Shown here one piece after another: positions 1 to 41,259 of a stretch of 41,259 nucleotides of DNA. Both the position numbers and the translations under genes were made by a program. The notes under the pieces are model-generated. The model ran no database searches and was not told the origin of the DNA. It saw nothing but the letters and a program-made list of their open reading frames with translations. The first letter of the stretch is position 1; each line of letters opens with the position of its first letter. This DNA comes from Kiritimatiellia bacterium (GTDB lineage: Bacteria; Verrucomicrobiota; Kiritimatiellia; RFP12; UBA1067). Where the stretch lies: the NCBI GenBank assembly GCA_017525225.1, contig JAFXTB010000104.1:1-41259 (forward strand). The letters run 5' to 3'.

Positions 1-298
1 GAGAATGAAGGCTCGCGGCGTTCACAGGCGCGATCAGGCCGGATTCTTTCATAGGCGTGATGTAGCGGGCCGTGAAATAGTTCGCGCTGGCTATCCCCAG
101 CATTCCCCTCATCTCCGAAGGGCGTCTGGGACCGTCTGCAAGAATCGCCAGCACCTCGACGCACGAGAAGTACGCCACGCGCCACATCCGCGCCACGAAA
201 CGGGTACGCTCGTCCTCGCCGAGATAGAACGCCCGGTTCGCGATGCGGCTGATCAGGTGGTAGCACCTGTCAGGAACAAAGTTTCTAGGGTGCCTCAT
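1..298 (-). CDS. RAYT-like (Y1 transposase family) protein, N-terminal part, chimeric or internally deleted, cut by window edge
   Basis: Reading leftward from the ATG at 298-296, the frame stays open for 99 codons to the window edge. The start, with RxxNRAFYLGEDERTRF then WRVAYFSCVEVLA, resembles the N-terminus of REP-associated tyrosine transposases (RAYTs). In that family the next segment carries the HxH (HUH) metal-binding motif. Here it is missing: VEVLA runs straight into a segment (ILADGPRRPSEM, then MLGIASANYFTARYI) that looks like the winged-helix C-terminus of RecG-like/Fic-type regulators. It is therefore either an internally deleted RAYT or a chimera, and probably cannot nick DNA. 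No Shine-Dalgarno is visible and a -10 box lies 7 nt before the ATG. Family assignment is from motif memory; the 3' end is unseen. Confidence 0.6.
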   Translation of the reverse strand, partial: MRHPRNFVPDRCYHLISRIANRAFYLGEDERTRFVARMWRVAYFSCVEVLAILADGPRRPSEMRGMLGIASANYFTARYITPMKESGLIAPVNAASLHS

Positions 299-305
299 GC
301 CGCAC

Positions 306-316
306 AGTATACCATA
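306..316 (-). promoter_or_regulatory. Extended -10 promoter directly in front of the RAYT-like gene
   Basis: On the minus strand this reads TATGGTATACT, a TGn-extended -10 (TATACT at 306-311). Only 7 nt (GTGCGGC) separate it from the ATG at 298, so transcription should begin at or next to the start codon. No good -35 is visible, which is normal for extended -10 promoters. Confidence 0.5.
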
Positions 317-327
317 AAATCCCCTAC

Positions 328-472
328 TCCACCACTCTTACTCCACCAATGGGGTCAGACCCTACTCTACTCCTACTCCACCACTCTTACTCCACCAATG
401 GGGTCAGACCCTACTCTACTCTACTCTCCACCACTCTTACTCCACCAATGGGGTCAGACCCTACTCTACTCT
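328..472. repeat. Three tandem copies of a 49-50 bp repeat containing GGGTCAGACCC
   Basis: Copies start at 328, 377 and 427 and are nearly identical. Each has a CT/CCA-rich half (ACTCCACCACTCTTACTCC) followed by CAATGGGGTCAGACCC and CTACTCTACT. GGGTC-A-GACCC is an inverted repeat around a single central base. RAYTs act on palindromic REP sequences, and the array lies just upstream of a RAYT-like gene, so it is probably its repeat family (inference). A degenerate inverted copy lies at 1989-2013. The rest of 299-553 holds only the two promoters. Confidence 0.85.
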
Positions 473-500
473 TGCCATCGCGGGTGTAATATGCTATGCT
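472..500 (+). promoter_or_regulatory. Candidate sigma70 promoter of the metallophosphoesterase gene
   Basis: TTGCCA (472-477), a 17-bp spacer and TATGCT (495-500). The -35 begins where the third repeat copy ends, so the repeat array forms the upstream promoter region. The leader would be about 45 nt. Confidence 0.4.
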
Positions 501-553
501 ATCTGCATTCGGTTTAGGCAGAAGAAACGCAAATCAAAAACAAGGAACTGGCC

Positions 554-1969
554 ATGCGTTGCGATGTTTCGAGAAGGAGCTTCATCTGGGGCGGACTCGC
601 CACTTTCGGCGGCGTGGTGCTTCCGTCGGGCGCGTTCGGATCGCGGACGCCCAACATGAAGCTGGGCGTGGTGAGCGACGTGCACATATCGTCGAGGTGG
701 CGGCAGGAGCTCTACCTGGAGAAGGCGCTGAGGTGGTTCGACGCGCAGGGCGTCGACGCCGTGATGGCGCCAGGTGACCTCGCCCAGGCCGGGCTCATAT
801 CGGAGCTCGAGAAGTTCGCCGCCGTGTGGGACAAGGTGTTTCCCGGCGACAAGGGCGCCGACGGCCGTCACGTGGAGAAGCTGTTCGTGACGGGCAACCA
901 CGACCTCGACGCCTGGTGGACGAAAGGCAAGGACGAGTGGCGCGAGAAGAACGTGTTCAACCACGCGGACAATGCGGCGAAGGTGTGGAAGCGGCTCTTC
1001 CACAAGGACTGGCAGCTCATCTGGAAGAAGGAGGTGAAGGGCTACGTGTTCGTGGGCGCGCAGTGGCCGACGAAGGCGGCGCCGCCGCCAGTCGAGGCGT
1101 GGTTCCGCGAGCATGCGGGCGAGCTGGCCGGGGCCAGGCCGTTCTTCTACACGCAGCACGCCCATCCGAAGGGCACGTGCGGCGACGGCAAGATATCGCA
1201 CGACAGAGGAGAGGCTACGCGCGCGCTTTCGCCGTTTCCGAACGCAGTGGCGATTACCGGGCACTCGCACCAGACGATCGTAGACGAGTCGAGCATGTGG
1301 CAAGGCGCGTTCACCTCCATCAACGCCGGCTGCCTCCGCGGGGGTGACAACGACCGCCACGGCTGCGGCTATGATAGCACCTATCCGTCCTACAGCAGCA
1401 AGAAGAAGCTCAACAAGATGAAGCCCCTGCCCGCCGAAGAGGGGCGCTGCGGACTGCTCGTGGACATCTTCGACGACCATCTCGTCGTCCACCGCCGCTC
1501 GTTCGAGTACGACGTCCCGCTCGGAGACGACTGGTGCGTGGCGCTGCCTGCCGCGGCCGGCGGCCCGTTCGATCCGGCCCGGCAGAGGAAGGAGAGCGCC
1601 GGCCCGGAGTTCGCGCCGGACGCGAAGGTCGAGGTGGTGCGCTGCGCCGTTACGCCAAAAGACATCGCCGGGCCGGCTCTGCATGGCAAGCCGTGCGTGC
1701 AGGTGAAGATACCGCATCCGCGTGCGCCCAAGCCAGGATCGAGGGTGTACGACTTCGACGTGAAGATGCTGGTGGACGGCAAGTGCGCCATCCGGCGGCT
1801 GGTGCTGGCGAACGGCTACAACGTGCCCGAGGCCATGTCCGACCGTCCCAGTAACTGCCTGTTCGGCGTGGAGGAGGTCCCTGCCTCGGGCGACGTGCGC
1901 TTCTCCGTAACGCCTCGCAACGCTTTCGGCGTGTCGGGAAGAACGTTGGTCTCTTCGCCATTGACTTGA
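554..1969 (+). CDS. Tat-exported calcineurin-like metallophosphoesterase
   Basis: A 471-aa phosphoesterase of the calcineurin-like superfamily. The N-terminus has a Tat-type signal (S-R-R-S-F-I at residues 6-11, then a hydrophobic stretch), so it should be exported folded with its metals. Metal-ligand motifs appear in the family order: SDVH (41-44), GDLAQ (74-78), GNHD (114-117), QHAHP (201-205) and GHSH (236-239). The C-terminal third, about 200 residues, is an extra beta-rich region I cannot name. The substrate is unknown; relatives cleave phosphomono- or diesters including nucleotides and phospholipids. AAGGA lies 7 nt before the ATG. It is the only plus-strand gene and is bracketed by repeat and RAYT fragments, which suggests it was inserted or inverted relative to its neighbours. 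Confidence 0.88.
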   Translation: MRCDVSRRSFIWGGLATFGGVVLPSGAFGSRTPNMKLGVVSDVHISSRWRQELYLEKALRWFDAQGVDAVMAPGDLAQAGLISELEKFAAVWDKVFPGDKGADGRHVEKLFVTGNHDLDAWWTKGKDEWREKNVFNHADNAAKVWKRLFHKDWQLIWKKEVKGYVFVGAQWPTKAAPPPVEAWFREHAGELAGARPFFYTQHAHPKGTCGDGKISHDRGEATRALSPFPNAVAITGHSHQTIVDESSMWQGAFTSINAGCLRGGDNDRHGCGYDSTYPSYSSKKKLNKMKPLPAEEGRCGLLVDIFDDHLVVHRRSFEYDVPLGDDWCVALPAAAGGPFDPARQRKESAGPEFAPDAKVEVVRCAVTPKDIAGPALHGKPCVQVKIPHPRAPKPGSRVYDFDVKMLVDGKCAIRRLVLANGYNVPEAMSDRPSNCLFGVEEVPASGDVRFSVTPRNAFGVSGRTLVSSPLT

Positions 1970-1988
1970 AAACCAGAAGAGGGGGGGA

Positions 1989-2013
1989 CATTGGTGGAGA
2001 AAGAATGGTGGAG
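1989..2013 (-). repeat. Degenerate inverted copy of the 328-472 repeat
   Basis: The reverse complement matches 327-351 at 23 of 25 positions; it is the CTCCACCA/CTCCACCAATG half. It lacks the GGGTCAGACCC part and is instead joined to a G7 run at 1981-1987. It sits just after the metallophosphoesterase, in the opposite orientation to the upstream array. Confidence 0.7.
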
Positions 2014-2024
2014 CAACCTCATGG

Positions 2025-2059
2025 CAGCACCTTGACGCACGAGAAGTACGCCACGCGCC
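2025..2059 (-). pseudogene. 35-bp RAYT scrap duplicated from 149-183
   Basis: This stretch matches 149-183 at 34 of 35 bases in the same orientation. On the minus strand it encodes RVAYFSCVKVL, the same peptide as RVAYFSCVEVL in the partial RAYT-like gene. Nothing else of the gene is present, so it is a remnant left by a rearrangement, in the 105-bp gap between the phosphoesterase and glf. Confidence 0.7.
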
Positions 2060-2074
2060 TCAGCCTTTGACGCC

Positions 2075-3235
2075 CTACTTCAGGAACTCGCGGGCGGCGG
2101 CAAGCGCGCGGCCTATGGACTGGTCCATGTCGTAGTAGCGGTATTCGCCGAGGCGCCCGCCCACCACCAGCCCGGGCACCTTCGCCGCCTCGGCGCGGTA
2201 GCGTTCGAGCAGGGCACGGGACTCGGCGGTGTCCACGGCGTAGTAAGGTTCGTCGCCGGGCTCCCACGTCTTTGGATACTCGCGGCAGATCACGGTCTTC
2301 GGCGCGGACATGACCTCCTTGTCCTCGGGATGGAAGTGCTTGAACTCGTGGATGCGGGTGAACGGCACTTCCGCGCCGGTGTAGTTCATGACAGACGTCC
2401 CCTGGAAGTCCGCGATGTCGAGCGTCTCGCGCTCAAAGCGGAGCGACCTCCATGGAAGCGCGCCGAACCTGTAGCCGAAGAGCGCATCGATAGGCCCGGA
2501 ATAGAACACGGGCACGTCCGGCAGGCCGCGGGCGCGGACGGTATCGAGGTCGAACGGCGAATTACATTCGACCGCGATGCCTGGATGGTCGAGAAGCCTG
2601 TCGAAGAGCGAGTTGTAGCCCGTCAGCGGTATGCCCTGGCGGTAGTCCGGGAAATAGTTGATGTCGTAGCTTGCGCGCACCGGTAGGCGCCGGATGATGG
2701 AGGCTGGCAGGTTCCTGGGATCCGTCCCCCACTGCTTGCGCGTGTATTCGCGGATGAAGGCGCGGTACAGCGGCTCGCCGATGAAGGATATCGCCTGCTC
2801 CTCGAAATTAAGGCCGTTGGGGGCATTAAGGCCGTTAGGGCCATTAAGACCGTTAAGGCCCTTTTGCGCCTCTTGCGCGATGAAGGCCGGAAGCTCGGCG
2901 GGCTTGAGGTCGATTCCGTAGAACTGGTTCACGAGCGTCAGGCCGAGCGGCAGGAAGTAGGTTCTGCCCTCGTATCTCGCCAGTACCTTGTGCTGGTAGC
3001 CGTTGAAGGTGATGAAGCGGTTGACGAACTCCCACACGTCGTCGAGATGCGTATGGAAGATATGCGAGCCGTACGTATGGATCTCTATGCCGCAAGGGCC
3101 TGTCTCGCAGCGCACGTTGCCCCCCACCGCGCCACGCTTCTCAAGCACCAGCACCCTACGTCCCGCATCCGCCAGGACGCGCGCCACCGTGCATCCCCAG
3201 ATGCCGGCACCTGCGATGATCGCGTCTATCTGCAT
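2075..3235 (-). CDS. glf: UDP-galactopyranose mutase
   Basis: A 386-aa flavoprotein that interconverts UDP-galactopyranose and UDP-galactofuranose, supplying galactofuranose for surface glycans in the cytoplasm. The N-terminal Rossmann motif GAGIWG (9-14) is followed by VLEKRG and a GIEIHTYGSHIFHT segment typical of UGM. The centre matches family segments such as FIREYTRKQWG and SYDINYFPDYRQG, and the C-terminus has YRYYDMDQSIG. Length is normal. AGGAGG lies 4 nt before the chosen ATG; the open frame extends 35 codons further up but into the preceding gene. It follows the glycosyltransferase by 22 bp. An in-frame stretch of six Asn-ending tripeptides (GLN/GPN/APN) is unusual and is listed separately. 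Confidence 0.95.
   Translation of the reverse strand: MQIDAIIAGAGIWGCTVARVLADAGRRVLVLEKRGAVGGNVRCETGPCGIEIHTYGSHIFHTHLDDVWEFVNRFITFNGYQHKVLARYEGRTYFLPLGLTLVNQFYGIDLKPAELPAFIAQEAQKGLNGLNGPNGLNAPNGLNFEEQAISFIGEPLYRAFIREYTRKQWGTDPRNLPASIIRRLPVRASYDINYFPDYRQGIPLTGYNSLFDRLLDHPGIAVECNSPFDLDTVRARGLPDVPVFYSGPIDALFGYRFGALPWRSLRFERETLDIADFQGTSVMNYTGAEVPFTRIHEFKHFHPEDKEVMSAPKTVICREYPKTWEPGDEPYYAVDTAESRALLERYRAEAAKVPGLVVGGRLGEYRYYDMDQSIGRALAAAREFLK
2807..2860 (-). repeat. Six 9-bp tandem repeats inside glf
   Basis: On the plus strand the units alternate ATTAAGRCC and GTTRRGGSC, giving three 18-bp copies. They encode (GLN/GPN/APN)x6 between the QKGLN-type helix end and FEEQ. The 9-bp period keeps the frame, so gain or loss of units would lengthen a loop without breaking the enzyme. 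Confidence 0.9.
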
Positions 3236-3257
3236 GTTTCCTCCTGTCTGGTAGATG

Positions 3258-4343
3258 TCATCTATACACTTCGCCGGCCCACTCGTAGGATTCGGAATAC
3301 TGCCGTCCGAGAAGCGTCTCGACCATGTATCTGAGCACACGCGCGCCGTTGAAGAGGCGGTGGTACTTCAGGCGTCCGGCCGAGGCGATGCGCGCACGCG
3401 CATCGTCGTTCGACTGCATGAGCAGGATCTTGTCCGCCAGATCCACCGCCGAATCGAACCAGACGGTCTCGTTGTCGGTGAAGAACGTCTGCATCATGTT
3501 CCTGGAGCTCTGGAACGTCAGGATGCCGTATCCCATCAGATGCGCGATGCGGTCGGAAGAGTACCACTTGTCGCCTTCCCGGCGGTTGAGGTTGAGCGAC
3601 ATCTTCGAGGATGCCAGCACCTGCTCGTAGTCGGCCCCCCACACGGACCCCGCAAGCGAACCTCGCACAGCCACGCCCTTCAGCTCCTTCGAGCCACGTC
3701 CCGGACCGAAGATCTCGTACTTGACCTTCCCGTTGATCTTGGGAAGCAGCTGGGCGAGAAGTTCCCAGCGTGGATCGCCCTCGCGCGGGTTGCCGGCGAA
3801 GAAGAGGTCGCGCGCGAAGCCAAACTTCCGCCCGTTGTCCTGGTTCTCCATCGAGGGGTCCGAGGGGTTGGGCATGTAGGCGACGACGTTCCGGCCCGTG
3901 CACCAGCGCTTCAGGATGTCGCCGGCGGTGGTGGCGAAGAGCGCATCGCAGGACTCCATGCGGTCCGCCATCTGCCTCTGCGTCTGCTCCTGCCAGAGCG
4001 GGTCCACGTTGAAGTGGCCTATTCGGATGTCCGGCAGGATGCGGCGGATACGCTCGAGTGTCCAGTTCTGCACATAGTCACAGTGGCCGAGCAGAAGGAT
4101 GTCCGGACGGAAGTTCCGCGCGCAGAGTATGAGCTTCTTGTTGGCGATGCGCCCGCCCCAGGCCCTGATTCCAAGCGGCGCGAGGAGCCGGGCCATGTCG
4201 CGGTCGGAGAATTCGCAGATGCGCCAGTCATTGCGGATGGCCCCGCACATGAGCTTGCGACCAGGCCCCATCCGCAGGTTTCCATACCTGCGGATCATGA
4301 GGTTGTCGACAAGAAGTATACGAAGTGGGCTGTTCATCTGCAT
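3258..4343 (-). CDS. Glycosyltransferase, CgeB/GT1_2-like
   Basis: About 361 aa, GT-B type. The C-terminal half carries a CgeB/Glyco_trans_1_2-like block: LFFAGNPREG, EIFGPGRG, SLNLNRREGDKWYSSDR, IAHLMGYGILTFQ, then the acceptor-side VWFDSAVDLADKI. The N-terminal half has short Rossmann-like strands (RILLVDN, DILLLGHCDY). It probably transfers a sugar to a surface glycan and, sitting directly upstream of glf, may use galactofuranose (inference). The start is uncertain. ATG at 4367 would precede the predicted transcription start, so 4343 (MQMNSPLR) or 4337 (MNSPLR) is preferred; no clear Shine-Dalgarno precedes either. Confidence 0.85.
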   Translation of the reverse strand: MQMNSPLRILLVDNLMIRRYGNLRMGPGRKLMCGAIRNDWRICEFSDRDMARLLAPLGIRAWGGRIANKKLILCARNFRPDILLLGHCDYVQNWTLERIRRILPDIRIGHFNVDPLWQEQTQRQMADRMESCDALFATTAGDILKRWCTGRNVVAYMPNPSDPSMENQDNGRKFGFARDLFFAGNPREGDPRWELLAQLLPKINGKVKYEIFGPGRGSKELKGVAVRGSLAGSVWGADYEQVLASSKMSLNLNRREGDKWYSSDRIAHLMGYGILTFQSSRNMMQTFFTDNETVWFDSAVDLADKILLMQSNDDARARIASAGRLKYHRLFNGARVLRYMVETLLGRQYSESYEWAGEVYR

Positions 4344-4369
4344 GCACTTAGGGGTTTGCCGCCCCATAT

Positions 4370-4397
4370 TTTATACGATAATGCACCCACAAGTCAA
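4370..4397 (-). promoter_or_regulatory. Promoter of the glycosyltransferase-glf operon
   Basis: TTGACT (4392-4397), a 16-bp spacer and TATAAA (4370-4375) on the minus strand, in the gap after the esterase gene. The predicted start is near 4363, giving a leader of about 20 nt before the ATG at 4343. Confidence 0.55.
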
Positions 4398-4414
4398 CAC
4401 CGGCGGACGCGCGG

Positions 4415-6262
4415 TCATCGCCCGGTGAAGAAGTCAAGGCACATGCGCTTCTCAAGCTGGATGAGGCGGTCGATCGACCAGTCCGTACCCTTGAGCAGCC
4501 CGATCACGCGGTTCTTAGAATCCACGGAGCTGACCCCTTCCATGCTGCAGTTTGCTTCGCCCGGCACGGCAAGCGCGATGGCGATCTTGCCCTTCTTGAC
4601 CGCCTCCAGGGCGTAGTGCCTGTCGCCGGGCGTCTTGAACGGATCGGGTTCGCCCGCTATATGCTCTATGGAGGCTCCATACGGCCCGGTGCACACCTCG
4701 ATCGGCGTCCACCAGCGCTTGGCGTTAGAGGGCGTCAGCACGAGCGTCTTCACGGCCAGGATGTCGTCGGGGTAGAACTCGAAGAGCTCCACCACGTACC
4801 CGTCGCGCCTGCGCGTCTCGAGAAGCTTGAACTTCTTCGCCGCCTCGCGGCTCTTCTCCGTGAGGATGCGGCGCTCTTCCATGTGCAGCCAGGTGAGGAT
4901 CTTCTCCGAGCGGCCGTCTGGGCGTTCCGGCACGTAGTCGGCCTCGCTCGCCACGTGCGACCAGCCGCACGCCTTGCGTCCGGTGAGTCCGTCGGGCGGA
5001 TAGAGCTGCTCCGGCGAACGCTCCCTCTCGGCGCGGGCACGGTATATCTCGGGCATGAGCGACTCGGGGATCTTGTCGGTGCCCATGAAGAGCCTGCCTA
5101 TCCACGGCAGGGCCGACTCCGCATGGAAGCTGTGGTCGTACGCGTCGCAGTTGGCCGCCACGAAGAACTGCTCGCGCGAGAGTCCTATCACGCCCCGCAG
5201 GTCCTTGTCGTCGTACTTGCGGTTCTTGGGGTCGGCATAGCGGTCGTAGTAGTGGATCGTAAGGTTCTCAGGATGGCCGGTGAGCTCGTACGCGCGCTTG
5301 ATGTCCTCTATGACATGCTTCCACGAGCCGCCCTCGTTCAGGATGAGCGGCTTGGGCGCGAGCGCGATCGCCTCCTCCACGCAGGAGCCGCCGCCGTCCG
5401 TCTCGCCTGCAGGGATGTCGGTGGTGGATATCTTCCGCGCGGCGGTGTCGCACATGAAGTCGTTGTAGTTGCAGGCGGCGATGTCGTCCGAGGCCAGGGC
5501 CGCGAGGATTATCGTGCAGCCCCTCGAGAGCCCCGAGACTGCGATCTTCGACGGATCGGCCAGCCCTTCGCGCTTCAGCAGCTTCGCGCTCGCCAGGACC
5601 GTCCGCGTGGAGATCGTGCTGAGGTTTATCCCCATGAGCGGGAAGAGCCTGCCGCATGCGCGGCTTGTCGCGTGGTAGACCATGTCGTCGTACGAGGAGT
5701 TGGAATTGCACGTGTTCTCCACCGCCACCGAGATCATGCCGATCTGCGCGTACCACCAGGCCTGGCGGTTGCGGATCGGGTAGCGAGTGTAGTACGGATC
5801 GGGCTCCCCGGCGAGTCCCTCCAGCGAACCGCCGCCGCCGGGCATGCAGATGACGGCCGGCGTGCGCCCCGGCTTCGCGGTATCCGGCACGAGCATCATT
5901 ATCTTCACCGCCAGACGCTCGAACGGATACCATTCATACGTCCTGAGCTCGTAGCCCTTGCGCTTCTCGCTCTTGAGCAGCTTGAAGACGGGATCGTCCG
6001 GCACGGCCTTGGCGTACTGTTCGACCAGGCGCGCGCGGAACGCGTCTCGCCACTTGAGGAACGTCTCGCGATCCTTGAGGAACGGATGCATCTCGGGCGG
6101 GTTCGCCTGCATGTACTTCCTGAGCGCCCACGTCATGGTGCGCTCCGTACGGCCGTCCGGACGCTCCGGAACGTAGTCCGCGCCCGACATCATCCGCTTC
6201 TCCGCCGCCACGGCCGAAAGAGCCGCCGCAGCGCACAATGCCGCTACTGAAGCCCTATTCAT
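4415..6262 (-). CDS. Secreted alpha/beta-hydrolase (acetyl-xylan-esterase-like) with a truncated second copy
   Basis: A 615-aa exported protein with a signal peptide (MNRASVAALCAAAALSAVAA). Residues about 28-400 form an alpha/beta hydrolase: PAVICMPGGGGS (135-146, oxyanion-loop region) and the nucleophile elbow GLSRG with Ser246. Relatives are carbohydrate acetyl esterases and dienelactone-hydrolase-like enzymes. Residues about 441-615 repeat the opening of the same domain (ADYVPERPDGR recurs, as does AGEPDP), but the glycine loop has become TGPYGAS and the copy stops before any nucleophile. Two starts fit (6262 and 6268); AGGAG lies 6 nt before 6262. It overlaps the end of the upstream SUMF1 gene by 8 bp, so translation is probably coupled. 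Confidence 0.82.
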   Translation of the reverse strand: MNRASVAALCAAAALSAVAAEKRMMSGADYVPERPDGRTERTMTWALRKYMQANPPEMHPFLKDRETFLKWRDAFRARLVEQYAKAVPDDPVFKLLKSEKRKGYELRTYEWYPFERLAVKIMMLVPDTAKPGRTPAVICMPGGGGSLEGLAGEPDPYYTRYPIRNRQAWWYAQIGMISVAVENTCNSNSSYDDMVYHATSRACGRLFPLMGINLSTISTRTVLASAKLLKREGLADPSKIAVSGLSRGCTIILAALASDDIAACNYNDFMCDTAARKISTTDIPAGETDGGGSCVEEAIALAPKPLILNEGGSWKHVIEDIKRAYELTGHPENLTIHYYDRYADPKNRKYDDKDLRGVIGLSREQFFVAANCDAYDHSFHAESALPWIGRLFMGTDKIPESLMPEIYRARAERERSPEQLYPPDGLTGRKACGWSHVASEADYVPERPDGRSEKILTWLHMEERRILTEKSREAAKKFKLLETRRRDGYVVELFEFYPDDILAVKTLVLTPSNAKRWWTPIEVCTGPYGASIEHIAGEPDPFKTPGDRHYALEAVKKGKIAIALAVPGEANCSMEGVSSVDSKNRVIGLLKGTDWSIDRLIQLEKRMCLDFFTGR

Positions 6263-7592
6263 CGCCATCTCCTGTCTCCTGTCCTGCCTCTTCTGAAAGC
6301 GGCACGTCGCACGCGACACGCAGGCCGAATATGCCGACGCCCGGGTAATAAAAATTTGGAGCGAACTGGCCGCGGCGCGCCGATCTGCAGGAGTAGGCCG
6401 GCATGTTCCACGCGGAGCCCGATGTCAGCCGCTTCGTACCCGTCTCGGGGCCTATCGGATCCGTCACCTGCGCCATCTCCATGATCGGTTCGGCCCAGTC
6501 CAGCATCCACTCGTATGTGGAGCCGTAGAGGTCGTATATCCCCCATGCGTTGGGCTTCTTCATCCCAACGCGAAGCGGCAGGCATGACGCGTTCTTGACG
6601 TACCAGGCAAGCTCCTCGACAGCCGGGTCCACGCCGTTCCCAACCGTTATCTCCTTGCCGGAGTAGAGGGCCGACGTCGTACCCGCCCTGCATGCGTACT
6701 CCCATTGCGCGGATGTCGGCAGATCGAACGTGTCTATGCCTGTGCCGTTGCGGAGCTTCTGCATGAAGGAATTCTCAGCAAGCGCCTTGTTCACGGGCCA
6801 CGTGCCGCCACCGGGGGCCGTGCCGCCGTTGCTCGCATAGCGTATCATCTCGTAGGAGACGTCGCACTTGGCCTGGCAGTCGTTAGTGGGGTTGGTCATA
6901 TTCCCCATGACCCGGTTCCACTGGCCCTGGGTAAGCGGGAACACGCCGAAAAAGTAGTCGCGCGTCAGCGTGACCACGCGCAAGTTCTCGGGTTTGGCAT
7001 TGTCGTTGTTCTCCCTGCCGGTCTCGTCCGCGGGCGAACCCATGCGCCATCTCACGCCCGCCGCGCGGATGTGCCGCATGAGAAGCCAGTCCGTACACCA
7101 GTCGGCGTTCTCTATCCCTCCGGGCAGGGCCTCCTCCGACACGTAGTACCGTCTGCCGGACTCCCCTGGAACCGCAATGTTCACCGCCAGATAGTCCGGC
7201 GGATCGTCCTTGAGCCACACCTTGAAGTTCACGCGGAAGCAGCCGGGCGTGACGACATTGTTCGGCCATGTATGGTCCGGACGCCACCTGACGATGCGTT
7301 CGCCCGGCTGGACGAGCCTGTTCACATCGCCGCCGAGACGCCTGAAGTTCCGCGCTCCGATGCTCGCCCAGGGGCCTTCCGCCGTCCCGGTGACGTTGGT
7401 CTCGAAATCGACCGTCACGATGGCGGGCGAGGCTTCCGCCCCTTCAGCCCCAAGCCTGTAGGCGACCGTCACTTCGCGCGTTGCGGGATCCTGCGCCACC
7501 TGGATGCTTTCCGCCGGGATGGAAGGAACCCCTGCGCGGACCGCGGCCGCGCAGGCGGACAATGCCGCAAGCCATGCGTATTTCGTATTCAT
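6255..7592 (-). CDS. Secreted SUMF1-domain protein (second paralogue)
   Basis: 445 aa with a signal peptide. An N-terminal beta-rich domain (about residues 35-170, with VDFETNVTGTAEGPWASIG) is followed by an FGE-sulfatase/SUMF1 domain (about 190-435: WRMGS, FFGVFPLTQGQWNRVMGN, FDLPTSAQWEYACRAGT, WGIYDLYGSTYEWMLDW, then YSCRSARRG). True formylglycine-generating enzymes need a C-x4-C pair in a GGSFxCxxxYCxRYRxA context; I see only one cysteine there, so sulfatase activation is unlikely. SUMF1 folds without the pair often serve in binding or other roles. It is close to the paralogue at 7903-9258. GGAG lies about 8 nt before the ATG. The esterase follows with overlap. Confidence 0.88.
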   Translation of the reverse strand: MNTKYAWLAALSACAAAVRAGVPSIPAESIQVAQDPATREVTVAYRLGAEGAEASPAIVTVDFETNVTGTAEGPWASIGARNFRRLGGDVNRLVQPGERIVRWRPDHTWPNNVVTPGCFRVNFKVWLKDDPPDYLAVNIAVPGESGRRYYVSEEALPGGIENADWCTDWLLMRHIRAAGVRWRMGSPADETGRENNDNAKPENLRVVTLTRDYFFGVFPLTQGQWNRVMGNMTNPTNDCQAKCDVSYEMIRYASNGGTAPGGGTWPVNKALAENSFMQKLRNGTGIDTFDLPTSAQWEYACRAGTTSALYSGKEITVGNGVDPAVEELAWYVKNASCLPLRVGMKKPNAWGIYDLYGSTYEWMLDWAEPIMEMAQVTDPIGPETGTKRLTSGSAWNMPAYSCRSARRGQFAPNFYYPGVGIFGLRVACDVPLSEEAGQETGDGDE

Positions 7593-7606
7593 GTGCGCGG
7601 CTCCTT

Positions 7607-7885
7607 TCAGCGGAATGTAAGCAACGTCCCGAGAGGACGCGAATTGAGGTCGGTGCCCGGCGTGACGCGCACGCAGTACGCGCCGGCGTCGATCTGTGCC
7701 GCAGACGACGCCACCATCGTCCAGAGCGGCGAAACGTCAAGCGCATCTTCGAACACGACGGTGCGCTCGAACGAATCCTCCGCCGGATGCAGGGATGTAT
7801 CCCACTGCCACGGAACATCGTCCGCCAGCGCCATCTGCGCCACGACCATTGCGGCGCCAATCATCGCACGGAAAGGGAAATTCAT
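7607..7885 (-). CDS. Small secreted protein of unknown function between two SUMF1 genes
   Basis: 92 aa; I do not recognise the family. A signal peptide (MNFPFRAMIGAAMVVAQMALA) precedes a mature part of about 70 residues (DDVPWQWDTSLHPAEDSF..., LDVSPLWTMVASSAAQID). The mature part looks all-beta and ends G-T-L-L-T-F-R. The last seven residues follow the same pattern as the ends of the two large passenger proteins in this window. An upstream in-frame ATG at 7924 is possible, but the one at 7885 gives the clean signal peptide. It lies 17 bp after the first SUMF1 gene and 14 bp before the second, so the three are co-transcribed. Confidence 0.7.
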   Translation of the reverse strand: MNFPFRAMIGAAMVVAQMALADDVPWQWDTSLHPAEDSFERTVVFEDALDVSPLWTMVASSAAQIDAGAYCVRVTPGTDLNSRPLGTLLTFR

Positions 7886-7902
7886 GGTCCCACCACCTTC
7901 CG

Positions 7903-9258
7903 TCACGGAATCACCGCCGAACATTTGACACGGTATCCGAGGATTTCAAGATCCGTGCCGCTGCGCACGTAGGTCTCCGACGGCGCCGTGCTCTTCGTGC
8001 TGTATGCCGACCGGCATGCCGCCGCCGCGCTGTTGCGCGCACCTCCACGGGCGAAACGGACTTGGCCGTCGGCAGCCCCGACCTCCGGATCCATCGTGGA
8101 ATCGTGCGTGAAGATGCAATACCAGTCGAGGCACAGCTCATGGACAAGGCCTATCATGTCGTAGAGTCCCCAGTTGTTGGGCTTCTTCTGCCCGACGGAA
8201 AGCGGTTCGCCGACCGCAGGGCTGTTGTATGCATACCACGCGATCTCCATTAGATTGGCGTCGGCGCCTGTACCGGTGGCCAGCAGCTCCTTCCCGGAAT
8301 TCAGCGCCGACGACGTGCCGGCCCGGCAGGCGAACTCCCACTGCGCGGAAGTGGGTAGGTCGAACGTCGGCAGCCCCGTGATTTCGCGCAGTTTGTGCAT
8401 GGTGGAACCTACGGCCACCGTGGTATCCAGCGGCCAGACGCCGCCGTTGAGACCGTGCGCACTCTGACTGGACGCTCCGTAGCGCAGGCCGTTGTACGAT
8501 ATGCCGGTCCGCGGATTGCACGGATTGACCACGTTCGCCACGGATTCCCCGTAGATGCGCGAATGCTGCCAGCGCGTGACGGGGAACACGCCGATGTAGT
8601 AGTCGCTCTTGAGCGTGACGAGATGCGTCACCTCGTTCGTATAGCCCGCATCACGGCCCTTTTCGTTCTCGGGCGAACCCATGCGCCATGTCACGTTCGC
8701 CGCAGGGATCTTGCGCATCAGGAGCATGTCCTTGCGGTATTCATCGCTTTCGATGCCACCGGGGAGGGCGTCGGCGTCCGTATAGAAATACCGCGCCCCG
8801 GGAATGGCCAGGTCGCACACCATGTAGTCCGGCGGACAGGTCTTCGCCCACGCCTTCACCCTCGCGCGGAAGTTGCCGCCCGTTATGTAGCGGTCCGGCC
8901 AGTCGCGGTTCGGACGCCACACTATCGTGCGCGCACCCGGCAGCACCACCTTGTTGACATCGCCGCCCACGTTGCGGAAGTTGGCCGAGCCGATCGACGC
9001 CCAGGGGCCTTCGGCCGTCCCAGTGACATTGGTCTCGAAATCCACGGTGACGATGGCCGCCTCCTCGTTGTCGCCTTCGCCAAGCGTGTAGCCCACGCGC
9101 ACCACATGCGAGGCATCCTGCGAGATCGAGACGCTCTCTTCGGGTATCACGGGCGTAGCGCACAACATTGCAGGCGACATCGCGGCGATGATCGCAGTTC
9201 CAGCGCAGAGGGCGGCGGACAATCTCGCGCCGCGCATCGCCAGGATCGTAGGTTTCAT
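7903..9258 (-). CDS. Secreted SUMF1-domain protein (first paralogue, operon leader)
   Basis: 451 aa from the ATG at 9258, where AGGGAG stands 6 nt upstream; the ATG at 9264 would have no spacing. The signal peptide is long and Ala-rich. As in the paralogue, the N-terminal domain contains the identical VDFETNVTGTAEGPWASIG, and a SUMF1 domain follows (WRMGSPENEKGR, YIGVFPVTRWQHSRIYG, FDLPTSAQWEFACRAGT, WGLYDMIGLVHELCLDW, ARGGARNSAAAACRSAY). The FGE catalytic cysteine pair is again not visible. Identity between the paralogues extends to DNA around the shared motif (compare 7371-7410 with 8999-9044), so the duplication is fairly recent. It is the first gene after the G10 promoter. Confidence 0.88.
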   Translation of the reverse strand: MKPTILAMRGARLSAALCAGTAIIAAMSPAMLCATPVIPEESVSISQDASHVVRVGYTLGEGDNEEAAIVTVDFETNVTGTAEGPWASIGSANFRNVGGDVNKVVLPGARTIVWRPNRDWPDRYITGGNFRARVKAWAKTCPPDYMVCDLAIPGARYFYTDADALPGGIESDEYRKDMLLMRKIPAANVTWRMGSPENEKGRDAGYTNEVTHLVTLKSDYYIGVFPVTRWQHSRIYGESVANVVNPCNPRTGISYNGLRYGASSQSAHGLNGGVWPLDTTVAVGSTMHKLREITGLPTFDLPTSAQWEFACRAGTSSALNSGKELLATGTGADANLMEIAWYAYNSPAVGEPLSVGQKKPNNWGLYDMIGLVHELCLDWYCIFTHDSTMDPEVGAADGQVRFARGGARNSAAAACRSAYSTKSTAPSETYVRSGTDLEILGYRVKCSAVIP

Positions 9259-9331
9259 TTTCATCTCCCTTGAATCGGCACTTCAACCATCCACGACGGG
9301 AACCCATTTCCCATCGTGTGGAAACGTTGAT

Positions 9332-9361
9332 ATTATACCCCCCCCCCTGCGCTTTTTACAA
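9332..9361 (-). promoter_or_regulatory. Promoter with a G10 tract between -35 and -10 (candidate phase-variable switch)
   Basis: On the minus strand: TTGTAA (9356-9361), then AAAGCGCA, ten G (9338-9347) and TATAAT (9332-9337). The spacer is 18 bp with G10 and would be 17 bp with G9. It drives the SUMF1/small protein/SUMF1/esterase operon with a leader of about 65 nt. The second poly-G promoter at 41078-41106 has the same layout. Confidence 0.72.
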
Positions 9362-9394
9362 GTACAAAGTAGAATAAAATTCACTTCGGCGCAT

Positions 9395-10765
9395 CTACTT
9401 CTTGTAGAATATCAGTGCGCCCCTGGTGATGCTGCGGGCTTCCAGCGTGTTGCCGGGATAGACCTTCCCTCCCATCACGTAGAACGTCGTAGGGGCGTTC
9501 CAGGCCTTGCCGGCCACGCTGTATGCCGACTGTCCTGCGCCAAGCGGACCGCCTTTCACATATCCTACCAGCTTTCTCGTGCCTGGCTTGAGCTTTACGC
9601 TCTTGGGCAGCCTGTCATCCTGGAAATACGTGCCGTCCGGCAGCAGATAGTAGTTGTCCGACTCGACTGGGCCGGCAGCCTTCATCACCGGATGCGGCGT
9701 GGGCGCGGCCTTCATCACCGGATGCCCGTTCTCCGTACCCGACGCCGACACGAACCTCGACGCCGCGCGCCAGTCTTCCGGCGTCAACAGCGTCGAAGGA
9801 GCCTTTGCGTCTTTCGCGGGTTGCTCCGGCTGCTGGGGAGCGGCCTTCGCAGGAGGAGGTTTGCCCTTCGGCGCAGGAACAGGCCTGGCCTTCGGCGCAG
9901 GAGCAGGTTTGGCCTGGCTCTTCGGCTTGGCGGGAGGGGCTGGTCTTTGCGAGGCCTTCGGTTTTGGCTTCTCCCGGTCGCCGCCCAGCCCGAAGAGCTC
10001 GCCAATCCCGGCGAAAAGCCCGCCCTTCTTCTCCTCCTTCTCCTTCGCGGCGGCGGTCTTGATCTTGGCGTAGTGGCTGCGCATGGTATCCCTGCTGCCG
10101 TAGAGGACCTGCGCCAGCTCGCTGTCGGCCTGGATGAGACGGCCTGCCTTCACATCGGGATCGTAGGCAGGGCGCGCCTTCAACCCGAGACTGGTGCGTA
10201 CGCTCCACATCGCGAAAAGCATCCCGCAGCGCTTGCGTCCGCGGTGGCGGCGGCTCTGCCATTTGTTCGGCGCGCCGTACGCCACGTGCGAATGGCATAC
10301 GACCTGTCCGTCGGTGAGTCCGTATATCTTCTTCAGCGACGCCACCAGCTCCTTCAGCGCGGCGATCTGCTTGAGCGTGACCGGCTTGTCGTGATGGCCC
10401 ACCACCTCTATGCCGATCGAGTATTCGTCGCAGTCCTCCTTGCCGTTCCACATTGACCGGCCGGCATGGAACGCGACGCGCTCGCGGTCGACGATCCGGT
10501 ACACCGTGCCGTCCTCCGGTACGCAGTAGTGCGCCTCGCCACGTTCACGCAGCTTGTTCAGGGAGCTGCGCGCATGCGCCTCCGTGGTATGCAGCACTAT
10601 GAGCGTGGTGGATGTACGGATGCGGCGTTCAGGGTTGCGCGGCGAGCGGTAGCTGTCGGAGAAGGTCAGGGCGGCGGCAGGCCAGGCGACGGACGCAAGC
10701 ATGACGGCGACGAGAACCTTGAGCGTCGTCAAGGCCTTAAGGGTCTCTGTCGCCGCCCTGGACAT
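9395..10765 (-). CDS. N-acetylmuramoyl-L-alanine amidase (Amidase_2 family) with Lys/Pro/Ala linker
   Basis: 456 aa. A hydrophobic N-terminus (signal or anchor, 11-32) leads into an Amidase_2 domain (about 50-205) that cuts the bond between N-acetylmuramic acid and the stem peptide. Zinc-ligand candidates are His59 (VLHTT) and His158/His160 (CHSHVAYG). The third position, Asp in AmpD (K-x-D-PG), appears as Cys180 in GRKRCG, as in T7 lysozyme and PGRPs. A Lys/Pro/Ala-rich linker (about 255-315) follows, then a C-terminal beta-rich segment of about 130 residues that may bind wall or matrix. It starts 7 bp after the gpmI stop with no strong Shine-Dalgarno, suggesting translational coupling to a glycolytic gene, an odd partner. 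Confidence 0.87.
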   Translation of the reverse strand: MSRAATETLKALTTLKVLVAVMLASVAWPAAALTFSDSYRSPRNPERRIRTSTTLIVLHTTEAHARSSLNKLRERGEAHYCVPEDGTVYRIVDRERVAFHAGRSMWNGKEDCDEYSIGIEVVGHHDKPVTLKQIAALKELVASLKKIYGLTDGQVVCHSHVAYGAPNKWQSRRHRGRKRCGMLFAMWSVRTSLGLKARPAYDPDVKAGRLIQADSELAQVLYGSRDTMRSHYAKIKTAAAKEKEEKKGGLFAGIGELFGLGGDREKPKPKASQRPAPPAKPKSQAKPAPAPKARPVPAPKGKPPPAKAAPQQPEQPAKDAKAPSTLLTPEDWRAASRFVSASGTENGHPVMKAAPTPHPVMKAAGPVESDNYYLLPDGTYFQDDRLPKSVKLKPGTRKLVGYVKGGPLGAGQSAYSVAGKAWNAPTTFYVMGGKVYPGNTLEARSITRGALIFYKK

Positions 10766-10772
10766 CGGCGCT

Positions 10773-12359
10773 TCAGATGCCGAGCGTTGTCTTCGACCAG
10801 TTCGTCTTGCCCGCGAGAAGCGACGGCGTCGTCATCTCCGGCGGCACCGGAAGCCCCAGCAGCTGCAGGGTTGTCGGCGCGATGGCGCTGAGCTTCGCAA
10901 GGGGCGTGAGGTTCACGCCAGGCGCGTCCTTCGCCACGTAGAAGCAGTCCACAAGGTTGAGCGTATGCGAGGTCTTCGGCATACCCGTGCGGTAGTCCAC
11001 CATCTGCTCGGCGTTGCCATGGTCGGCGAAGATGAGCACGTGGGCGTCCAGCTCCATCAGGCGCGGGAGAATCTTCCCCAGGCACTCGTCCACCACCTCT
11101 ACGGCCTTCGTAGCTGCGGCGGGATCGCCCGTGTGGCCGACCATGTCGCAGTTGGCGTAGTTCACGACGATGAGGCCGTAGGGGTTGTTCTCCAGGCGCT
11201 TGAGCAGCTCGTCCGTGACGTTGTAGGCGTCCATCTCCGGATGCGACGCGAACGTGGCGGGATCGAAGCGGCTCTTGACCTCCACCTGATCCTCGCCTTC
11301 GGAGGGCGTGGTGGACTTGCCATTGAAGAAACTCGTCACGTGGCGGAACTTCTGCGTTTCCGCGAGGCGCAGCTGGCGGATGCCCGCGCGGCTGACGACT
11401 TCGCCCAGCAGGTTGTCCATGCCGCCGCCCGCGCCCATCGCGCCGAGCAGATAGTCCTCGAATTCGTCCCAGTAGCGCGTGAAGCCGAGATATGTGACCT
11501 TCGGCCGCGCCGTGCGCGCGCCCGGATAGTCGTCGGACACGAACGCCTGCGTGAGCTGGATCGCGCGATCCTGGCGGTAGTTGGTGTGCATCACGACATC
11601 GCCATCCTTCATACCCGCATAGTCGCCCACGACGCAGCAGGGGATGTATTCATCGGTCATTGGCGTGCCATCGGGAGTCTGAGCATCGGCGTAGAACGCC
11701 TTGATGGCTTCCTCGACGGACGCGATCTTCTGTCCTTCGCACGCGACGATGCAGTTGTAGGCGGCGCTGGTGAGAGTCCAGTTCTTCACGCGGTCCATGC
11801 CGTAGTAGCGGCCCATGATCGTACCGATCGTGGCGTTGCCCACGGCGGCGAGCTCCTGCTTGAGGCGCGCGATGTACTCGAGGGTCGAGCGCGGCGGGGT
11901 GTCGCGACCGTCGAGGAACGGATGCACAACGATCCTACCCTCGGGAAACTCCTGGCGGGCGCGCCGCATCAGCTTGAACAGATGCTCCTGGTGCGCGTGC
12001 ACGCCTTCGTCCTGCAAGAGGCCGAAGAAGTGGAACGTGGAGTTGTTTGCCTTCCATGCGGCGATGAGCCTGTCCCATTTCGGGCTCTTGAAAAGCTCTC
12101 CGGACGACAACCCGTCGTCGATGCGCTTGAGCTCCTGCACCACGATGCGTCCGGCGCCCATGTTGAGATGGCCCACCTCCGAACTGCCCTGGTAGCCGTC
12201 CGGCAGACCCACGGCCTCGCCGCAGCAGTCAAGCAGGCAGTGTGGATAGCGCGCGCGTATCTGGTCGATCGTCGGGGTCTTCGCAGGGAACACGCTGTTG
12301 CCGTCGGCACGGGCGTTCACGCCCCAGCCGTCGCGGATGACAAGCACAACCGGTCTCAT
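10773..12359 (-). CDS. gpmI: 2,3-bisphosphoglycerate-independent phosphoglycerate mutase
   Basis: 528 aa, near the usual length. It interconverts 3- and 2-phosphoglycerate in glycolysis, using two metal ions and a phosphoserine. Family motifs are present in order: VIRDGWG (7-13, metal Asp), YQGSSEVGHLNMGAG with nucleophile Ser60, HPFLDGRDTPPRS, GRYYGMDR, MHTNYRQDRA, NYANCDMVGHTG and DHGNAEQM (metal ligands), then KTSHTLN. AAGGAG lies upstream of the ATG. It is the first gene of a two-gene operon with the amidase and has its own promoter. Confidence 0.97.
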   Translation of the reverse strand: MRPVVLVIRDGWGVNARADGNSVFPAKTPTIDQIRARYPHCLLDCCGEAVGLPDGYQGSSEVGHLNMGAGRIVVQELKRIDDGLSSGELFKSPKWDRLIAAWKANNSTFHFFGLLQDEGVHAHQEHLFKLMRRARQEFPEGRIVVHPFLDGRDTPPRSTLEYIARLKQELAAVGNATIGTIMGRYYGMDRVKNWTLTSAAYNCIVACEGQKIASVEEAIKAFYADAQTPDGTPMTDEYIPCCVVGDYAGMKDGDVVMHTNYRQDRAIQLTQAFVSDDYPGARTARPKVTYLGFTRYWDEFEDYLLGAMGAGGGMDNLLGEVVSRAGIRQLRLAETQKFRHVTSFFNGKSTTPSEGEDQVEVKSRFDPATFASHPEMDAYNVTDELLKRLENNPYGLIVVNYANCDMVGHTGDPAAATKAVEVVDECLGKILPRLMELDAHVLIFADHGNAEQMVDYRTGMPKTSHTLNLVDCFYVAKDAPGVNLTPLAKLSAIAPTTLQLLGLPVPPEMTTPSLLAGKTNWSKTTLGI

Positions 12360-12401
12360 TTCTCTTCTAGCTCCTTTGCATTATATGGTACGACGGCATA
12401 G

Positions 12402-12431
12402 ATTATACCATATCCTGCCCCGTCTGAACAA
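12402..12431 (-). promoter_or_regulatory. Promoter of gpmI-amidase
   Basis: TTGTTC (12426-12431), 18-bp spacer and TATAAT (12402-12407) preceded by TATGG, giving the extended -10 TGGTATAAT. The upstream GCAGGA is shared with other promoters in the window. The leader is about 35 nt. Confidence 0.65.
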
Positions 12432-12439
12432 TCCGGGCG

Positions 12440-14185
12440 TCAATGCGACGCGGCGGGGGGCGGGGCCTCGCCGGCGGCCTTGCGCGCAAAGCCCTCGCGC
12501 ACGGCCTGCGTGACGATCTTTGCGCGGCGGTACCCGTCGAAGAGCCCGGCCATGTTCTCGGCGAGCAGCTTGCTGCGGATCGTCGAGCCGCCGCGGTGGT
12601 ACGTGCGGGCGTCGGCGAAATGCCAGAAGGCAAGTCCCGAGATCTCGGGATCGGCGAAGATGCGGTCGAGAACGTCCTTGTCGTAGTGGTACTGGAACTC
12701 CTCCGTACCCTGGCCCGCCGCCGGGTCGTGGTGGCCGTAGATCGCCGTGGTGCCCATCTCGGACACGATGATCGGCTTCTCCGGGTAGAGCCCGCGGTAG
12801 CGCGCGACGATCTTCGCCACCGCTTCGTCGATGAGCTTCTTCTGGTTGTCCAGGGTGCCTGCGTCCGTACCGATCCAGCCGGGGTACGTATTGAAGGAGA
12901 CGAGGTCCGTGTTGTCGTTCGAGATGTCCTTGGCGGTGTGGCAGCAGGCGAAAGTCACAAGCCGGCCGGAGTCCTGCGAGCGGATGGTCTCGATGAGCGC
13001 GTCGTTGATCTTCCTGCCTTCCTTCGAATACGAGGCGTTCTCGTTCTGGAACGCGAAGATGATCACGGACGGATGGTTGAAGCTCGCGCGTACCATCGCG
13101 CGGGTCTGCTCCACCTGCAGGCGGAAGTATTCAGGATCGGACATCTGGTTGGGACGGTTGCCCCAGCCGAGCGATTCCTCCCACACCAGAACGCCCATCT
13201 CGTCGCAGTAGTCCAGGAAGCGCTGGCTCTGCTGGTAGTGGCTGCCGCGGAAGAAGTTGCCGTTGAGCGACTTCAGGAGCTGGATGTCCTGCACCATCAG
13301 CGCCTCGGGCGTGGCCGCTCCAAACTGGGGATGCGCCTCGTGGCGGTTGGCGCCCTTGAGATAGAGTATCTCGCCGTTGAGCCACAACCGCCTGTTCGCC
13401 GCCTTTATCTCGCGAATGCCGAAGCGCGCCGTCACGGACCCGGCGGCGCGTGTACCAGATGCCGGGAGGGTCAGGGCTACCGTGTGGAGGTTGGGCGAAG
13501 CGGGACTCCAGAGCTTGAAGCCGGGCACGCGCACCGTGGCGCGGTTGTCGCGGAACGGGGCCTTGACCTCGTTTCTGCCGTCGAAGAGCAGCGTGGCGTC
13601 GAAGTCGCCCTTCGCGAAATTCACGGCCTCGATCTCCACGGTACCCGTCATGTAGTCGCGCGTGCGTACAAGCAGCCTGCGGTTGTCGAACACCATACTC
13701 ACGCCGTGGTAGAACCCGCCATAGAGATAGAAGTCGTAGTACGGCAAGGCGAGCTTCTGCGTAGACCAGTCCAGCACGTTGTCGAGCGCCGCGTACAGCG
13801 TATGCTCACCGGCGGAAAGCGGTCCCGTCGGTATCTCGAGGCGCGCCCACGGGAACGGCTGCACATCGCCGGCAGGCCTGCCATCCACCGCGAACTTCGC
13901 GCGCAGCCCCATGCCGTCCACGACGATCCAGGCGTTCTCCACCGGCTCGGGGATCGTGAACCTGCGCCGGTAGAGGCCGGTGCCGCGCCTGCACAGCCAC
14001 TTGGGTAGCATGTCGTAGCATCCCGGAACCGACATCGAATCGGTCGCCGTAAAATCGGGACCGCTCGCCGTCTCCAGGGTGCGCCCCTCCTCGAAGCGGA
14101 ACTCCCACGGACCGTTCAGGTTCAATTCCGCGCAGCACGCGGCATGCGCGCCGATGGCGGCCAGCATCAACAACCTACCTGTCAT
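12440..14185 (-). CDS. Secreted glycoside hydrolase family 2 enzyme (beta-galactosidase/glucuronidase type)
   Basis: 581 aa from the ATG at 14185, with AGGGAG about 9 nt upstream and a signal peptide (MTGRLLMLAAIGAHAACCAE). The order is a jelly-roll sugar-binding domain (about 21-180), an Ig-like domain (about 180-260) and a TIM barrel (about 260-570). The acid/base is Glu382 in AFQNEN and the nucleophile Glu476 in IIVSEMG, as expected for retaining GH2 enzymes. LKGANRHEAHP matches the conserved start of the barrel. Compact length and GH2 type do not fix the substrate. It follows the class II aldolase by 56 bp and likely ends that transcript. Confidence 0.92.
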   Translation of the reverse strand: MTGRLLMLAAIGAHAACCAELNLNGPWEFRFEEGRTLETASGPDFTATDSMSVPGCYDMLPKWLCRRGTGLYRRRFTIPEPVENAWIVVDGMGLRAKFAVDGRPAGDVQPFPWARLEIPTGPLSAGEHTLYAALDNVLDWSTQKLALPYYDFYLYGGFYHGVSMVFDNRRLLVRTRDYMTGTVEIEAVNFAKGDFDATLLFDGRNEVKAPFRDNRATVRVPGFKLWSPASPNLHTVALTLPASGTRAAGSVTARFGIREIKAANRRLWLNGEILYLKGANRHEAHPQFGAATPEALMVQDIQLLKSLNGNFFRGSHYQQSQRFLDYCDEMGVLVWEESLGWGNRPNQMSDPEYFRLQVEQTRAMVRASFNHPSVIIFAFQNENASYSKEGRKINDALIETIRSQDSGRLVTFACCHTAKDISNDNTDLVSFNTYPGWIGTDAGTLDNQKKLIDEAVAKIVARYRGLYPEKPIIVSEMGTTAIYGHHDPAAGQGTEEFQYHYDKDVLDRIFADPEISGLAFWHFADARTYHRGGSTIRSKLLAENMAGLFDGYRRAKIVTQAVREGFARKAAGEAPPPAASH

Positions 14186-14241
14186 GACATTCTTCTCCCT
14201 TCTGCGCCGGAGTGCCGCGGCGCGTCGCATCCATGCGCGAA

Positions 14242-15069
14242 TCAGCGACCCGCGAAGAACCTTACCAGCCGCTGCACGTGCGCCGCGCAGGCGTCGATGA
14301 TCGGATCGGCCAGCTTGTCCGGCGGCACGAACGCTCCGTTCAGGTCGCCATAGACCTTGAGCGTCGACTTGATGTAGCCATCGAGGAACTCGGTGGCGAT
14401 GTTCACCTTGGCTATGCCGGACTCGATCGCGCGGCGCACGTCCGCAAGCGGCGTACCGCTGCCGCCGTGGAGGACGAGCGGCGTGTCGGGGAGGGCGTCG
14501 GCGATGGCGGCGCAGCGCGGGATGTCGAGCTTCGGCTCGGCCTTGTAGTAGCCGTGCGCCGTGCCGATGGAGACGGCTAGCGCGTCGACATCGGTCGCCT
14601 TGGCGAAGCGGACGGCCTCGTCGACGTCAGTGAGCGCGGTCTCATCGCCCTGGGCGACATGGCCTATCTCGCCCTCGCACGTGGCACCGAGGGCGTGCGC
14701 GTAGTCCGCTACGTGCTTCGTCCACTTCACGTTCTCATCGTAGGGCGAGCGCGAACCGTCGTACATCACGGACGTGTATCCCCATGCGAGCGCATCCGTC
14801 GCCTGCTTCACGGTGGCACCGTGGTCGAGATGGAGGGCGACCGGCACCTTGCCGCGGAAGGCGAGGCGCTGGAGCATGCCGCATAGGTCGTACGCCTTGC
14901 CCGAGTCGAAGAGCCGCATGTAGAGCTGGATTATGACCGGCTCGTTCTCGGCCTCGGCGGCCTTCAGGACGGCGGCGGCGGTCTCGTAGTTCGTGATGTT
15001 GAACGCGCCGACCGCCTTGCGCGCCTTGCGCGCAGCGGTCAGCATCTCCTTCATGTTGACGAGTGACAT
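14242..15069 (-). CDS. Class II fructose-/tagatose-bisphosphate aldolase
   Basis: 275 aa zinc aldolase splitting a ketose 1,6-bisphosphate into dihydroxyacetone phosphate and glyceraldehyde 3-phosphate. Family marks: VGAFNITNYET (20-30), HLDHG with the zinc His, SVMYDGSRSPYDEN, CEGEIG, IGTAHGYYK with a second zinc His and VLHGGSGTP with the third. Length fits the short FbaA/GatY/KbaY type. Fructose versus tagatose specificity cannot be read from sequence; the galactoside-degrading neighbours make tagatose plausible. No Shine-Dalgarno precedes the ATG; instead a heptamer repeat tract starts at the very next base. Confidence 0.93.
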   Translation of the reverse strand: MSLVNMKEMLTAARKARKAVGAFNITNYETAAAVLKAAEAENEPVIIQLYMRLFDSGKAYDLCGMLQRLAFRGKVPVALHLDHGATVKQATDALAWGYTSVMYDGSRSPYDENVKWTKHVADYAHALGATCEGEIGHVAQGDETALTDVDEAVRFAKATDVDALAVSIGTAHGYYKAEPKLDIPRCAAIADALPDTPLVLHGGSGTPLADVRRAIESGIAKVNIATEFLDGYIKSTLKVYGDLNGAFVPPDKLADPIIDACAAHVQRLVRFFAGR

Positions 15070-15160
15070 AGTGGTTAGTTGTTAGTGGTTAGTGGTTAGT
15101 CGTTAGTCGTTAGTGGCTAGTCGTTAGTGGTTAGTCGTTAGTGGCTAGTGGCTAGTTGTG
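15070..15160. repeat. Tandem heptamer array (about 13 units) abutting the aldolase start codon
   Basis: Strict 7-bp period of AGTNGYT: AGTGGTT, AGTTGTT, AGTGGTT twice, AGTCGTT twice, AGTGGCT, AGTCGTT, AGTGGTT, AGTCGTT, AGTGGCT twice, AGTTGTG. Variation is confined mainly to positions 4 and 6. It fills nearly all of the 101-bp gap between the hisF-like and aldolase genes and replaces any ribosome-binding site. Confidence 0.95.
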
Positions 15161-15170
15161 GGAGGGGGCG

Positions 15171-15941
15171 CTAGGTACGCACGCTGAAGCCGCGGTCCTT
15201 GAGGAACTGCTTCAGAGCCGGTATCGCGATGAGGTTGAAGTGGAACACGCTCGCGCCCAGCAGCACCGTGGCTCCGGCCTCGGCGGCTTCGGCGAAATGC
15301 TCCATCGTGCCTGCGCCGCCGGAGGCGACTACGTCTGCGGACGTCGCCGCGCAGATCTGGCGGATGAGCGGCAGGTCGAAGCCCGTGCGCGCACCGTCCG
15401 TGGACTTAGAGGTGGGCAGGATGCACTTGACGCCGTAGCCGTCAACTTCCTTCGTCCACTCCAGCGCATCCTTCCCGGTGGCCGTGCGGCCGCCGTCGAT
15501 GTACACCTCGTAGCCGGACGGCATGGCAGCGTTCTGCGCCACGTCGATCGCTACGGTCACCTTGTCCGCGCCCAGCTCCTTCACCATCTCGCCGATCATC
15601 GCCGGACGACGGAAGACCGCCGAAGAAGTGGAAACCTTGTCCGCACCTGCCGCCAGCACGGCTTCGGCGGCCTGTACGGACGATATGCCGCCGCCCATCG
15701 TGAACGGGACGGTCTTCACGGCGGCGACCTTCTTCACCACCTCCAGCATGGTCGCGCGGCTTTCGACCGTGGCTGTGATGTCCAGCATCGCTATCTCGTC
15801 CGCACCCGCTGCGCAATACGCACGGCAGCATTCCACCGGGTCACCCGCGTCGCGGATGTTTACGAAGTTGACTCCCTTCACCACGCGCCCGTTCATCATA
15901 TCGAGGCATGGCATGATCACCAACGGCTTGTTCTTGTTCAT
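15171..15941 (-). CDS. HisF-like imidazole glycerol phosphate synthase cyclase subunit, divergent
   Basis: 256 aa (beta/alpha)8 barrel. HisF closes the imidazole ring of histidine from PRFAR and ammonia supplied by HisH. Both catalytic Asp are kept (MPCLDM, and TVAIDV), as are the phosphate loops (MGGGISS, ASGGAGTMEHF). Deviations from Thermotoga HisF by eye: TSIDRDGT becomes TSKSTDGA, and the ammonia-gate Glu167 position (GEILLTS) reads CILPTS. No other his gene is nearby. It may be a true HisF placed outside the his operon, or a paralogue acting on another precursor, as HisF-like proteins do in surface-sugar pathways. GGAG stands about 11 nt before the ATG. Confidence 0.78.
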   Translation of the reverse strand: MNKNKPLVIMPCLDMMNGRVVKGVNFVNIRDAGDPVECCRAYCAAGADEIAMLDITATVESRATMLEVVKKVAAVKTVPFTMGGGISSVQAAEAVLAAGADKVSTSSAVFRRPAMIGEMVKELGADKVTVAIDVAQNAAMPSGYEVYIDGGRTATGKDALEWTKEVDGYGVKCILPTSKSTDGARTGFDLPLIRQICAATSADVVASGGAGTMEHFAEAAEAGATVLLGASVFHFNLIAIPALKQFLKDRGFSVRT

Positions 15942-15970
15942 CTTCTAGTCTCCTGTTTTGCTGTTTGCAC

Positions 15971-17149
15971 CTAGATTATACCAGATTTCCATGCGACTGT
16001 GCCTCTAGCGACAGTCATCTGCGGCGAAAGGGCGTCGTCCACCAGCACGAGGTCCGCCACCTGTCCGGCCGCGATCTCGCCACGATCCGTGATGCCAAGC
16101 GAACGGAGCTGGTTGTAGCCAGCCGCCTTCACGGCCTCATGGAGCGGCCAGCCGGTCACGCGCACGAACCGGCGGAAGCAGTCGCAGTAGAGCGCCACCG
16201 AACCGGCGACGTTCGAGACGACGGCCTTGGGGTCGTACGGGACGTCCGCAAGGACGGCACGTCCGTCCGCGACCTTCACGCGAAGCCCGCCGAGCGAATA
16301 CGTGCCGTCGGGGCATCCTGCCGCGCACATCGCATCCGTGATCACCATCACGCGGTCGGGACCTTTCGTCTTGGCGATGAGGCGTATCATCGGATCGGAG
16401 AGGTGTACACCGTCGGTGATGATCTCCACCAGTACGTCGTCGGCCAGGAGCCCGCCAGTCACCATCGTCGGCCGCAAGTGGTGAATGGGCATCATGGCGT
16501 TGCAGAAGTGCGTAAGATGCGTCATGCCGGCCATGCGGGCCCGCTCGAACGTGGCGTAGTCGGCGTCGGAATGTCCGCCCGATGCCACGATCCCGGCCGC
16601 TACCATCTCTCGTATACAGGCCTCGGCCCCTTCCAGTTCCGGGGCAAGCGACACCTTGAGGACGGTGGAGATCGCGTGCAGACGCTTCACGAACGCGGCG
16701 TCAGGCAGCTTGAGGAAGGCGGGGTTCTGCGCCCCTGCCATCGCGGCATTGAAGAAAGGCCCCTCAAGGTGTACGCCCAGGCAGGTAGCGCCCTCGCCTC
16801 TTGCCTTGTAGCGTTCGGTGCAGCGGCAGATTTCGGCGAGCTCTTCCTCGGGACGCGTGAGGCCGGTGGCGAGGAAGCTCGTCACGCCGTCCTTGAGCTT
16901 GTCGCGTCCGATCGCCGCGAAGGCCTCGTCCGTCGCATCGCAGAAGTCGTGTCCGCTACGCCCGTGCGAATGGATGTCGACGAAGCCCGGAAGGAGGGTG
17001 AGGCCGGATGCATCCATCACGCGGTCGTCTGCCGCCGGACGCACATCCGCTCCGACGGCGGCGATGCGACCGTCCATGATGCGCACGTTCGCAACGCCGA
17101 GGTCGTGCCCAGGCGTTACGATATGGGCGCCCTCTATGCAAAGTCCCAT
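15971..17149 (-). CDS. nagA: N-acetylglucosamine-6-phosphate deacetylase
   Basis: 392 aa amidohydrolase removing acetate from GlcNAc-6-P in the cytoplasm, feeding amino-sugar catabolism. Metal and catalytic residues are visible: DIHSH (His60, His62), HLEGP (Glu129), GGHSDA (His193), THLTHFCNAM (His214) and the catalytic Asp272 in VITDAM. The HxH form points to the two-metal Bacillus-like type rather than the E. coli type. AAGGGG lies 6 nt before the ATG. No nagB is in the window. The last codons (SGII, stop) overlap a TGGTATAAT promoter for the next gene. Confidence 0.94.
   Translation of the reverse strand: MGLCIEGAHIVTPGHDLGVANVRIMDGRIAAVGADVRPAADDRVMDASGLTLLPGFVDIHSHGRSGHDFCDATDEAFAAIGRDKLKDGVTSFLATGLTRPEEELAEICRCTERYKARGEGATCLGVHLEGPFFNAAMAGAQNPAFLKLPDAAFVKRLHAISTVLKVSLAPELEGAEACIREMVAAGIVASGGHSDADYATFERARMAGMTHLTHFCNAMMPIHHLRPTMVTGGLLADDVLVEIITDGVHLSDPMIRLIAKTKGPDRVMVITDAMCAAGCPDGTYSLGGLRVKVADGRAVLADVPYDPKAVVSNVAGSVALYCDCFRRFVRVTGWPLHEAVKAAGYNQLRSLGITDRGEIAAGQVADLVLVDDALSPQMTVARGTVAWKSGII
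15975..15983 (-). promoter_or_regulatory. Extended -10 inside the nagA 3' end, for the hisF-like gene
   Basis: TGGTATAAT on the minus strand overlaps the Gly-Ile-Ile codons of nagA, ending just before its stop. It lies about 33 nt before the hisF-like ATG. No good -35 is visible. Confidence 0.45.
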
Positions 17150-17197
17150 GTCGAGCCCCTTTTTTCTTCGTTGTTCATGCTGTTTACAAGTTGGAGG

Positions 17198-19123
17198 TCA
17201 GAACCAGATCGAAAATGAATTGCGGGGATCGTCGAAGTCGGCGGCGGACATGTAGTCGCACACTCCCAAGGTTACGCGCCTGCCTTTGCCCTCCAGCGTG
17301 AGTTCCCATGCCCCCCACGTCTTGCGGTCCGCCGCGGGCCACAAGGATGCCTTCCAGCTGCCGTCAAGCCCGTCTATGTCCGTGAAGCATGTACGGTCGT
17401 CATCGCCCGCCAGCCTTGCCTTCGCAAGAAGAAGCGGCCCCCGCATGATTCGAATGCCCGGCTTGTCACGGGCGAACCCGATCATTTCCTTGTTGTGCAT
17501 GCGCATCTCGAAAAGCTCTATCGCCGTTTCCGTGAGGTTGGTCCCAGTGATTGGACAAAGCGCCAGCGGCTCAATGCGCGGCGGCATGTCGAACTTGAGG
17601 GTGAAATCCTGGGACGGACCCGCCATCCTTGCCGTCTCCACCGAAGCCCCCGGCGCGACGGCCTTTCCATCTATGCGCATGCCCCCGCGACACCAGGCGG
17701 GCACACGGAACCGGACCGTGCGCGGGCTTTTCGCCGACACCTTGACTCGCACCTCGTCGCCGACAGGATAATCGCCTGAGATCTTGACGGCGACACCATC
17801 ACTCGTAAACGCCGCATCAGTGTAGAAATTCACGTCGATGCGCTCTTCGCCGGCGACGACCTGGCAATCCGCCCAGTCGAAAAATCCGCGCGGATCGTTG
17901 TCCAGGCAGCAGAAATGATAGAGCATGTTCACTTCGTAGATCCCCTGCAGGTGGCGACGGCCGTGGCTGCGGACATCATGCGTACCCCATGCGCCGTCGC
18001 GGAACACCCCGGCCAGAAAGGCGTTAAGGAACGCCATCTCCCATGCGTCCAGATAGCGCATCCGTCCCGTCGCGGCGTAGAGATACCTGCAAAGACGCAT
18101 CCAATGCACCACGTCGCAAGATTCCGTTATCGTGTTCGGGTATGACGCCGCACCGAGAAAATGGTCATGGTATCCTACGCTTCCGACGGCGTTGCATTCA
18201 TACCTGGCCAGCAGATCCCATATCCGTTCCACGGCTTCAAGCGGACGCTTCTCTCCCGTGGCGTTTGCGTATTCAAGGAATCCTTCGAGAAGGCTCATCA
18301 TCTCGTACGCCTTCGCCCATGATTCCGGAGAGGGATACCATTCGTGCACGGGCTTCCCCGAGAACGCATTGGCGATCAGGTTTGGCCTACGTCCGTCGGC
18401 GCGGTCATTGTCGGCCACGATGGTCCTCGCAAAATCTAGGAACCTGCGCTCTCCGGTGCGTTCGGCCAGCATCACCATCGGCTTCAAGATGCTCAAGGAC
18501 GGCAATCCGGCGAAACATCCAGTCTCCGCGAGATCCTTGCCGAGCCGCTTCAACTGCCCTGCCAGATGGTCCGCCATGCGGACGCCGGCCTGCAGCAGCT
18601 CCTTCTCCCCCGTGAGATCGTACGACTCGACAAGCGCCCAGAGCGTATACTTGCGGCCCCAGATGTTCCAGTTGCCGCCGACGATGAAATCCGGATCGTC
18701 GTACGTGGCGAGATAGCCGTCCTCGCGCTGGAAGCGCCTCACCAGCTCCAACGCATTGCTGCGCACGAATTCCTTCGCCGAAGGATCGCCCGAATACCGC
18801 GCGTATGCGCAATGGGAAAGCATCGTCTTGCCCCAGTATTCGCCCTGCCAGAATCCTCTGCGGCGGGTCTTGTCCTGCTGCGGGTGAAGATCGTCGTAGC
18901 GCGTGACGAACGCGTTTGCGGTCTCTCCAAAGATGTCGCCCCTGGCCTTGTCGCAAAGCAACCTCTCGGAGAAGAGCGCGTTGGCCTTCCTGCCTACCGC
19001 CCCTTCAAGGACGGTTCCTCCGGACTCACGGCCGTCCGCCAGGCGCTCACGCTGCACGCCGCCAAGAACGGCCAGCGTGCAGGCGAGGGCCAGGAACGTA
19101 ACGGCACGATGTGTCACAGGCAT
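17198..19123 (-). CDS. Secreted GH127/DUF1680 beta-L-arabinofuranosidase-like enzyme
   Basis: 641 aa with a signal peptide (hydrophobic 7-22). It belongs to the DUF1680/GH127 family, whose characterised member HypBA1 releases beta-L-arabinofuranose using a zinc-bound cysteine nucleophile. The zinc site is intact: Glu334 and Cys336 in TITESCD and the CysCys pair 405-406 in YHFCCLDN, giving the Glu-Cys-Cys-Cys set; Cys405 should be the nucleophile. The barrel is (alpha/alpha)6 with GFWQGEYWGK near the start and beta domains after about 420. The ATG overlaps the upstream Fe-S gene by 10 bp, with GAGGAG about 11 nt upstream. Other GH127-like substrates cannot be excluded. Confidence 0.9.
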   Translation of the reverse strand: MPVTHRAVTFLALACTLAVLGGVQRERLADGRESGGTVLEGAVGRKANALFSERLLCDKARGDIFGETANAFVTRYDDLHPQQDKTRRRGFWQGEYWGKTMLSHCAYARYSGDPSAKEFVRSNALELVRRFQREDGYLATYDDPDFIVGGNWNIWGRKYTLWALVESYDLTGEKELLQAGVRMADHLAGQLKRLGKDLAETGCFAGLPSLSILKPMVMLAERTGERRFLDFARTIVADNDRADGRRPNLIANAFSGKPVHEWYPSPESWAKAYEMMSLLEGFLEYANATGEKRPLEAVERIWDLLARYECNAVGSVGYHDHFLGAASYPNTITESCDVVHWMRLCRYLYAATGRMRYLDAWEMAFLNAFLAGVFRDGAWGTHDVRSHGRRHLQGIYEVNMLYHFCCLDNDPRGFFDWADCQVVAGEERIDVNFYTDAAFTSDGVAVKISGDYPVGDEVRVKVSAKSPRTVRFRVPAWCRGGMRIDGKAVAPGASVETARMAGPSQDFTLKFDMPPRIEPLALCPITGTNLTETAIELFEMRMHNKEMIGFARDKPGIRIMRGPLLLAKARLAGDDDRTCFTDIDGLDGSWKASLWPAADRKTWGAWELTLEGKGRRVTLGVCDYMSAADFDDPRNSFSIWF

Positions 19124-20148
19124 GACGCGGCGAGCTCCTCGAGAGTCACGACATTGAGCTTGCCGTACTTCGCGAGCGCCTTCTTCACGTATGCGGATGC
19201 CACGACGATCTTGTCCTTCTTCGGATTGTCCGCTCGCGCGGCCACGTACTCGGCGAGCGCCTTGACGAGCTCGGGGTGGAGTCTATCGAGGACGATCGCG
19301 CCTTCGCCGCAGTTGTAGGTCTCCTCGTCGTTCGTGCCGAAGGGCTTGTTGACGGCCTTGACGGCGGCGAGAAGCTTCTCCATGCAGTTGCAGCCAAGAT
19401 AGTTGCGCAGGAAGTCGTCCGCGAGCGCATACACCTCGCCGGCGCTCTTCGCGAACTTGACCTTGGACTGGACGATGAAGCCCGTGACGCACTTTACCTC
19501 GCAAGGGAGCTTCACGCCGAACTCCGGATAGTCCTGCTTGAGCGCGCTTGCGGCGGCGGGATTGGACACGAGGAGAGTCTTGACGCCCTCCTTCGCGAGA
19601 AATTCCGCAAAGAGGCCTGCCGCCACCTTCGCCTCCGGCAGATAGCCAAGCACCTTGAGCGCCTTGCCGATCGAACCGCCCGTGATGATCTTCGGCGACA
19701 CCTTGGCGGCGGCGAAGAGCTTCTTCGTGGCGGCGACCACGGCCTTGTCGGCGGCGGTGGTATCGTCGAGGAACCACGCCACATCACCAGACCCCTCCGC
19801 CTTCCAGCCGATGGACTTGACGAACTTGTCCGCAAGCTTCTTCACGGCCGCGGGGGCCTTGCCGGCCTCAACGACGTCGGCGCGGGCCGCGAGGGCGAGA
19901 CCGTTCTCGTCGTAGTGGTTCACGCAGTGGTGGACGCAGCAGCCGGAGAGATCCTGGCGGTAGAGGGCGTCCACGAAGTCCTCGTCGTCAAACGAGTTGG
20001 TACCTGTCCTCAGGCCGTACAGCATCGCCGCGCGGATGCGGGGCGTGTCCACCTCGGTGAACCGAACGTTCCCGATGGCGGAGAGGTGCCGGCACATGAA
20101 GCAGAACCGGCAGTTCATTATGGCTTCGTTGTAGTTGTCGATATGCAT
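19114..20148 (-). CDS. Cysteine-rich (Fe-S) oxidoreductase subunit, partner of the FAD protein
   Basis: 344 aa. The N-terminus carries C13-x2-C16-x2-C19 and then C70-C71-x3-C75, enough cysteines for a 4Fe-4S site. The rest (about 110-340) resembles the Fe-S/CCG subunits that accompany FAD glycolate or lactate dehydrogenases (GlcF/LldE/HdrD-like), with late cysteines at LPCEVKC, LGCNCME and YNCGEG. I infer it takes electrons from the FAD subunit encoded 155 bp upstream. No membrane segment is visible. There is no Shine-Dalgarno before the ATG; a 9-bp repeat tract lies 12 nt upstream. The end overlaps the GH127 start. Confidence 0.72.
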   Translation of the reverse strand: MHIDNYNEAIMNCRFCFMCRHLSAIGNVRFTEVDTPRIRAAMLYGLRTGTNSFDDEDFVDALYRQDLSGCCVHHCVNHYDENGLALAARADVVEAGKAPAAVKKLADKFVKSIGWKAEGSGDVAWFLDDTTAADKAVVAATKKLFAAAKVSPKIITGGSIGKALKVLGYLPEAKVAAGLFAEFLAKEGVKTLLVSNPAAASALKQDYPEFGVKLPCEVKCVTGFIVQSKVKFAKSAGEVYALADDFLRNYLGCNCMEKLLAAVKAVNKPFGTNDEETYNCGEGAIVLDRLHPELVKALAEYVAARADNPKKDKIVVASAYVKKALAKYGKLNVVTLEELAASCL

Positions 20149-20160
20149 GGTTGTAAAAGT

Positions 20161-20205
20161 TTTGAGAGGTTTGAGAAGTTTGAGAGGTTTGAGAAGTTTG
20201 AGAAA
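20161..20205. repeat. Five 9-bp tandem repeats upstream of the Fe-S gene
   Basis: TTTGAGAGG and TTTGAGAAG alternate, five units, ending 12 nt before the Fe-S start codon. The rest of the gap (20206-20303) contains two loosely inverted GAAGGAC/GTCTTCTGTC-type tracts and no gene. Confidence 0.9.
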
Positions 20206-20303
20206 GGACTAGAGGACTTAAGACGAAGGACCGAGGATGTTCTCACTATCCTTTGTCGTCAGTCTTTTGTCTTCTGTCCTCATCATTCTCCAACTCGAAT
20301 TCC

Positions 20304-21758
20304 TTAGCAGCCCGCGAAGCCGAGCTTGCCGGGGTTCATAATGCCGTTCGGGTCGAGCTGCTTCTTGAGGCCCTCGAGGACGGGCATTGCCGTGCCGTAG
20401 AGATCCTTCACGTAGCGGCCAAGCTTGAGGCCCACGCCGTGGTGCTCGTTGATGACGCCGCCGTTCGCGATCGCGGCGCGGATGGCCTTGTCCCATACGG
20501 CGTTGTAGAGCGCCGCCGCCTCGCGTTCGTCCGGCGGCACCTTGTCGCCGGGGAAGATGAAACGCGCGTACAACATGCAGCCCCACTCGTACCAGTGCGA
20601 GAAGTGTCCGATGAAGCGCGCATCGGGGAACTCCTTGTTCACGACGTTCTTCATCGCCCAGTACACCTTCTCGATATGGGAGAAGTCGGCCACAGTGTCG
20701 AGCGTGCCGAATGCCTGCGGCACGTGGAACATGTAGCCCGGATAGAAGAACTTGTACTTGTTCTCCCACCACCACTCGCCGCCCTTGGAGCCGAGGTCCT
20801 TGCCCTTGAACTGCTTCTCCATGATCTCGCGGGCGTACTTCATCTGGCTGGCGACGATGTCCTTGCGGCCGTCGAAACCGAACACGAGGTACGCACCCTT
20901 GTCGAGGTTGATGCCGAACACCTTCGAGACGTGCGTCTTGGTCTCCGTCTCGTCGTAGAGGCGCATCGCGCACGGCCCGAGGCGCGAGCGCATGAGCGTG
21001 GCACCGGCCTGCATCGCGGTGTGGAAGTCCTTGAAGATATAGGCGCGGAACTCGCGGGCCTCGGGCTGCGGATGGACCTTCAGCGTCACCTCGGTTATGA
21101 CGCCGAGCGTACCCTCGCTGCCGAGGAAGAGCATCGTGAGGTCGGGACCGGATGCGTGGCGCGGCACAGGAAGCGTGCGGATGATCTCGCCCGTGGGCGT
21201 GACCACCTCAAGCGACATCACCATGTCCTCGATCTTGCCGTACTTCGTGGAGAGGACGCCCGTGCCGCGGTGCGCGAGGAAGCCACCGATCGTCGCGCAG
21301 GCGATCGAGGCCGGCAGGTGCATCGTGGAGAAGCCCTCCTTGTTGCAGTTCCACTCAAGGTGGCGCGCGATGATGCCCGTCTGGCAGCGGACCGTGTACG
21401 CTTCCTTGTCCACGCCGTAGAACTTGTTCATCCGCTTCATGTCGAGGATGATGCCGCCGTAGATTGGCAGCGCTCCCCCCTGCGAACCAGAGCCGCCGCC
21501 CCACGGGACGACCGGGATCTTGTACTGGTTCGCGATCTTCATCACCTTGGCAACCTCTTCGGTCGAGCCGGGATGGACGATGAAGTCGGCCTTTGGACAC
21601 TCCTTGCCGCGGTCGTGCCACATCTCGGGGATCCAGTAGTAGTCGATGGAATGACCGAACTTGTCGGCGAACTTGACGTCCACGTTCGCATCGCCCACGG
21701 CGTCCGTGAGCTCTGTCCGAATCATTTCGAACATGTAGCTTTCTGGTTTTATTTTCAT
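20304..21758 (-). CDS. FAD-binding oxidoreductase (glycolate/D-lactate dehydrogenase or alkyl-DHAP-synthase type)
   Basis: 484 aa from the ATG at 21758, with AAGGA 6 nt upstream; earlier ATGs lie before the predicted transcription start. The FAD_binding_4 domain shows PWGGGSGSQGGALP (about 85-98), ATIGGFLAHRGTG and GSEGTLGVITEV. The FAD-oxidase C domain ends in NEHHGVGLKLGRY and DPNGIMNPGKL. The second His in HHGVG recalls alkyldihydroxyacetonephosphate synthase, whereas DPNGIMNPGKL and the adjacent Fe-S gene favour a 2-hydroxyacid dehydrogenase. I lean to the latter. It opens the run that continues with Fe-S, GH127 and nagA. Confidence 0.85.
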   Translation of the reverse strand: MKIKPESYMFEMIRTELTDAVGDANVDVKFADKFGHSIDYYWIPEMWHDRGKECPKADFIVHPGSTEEVAKVMKIANQYKIPVVPWGGGSGSQGGALPIYGGIILDMKRMNKFYGVDKEAYTVRCQTGIIARHLEWNCNKEGFSTMHLPASIACATIGGFLAHRGTGVLSTKYGKIEDMVMSLEVVTPTGEIIRTLPVPRHASGPDLTMLFLGSEGTLGVITEVTLKVHPQPEAREFRAYIFKDFHTAMQAGATLMRSRLGPCAMRLYDETETKTHVSKVFGINLDKGAYLVFGFDGRKDIVASQMKYAREIMEKQFKGKDLGSKGGEWWWENKYKFFYPGYMFHVPQAFGTLDTVADFSHIEKVYWAMKNVVNKEFPDARFIGHFSHWYEWGCMLYARFIFPGDKVPPDEREAAALYNAVWDKAIRAAIANGGVINEHHGVGLKLGRYVKDLYGTAMPVLEGLKKQLDPNGIMNPGKLGFAGC

Positions 21759-21791
21759 CGCAGTTCCTTGCATTGCTTTCGGATGGCGCAT

Positions 21792-21802
21792 ATTATACCA
21801 TA
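21792..21802 (-). promoter_or_regulatory. Extended -10 promoter of the FAD/Fe-S operon
   Basis: TATGGTATAAT on the minus strand, preceded by CACAGGGTG. It lies about 33 nt before the ATG at 21758. No clear -35 is visible. Confidence 0.6.
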
Positions 21803-21863
21803 CACCCTGTGAGATTTGCGCGAAAATATTTGAAAACACATGACATGATTTGAGAACAACAGA

Positions 21864-24245
21864 TTATTGCGCTTTCGCCACTGTAAACTTGGTTTCGGCG
21901 ACCGGCATCCCTTCTGCGGAAATCGACAGCGTCCCCTTTCCGGCAGACTTCGCTTCCACGACAACCACAAGTTCCCCCTTGAATGTCGGCATGGTCGGCC
22001 TGGCGAACGATTCGAGCGACGTCGCGTCCCCATTGCAGGCCGCCTTGAAACCCACCGCGCCGGAAGCGTCAAAATTCAGGCGTATCGCCGCATCCGGACA
22101 GAAATTGCCGTTCTCGTCCAGCACCCGCACAGTCACAAACGCCAAATCGGGCATGTCATCCGGCGATGCCGCCGCAAGTTCCGTGCGATCCGCCGCCACA
22201 TCCAGGCGGCAAGCCGTCCCCGCCGTGCGCATCCGCTTCTCCGCGACCGCTTTCCCGGCGGTGTCGAAGGCCACGACTCTGACCTCGCCGGGTTCGTAAA
22301 CGACATCCCTCCAGCGCAGACGGTAACGGTCTAGGCGAGATGAAGGATCACGCCGCCGCCGTCCCCGGGAGACGCCGTTGACGAACAGTTCCGCCTCGGG
22401 ATATGACGTATAGACATAGACCGGCGTCACCTGACCCTCCCGTCCCGGCCATGTCCAGTGCGGCAGCACATGCAGCGTGGGCGAATCCTTTCTCCAGCGG
22501 CTGCGGTACAGCCAGGCACGATCCTTTGGAATTCCGGCAAGGTCGAACATGCCAAAATAGGACGAGCGCGAAGGCCAGTACGTCTTGTACGGCGTCGGTT
22601 CGCCAAGATAGTCGAATCCCGTCCAGACGAACTCGCCGATCGCCCACGGATGGTCGTCCTGCATGGCCCAGTCGTCGTCGGGCAGATTGCTCCATGAGCC
22701 ATGCTCAAGATCGTAGGAGGATGACTGTCCGTCCGCATGTTCAGCGTTTACCGCAACCTCGTCCGGGAAATGGTAACAGCCACGGCTCGAAAAAGTGGAG
22801 GCCGTTTCGCCACCGAGGACGAGCCCGATCGGCGAATGTTCGTGCATGAATCCATAGCGCGGCAGACGGTAGGTGAGGGCCGGAACGTCCGTCGCCTGGA
22901 TTGCGCCGGAGGCGGTGTAGGCGTCGGGGCGGTCCGTGACGAACACGACGGGGCGCGTCGGATCCATCCGATGGCACATCGACGTCATCTGCTCCGCGAC
23001 ATCGCGCACCGCCGACGTGTCTTTCTCGTGAATTTCGTTGCCAATCGACCACATCACGATGGACGGATGGCTGCGATGGCACAGCAGGAGGTTCTCGAGG
23101 TCGCGCCGCCACCACGCCTTGAAATGGCGCGAGTAGTCGTTGGGCGTCTTCGGCGTCATCCACATGTCGAAGCTCTCGGCCATCACCATCACGCCCTCTT
23201 CGTCGCAGATGTCGATCTGGTCGGGCGCAGGCATATTGTGCGAGGTACGGATCGAATCCACGCCAATTTCCTTCAGCAGCCGCATCTGTCGCCTGAACGC
23301 GGACTTGTTGAACGCCGCGCCGAGCGGTCCAAGGTCATGGTGCAGGCACACGCCCCGGAACGGACGCTTCACGCCATTCAGGAAGAACCCTTCGCGCGTG
23401 AAGCCTGCCGTGCGGATTCCCACGCGGTCGTTCCGCTCGGCCAGGATTTCCTCCCCCTTCGCAAGCGCCGTATCGAGCCGATAGAGCGCAGGCGTCTCCG
23501 GCGACCACAACTGCGGCGACGGGACCTTCAGCACGCCAGACGCCTCCGCGCCTGAAGCCGGTGCGCATGCCGACGCAGCGACCTTTCCGTCAGGCGCGAC
23601 CAAAGTCCATCTGACCGTGCAGCCATCCGCCTCGCCACGTACGCGCGTTGTCACCTTGACCGTCGCCGCGTCCGCCGCAAGATCCGTCGTGCGAATCCAG
23701 TTGCCCCATGTCGCGATGCCGACCTTGCCGCCCGTCACGAGCCGCACGGGACGAATCAACCCCGAGCCAGGATACCATCTCGAGCTTGCCGGAGGATTGT
23801 CGAGTGCGACTTCGACGAGCTTGGTGGACACAGGAATCCTCACGATGAACGAGTTGTAGCCGTTCATCCAACGTCCCACTTCCACGCCATCTGCATAAAC
23901 GATTGGTTCGCTCATTGCCCCGTCGAAGACCAGTTCGGCGTAGTGCGTGCCTTCGGGAATGTGCAGCTCGCGCCTGTACCATCCCTTCCCCGGCCACGGC
24001 AGCGCTCCCGTGCGCCCCGTATGGCGCCGTTCGAACGTCTCGCCGTCCTGGACGATCTTCGTGATCTGAAGATCGTTCGTCTCGCTGAACGCCCCCGCAA
24101 TCGCCCAGTCATGCGGGACCACCACCGATTCCCACTTTACATGATCGCGGCTGAACAGCCAGCCCTCGCCCAACCGCACCTCAGCACCCAGCGTGGGCAG
24201 GCCAAGAAGAAATGCAGCCTCTAAAACTATTGCCGATGCTCTCAT
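21864..24245 (-). CDS. Secreted GH2 beta-galactosidase-type enzyme
   Basis: 793 aa from the ATG at 24245, chosen because it opens a signal peptide (MRASAIVLEAAFLLGLPTLG). The order is a sugar-binding jelly roll (about 25-175), an Ig-like domain (175-280), a TIM barrel (280-600), then DUF4982-like and Ig-like C-terminal domains. The acid/base is Glu404 (WSIGNEI) and the nucleophile Glu480 (GGETAS), the spelling usual for the long beta-galactosidase branch. FRGVCLHHDLGPLG and RTSHNMPAP are typical. It ends the operon led by the GntR-type regulator and starts 48 bp after the passenger gene. Confidence 0.93.
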   Translation of the reverse strand: MRASAIVLEAAFLLGLPTLGAEVRLGEGWLFSRDHVKWESVVVPHDWAIAGAFSETNDLQITKIVQDGETFERRHTGRTGALPWPGKGWYRRELHIPEGTHYAELVFDGAMSEPIVYADGVEVGRWMNGYNSFIVRIPVSTKLVEVALDNPPASSRWYPGSGLIRPVRLVTGGKVGIATWGNWIRTTDLAADAATVKVTTRVRGEADGCTVRWTLVAPDGKVAASACAPASGAEASGVLKVPSPQLWSPETPALYRLDTALAKGEEILAERNDRVGIRTAGFTREGFFLNGVKRPFRGVCLHHDLGPLGAAFNKSAFRRQMRLLKEIGVDSIRTSHNMPAPDQIDICDEEGVMVMAESFDMWMTPKTPNDYSRHFKAWWRRDLENLLLCHRSHPSIVMWSIGNEIHEKDTSAVRDVAEQMTSMCHRMDPTRPVVFVTDRPDAYTASGAIQATDVPALTYRLPRYGFMHEHSPIGLVLGGETASTFSSRGCYHFPDEVAVNAEHADGQSSSYDLEHGSWSNLPDDDWAMQDDHPWAIGEFVWTGFDYLGEPTPYKTYWPSRSSYFGMFDLAGIPKDRAWLYRSRWRKDSPTLHVLPHWTWPGREGQVTPVYVYTSYPEAELFVNGVSRGRRRRDPSSRLDRYRLRWRDVVYEPGEVRVVAFDTAGKAVAEKRMRTAGTACRLDVAADRTELAAASPDDMPDLAFVTVRVLDENGNFCPDAAIRLNFDASGAVGFKAACNGDATSLESFARPTMPTFKGELVVVVEAKSAGKGTLSISAEGMPVAETKFTVAKAQ

Positions 24246-24293
24246 GGTTGCGTCCTGAGGAACAGGGACTGCCACACAGGCGGCCAAATCCCG

Positions 24294-26768
24294 TTACCGG
24301 AAGTTGACCATGAACCCTGTGCGTTCGATGGTGGCGGCGAAGGTGAAGGTGCCGTCTGTGTTCTCCGTCCAGCCCGCCGATGTCACCACATGGCGACGCG
24401 AAGGCGAACGGCCCACGGAAAGCTTCCCTTCAAGCGCGGCCTTGGCCGTCGCGTTGACGGTGCAGACGGGCACGCGGCAGAGCTTCTTCGACGCCAGAAC
24501 CCCGTTCGTGTCGCACAGCTGCACGGCAAGTCCGCCAGCCGGCACGGTGAGCGGCGCATTCCACGTCGTGTTCAGCATGCCGTACTGGCCAATATCGCCG
24601 TCCTCGTTCGATACGGGCACATCCATCGCCAGCGTCGCCGCCGCATTGGTGATTACAACGGCAAGTCCCTGAAACGCCGTCGCCGAAACCGGGCGCAAGG
24701 TCCCTTCCCACACGTCGAGGACGTTCTTGTTCGCCGTCGGCGCGGCGGTACCGGCGGCATTGAAATGCGGCTCCGGTCCGCCCAGCGCCAGTTCGCCCGT
24801 GCCGTCCTTGATGAGCGTGCCACTGTAGGTGATGCGCTCCTTGCAGGTGAAGACGACATCGTTCGTCACAGTGAAGAAAGCGTATGTGCCAGAAAGGTAG
24901 ATGCCCCGCGTCTCGTCGTCCAAAGTCAAGGTCTCAAGCGGATGGAGGCCGCAGCAGTTTTGCAGCGTCAGTGCATTGTATGTCCAATTGGAAAGCGGCC
25001 CACCCAGGTTGCGCGCATCACGGATGGCTAGGTTGGGGCTGACTCTGGCGGCAGGCGTGGTAGTAGCTTTGTTCTTTACAAGGACCGTACCATGGAAGTT
25101 TGTGTTGATTCCAAATAGACCAACATAAGCCCGAAGCGGATTGTTGTTGCCACTCTGGCTTTGATTGTGGATCTCAATTGCTCCGCCGCCGGACAACTCG
25201 GAGTCCACACGGAAACCGTTCGAAGGATAACACCGCAGATACAATGTACCGTCGCGTGCCAAACGTATGCGTCCCTCAAGCTTCCAGCTCTTGATCGCTC
25301 CTGCCATGAAATTGTATTCCGCCCGCCCACGGTTCAGATTGTCGATTATGCAACCAAAAACACGTAGGTCGTTAATGCGCGTAGCCGACGAGTTCAATGT
25401 CAGGTACTTTGCTTCATCGGCGATTGTCAGCGAATGGCCAGGGAACTCCTGCACAGCCGTGGAGTCGATGGCTATCGTACGCACGTTGTGGAGCGCTAGA
25501 TAGTCTTTCTCCTGCCCCGCTGTGCCGCCGTCCGACCAGTTGGCTCGCGTAAATGAGCTGTTGCTGCTGCTGTCTGCGGCCAGCGTCCACGCAACTGGTC
25601 GGCGCACGAGCCAGAGCGTCGAAAGGCTGTCCGCCGAATCGTCCGCCACTTCCAGTTCGTAGTTCGGCAGGTAGGGGAACGCATCGTTGCGCTCCATGAA
25701 GAACTTGGCGGGGTCGAGCGCGACGTTGGCCGGCGCCTTCAGGATGGGCAGACGCATCGCCGCCGCCGCATTCGTGGCCATGAAGTAGTCGAGCGCGGTG
25801 TCCGGCGAGAGGCGCACGGCCATCGGCGACTGGAGATCGATCGAGCCCGTCACGCGCAGGAGGCTGCACGCAGAGCCGTCCGCCGCCAGAGCGACTGAAA
25901 GGAAGTTCGTGCCGTAGCCGTTCAGCGACACGGACGAGAGGGAACCGACGCTGAAGTCCGTGGCCGAGGTCTCGCCCGCGATAATGGCGTTGGGATAGAG
26001 TGTCAGTGATCCCGGCATCGTGCCGGAGTCGGTCTGGAACGTGACGTGGTACGGCGGCTTAAGACTGTTGTTGTAGTTGGTCTTCGTATAGTACGACACG
26101 TTGCTGCGCCCATCGAAATAGACTGGACTGCACATGATCGAGCCGTTATAGGCCGAAAGCGCATTGTCAAGGAAACGGCAGACGAAGTTCGTCTGGTTCA
26201 TTGACGAGGAGCTTTGCGCAAGGCTGTGCAGGTAAAGGCCCATGCCGGTATCGGATTCCACAGGACAGCGGAACACAAGCTCTCCGCCCTTGGTGGTGAA
26301 TGCAATCGCCATCGGATCCGTATCCGGCGAACGTACCGTGACCTTGCCGCGTACGATCTGCGTGCCAGAGTTCCAGCTCTGCATGGAACCTGCATAGAGG
26401 AAAAGGCCCTCGTTGTCGAAAGTCGTGTCGCAACCGTCCGTTGTTCGAAAGATGACGCTTCCAGTCGAAGATCGGTCCAGAGCACCCACCGTAAGCGACT
26501 TGCCGGCAAAAGTGGTTGTCCCAATCTTCAAGCGGAACTGCACTTTGTTCTTGACGCCATAGTCCTGCGTGGCGACGATTTCAGTGTCGAGCGGTGCGCT
26601 TGCGCCGTCGATCTGCCACTTCCCGGCGCCGGGCCACGTGGTCGGATTCAGGGGACTGTCGTTATTGGCCTTGAGCCACGCGACGTTGGAGGGGACGTAG
26701 CCGCTCGCGAGCGCCGCAAGCGACAGAAACGCCATGCCGACGACGATTGTCCTGATCATGTTTCTCAT
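24294..26768 (-). CDS. Large secreted passenger-type protein with autotransporter-associated beta-strand repeat
   Basis: 824 aa from the ATG at 26768, with AGGAG 8 nt upstream; the open frame continues further up but runs into the preceding gene. A signal peptide (MRNMIRTIVVGMAFLSLAALASG) is followed by low-complexity Ser/Thr/Asn/Gly-rich beta-helix sequence. One clear PATR-type unit lies at about 645-695 (SGTLIKDGTGELALGG, then VWEGTLRPVS). There is no C-terminal beta-barrel, LPXTG or PEP-CTERM tail; the protein ends G-F-M-V-N-F-R. It is likely a surface or secreted adhesin-like protein, function unknown. It lies 17 bp after the GH-like gene within the GntR-led operon, so it may help bind the glycan those enzymes cut. 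Confidence 0.8.
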   Translation of the reverse strand: MRNMIRTIVVGMAFLSLAALASGYVPSNVAWLKANNDSPLNPTTWPGAGKWQIDGASAPLDTEIVATQDYGVKNKVQFRLKIGTTTFAGKSLTVGALDRSSTGSVIFRTTDGCDTTFDNEGLFLYAGSMQSWNSGTQIVRGKVTVRSPDTDPMAIAFTTKGGELVFRCPVESDTGMGLYLHSLAQSSSSMNQTNFVCRFLDNALSAYNGSIMCSPVYFDGRSNVSYYTKTNYNNSLKPPYHVTFQTDSGTMPGSLTLYPNAIIAGETSATDFSVGSLSSVSLNGYGTNFLSVALAADGSACSLLRVTGSIDLQSPMAVRLSPDTALDYFMATNAAAAMRLPILKAPANVALDPAKFFMERNDAFPYLPNYELEVADDSADSLSTLWLVRRPVAWTLAADSSSNSSFTRANWSDGGTAGQEKDYLALHNVRTIAIDSTAVQEFPGHSLTIADEAKYLTLNSSATRINDLRVFGCIIDNLNRGRAEYNFMAGAIKSWKLEGRIRLARDGTLYLRCYPSNGFRVDSELSGGGAIEIHNQSQSGNNNPLRAYVGLFGINTNFHGTVLVKNKATTTPAARVSPNLAIRDARNLGGPLSNWTYNALTLQNCCGLHPLETLTLDDETRGIYLSGTYAFFTVTNDVVFTCKERITYSGTLIKDGTGELALGGPEPHFNAAGTAAPTANKNVLDVWEGTLRPVSATAFQGLAVVITNAAATLAMDVPVSNEDGDIGQYGMLNTTWNAPLTVPAGGLAVQLCDTNGVLASKKLCRVPVCTVNATAKAALEGKLSVGRSPSRRHVVTSAGWTENTDGTFTFAATIERTGFMVNFR

Positions 26769-26785
26769 GTGTGTGTCTCCTTGTT

Positions 26786-28714
26786 TTACTTTTCCGTTGA
26801 AGTGATTTCGGCGAAGATGTATCCGAGCGGCGGCAGCTCCACCGTCTGCGGCGAGAAGCCGTCCGCGAGCGTCACCGTGCCCGCCACCGCCTCGCGCGTC
26901 ATGTTGGCGGCGAGGAGCGTGACCTTGCCGTCCACCGTGCGCCATGTGCGGCAGACCATCCCCTTCGGTACGGAAAGGACAGCCGGTCCGGGATCTGAAA
27001 GAAGGAGGGGCATCTTGGCCTTCACCTCGGCCGCGGCCACCGCCGCGCGTCGCAGGCACTCGTCGCGTTCAGCCCCCTTCGTCGCCATGCAGATGCGGTG
27101 GAAGGCGTAGTAGATGAGACCGTTCGCGCCTGCGGCGATGGGCTGCCACGTCATCGAGACAAGCTCCTCCGCCGTCGGGTAGCGATACAGCTCGCTCCTC
27201 TTGCGATGCGTGTCCCACGCCCAATTGAACGCCTGCGGCACATGCCACATCGGCACGGTATCGTACATGGCCTCGCGCATCATCTGTGCATCGGTCGCAG
27301 CTCGCCCAATGGCGGCATTCTCGCCTGACAACCCAATGGGGTAGGGATCTTGCCCGATGACGTCATACGATCCCAGAAAAGGCCTCACCTTACATGTCTT
27401 GTCGGTGACGTGCCACACGGGATGGTTGGGGTCGAGTTCGTGGATCATGCGCTTGAGGTCGCGTAGCGTATCGACCTGCCGGGGCGGCGATTCGTCGTTC
27501 GTGTACCAGGCGAGCGTCGCGGGGTGGTCTTTCGCCGCGCGCACCATCCCGGCGATGTGGGCGAACGACGCTTCGCGCGAAGGGAACCTTTCATGGCCCG
27601 CATGTATTCCGTACACGAAATCCTTCACGCTGCAGACAACCATCAACCCCGCCTCGCGGCAGGCATCCAGCATCTCTTTTGAAGGCATGTGGTACGGCAT
27701 GATGCAGTTGTAGGGCGTACCGTTCGTGTAGAGGGCGAGCGCCTCCGGTGTCACGTCCCGTGCGTACATGCCGAGCGGGAAGAACGGCTTGCCATCTACG
27801 AGCGTGCGCCCGATGCGGTCGAACGCGACGCGGCGCGGCACGGCGGCGCGCGTGAAGGAACAGGTTGCGCGCCCCAATTCACGTCCATCGGTCTTCGTGC
27901 GAAGGACAAACGTGACGGGATGCGATCCGGCGGCGAACCGCGCCACGTCCAGCTTGATTGCGGCATGTTCCGCGTCGAGCATGTCGGCGGGCATCTCGGT
28001 TTCAGCGCCGTCCGCGTTGCGGTAGGCGAATGTGGCCGACAGCATCCCAGGCGGCATCTTCGCCGGATTGGCGAACAGCGTCGCGATGAACGAAACCTGC
28101 CCTTCCGCCGCCGTATCGCGGTAGGCGGACGACACGACGGTGTCCACCCGTCGCGTTCCTTCGTGTGAAAAGCTGAAATCATCGAAACGCACACGACCCG
28201 TGGCACCGCGCGGCATGAAGCCGAACAGGTTGCCGCTGACGACGGCGGAAGGCAATGGACGGGTTACGCCCTCGTAGCGTACCCAGCCGTCGGCATCCGG
28301 CTTGCCGACTGGCTCCGCGTAGTCCGCGCCGATCCACTTGCCTTCGGCATTGGAGTAGTCCAGCGACACCTTCGGCTGGGGCTGCCGTTTGCCGCCGTCC
28401 GGTCGCCTGTCGGCTTTGACCCACGCGCCATAGCGGTAGATGCCGCCCGCCTCCAGCGCCAGCTTGTACCCCGGAAAAAGGTAGCGCTTCGGGTCGTTGT
28501 TCTCCCAGACGAGGCCCTTTGAGCCATTCCGCCCCGCGCCCTCCTCAATCCGCCAGAGCGCGTTCGGAATCCGCCAGCCGCTCTTCCCCGCCTCGAATCC
28601 CGTGTTGACCGGGGATGTCGGCAACGGGGCCGCCGCCAGGCAGGACAGCGAGGACGCCCAGAAAAACCAGGAAAGCCTACTCCGTCTGCGATTCGTCGTC
28701 TGTGCGATTCTCAT
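26786..28714 (-). CDS. Secreted glycoside-hydrolase-like TIM-barrel protein with N-terminal sugar-binding domain
   Basis: 642 aa. After a signal peptide comes a CBM-like jelly roll (about 35-190: NTGFEAGKSGW, FDDFSFSHEG), a beta region (about 190-290), and a TIM-barrel-like domain (about 300-560: GKPFFPLGMYARD, then WYTNDESPP with Asp407-Glu408, a position where GH clan-A enzymes keep the acid/base Glu). A short beta domain closes it. No CAZy family can be named by eye. The layout resembles the C-terminal part of the 1478-aa protein in this window (GDEPS at Glu1169). It is second in the GntR-led operon, 24 bp after the regulator. Confidence 0.75.
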   Translation of the reverse strand: MRIAQTTNRRRSRLSWFFWASSLSCLAAAPLPTSPVNTGFEAGKSGWRIPNALWRIEEGAGRNGSKGLVWENNDPKRYLFPGYKLALEAGGIYRYGAWVKADRRPDGGKRQPQPKVSLDYSNAEGKWIGADYAEPVGKPDADGWVRYEGVTRPLPSAVVSGNLFGFMPRGATGRVRFDDFSFSHEGTRRVDTVVSSAYRDTAAEGQVSFIATLFANPAKMPPGMLSATFAYRNADGAETEMPADMLDAEHAAIKLDVARFAAGSHPVTFVLRTKTDGRELGRATCSFTRAAVPRRVAFDRIGRTLVDGKPFFPLGMYARDVTPEALALYTNGTPYNCIMPYHMPSKEMLDACREAGLMVVCSVKDFVYGIHAGHERFPSREASFAHIAGMVRAAKDHPATLAWYTNDESPPRQVDTLRDLKRMIHELDPNHPVWHVTDKTCKVRPFLGSYDVIGQDPYPIGLSGENAAIGRAATDAQMMREAMYDTVPMWHVPQAFNWAWDTHRKRSELYRYPTAEELVSMTWQPIAAGANGLIYYAFHRICMATKGAERDECLRRAAVAAAEVKAKMPLLLSDPGPAVLSVPKGMVCRTWRTVDGKVTLLAANMTREAVAGTVTLADGFSPQTVELPPLGYIFAEITSTEK

Positions 28715-28738
28715 GGTTTGTCCCTTTCTCCTTGTCTT

Positions 28739-29845
28739 TCAGAATGTCTCGCCGCGAATGTACGCCGGTCCCACCGTCACGCCGGACGGAAATACTCCCG
28801 TTCGCAAATACTCCAAGACGCAGCGCGCCACGGTCTCGCCCACCGCCACGCAATCAAACTCCATGCGGGTGAAGGGCTTCACGAAGGCCGGGCCGAGACC
28901 GCGGTTCGCCCATGTGACGATGCGCACATCCTCCGGCACACGTACGCCCGCCGCCAGCAGGGCCGTCAGCGCGCCCGTTGTCAGGTGGTCGTCGCGGAAG
29001 AAGAGGACATCCGGTAGCCACGCGTGCCCCTTGCGCGCCAGACGCGCGGCGAATTCGTCCGCCGCATGCTGGACGAGTCCGACAGCGTCCCATCCGCCGT
29101 CCGGCGGCGGGATGCGCCAGTTGGAGGCGGCGATGCCGATCGCCTTCAGCGCCGGCACGGCATCGGGGCCGGTGCGCATCGCCGTCACCTGAAGGACGCT
29201 TCGCACGTGCGCCGCGCGACAGTGCGCCACGAAATCGTCGAGCGCCAGGTCATCGCGGCGGAGGACCCTCCCGCGACAGTTCGGCGGATTGTGCAGCCTC
29301 GGGGTCAGCTGCACGAACGGCACCTTGCGCTTGGCGAGCCAACGGATCGTCTCCGGCTCGCCGGTCAGCGACACGACAAGATCGACATGCTGCTTCAGCT
29401 GGGTTTCCAGCAGGGCGAAGTCGCCGAAGTGGCCGGGCGCCGTGCGAAACACCGTCACGGTAAGCGGCAGATAGCCGTCGGACATCAGCGCATCGCGCAA
29501 AATCGCATAGACCATGTTGTCGCAGGGATTGCCCACGCCCGGCGGCACGATGATCAATATCTGCCCCTTCCAGAGCGGACGATCCTTGGCGCACACCACG
29601 CTGCCCACGGCGGGACGCGGACTGATGAGCCCCTCTTCCCTGATCTTGGACACGGCCTGGACCGCAATCCCCATGCTGACGCCAAGGATATCCGCAAGAT
29701 CACGCACGGGCGGCAGAATGTCGCCCGCACGATAGTAGCCCATCTCGATGGCCGTGCGCAAGCCTGCGGCGATCTGCTCCGCCAGATCGCCGCGTCTCGT
29801 GCGGTCAAGCGAGAACCTGGGCTTCTTGAAGAACCTTTTCTGCAT
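28739..29845 (-). CDS. Transcriptional regulator: GntR DNA-binding domain plus LacI-type sensor domain
   Basis: 368 aa. The N-terminus (about 15-85) is a GntR winged helix (RRGDLAEQIAAGLRTAI, GDILPPVRDLADILGVS, IREEGLISPRPAVGS). The remainder (about 95-368) is a LacI-type periplasmic-binding-like sugar sensor (DLVVSLTGEP, FFRDDHLTTGALTALLAAG, EYLRTGVFPSGV). This architecture is that of AraR-type sugar regulators. As first gene of the operon it probably represses itself, the GH-like enzyme, the passenger protein and the GH2 until a sugar binds. No Shine-Dalgarno is visible and the -10 lies 10 nt from the ATG, predicting a leaderless message. Confidence 0.92.
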   Translation of the reverse strand: MQKRFFKKPRFSLDRTRRGDLAEQIAAGLRTAIEMGYYRAGDILPPVRDLADILGVSMGIAVQAVSKIREEGLISPRPAVGSVVCAKDRPLWKGQILIIVPPGVGNPCDNMVYAILRDALMSDGYLPLTVTVFRTAPGHFGDFALLETQLKQHVDLVVSLTGEPETIRWLAKRKVPFVQLTPRLHNPPNCRGRVLRRDDLALDDFVAHCRAAHVRSVLQVTAMRTGPDAVPALKAIGIAASNWRIPPPDGGWDAVGLVQHAADEFAARLARKGHAWLPDVLFFRDDHLTTGALTALLAAGVRVPEDVRIVTWANRGLGPAFVKPFTRMEFDCVAVGETVARCVLEYLRTGVFPSGVTVGPAYIRGETF

Positions 29846-29855
29846 GGCGACGAGT

Positions 29856-29885
29856 ATTATATAACAAGTAGAACAAGTGCGTCAA
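29856..29885 (-). promoter_or_regulatory. Promoter with direct-repeat operator candidate for the GntR-type regulator
   Basis: TTGACG (29880-29885), 18-bp spacer and TATAAT (29856-29861). The spacer holds two ACTTGT half-sites 9 bp apart (29864-29869 and 29873-29878 on the minus strand), in direct orientation. The half-site equals that in AraR operators of the same regulator class, which are palindromic. Binding here would block RNA polymerase, fitting autorepression. Confidence 0.7.
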
Positions 29886-29931
29886 GAGCCGATCTGCCAA
29901 CGACGATACGATTTGAGAACAGCGAATGCGA

Positions 29932-30309
29932 TTATAACGCAACGTAAACTGCCATCGACGCAAGATCTGTGGCAATGTCAATGCGCTTGAGCTTGGCATC
30001 CTCGTCATCGCCTTGAGGCCACCCGAAAAGTTCCGCGTGGTGAGGCATTTCCGGCAGCGGGGCAGAGCGAACTTCAAGATCTGCTGCCGATATCGATTCA
30101 CCCGTCAAATCCGCCGCACCCAACAACATGCGAGATGGATTCACCATTTTGCCCCCGTTCCAATGTATGTCTTCGCGAAGGACTTCATGGCCGTTTACTG
30201 AAGTCTCATGAGGAGGGCGCTTATCGAGAAATGCCTTCCATCGCACCGAACCATCCGCCCTGACAAGCGAATGGTCGAACACAAATCTCGCGTAGGCGGC
30301 ATCAGCCAT
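29932..30309 (-). CDS. Hypothetical protein, second gene of a two-gene cassette
   Basis: 125 aa, no signal peptide or membrane segment. Visible marks are FDHSLVRADGSVRWKAF, HETSVNGHE, and a C-terminal HHAELFGWPQGDDEDAKLKR followed by a small hydrophobic helix. I recall this arrangement (HSxxR, a TSVNR-like step, GWP near the end) from unnamed proteins paired with a partner like the upstream gene in scattered bacteria; no function is known to me. The start codon overlaps the upstream gene's stop by 8 bp. Base composition is less GC-rich than the neighbours. Confidence 0.7.
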   Translation of the reverse strand: MADAAYARFVFDHSLVRADGSVRWKAFLDKRPPHETSVNGHEVLREDIHWNGGKMVNPSRMLLGAADLTGESISAADLEVRSAPLPEMPHHAELFGWPQGDDEDAKLKRIDIATDLASMAVYVAL

Positions 30310-30856
30310 TGACCACCTCTCCTATTAAATCAAGAATCTTCCCCGATGCTTTCGAGGATATCGTGGCCATTATCCTGTCTCCGCCGTTTCGTACGACGCA
30401 ATATACATTCCCTGACTTGGCAAATGTAAGCGAACACTGGCAATCCCTCGCACGATACCATTCAAACGTCACCTCTCCGTCTGCATCAATGCCCACATCC
30501 GCACCTCGAAACTGATGCGGCAGTTGCTTTGCAAATTCATTTGCGAAAAAATATGATTCGTTGTCGAGCGGCTTCTCGTCGTAGCCGTTCCAATTACCCT
30601 TCTCGTATTTGGCGGGAAGACCAGCTAAAGCCTTCGCCATGTCATCGCAATTTTGCGTACCGCGATTCTCCATTGCAACGGAACTGTCCTCAACCGGGAA
30701 AAAGAAAAACCGAACCGATTGCCCCCGAAACGAGGACGGCAACGTAAAGGAAATGCGATTGCCCCATGGCAACGCTACGTTAGACCAGATGCTGTCAGCT
30801 TTGCGCAACTGCTCGACAGCATCCTTTCGGTCGTCCATTAGAACCATTTCAGGCAT
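30302..30856 (-). CDS. Hypothetical protein, first gene of a two-gene cassette
   Basis: 184 aa, soluble, no signal peptide. The C-terminal half contains NWNGYDEKPLDNES, then IDADGEVTFEWYRARDCQ, a pattern I recall from a widespread unnamed family whose genes are followed by a small partner (WDGYGAxP and DGEVxLEWY in those). The N-terminal part (FTLPSSFRGQSVRFFFFP) is not recognised. AAGGG stands 7 nt before the ATG. A seven-codon open frame (MKGSLYA) with its own GAGGTGG site overlaps the start codon in another frame. The pair has its own promoter and differs in composition, suggesting acquisition as a unit. Confidence 0.7.
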   Translation of the reverse strand: MPEMVLMDDRKDAVEQLRKADSIWSNVALPWGNRISFTLPSSFRGQSVRFFFFPVEDSSVAMENRGTQNCDDMAKALAGLPAKYEKGNWNGYDEKPLDNESYFFANEFAKQLPHQFRGADVGIDADGEVTFEWYRARDCQCSLTFAKSGNVYCVVRNGGDRIMATISSKASGKILDLIGEVVNG

Positions 30857-30880
30857 ATAAAGACCCTTTCATGTTTAATC

Positions 30881-30905
30881 CACCTCGTTTCCCACTCGGG
30901 AGGTG
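30881..30905 (-). promoter_or_regulatory. Inverted repeat over the leader of the two-gene cassette
   Basis: CACCTC (30881-30886) and GAGGTG (30900-30905) are perfect inverted arms around a 13-bp loop. In the transcript the arms would pair and mask a GAGGTGG ribosome-binding sequence in front of the seven-codon frame. Alternatively it is a protein-binding site. Weak evidence: six pairs only. Confidence 0.3.
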
Positions 30906-30932
30906 AGCCCTTCCACAAAAAGAAACGTTGTC

Positions 30933-30943
30933 ATTATACCATA
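30933..30943 (-). promoter_or_regulatory. Extended -10 promoter of the two-gene cassette
   Basis: TATGGTATAAT on the minus strand preceded by GGCAGAA, about 70 nt before the ATG at 30856. The -35 is poor. Confidence 0.55.
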
Positions 30944-30988
30944 TTCTGCCGAGAGTGAATAGATGGACTGATACCTACAATCGTAAGG

Positions 30989-32524
30989 TCACTCCTTGCG
31001 CATGCGATAGACCGGCTCCAACGCATCGTGGATGCGGCGGTAGCAGGTGAACAGATGGTCGTACTTTGCGGCGGCGGACGGATCCGGGACGATGGTGCGG
31101 TCGATGTGGAGGCATTTCGCGACCGCGTCCTTCACGTCGGAAAAGACGCCGATGCCCGCCCCGGCGAGAAGGCATGCGCCAAAGCTGGCGTCGGCCGGCG
31201 TGGGCACGGCGACCGTGCAGTTGAACACATTCGCGACGATCTCGCTCCAGAGGCCGGAGCGCGCCCCGCCGCCGATGAGGAAGATGCGCTTTACCGGAAG
31301 ACGCATCTCTTCAAGCGTCCGATAGCAGTCGCGGAGCGAGAATGCCACGCCCTCCATCAGCGCCCGCGCGAAGTCGCCGCGCGTGGAGGATATGGAAACA
31401 CCCGTGAACGAAGCTCTGAGATTCGCGTCCCAGTATGGGCAGCGTTCACCCTGCAGATATGGGTGGAAGAATACGCCATTCGCGCCAACTGGCGATTTCA
31501 CGGCCTCGGCGTCTATCGCGCCATAGTCGGCGAAGCCCCACGTGTCGCGGAACCAGCGCATGCAGAGCGCCGCCGCGTTTGTCGCGGAGACGGAGTACCA
31601 CATGCCCGGCACTATGTGCGAATAGGTAAGCGTCTTCGGATGCGGATGCGCCGTCACCGTCATTGCGTTCACGTTGCCGGCCGTCGCGAGCTTGATGATG
31701 AGGTCGCCCGGCTCCACCGCACCCGCGCCGTAGTCCTCCACCGCGCTGTCCGAGGAACCGCACACGACGGGCATCCCTTCTGGCAGCCCCGTAGCGGCGG
31801 CGGCCTCGGCCGTGACATGCCCCACTACATCGATGGGGGAGATGATCTTCGGCATCGCCGACATCTTGAGTCCGGAGAGCGCAACAAGTTCCGCGTCCCA
31901 TTTCCCATCCGTCCCGGTCGTCCCGGGCGTCCCAGGCATCGCCCACATCAGCGTGCCCTGCGCCTCGATGTAGTCGGTCGCGGCCGCGCCTGTAAGGATA
32001 TAGCGCACGTAGTCCTTCACGAAGAGCACGTGCTCCGTCTTCACGAGCACGTCCGGCTCGTTGGCCTTCAGCCACATCATCTGCGGAAGGGTCCACGTTG
32101 GTGCAGGCATCTGGTAGCAGGTCGAGAATATCCGCTCGCCCCAGCCCGCCTTCAACGCCTCGCATTCGGCCGTGGAGCGCTGGTCGGTCCACATGATCGT
32201 GCGCCTGACCGGCCTGAAGGACATGTCCGCCAGCACCCCGTCGAGGGCATGCGAGCCGGTCTCGCCTAGCAGGACGGCGTTGTGGGTGGAGCCATCCAGC
32301 GAGCACGCCGCAATGGACTTCAGATCGACGCCCTTCTCGGAAAGTTTCCGAAGCGCGTCGCACAGCGACTTCCACCAGTCCACGGGATCCTGTTCGCTCC
32401 AGCCGGGATGGTCGTGGTAGGTTGGATACTCAACGCTCGCCTCGCCAGCGAACGTGCCGTCTGCGCCGATGGCGGTCACCTTGCAGCCGCCCGTGCCGTA
32501 GTCTATTCCAAGAAGCATCTTCAT
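30989..32524 (-). CDS. FGGY-family sugar kinase, xylulokinase-like
   Basis: 511 aa. FGGY kinases phosphorylate pentoses or related polyols with ATP in the cytoplasm. The N-terminal fold begins LLGIDYGTGGCKV (phosphate-binding Asp8); CSLDGSTHNAVLL and TIMWTDQRS follow. GSSDSAVEDYGAGAV holds the catalytic Asp, with LATAGNV the following ATP-side strand. The C-terminal FGGY signature is visible (GERCPYWDANLRASF, GVAFSLRDCYRTLEEM, FLIGGGARSGLW). Xylulose is the best guess; ribulose or fuculose are alternatives. GGAGG lies 6 nt before the ATG, which overlaps the upstream stop as ATGA. A Pro/Gly/Thr tripeptide repeat interrupts the middle. Confidence 0.9.
   Translation of the reverse strand: MKMLLGIDYGTGGCKVTAIGADGTFAGEASVEYPTYHDHPGWSEQDPVDWWKSLCDALRKLSEKGVDLKSIAACSLDGSTHNAVLLGETGSHALDGVLADMSFRPVRRTIMWTDQRSTAECEALKAGWGERIFSTCYQMPAPTWTLPQMMWLKANEPDVLVKTEHVLFVKDYVRYILTGAAATDYIEAQGTLMWAMPGTPGTTGTDGKWDAELVALSGLKMSAMPKIISPIDVVGHVTAEAAAATGLPEGMPVVCGSSDSAVEDYGAGAVEPGDLIIKLATAGNVNAMTVTAHPHPKTLTYSHIVPGMWYSVSATNAAALCMRWFRDTWGFADYGAIDAEAVKSPVGANGVFFHPYLQGERCPYWDANLRASFTGVSISSTRGDFARALMEGVAFSLRDCYRTLEEMRLPVKRIFLIGGGARSGLWSEIVANVFNCTVAVPTPADASFGACLLAGAGIGVFSDVKDAVAKCLHIDRTIVPDPSAAAKYDHLFTCYRRIHDALEPVYRMRKE
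31911..31937 (-). repeat. Three 9-bp repeats inside the sugar kinase gene
   Basis: GTCCCGGTC, GTCCCGGGC and GTCCCAGGC in tandem on the plus strand, with a decayed fourth and fifth unit beside them. They encode PGT-PGT-TGT in the kinase, an in-frame loop insertion between MWAM and KWDAELVAL. Confidence 0.75.
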
Positions 32525-35500
32525 TGCCTTCCTCCGTATACCATGAAAAACGCGCCATCGGATGGGAGATCCAGCGCATATCCGCCGTCGGGGCCACGCA
32601 CCGGTTTCACCTCGCCGTTCTGCCCGTAAATGCGTACGCGTCCGTCCACATGGAAGCAGAGCTTCTTCGCGCCTGGCTGCCTGCCTTCCGGATCCCACGC
32701 CGCCGCCACGAGTGCCGCCGTATCGCCGGAACCGTCCGTGGCCTTGAACTCGCCCACCACGATCTTCCCGTCGCATGCGATCCTGCGCGCCGCAAGAGCG
32801 TCGCTTCCACGGAAGTCGAGCGCGTCGCCCAGTACCTTCCCCTCCGCCGCCGAGAAGCCGTCGAGGCGCGTGCCCACGTGTTCGAAGCGGGCGAATTCCG
32901 CCGTGAGGGCATGAAGCTCGGAGTTCACGGTGCGCACGCGATCGTAGCGGGGCGTCCTGGAGCCGTCCTTCTCAAGTATGTTGTGCTCCCACCATGACGG
33001 CGTGTAGCATTCCCACACGAGCCTGCGCGCGCCGAACGCGATCGCCGTGAACGCCTGGTATCTGAGACGCGGCATGTCCATCTCGAGCTCCTTGAACAGC
33101 GAGTTCGCCTGGAGGCAGAACACGAGGCGGCGCCCGTACCTGCGGCATGCGCGCGACACTACCGCGAAGTCGGACAGGCGGTCCAGGAGATATCCCTCAA
33201 CCTTCCCCGCCGGCGCCGAATAGGGATAGAAGTCGAAGCTGATCTCCGGCATGGTCGGGAACAGCTCGCAGAACGAGCGTATGTAGTCTTCGTACGAACT
33301 GGTCCCAAGCTGCTTCAGCCTGTCCTCCGGCGTAATCGCGATGTGCGACCCGTAGCTCGGAAAGAGGTTGAGGGCGAACGGCACGCCAGGCAGTTCGTCG
33401 TTCAGCAGCTCCACGACCTTCGCATAGTGGGCGAAGTCGCTCTTGCTCGGTTCGTCCCCGATGTCCACGGCGATGATGGCGGGATGCGGCACGTACTTGG
33501 CCTTTGCCTTGGCATACGCCGAAAGCGGCCTCTTCTCGTGCATCAGTCCGGCCCACTCCGTCTTTCCGCCCCACCAGCCGGGAACAACGCCGTTCGCCAC
33601 GGCCTTTATCCCGTACTTCTCGAGAAGGTCGAGAGTGGCGCGGTCGGAGATGTTGATACAGCGCACGAAGTCCGCGCCTATCTCCTTGAGGTCACGCACG
33701 CCCTTCTCGTTGCATACGGCCTTGCTGAACCCTCCTACGCCGACCATGAAGGCGTTGTCGCCCTGCCCCTTCCGGTCGTCCGTCACATCCTCCAGCAGCA
33801 CGCCGTCCACCCACATCGTACCGAGAGAATTCTCAAGCCGGAACTGGAACTTCGCATGGGGGGTATCGATCGGCGGACTGAACTCGAAGCTCTGGGCGAC
33901 CCATCCGCAGCTGCCGTTCAGGAGCGGGCTTGGATCCTTGACGTAGTAGTGCGCAGTGTAGTTGCCGGGTTTGAACCACACGCACACGCCCGCCCCGTTC
34001 CAGTTTGGCGACTCGTACGGAACCACGTCCTTCGTCTTGATGAAGTACGAAAGGCGGTACTTCCTGCCCTTCCTGATGTCCACGAACGTGGAGAAGTCGC
34101 CCTGCACGTTGCTTTCGCGATGCGGAGACGCATCGGAGGAGATCCGCACAGATGCGGTGCCGAACACCTTGTCTTCGAAGTCCAGCTCCGCCGTCCCCCA
34201 CTTCACCGAGCTGCTCCAGCCGTCCTTCGTGGCGAAGTCGCCGTTCGAGATGAGATTCACGGGCTTCCTGGCGGCGCGGCGGCGCAGCTCCGCAGCGGGA
34301 TCCGCATTCTCGGACTGCCGCGAGAGGGAATCGAAGAGTTCGCTGCGCATGAGCGCCACGCGCCGAGCCTCGAGCGAGCCGGGCGCGGTCTTCGCCGCCG
34401 CCTCGTCGAAGAGGCGCCGCAGCTGGGCGATGGCGGCGGGGTTGTAGATCTCAGACCAGAGCTGTCCCACGGACGGCTTCATCGTCACCGGCCCGACGGC
34501 GGACACCACCACGCGGCCGCTGCACACGCCGTTGATCCACTTGCGTTCGAGCATATCGTACACGGCCTTCATCTCGGCCTTCGCTGGACCGAACAACCGC
34601 GAGGTCCAGTCGTCGATCAGCGCCTCTACGTCTACCGATGGATCCCATCCGCACTTCGCGTACACATAGAGGTTCAACGCCTCGAACATGTAGCGGTCGG
34701 TGTCGTTGTCGGCATAGCCGCCGATGATGTACGGCGCGGCCTCGGTGAAGAACTTCGCGTATGCGCGCGGGCATATCTCGGGGATGCCGGGCATCTTGCC
34801 TGAGAACGGATACTTGCCGGGATACGTCCAGAGCCATACCTTGTGTCCGAGCTTGTCCGTCCAGTCGCGGAGTGTCTTCATCTGGTCCGCATGGCGCTCC
34901 GGCATGCCCGTGACGAACGGCCCCGGCACCGCCACCATCACCTGCAGGTTGTCCGGCAGGGCGAAGTCCGGCACGCCGTTGTAGGGATGGTACGCCATCT
35001 GCGACACGCCGCCCTCCACGCCTTCGGCCTTGAGACGGCGGGCGATCTCCGCCGTGAGCCCCCACACGAGCCTGGTGGCGTACTCCCTGTCGTTCTTGTC
35101 GTAGGCGGCCTGGCAGTTCGGGCACTCGCACGCCTTGAAGCCGTCCTCGGGCATGATGTCCACGTACTTGCCGTCGCGCCTGGCTACGCAGTTCTGCCCC
35201 CATGCCTTCAGCCCGCGCGACGACGCCGGCGCGCCGGTGAGGAACGCCTTGACATCCTGGTAGATCTCCTCGCGGATGGGCGAGGAGTAGCAGAGCTTGG
35301 AGCACATCGTGTAGCTGGGGCCCCAGCGCGTCTTGAACGGCCCTTCGGTGAGGTCGCGTGCGCCGTCGTGGAGGCAGAACCATTCGGGATGCTCCTTGCC
35401 GAAGCGCTTCACATAGTGGAAGTGCCGCTGGCCGTGGCAGCACTGCTTCCGGCTCGAACCGTAGCGTAGCTGCAGCCAGTGCCGGTTGGTGACCTCCCGC

Positions 35501-36957
35501 ATCGTGACGCTCTTGTCGTACCATCCGTCCTTCGCGGTGTTCCACCAGCCGAAGTAGCGCTCGGTGAAGGCCGGCTCCACCTTACGCGTACCCTGCGGCA
35601 CGGAGATGGAATCCTTGCGCCCCACCACCGTGCCAAGCTCGCCCGGGAAGAAGAAGCGCACGTCGGCATGGCGCTCGAGGAAGTCGTATGCCGCGTTCAG
35701 CGTGGCGCGCTCGAAGCCCAGGACGTTGGCGCCGCCCGTGAAGCAGTCCCGCGGGTCGCACTTTGCATCGTCCACGCCGAGAAGGAAGATACTCCGCCCC
35801 TTCGCGCTGACGATGAAACCGTCCCGCACGAGCGGCTTAGGATCCAGCGATTCCGCCCGGCTCCATTCGTTCTCGCCGAGGAACACGTTCACCTTGCCAT
35901 CCACCGGCGCGGACGACACGGGGACCGCCGCGCCAAGCGTCCGCGAGAGGTAGTTCGTCATCTCTTCGGCGGCGAAGCGCACCGTTGGCGCGGCATCCTT
36001 CGCCACCACAACGTTCACCTCGCCCGGACGGATCTCGACCGCACCCTTCCCTGCCTTCTCGCGGGCGCGGATCATCCCGGCGCCGATATGCGGACGGCAC
36101 CCCGTCTCAAGCTGCCCCGAGCCCGTCTTGAAGTAGTTGTCGAAGAACCTGAACATGACCGGCAGCGCGTATTTCGCGAAGGACTGGGTGTGTCCGCTCG
36201 TCTTCGGCGATTCCGTGGTGTACTCGATGTACGTGTGCTCCACGCAGTTCTTCGCAAGCAGTTCGTGCATCTCGCGGTTCATCTTCAGGAAGAAGTCCTT
36301 CGTGCCGATCATCATGCACAGTTCCACGTCCCCGTTGACGAGCTTTCCCGCCTCCGTGATCGAGCAATGCGCCTTCCAGCGATCCTCGTTGCCCTTGAGC
36401 GGCCCAAGGCGCTTGGATATGCCCCAGTTGTTCTCGAACGGACGCACGTCCACGCCGCCGAATATCGACCCCACCGCCCCGAACAGATCCTTGTGGCGGA
36501 AGCCGAGCCAGCACGCGCCATGTCCGCCCATCGACCCGCCGAGGACAGCCCGGCGCTCGCGGCGCGTATCCACCGAATACTTCCCCTCGACGAAGGGCAT
36601 GACCTCGCGGATGACGAAGGTCTCGTAGCGGAAGGCTGGATCGACCGGCGAATCCCACCACCAGCTGTACTTTCCGCCGTCCGGGGAGATGCCGATGAAA
36701 CCGTGCCTGTCGCAAAGGAACTGCACGTCCTCCATCTCCGCGTAGGTCTTGTCGCTGCCACCTGCGCCATGCAGCAGATAGACTACCGGATACTTGCGGG
36801 CAGGCTCGTAGCCGACAGGCAGGACCGCGGATACGGGGATGTCCTTGTCCATCGCCGCCGAATGCACCATGAAGGTCTCGACCTTGGCCGCATGGACGGC
36901 CAGCGCACACGCCACCGCCGCGACAGCCGCGACGATCGAACTTGTTTTGCTTTTCAT
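32521..36957 (-). CDS. Giant secreted fusion: CE1-like esterase, DUF4838, sugar-binding and GH-like barrel
   Basis: 1478 aa from the ATG at 36957, which opens a clear signal peptide (MKSKTSSIVAAVAAVACALA). Domains in order: an esterase-D/CE1-type esterase (about 25-278) with GGSMGGH (Ser142), Asp221 (GTKDFF) and His256 (SGHTQ) as a plausible triad; an alpha-glucuronidase-N-like plus DUF4838 region (about 310-890: VVVAKDAAPTVRFAAEEM, CECPNCQAAY); a CBM-like jelly roll (about 895-1060: ISNGDFATKDGW); and a TIM-barrel-like domain (about 1070-1478: IAVDIGDEPS with Glu1169, SFDFYPYSAP, FQANSLF-type strands). It likely deacylates and trims a decorated glycan outside the cell. An ATG at 36981 is unlikely because it precedes the -10. 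The kinase follows with a 4-bp ATGA overlap. Confidence 0.85.
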   Translation of the reverse strand: MKSKTSSIVAAVAAVACALAVHAAKVETFMVHSAAMDKDIPVSAVLPVGYEPARKYPVVYLLHGAGGSDKTYAEMEDVQFLCDRHGFIGISPDGGKYSWWWDSPVDPAFRYETFVIREVMPFVEGKYSVDTRRERRAVLGGSMGGHGACWLGFRHKDLFGAVGSIFGGVDVRPFENNWGISKRLGPLKGNEDRWKAHCSITEAGKLVNGDVELCMMIGTKDFFLKMNREMHELLAKNCVEHTYIEYTTESPKTSGHTQSFAKYALPVMFRFFDNYFKTGSGQLETGCRPHIGAGMIRAREKAGKGAVEIRPGEVNVVVAKDAAPTVRFAAEEMTNYLSRTLGAAVPVSSAPVDGKVNVFLGENEWSRAESLDPKPLVRDGFIVSAKGRSIFLLGVDDAKCDPRDCFTGGANVLGFERATLNAAYDFLERHADVRFFFPGELGTVVGRKDSISVPQGTRKVEPAFTERYFGWWNTAKDGWYDKSVTMREVTNRHWLQLRYGSSRKQCCHGQRHFHYVKRFGKEHPEWFCLHDGARDLTEGPFKTRWGPSYTMCSKLCYSSPIREEIYQDVKAFLTGAPASSRGLKAWGQNCVARRDGKYVDIMPEDGFKACECPNCQAAYDKNDREYATRLVWGLTAEIARRLKAEGVEGGVSQMAYHPYNGVPDFALPDNLQVMVAVPGPFVTGMPERHADQMKTLRDWTDKLGHKVWLWTYPGKYPFSGKMPGIPEICPRAYAKFFTEAAPYIIGGYADNDTDRYMFEALNLYVYAKCGWDPSVDVEALIDDWTSRLFGPAKAEMKAVYDMLERKWINGVCSGRVVVSAVGPVTMKPSVGQLWSEIYNPAAIAQLRRLFDEAAAKTAPGSLEARRVALMRSELFDSLSRQSENADPAAELRRRAARKPVNLISNGDFATKDGWSSSVKWGTAELDFEDKVFGTASVRISSDASPHRESNVQGDFSTFVDIRKGRKYRLSYFIKTKDVVPYESPNWNGAGVCVWFKPGNYTAHYYVKDPSPLLNGSCGWVAQSFEFSPPIDTPHAKFQFRLENSLGTMWVDGVLLEDVTDDRKGQGDNAFMVGVGGFSKAVCNEKGVRDLKEIGADFVRCINISDRATLDLLEKYGIKAVANGVVPGWWGGKTEWAGLMHEKRPLSAYAKAKAKYVPHPAIIAVDIGDEPSKSDFAHYAKVVELLNDELPGVPFALNLFPSYGSHIAITPEDRLKQLGTSSYEDYIRSFCELFPTMPEISFDFYPYSAPAGKVEGYLLDRLSDFAVVSRACRRYGRRLVFCLQANSLFKELEMDMPRLRYQAFTAIAFGARRLVWECYTPSWWEHNILEKDGSRTPRYDRVRTVNSELHALTAEFARFEHVGTRLDGFSAAEGKVLGDALDFRGSDALAARRIACDGKIVVGEFKATDGSGDTAALVAAAWDPEGRQPGAKKLCFHVDGRVRIYGQNGEVKPVRGPDGGYALDLPSDGAFFMVYGGRQ

Positions 36958-36964
36958 GAGGCGT

Positions 36965-36970
36965 ATTATA
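36965..36970 (-). promoter_or_regulatory. -10 box directly in front of the 1478-aa gene
   Basis: TATAAT on the minus strand with only ACGCCTC (7 nt) before the ATG at 36957; a weak -35, TTGCAG, stands 18 bp upstream. Transcription should start at or near the A of the ATG, giving a leaderless message. Confidence 0.55.
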
Positions 36971-37005
36971 TCAAAACCCATACACCCCCTGCAAATGGAA
37001 CCAGC

Positions 37006-40000
37006 CTACTTGAAACTGAGGCAGATGCCGCGCGATCTGTGGTAGACGAGCCGGTTGCCGGCCCTCTCGACCGCCCACTTCTCATTCGCCCCCACGACGT
37101 TCGGAAGAGTGCTGGATGTCCAGTTCTCCGCCACGACGCTCAGTTTCTCGCAGGGCATGCCCGACACGTCGAGCGTAAGATCCACCGGATAGGCAACGCC
37201 GTCCGCAACATCGAGCTTGCCGCCGCACAGCTTGACCGTGGAATCGGGGATGGCCCCCGCCGCCGCGAGCTTCAGCACGCCGTTCGACACGACCGTATCG
37301 CCAGAATACGTGTTGGCTACGCCAAGCACCAGCGTGCCTTCGCCCGTCTTCACTATCCCGCCGCCAGCAGGATTGTCCGCCATCTGTAGCGATACGCAGC
37401 CCGACTTGCACTCGTTCAATATGTGGGCGTAGGCCGACGGGGCGGAAGTGTATCCGCTTCCCGGACACAGGACGCGCACGTTGGTCACGGAATGGGTCGC
37501 GCGATCGAACTCCGCCATGACCATGCCGTCGAGGCCACCCGCGCCATCGTACACATGAAGGAGCGGCGGCGCAACAAGCGCATAGCTGGCCATCGATGCC
37601 GTTGCCGAGGCGGATACGATCCCCTTTCCGGCCGGCGCCAGGAGTGGTGCGTAGAGATTCACCGTCTTACCGTTGGTGTCGAATGTCGCACCCTTTTCAT
37701 ATACCGTTACGCGGGCGACCTTTCTAGCGTCCGACGCGGAATCGCCGAAGATGTTGAGATTGTCCTTCAGCGCCTTGATCCTGCCGCCGTTCAGAGACAC
37801 AACCACCTCGCGCGTCGAATCATCGTTACACTTACGAAGCCCCGCGTACGTTGCGAACTCGCCGCCGTCGTTGATCACGAAACTCGTGCGTCCGCCAGTC
37901 ACATTGCAGAGTTCAAGCGAAGTATCCTTGGCGAACGTAAGCGACGCCTCGGGGCCGTCCACGATAAATTCGGCAAGGCCGTACTTGTAGTTGGAGCAGG
38001 TGCGGATCGTCATGTTGGTAACGACACCTTGTCCCTTGCGGATGTAGTAGCGAGCGACTGGAACACTAGTGTGGTTGTCAGCGCTGGTTGTCGACTTTCC
38101 CGCGCCGAAATACCAGTATGTTCCGTTCTCCCGCCTTGTAAACAACGCCTCGCCGCCATACTGCGCGAATGTCATATCGACCGTGCCCTGGTTAGTGCCC
38201 CAACTTGACATGCCAAGCTGTTTGTACGACCCGCGTGAAAGCTCCCAGTACGCCTGGCCCATATAGCCGAAGTAGGGCTTGCATTTGGCGCCGTTCGCCC
38301 CGCCTGCCCAGTTCACAACTTCGCCGTCATACTGGTACACGGCCCCCTGCGTCCTGTATCCGTTGCCGGTAATGTTGAAAAGCCCCGTCACGGAAGTGGT
38401 CTCGCCGGCGATCTCCAGAACGCCCGAACCGTACATTCCAGCCTTGCTGCCGTTGCCACCTATCAGGAAATTGTAATTGGATGCGTCGGGAGACGCAAGA
38501 CGGGAATTGGACAGCCGGGAGTTGCGGATTATCATGTGCCCACGATATTCGGAAAGCGAGTCGCTCGTCTGGAAACCGGACACAGCCGTAAGATTTCGCC
38601 GCCCGCCAATGATTATCGGCTCGTCGTCGTCCGAAATCGAGCCCGTCACGCCATCGAACACCACGGTCGCCGTCTTACCGGAACGGTAATCGCTCGAGAC
38701 TGTGCCACTTCCGAGCTTGAGATCGGTATTGCCGTTGAATTCGAGCGTGCCGGAGTACGACGCGAAGTAGACCTTCTGCGAGGGCGAACCTGTTACGATG
38801 AGCCTGTTGGTACCGTCGGAGCCAATGCCGAACGTGGACGAGGTGACGTTGGCGTCGGAAAGCGCAAGCGTATGGTCGCCGCTTTCCGATGTGTCCACGG
38901 CTATGACGGCGTTCGTCCCAAGCATAGCGAGTTTTGCCGAATTGGCGAGCGAAAGGATCTGCTCGTCGCTCCACGCCGTCTGGCCGCCCAACCCCGGCGC
39001 CTCCACGGGCACGGTGATGCGGTTCTCGTAGACCTCAACCTTGGAATAGTCGGGGATGGAACCTGGCCACATGGCATAGATCCACGCACCAGGAGTACCG
39101 TGCAGGATTGTCTTGCCGGTATAGTCGTTGTCCGGCGCCAGAAGATCGAAGCGCGTCGTACCGGAAACCTCCACATCCTGATCGCCCGTAATCTTCTGGA
39201 CCTTGTACGAAGCGCGACCATTGTCGTCGTACTGGATGGCGAAGCCGTTCAAGGTGATGGCCACCGGGGATGCGCTTGCGGACGTCTTCCCCTGGAACGT
39301 CAAGGTGACGTCGTTCAGGTCTGCGACGATGTCGAGGCTGCTTCCCGAAGCCATCGAAACGGATGTGAAGACGATATCCGCCTTGCCCTCGACGACGATC
39401 TTGCTGGCGCCCGATTCGTTGATCACGGGGAACGTCCAGCTGACCGGAGTATCGTCGCCGCCGATCACGCGGACCCTGCCGTTCTCAAGCAGGACGGAGT
39501 TTGCAAAGCTGCCGTCGCCCGAAAGCTCCAGGACGGAACCGGCGGACGACCTGATCGTCCCGGTAAACGTGTTCGCGCCCGTGAACCTCCATGCTCCGCT
39601 CGCGATATTGAGCGTCATGTTGGGATCCGCCATGGCAAGCGGCGTGGAGAAGGCGCCCACGCATCCGCTCGTGTTGTACAGCTTCACGACGTGCGCGCTT
39701 GACGTGTTCGTGGCGATGAAAGGCGTGGCGGACGTGAACGTGAGATCGCCAGTACCGGCATGCTCGAAGTGCGACGTGCCGGAGAGGGCGACCCTGAATT
39801 TCTTGTCAGAGGTCTCGCCAGCGCCGATGTAACGCAAGCGCGCGCCCGCCGATATGACGGCGGCTGTGCCGTTGGTGCCCATCTGGCTTTTCGCGTTCTC
39901 CATGCCGATGCCGGACGCTTCAAGACACCCTTCCGATATCTCCAGAACTCCCGGAATCAAGTTCGTTGGGCAGGTAAGGCGGAGCGTCCCCTCGCCCTTT

Positions 40001-41028
40001 TTGTTCATGGCTTCGCCCATCGGCGGCACTGGTGCGCTTACCAGATACGCCTCGATCATGGTGTCGATCCAGAGCAGTGTCCCGGCATCCACCGAATACT
40101 GGTTGTTCTTGCCGACGCCGCCTCCCCAGCCACAGCCGGCATGATAGCGTCCCGCGCCGGAGATCTTAGTGTCGCTCTGCACGGCGAAGCAATCGTAGCC
40201 CGCCGCAGCATCGCCGAAGTATCCAGCTGTGACGTCGATAAACTGGTCGGAGCCGTCCGGACGGTTCACGGTGATTCTGCGGAACGCCGTGCGTCCAGGA
40301 GAATAGTCGTATGTGATTTTGCCCGTTCCGGTCTGCTGGAGGAAGAGATTGTACTCCCCAGCCTTGCTGTACGGAAAATAATTTTTGAACCTGAAGTCGC
40401 CGGAGCCTTTGATGGTTGTTTTTTCGGTGGGGAAGTTGGCGGTCGTCGCCGCAAACGGATCTTGCGCGTTCGCGGTATACCCCACGTTCGATTCAAAGAC
40501 AAGTTCGCCTGCGGAATCGTTCTCGATCGTGCAGAGTATCGGGCTATCGATCCAGAATGCGCCTGTTCTCATCCGATATACGGAAGGCGTGTTGACGACA
40601 CTGCTTTCCACCTTGAAAGTGCCTCCATGGCCTATCGGCAGTACATCCTTGAACGCGAACTTCGGCGTGGTCGCGCCCGAGACGGTAACGTTGCTGACGC
40701 AGGCGAGCGTACCCATGTTGATCGTCGTGTTGGCGGTGGGCCTGTCGAAGATGGCCTGGTCCGCCTTGCAGCCGGAATATTCGTCGCCGTTCTTCAGCAC
40801 GCCCGGCACGGCATGGAAGCCGGGGTCGGACGAGTCCAGGCCTTCCACCTCCCAGTTGGCGGCGTTGTCCCACTGGCCGTTGGCGGCACCGGTCCAGTGC
40901 GCGGTGATCGGCGTTTCGCGATATGAACCTGTCGCCGCCTCGGCGACGGACAAGGCGTATATGGCGAAAGCGGACACAACAACCAGTCGCAAGGACATTG
41001 CGCCCAGGGTGGTATTCATAGCCTGCAT
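37006..41028 (-). CDS. Very large secreted passenger-type protein with autotransporter-associated beta-strand repeats
   Basis: 1340 aa; AGGAG lies 9 nt before the ATG at 41028 (an ATG at 41019 is an alternative). The signal peptide region is LRLVVVSAFAIYALSVAEA. The mature protein is Gly/Ser/Thr/Asn-rich, with beta-helix character. Its N-terminus (AHWTGAANGQWDNAANWE) is typical of passenger proteins of this phylum group. PATR-type units occur at about 340-370 (KKGEGTLRLTCP, GVLEISEGCLEAS) and about 1220-1262 (GIVKTGEGTLVLG, NTYSGDTVVSNGVLKL). No beta-barrel, cell-wall anchor or PEP-CTERM is present; the protein ends G-I-C-L-S-F-K. It is probably a surface adhesin or glycan binder, transcribed alone from the G9 promoter. 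Confidence 0.82.
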   Translation of the reverse strand: MQAMNTTLGAMSLRLVVVSAFAIYALSVAEAATGSYRETPITAHWTGAANGQWDNAANWEVEGLDSSDPGFHAVPGVLKNGDEYSGCKADQAIFDRPTANTTINMGTLACVSNVTVSGATTPKFAFKDVLPIGHGGTFKVESSVVNTPSVYRMRTGAFWIDSPILCTIENDSAGELVFESNVGYTANAQDPFAATTANFPTEKTTIKGSGDFRFKNYFPYSKAGEYNLFLQQTGTGKITYDYSPGRTAFRRITVNRPDGSDQFIDVTAGYFGDAAAGYDCFAVQSDTKISGAGRYHAGCGWGGGVGKNNQYSVDAGTLLWIDTMIEAYLVSAPVPPMGEAMNKKGEGTLRLTCPTNLIPGVLEISEGCLEASGIGMENAKSQMGTNGTAAVISAGARLRYIGAGETSDKKFRVALSGTSHFEHAGTGDLTFTSATPFIATNTSSAHVVKLYNTSGCVGAFSTPLAMADPNMTLNIASGAWRFTGANTFTGTIRSSAGSVLELSGDGSFANSVLLENGRVRVIGGDDTPVSWTFPVINESGASKIVVEGKADIVFTSVSMASGSSLDIVADLNDVTLTFQGKTSASASPVAITLNGFAIQYDDNGRASYKVQKITGDQDVEVSGTTRFDLLAPDNDYTGKTILHGTPGAWIYAMWPGSIPDYSKVEVYENRITVPVEAPGLGGQTAWSDEQILSLANSAKLAMLGTNAVIAVDTSESGDHTLALSDANVTSSTFGIGSDGTNRLIVTGSPSQKVYFASYSGTLEFNGNTDLKLGSGTVSSDYRSGKTATVVFDGVTGSISDDDEPIIIGGRRNLTAVSGFQTSDSLSEYRGHMIIRNSRLSNSRLASPDASNYNFLIGGNGSKAGMYGSGVLEIAGETTSVTGLFNITGNGYRTQGAVYQYDGEVVNWAGGANGAKCKPYFGYMGQAYWELSRGSYKQLGMSSWGTNQGTVDMTFAQYGGEALFTRRENGTYWYFGAGKSTTSADNHTSVPVARYYIRKGQGVVTNMTIRTCSNYKYGLAEFIVDGPEASLTFAKDTSLELCNVTGGRTSFVINDGGEFATYAGLRKCNDDSTREVVVSLNGGRIKALKDNLNIFGDSASDARKVARVTVYEKGATFDTNGKTVNLYAPLLAPAGKGIVSASATASMASYALVAPPLLHVYDGAGGLDGMVMAEFDRATHSVTNVRVLCPGSGYTSAPSAYAHILNECKSGCVSLQMADNPAGGGIVKTGEGTLVLGVANTYSGDTVVSNGVLKLAAAGAIPDSTVKLCGGKLDVADGVAYPVDLTLDVSGMPCEKLSVVAENWTSSTLPNVVGANEKWAVERAGNRLVYHRSRGICLSFK

Positions 41029-41077
41029 GTGGATATTCTCCTATTCACAACGCTCTAAGGGGTGCGATAATGAATAA

Positions 41078-41106
41078 ATTATACCCCCCCCCTGCGTATT
41101 TGTCAA
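41078..41106 (-). promoter_or_regulatory. Consensus sigma70 promoter with a G9 tract in the spacer (candidate phase-variable switch)
   Basis: On the minus strand: TTGACA (41101-41106), AATACGCA, nine G (41084-41092) and TATAAT (41078-41083). Both hexamers are perfect consensus and the spacer is the optimal 17 bp, more than half of it the homopolymer. The leader before the passenger gene is about 45 nt. Loss or gain of one G changes the spacing to 16 or 18. Confidence 0.82.
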
Positions 41107-41195
41107 TAGGGAAGTTTTCTCGGGCGCATCTGCGTAATTCACCGCAGAGCCTTCTGATGTTTGGAAACAACTATTTGAAACAACTTGCCTTTGGC

Positions 41196-41217
41196 GCACG
41201 GGCTAACTCGCCCGTGC
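41196..41217. repeat. Perfect 8-bp inverted repeat in the terminal intergenic region
   Basis: GCACGGGC, a 6-nt loop (TAACTC) and GCCCGTGC. There is no T-run on either side, so a standard intrinsic terminator is not indicated. It could be a bidirectional hairpin or the recognition palindrome of a dispersed repeat. I see no gene in 41107-41259. Confidence 0.5.
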
Positions 41218-41259
41218 CCGTTTGCCGACTTTGGAACGGATTCCCATCTGAGGTGAGGA

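Follow-up and report, generated by a model that had tools for sequence, protein, structure and literature searches.

A probable phase-variable poly-G promoter upstream of a large predicted secreted protein in a Kiritimatiellia bacterium, with similar promoters in many phyla

The DNA analysed here (the window) is a stretch of 41,259 nt from the 4.2-Mb genome (180 contigs) of a Kiritimatiellia bacterium. It holds two genes for predicted secreted proteins, each preceded by a promoter-like element with a poly-G spacer:

41101..41106, minus strand: -35 box TTGACA, exact match
41084..41092, minus strand: G9 tract read from the sequence, 9 of the 17 spacer bases, adjoining the -10 box
41078..41083, minus strand: -10 box TATAAT, exact match
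37006..41028, minus strand: 1340-aa predicted secreted protein with an N-terminal signal peptide, one PATR/autotransporter beta-strand repeat and the C-terminus GICLSFK
9332..9361, minus strand: second poly-G promoter, TTGTAA-AAAGCGCA-G10-TATAAT, spacer 18, weaker -35 box
7903..9264, minus strand: 453-aa predicted secreted protein with an FGE-sulfatase domain, downstream of the second poly-G promoter

Read on the minus strand, 41106..41078 is ctaTTGACAAATACGCAGGGGGGGGGTATAATttatt, that is TTGACA-AATACGCA-G9-TATAAT, in which 8 nt and the G9 tract (GGGGGGGGG) together form a 17-nt spacer between a perfect -35 and a perfect -10 box, exactly as the first-pass annotation had described. When TTGACA-N17-TATAAT was searched for with up to two mismatches, this was the only match in the window, compared with 0.52 in shuffled sequences. 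The ORF at 41028..37006 starts 49 nt past the -10 box and has GGAG upstream of its ATG.

The product of this ORF had been called a large surface-type protein, a description that agrees with its signal peptide (called by a simple hydrophobicity test) and with the PATR repeat at residues 1226-1253 (E 4e-9), near the C-terminal end, but for which a translocator domain was found in neither Pfam nor NCBIfam. The protein is thus probably secreted and surface-bound, while its classification as an autotransporter (type V secretion) is not supported, because a single PATR repeat was present and the C-terminal translocator beta-barrel was found in neither database. The sister species yielded no close orthologue of the gene, and the genome collections searched contained no second genome with this locus; the protein matched a large PATR protein family over part of its length, mostly at 27-45% identity, which prevented an interspecies comparison of the promoter. 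We also observed that unrelated large secreted proteins share a short hydrophobic C-terminal tail whose last residue is R or K (CLSFK, VISFR, VLFR, FLLR, MIVR, VVSIK, IVVK), both in this genome (37006-41028, L275, L280, L281 and L282) and in relatives (L168, L169 and L172), and this tail is possibly a sorting signal.

The sequence GGGGGGTATAAT occurs three times in the genome and never in the reversed control: in the promoter at 41106..41078, at 9343..9332 in the window, where it is part of a G10 tract, and at C115:16939. All three copies, 41084..41092 included, have GCA directly before the G tract. The second of them belongs to the poly-G promoter at 9361..9332, which had been overlooked in the first-pass annotation and lies 67 nt upstream of the gene for the 453-aa FGE-sulfatase-domain protein. 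Long G tracts are in excess more generally, with 20 G/C runs of at least 9 in the genome against about 3 expected by extrapolation from the fall-off of shorter runs. In the window, runs of G8 or longer number five against 2.0 in shuffles and are not rare by composition. Outside the window, the third promoter and two tracts of another kind were found:

C115:16922: third poly-G promoter, TTGACA-AAAACGCA-G9-TATAAT, before a 572-aa esterase-like protein
C102:3880 (L193): in-frame G10 tract, second FGE-domain protein
C128:211 (L275): in-frame G10 tract, 835-aa protein

Both G10 tracts lie in frame inside the signal-peptide regions of secreted ORFs (as SRGGG), and in both cases a stop codon in another frame follows directly behind the tract. 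Translational switches usually have this layout, and we consider C102:3880 and C128:211 to be candidate switches of this type. A further G9 tract immediately precedes the start of a prepilin-like gene (MKRGGFTLVEVL; C104:25392, L195), where it overlaps the last part of another prepilin-like ORF just before it; this tract is a possible translational coupling switch.

Ordinary promoters of the same genome use 18-bp spacers as often as 17-bp spacers and favour G or A beside the -10 box, with G making up 57-65% in the two positions before it. Some spacers go further and are G-rich with interruptions: TTGACA-N- followed by CAGGGGGGTGGG, TAGGGGGAGGGG, CAGGGGAGAGGG, CAGGGATGAGGG or CAGGGGGGAAGG, together with similar 18-bp forms, precedes genes for secreted proteins, and a GCAGGAGGGTGG spacer precedes tRNA-Pro. 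Interrupted G-rich spacers of 17-18 bp thus stand mostly before secreted genes and once before a tRNA, alongside the pure tracts and with the same kind of gene. Interrupted runs in 18-bp spacers were noted at C85:4121, C99:2645, C115:4477, C25:40027, C9:5613 and C51:164, most of them before secreted proteins. The interrupted G-rich promoters may be relatives of the pure tracts that have become stabilised, or may form a promoter class of their own.

Across 346 genomes of the class, G runs adjoining TATAAT behind TTGACA had lengths of G3 in 34 cases, G4 in 12 and G5 in 5 (51 total), and runs of G6-8 were absent from all 346 genomes. Runs of G9-10 were observed five times, against 0.08 expected from a smooth tail, so that in place of a smooth fall-off there is an excess of long pure runs. 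Among promoters of the class with GGG before TATAAT, a spacer of 18 was commoner than one of 17. In genome G051, pure tracts adjoin TATAAT and interrupted ones are absent there. In the class, ten Gn-TATAAT sites are immediately followed by a good ORF, and the N-termini encoded there, judged by eye against a background of 33-42% by the simple test, looked like signal peptides, with one ambiguous case; PATR and PEP-CTERM proteins are among the products. The sites L173, L176 and L181 were set aside as probable chance matches, because they either lack a good ORF or seem to lie within a gene.

Related genomes of the genus g21, in the same order, allowed tract lengths to be compared, with the caveat for all such comparisons that homopolymer lengths can be wrong in metagenome assemblies. 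G077 and G085 are 96-98% identical where compared, and at four orthologous promoter tracts, found by a targeted pattern search, all four differ in length while their flanks are conserved: the first is G10 in one and G9 in the other with 200 of 200 flanking bases identical, and the further pairs are G10/G12, G11/G12 and G6/G9. Runs of 6-7 G at orthologous sites were equal in 4/10, the rest having changed by substitutions or small changes, numbers too few for a comparison of rates. For a 222-aa PEP-CTERM protein, orthologues or close relatives in G063, G071 and G081 still have an upstream tract of G9-G11, while the boxes around it are different; the g21 orthologues are 41-51% identical and the tract is kept in three of four, G074 having short runs only. 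Comparison of the promoter of a 224-aa PEP-CTERM protein in G183 gave nothing useful. Five g21 genomes contain 25 matches to TTGACN-G6, against 2 in reversed controls, most often before PEP-CTERM proteins, and the tracts in this genus stand directly behind TTGAC, not adjoining the -10 box. We further observed a promoter of the form AATAAGTCTTTATGC-TTGAC-G9..12 repeated before PEP-CTERM proteins (loci L403-L427), each g21 genome carrying a family of similar switch-like cassettes. Two contigs of G085 (C3:20-57 and C20:83; L416 and L427) begin at 20-30 G directly behind TTGAC. Perhaps the G085 assembly breaks at tracts, through length mixtures or as a sequencing artefact, and the G20 and G30 tracts at contig ends are probably artefacts.

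A scan for TTGACA-N5..12-G8+-N0..2-TATAAT, restricted to poly-G and to one genome per species, matched at least 119 stretches from many phyla, with at least 125 sites. Clostridia, Bacilli, Saccharibacteria, spirochaetes and others are represented among the matches listed; the tract is G9 in 61/125 of these sites and adjoins TATAAT in 103/125. By the same simple hydrophobicity-type test that was used for ORFs of the bacterium studied here, 75 of the 95 downstream ORFs among the matches listed encode secreted or membrane proteins, compared with 153/588 (26%) of neighbouring ORFs (p 7e-23). Spacings of 15, 16, 17, 18, 19 and 20 were found among the matches listed at 15, 23, 7, 28, 35 and 12 sites, respectively. 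For ordinary promoters with perfect boxes in these stretches, the commonest spacing is 17 (13/25), which is seen in only 7/125 of the poly-G sites listed (p ~1e-7). This avoidance of 17 bp across phyla suggests that spacing is likely the variable that matters, and the simplest reading is that spacing would act as the switch in these promoters and that assemblies usually show them away from the optimum. In several cases among the matches listed, homologous site pairs differ by one in tract length. Viral contigs yielded only three sites, so phages do not appear to be a main source.

We regard it as likely that 41106..41078 acts as a porA-type contingency (phase-variable) promoter, in which slippage alters the spacing of the boxes. 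Phase variation had been proposed when the sequence was first annotated, and the proposal gains support from the recurrence of the architecture before secreted proteins, from run lengths that are bimodal and unlike those expected by chance, from the differences between orthologous tracts in relatives and from the cross-phylum pattern. What we infer for this locus is the slippage itself, its effect on transcription and its benefit. Slipped-strand mispairing during replication would add or remove G's between the -35 and -10 boxes, and the changed distance would alter binding of RNA polymerase with the housekeeping sigma factor. G9, the assembled length with its spacer of 17, would be a strong state. 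The original annotation had expected both G8 and G10 to weaken the promoter; for G8 this probably stands, but since 17-bp and 18-bp spacers are equally common in this genome, G10 (spacer 18) need not be weak and is probably active too, and G8 or fewer and G11 or more would be the weak forms. Cell lineages would then make much or little of the 1340-aa protein, randomly and reversibly, and the benefit may be that surface or secreted proteins vary in the face of phages, hosts or substrates.

Given the interrupted G-rich spacers before secreted genes, the main rival is a static class of G-rich promoters, in which G/A-rich spacers are preferred beside TATAAT, either because they make the promoter stronger or because they serve as a regulator site common to secreted-protein genes; G9 would then simply be the purest form, its length being irrelevant. 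Part of the G-richness may indeed be such a static preference, as the interrupted spacers before secreted proteins and tRNA-Pro and the G bias of the two positions before the -10 box suggest, and where each position is G with a frequency of about 80%, pure runs of 9 would not be rare among such sites. A static class does not, however, sit well with the bimodal run lengths of the class and their gap at 6-8, with pure tracts that occur in G051 without interrupted ones adjoining TATAAT, with the translational G10 tracts of the same genome or with the variable length of orthologous tracts in the related genus, and we judge it unlikely as the explanation of this locus.

Length could also switch expression by a route other than spacing, through a G-quadruplex or a regulator-binding site that is altered by the length of the tract, a route that has been considered for opc- or tprL-like promoters. 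The poly-G/poly-C tracts of the tprL and opc promoters are not strictly between the boxes (PMC7864442), and the g21 tracts, placed directly behind TTGAC and away from the -10 box, are in keeping with this idea. Here, in contrast, both boxes are perfect and the tract is wholly inside the spacer, and the trough at 17 bp across phyla points to spacing, which makes such a route quite improbable. That a chance G9 came to lie between chance boxes, or that its length was misassembled, is a reading that draws on the window's composition, by which runs of G8 or longer are not rare, and on the error-proneness of homopolymers in assemblies. We nevertheless hold it to be very improbable indeed: chance is rejected because the reversed control for GGGGGGTATAAT in this genome was empty against three copies of GCA-G9/10-TATAAT, and the perfect boxes at 17 bp, the gene with a ribosome-binding site 49 nt away and the recurrence in other genera and phyla speak against it as well.

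Slippage-controlled spacing, which we thus prefer, is of a kind already known. The promoter of Neisseria meningitidis porA carries poly-G between the -35 and -10 boxes and is strongest near 17 bp (summarised in PMC7864442), and that of Treponema pallidum tp0126 has poly-G in the same place with an optimum of 17 nt (PMC7864442). At 41106..41078, likewise, a homopolymer of about 8 or more (G9) lies wholly between sigma-70-like boxes about 17 apart, where its length sets the spacing, and the gene behind it encodes a putative surface-type protein, as judged from the signal peptide and the PATR repeat. Unlike porA, the bacterium and gene are unrelated, the boxes are perfect consensus and the tract adjoins TATAAT; tp0126 shares the layout and is backed by experiments, whereas the promoter described here is backed by comparison. 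Homopolymer tracts have been surveyed as general regulators, mainly as poly-A/poly-T inside coding genes (Orsi 2010; PMC2831843), and these are similarly slippage-prone and near the 5' end of the gene, which fits the in-frame G10 tracts at C102:3880 and C128:211 but differs from a tract in a promoter spacer. In Akkermansia muciniphila, a gut bacterium that may share its phylum with the Kiritimatiellia bacterium, long G/C repeats occur inside capsule genes, without a described promoter spacer, and mononucleotide phase variation was only suggested (PMC3048395). The literature searched contained no report of phase variation for Kiritimatiell- and only this suggestion for Akkermansia, and in that literature the earlier statement that no case had been described in this group holds. 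New are the lineage, how many loci there are and the recurrence across phyla with its spacing signature.

On balance, we favour the view that poly-G spacer promoters, mostly with G9, are a widespread and largely undescribed class of surface-protein switches among uncultured bacteria from gut and environment, spread over many phyla; because the state most often assembled departs from the 17-bp optimum, most cells would be low-expression, and the promoter at 41106..41078 would have been caught ON. The genome studied here would hold at least five poly-G loci of the contingency type, namely three promoters and two signal-peptide tracts, and relatives in the same order carry many more poly-G loci before PEP-CTERM proteins. 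A simple pattern search returned more than 100 such promoters across phyla, and the trough at 17 bp provides a test from genomes alone, by which switches of this type could be mapped throughout the bacteria. For many gut symbionts, a single assembly may thus give a wrong picture of the surface that is expressed.
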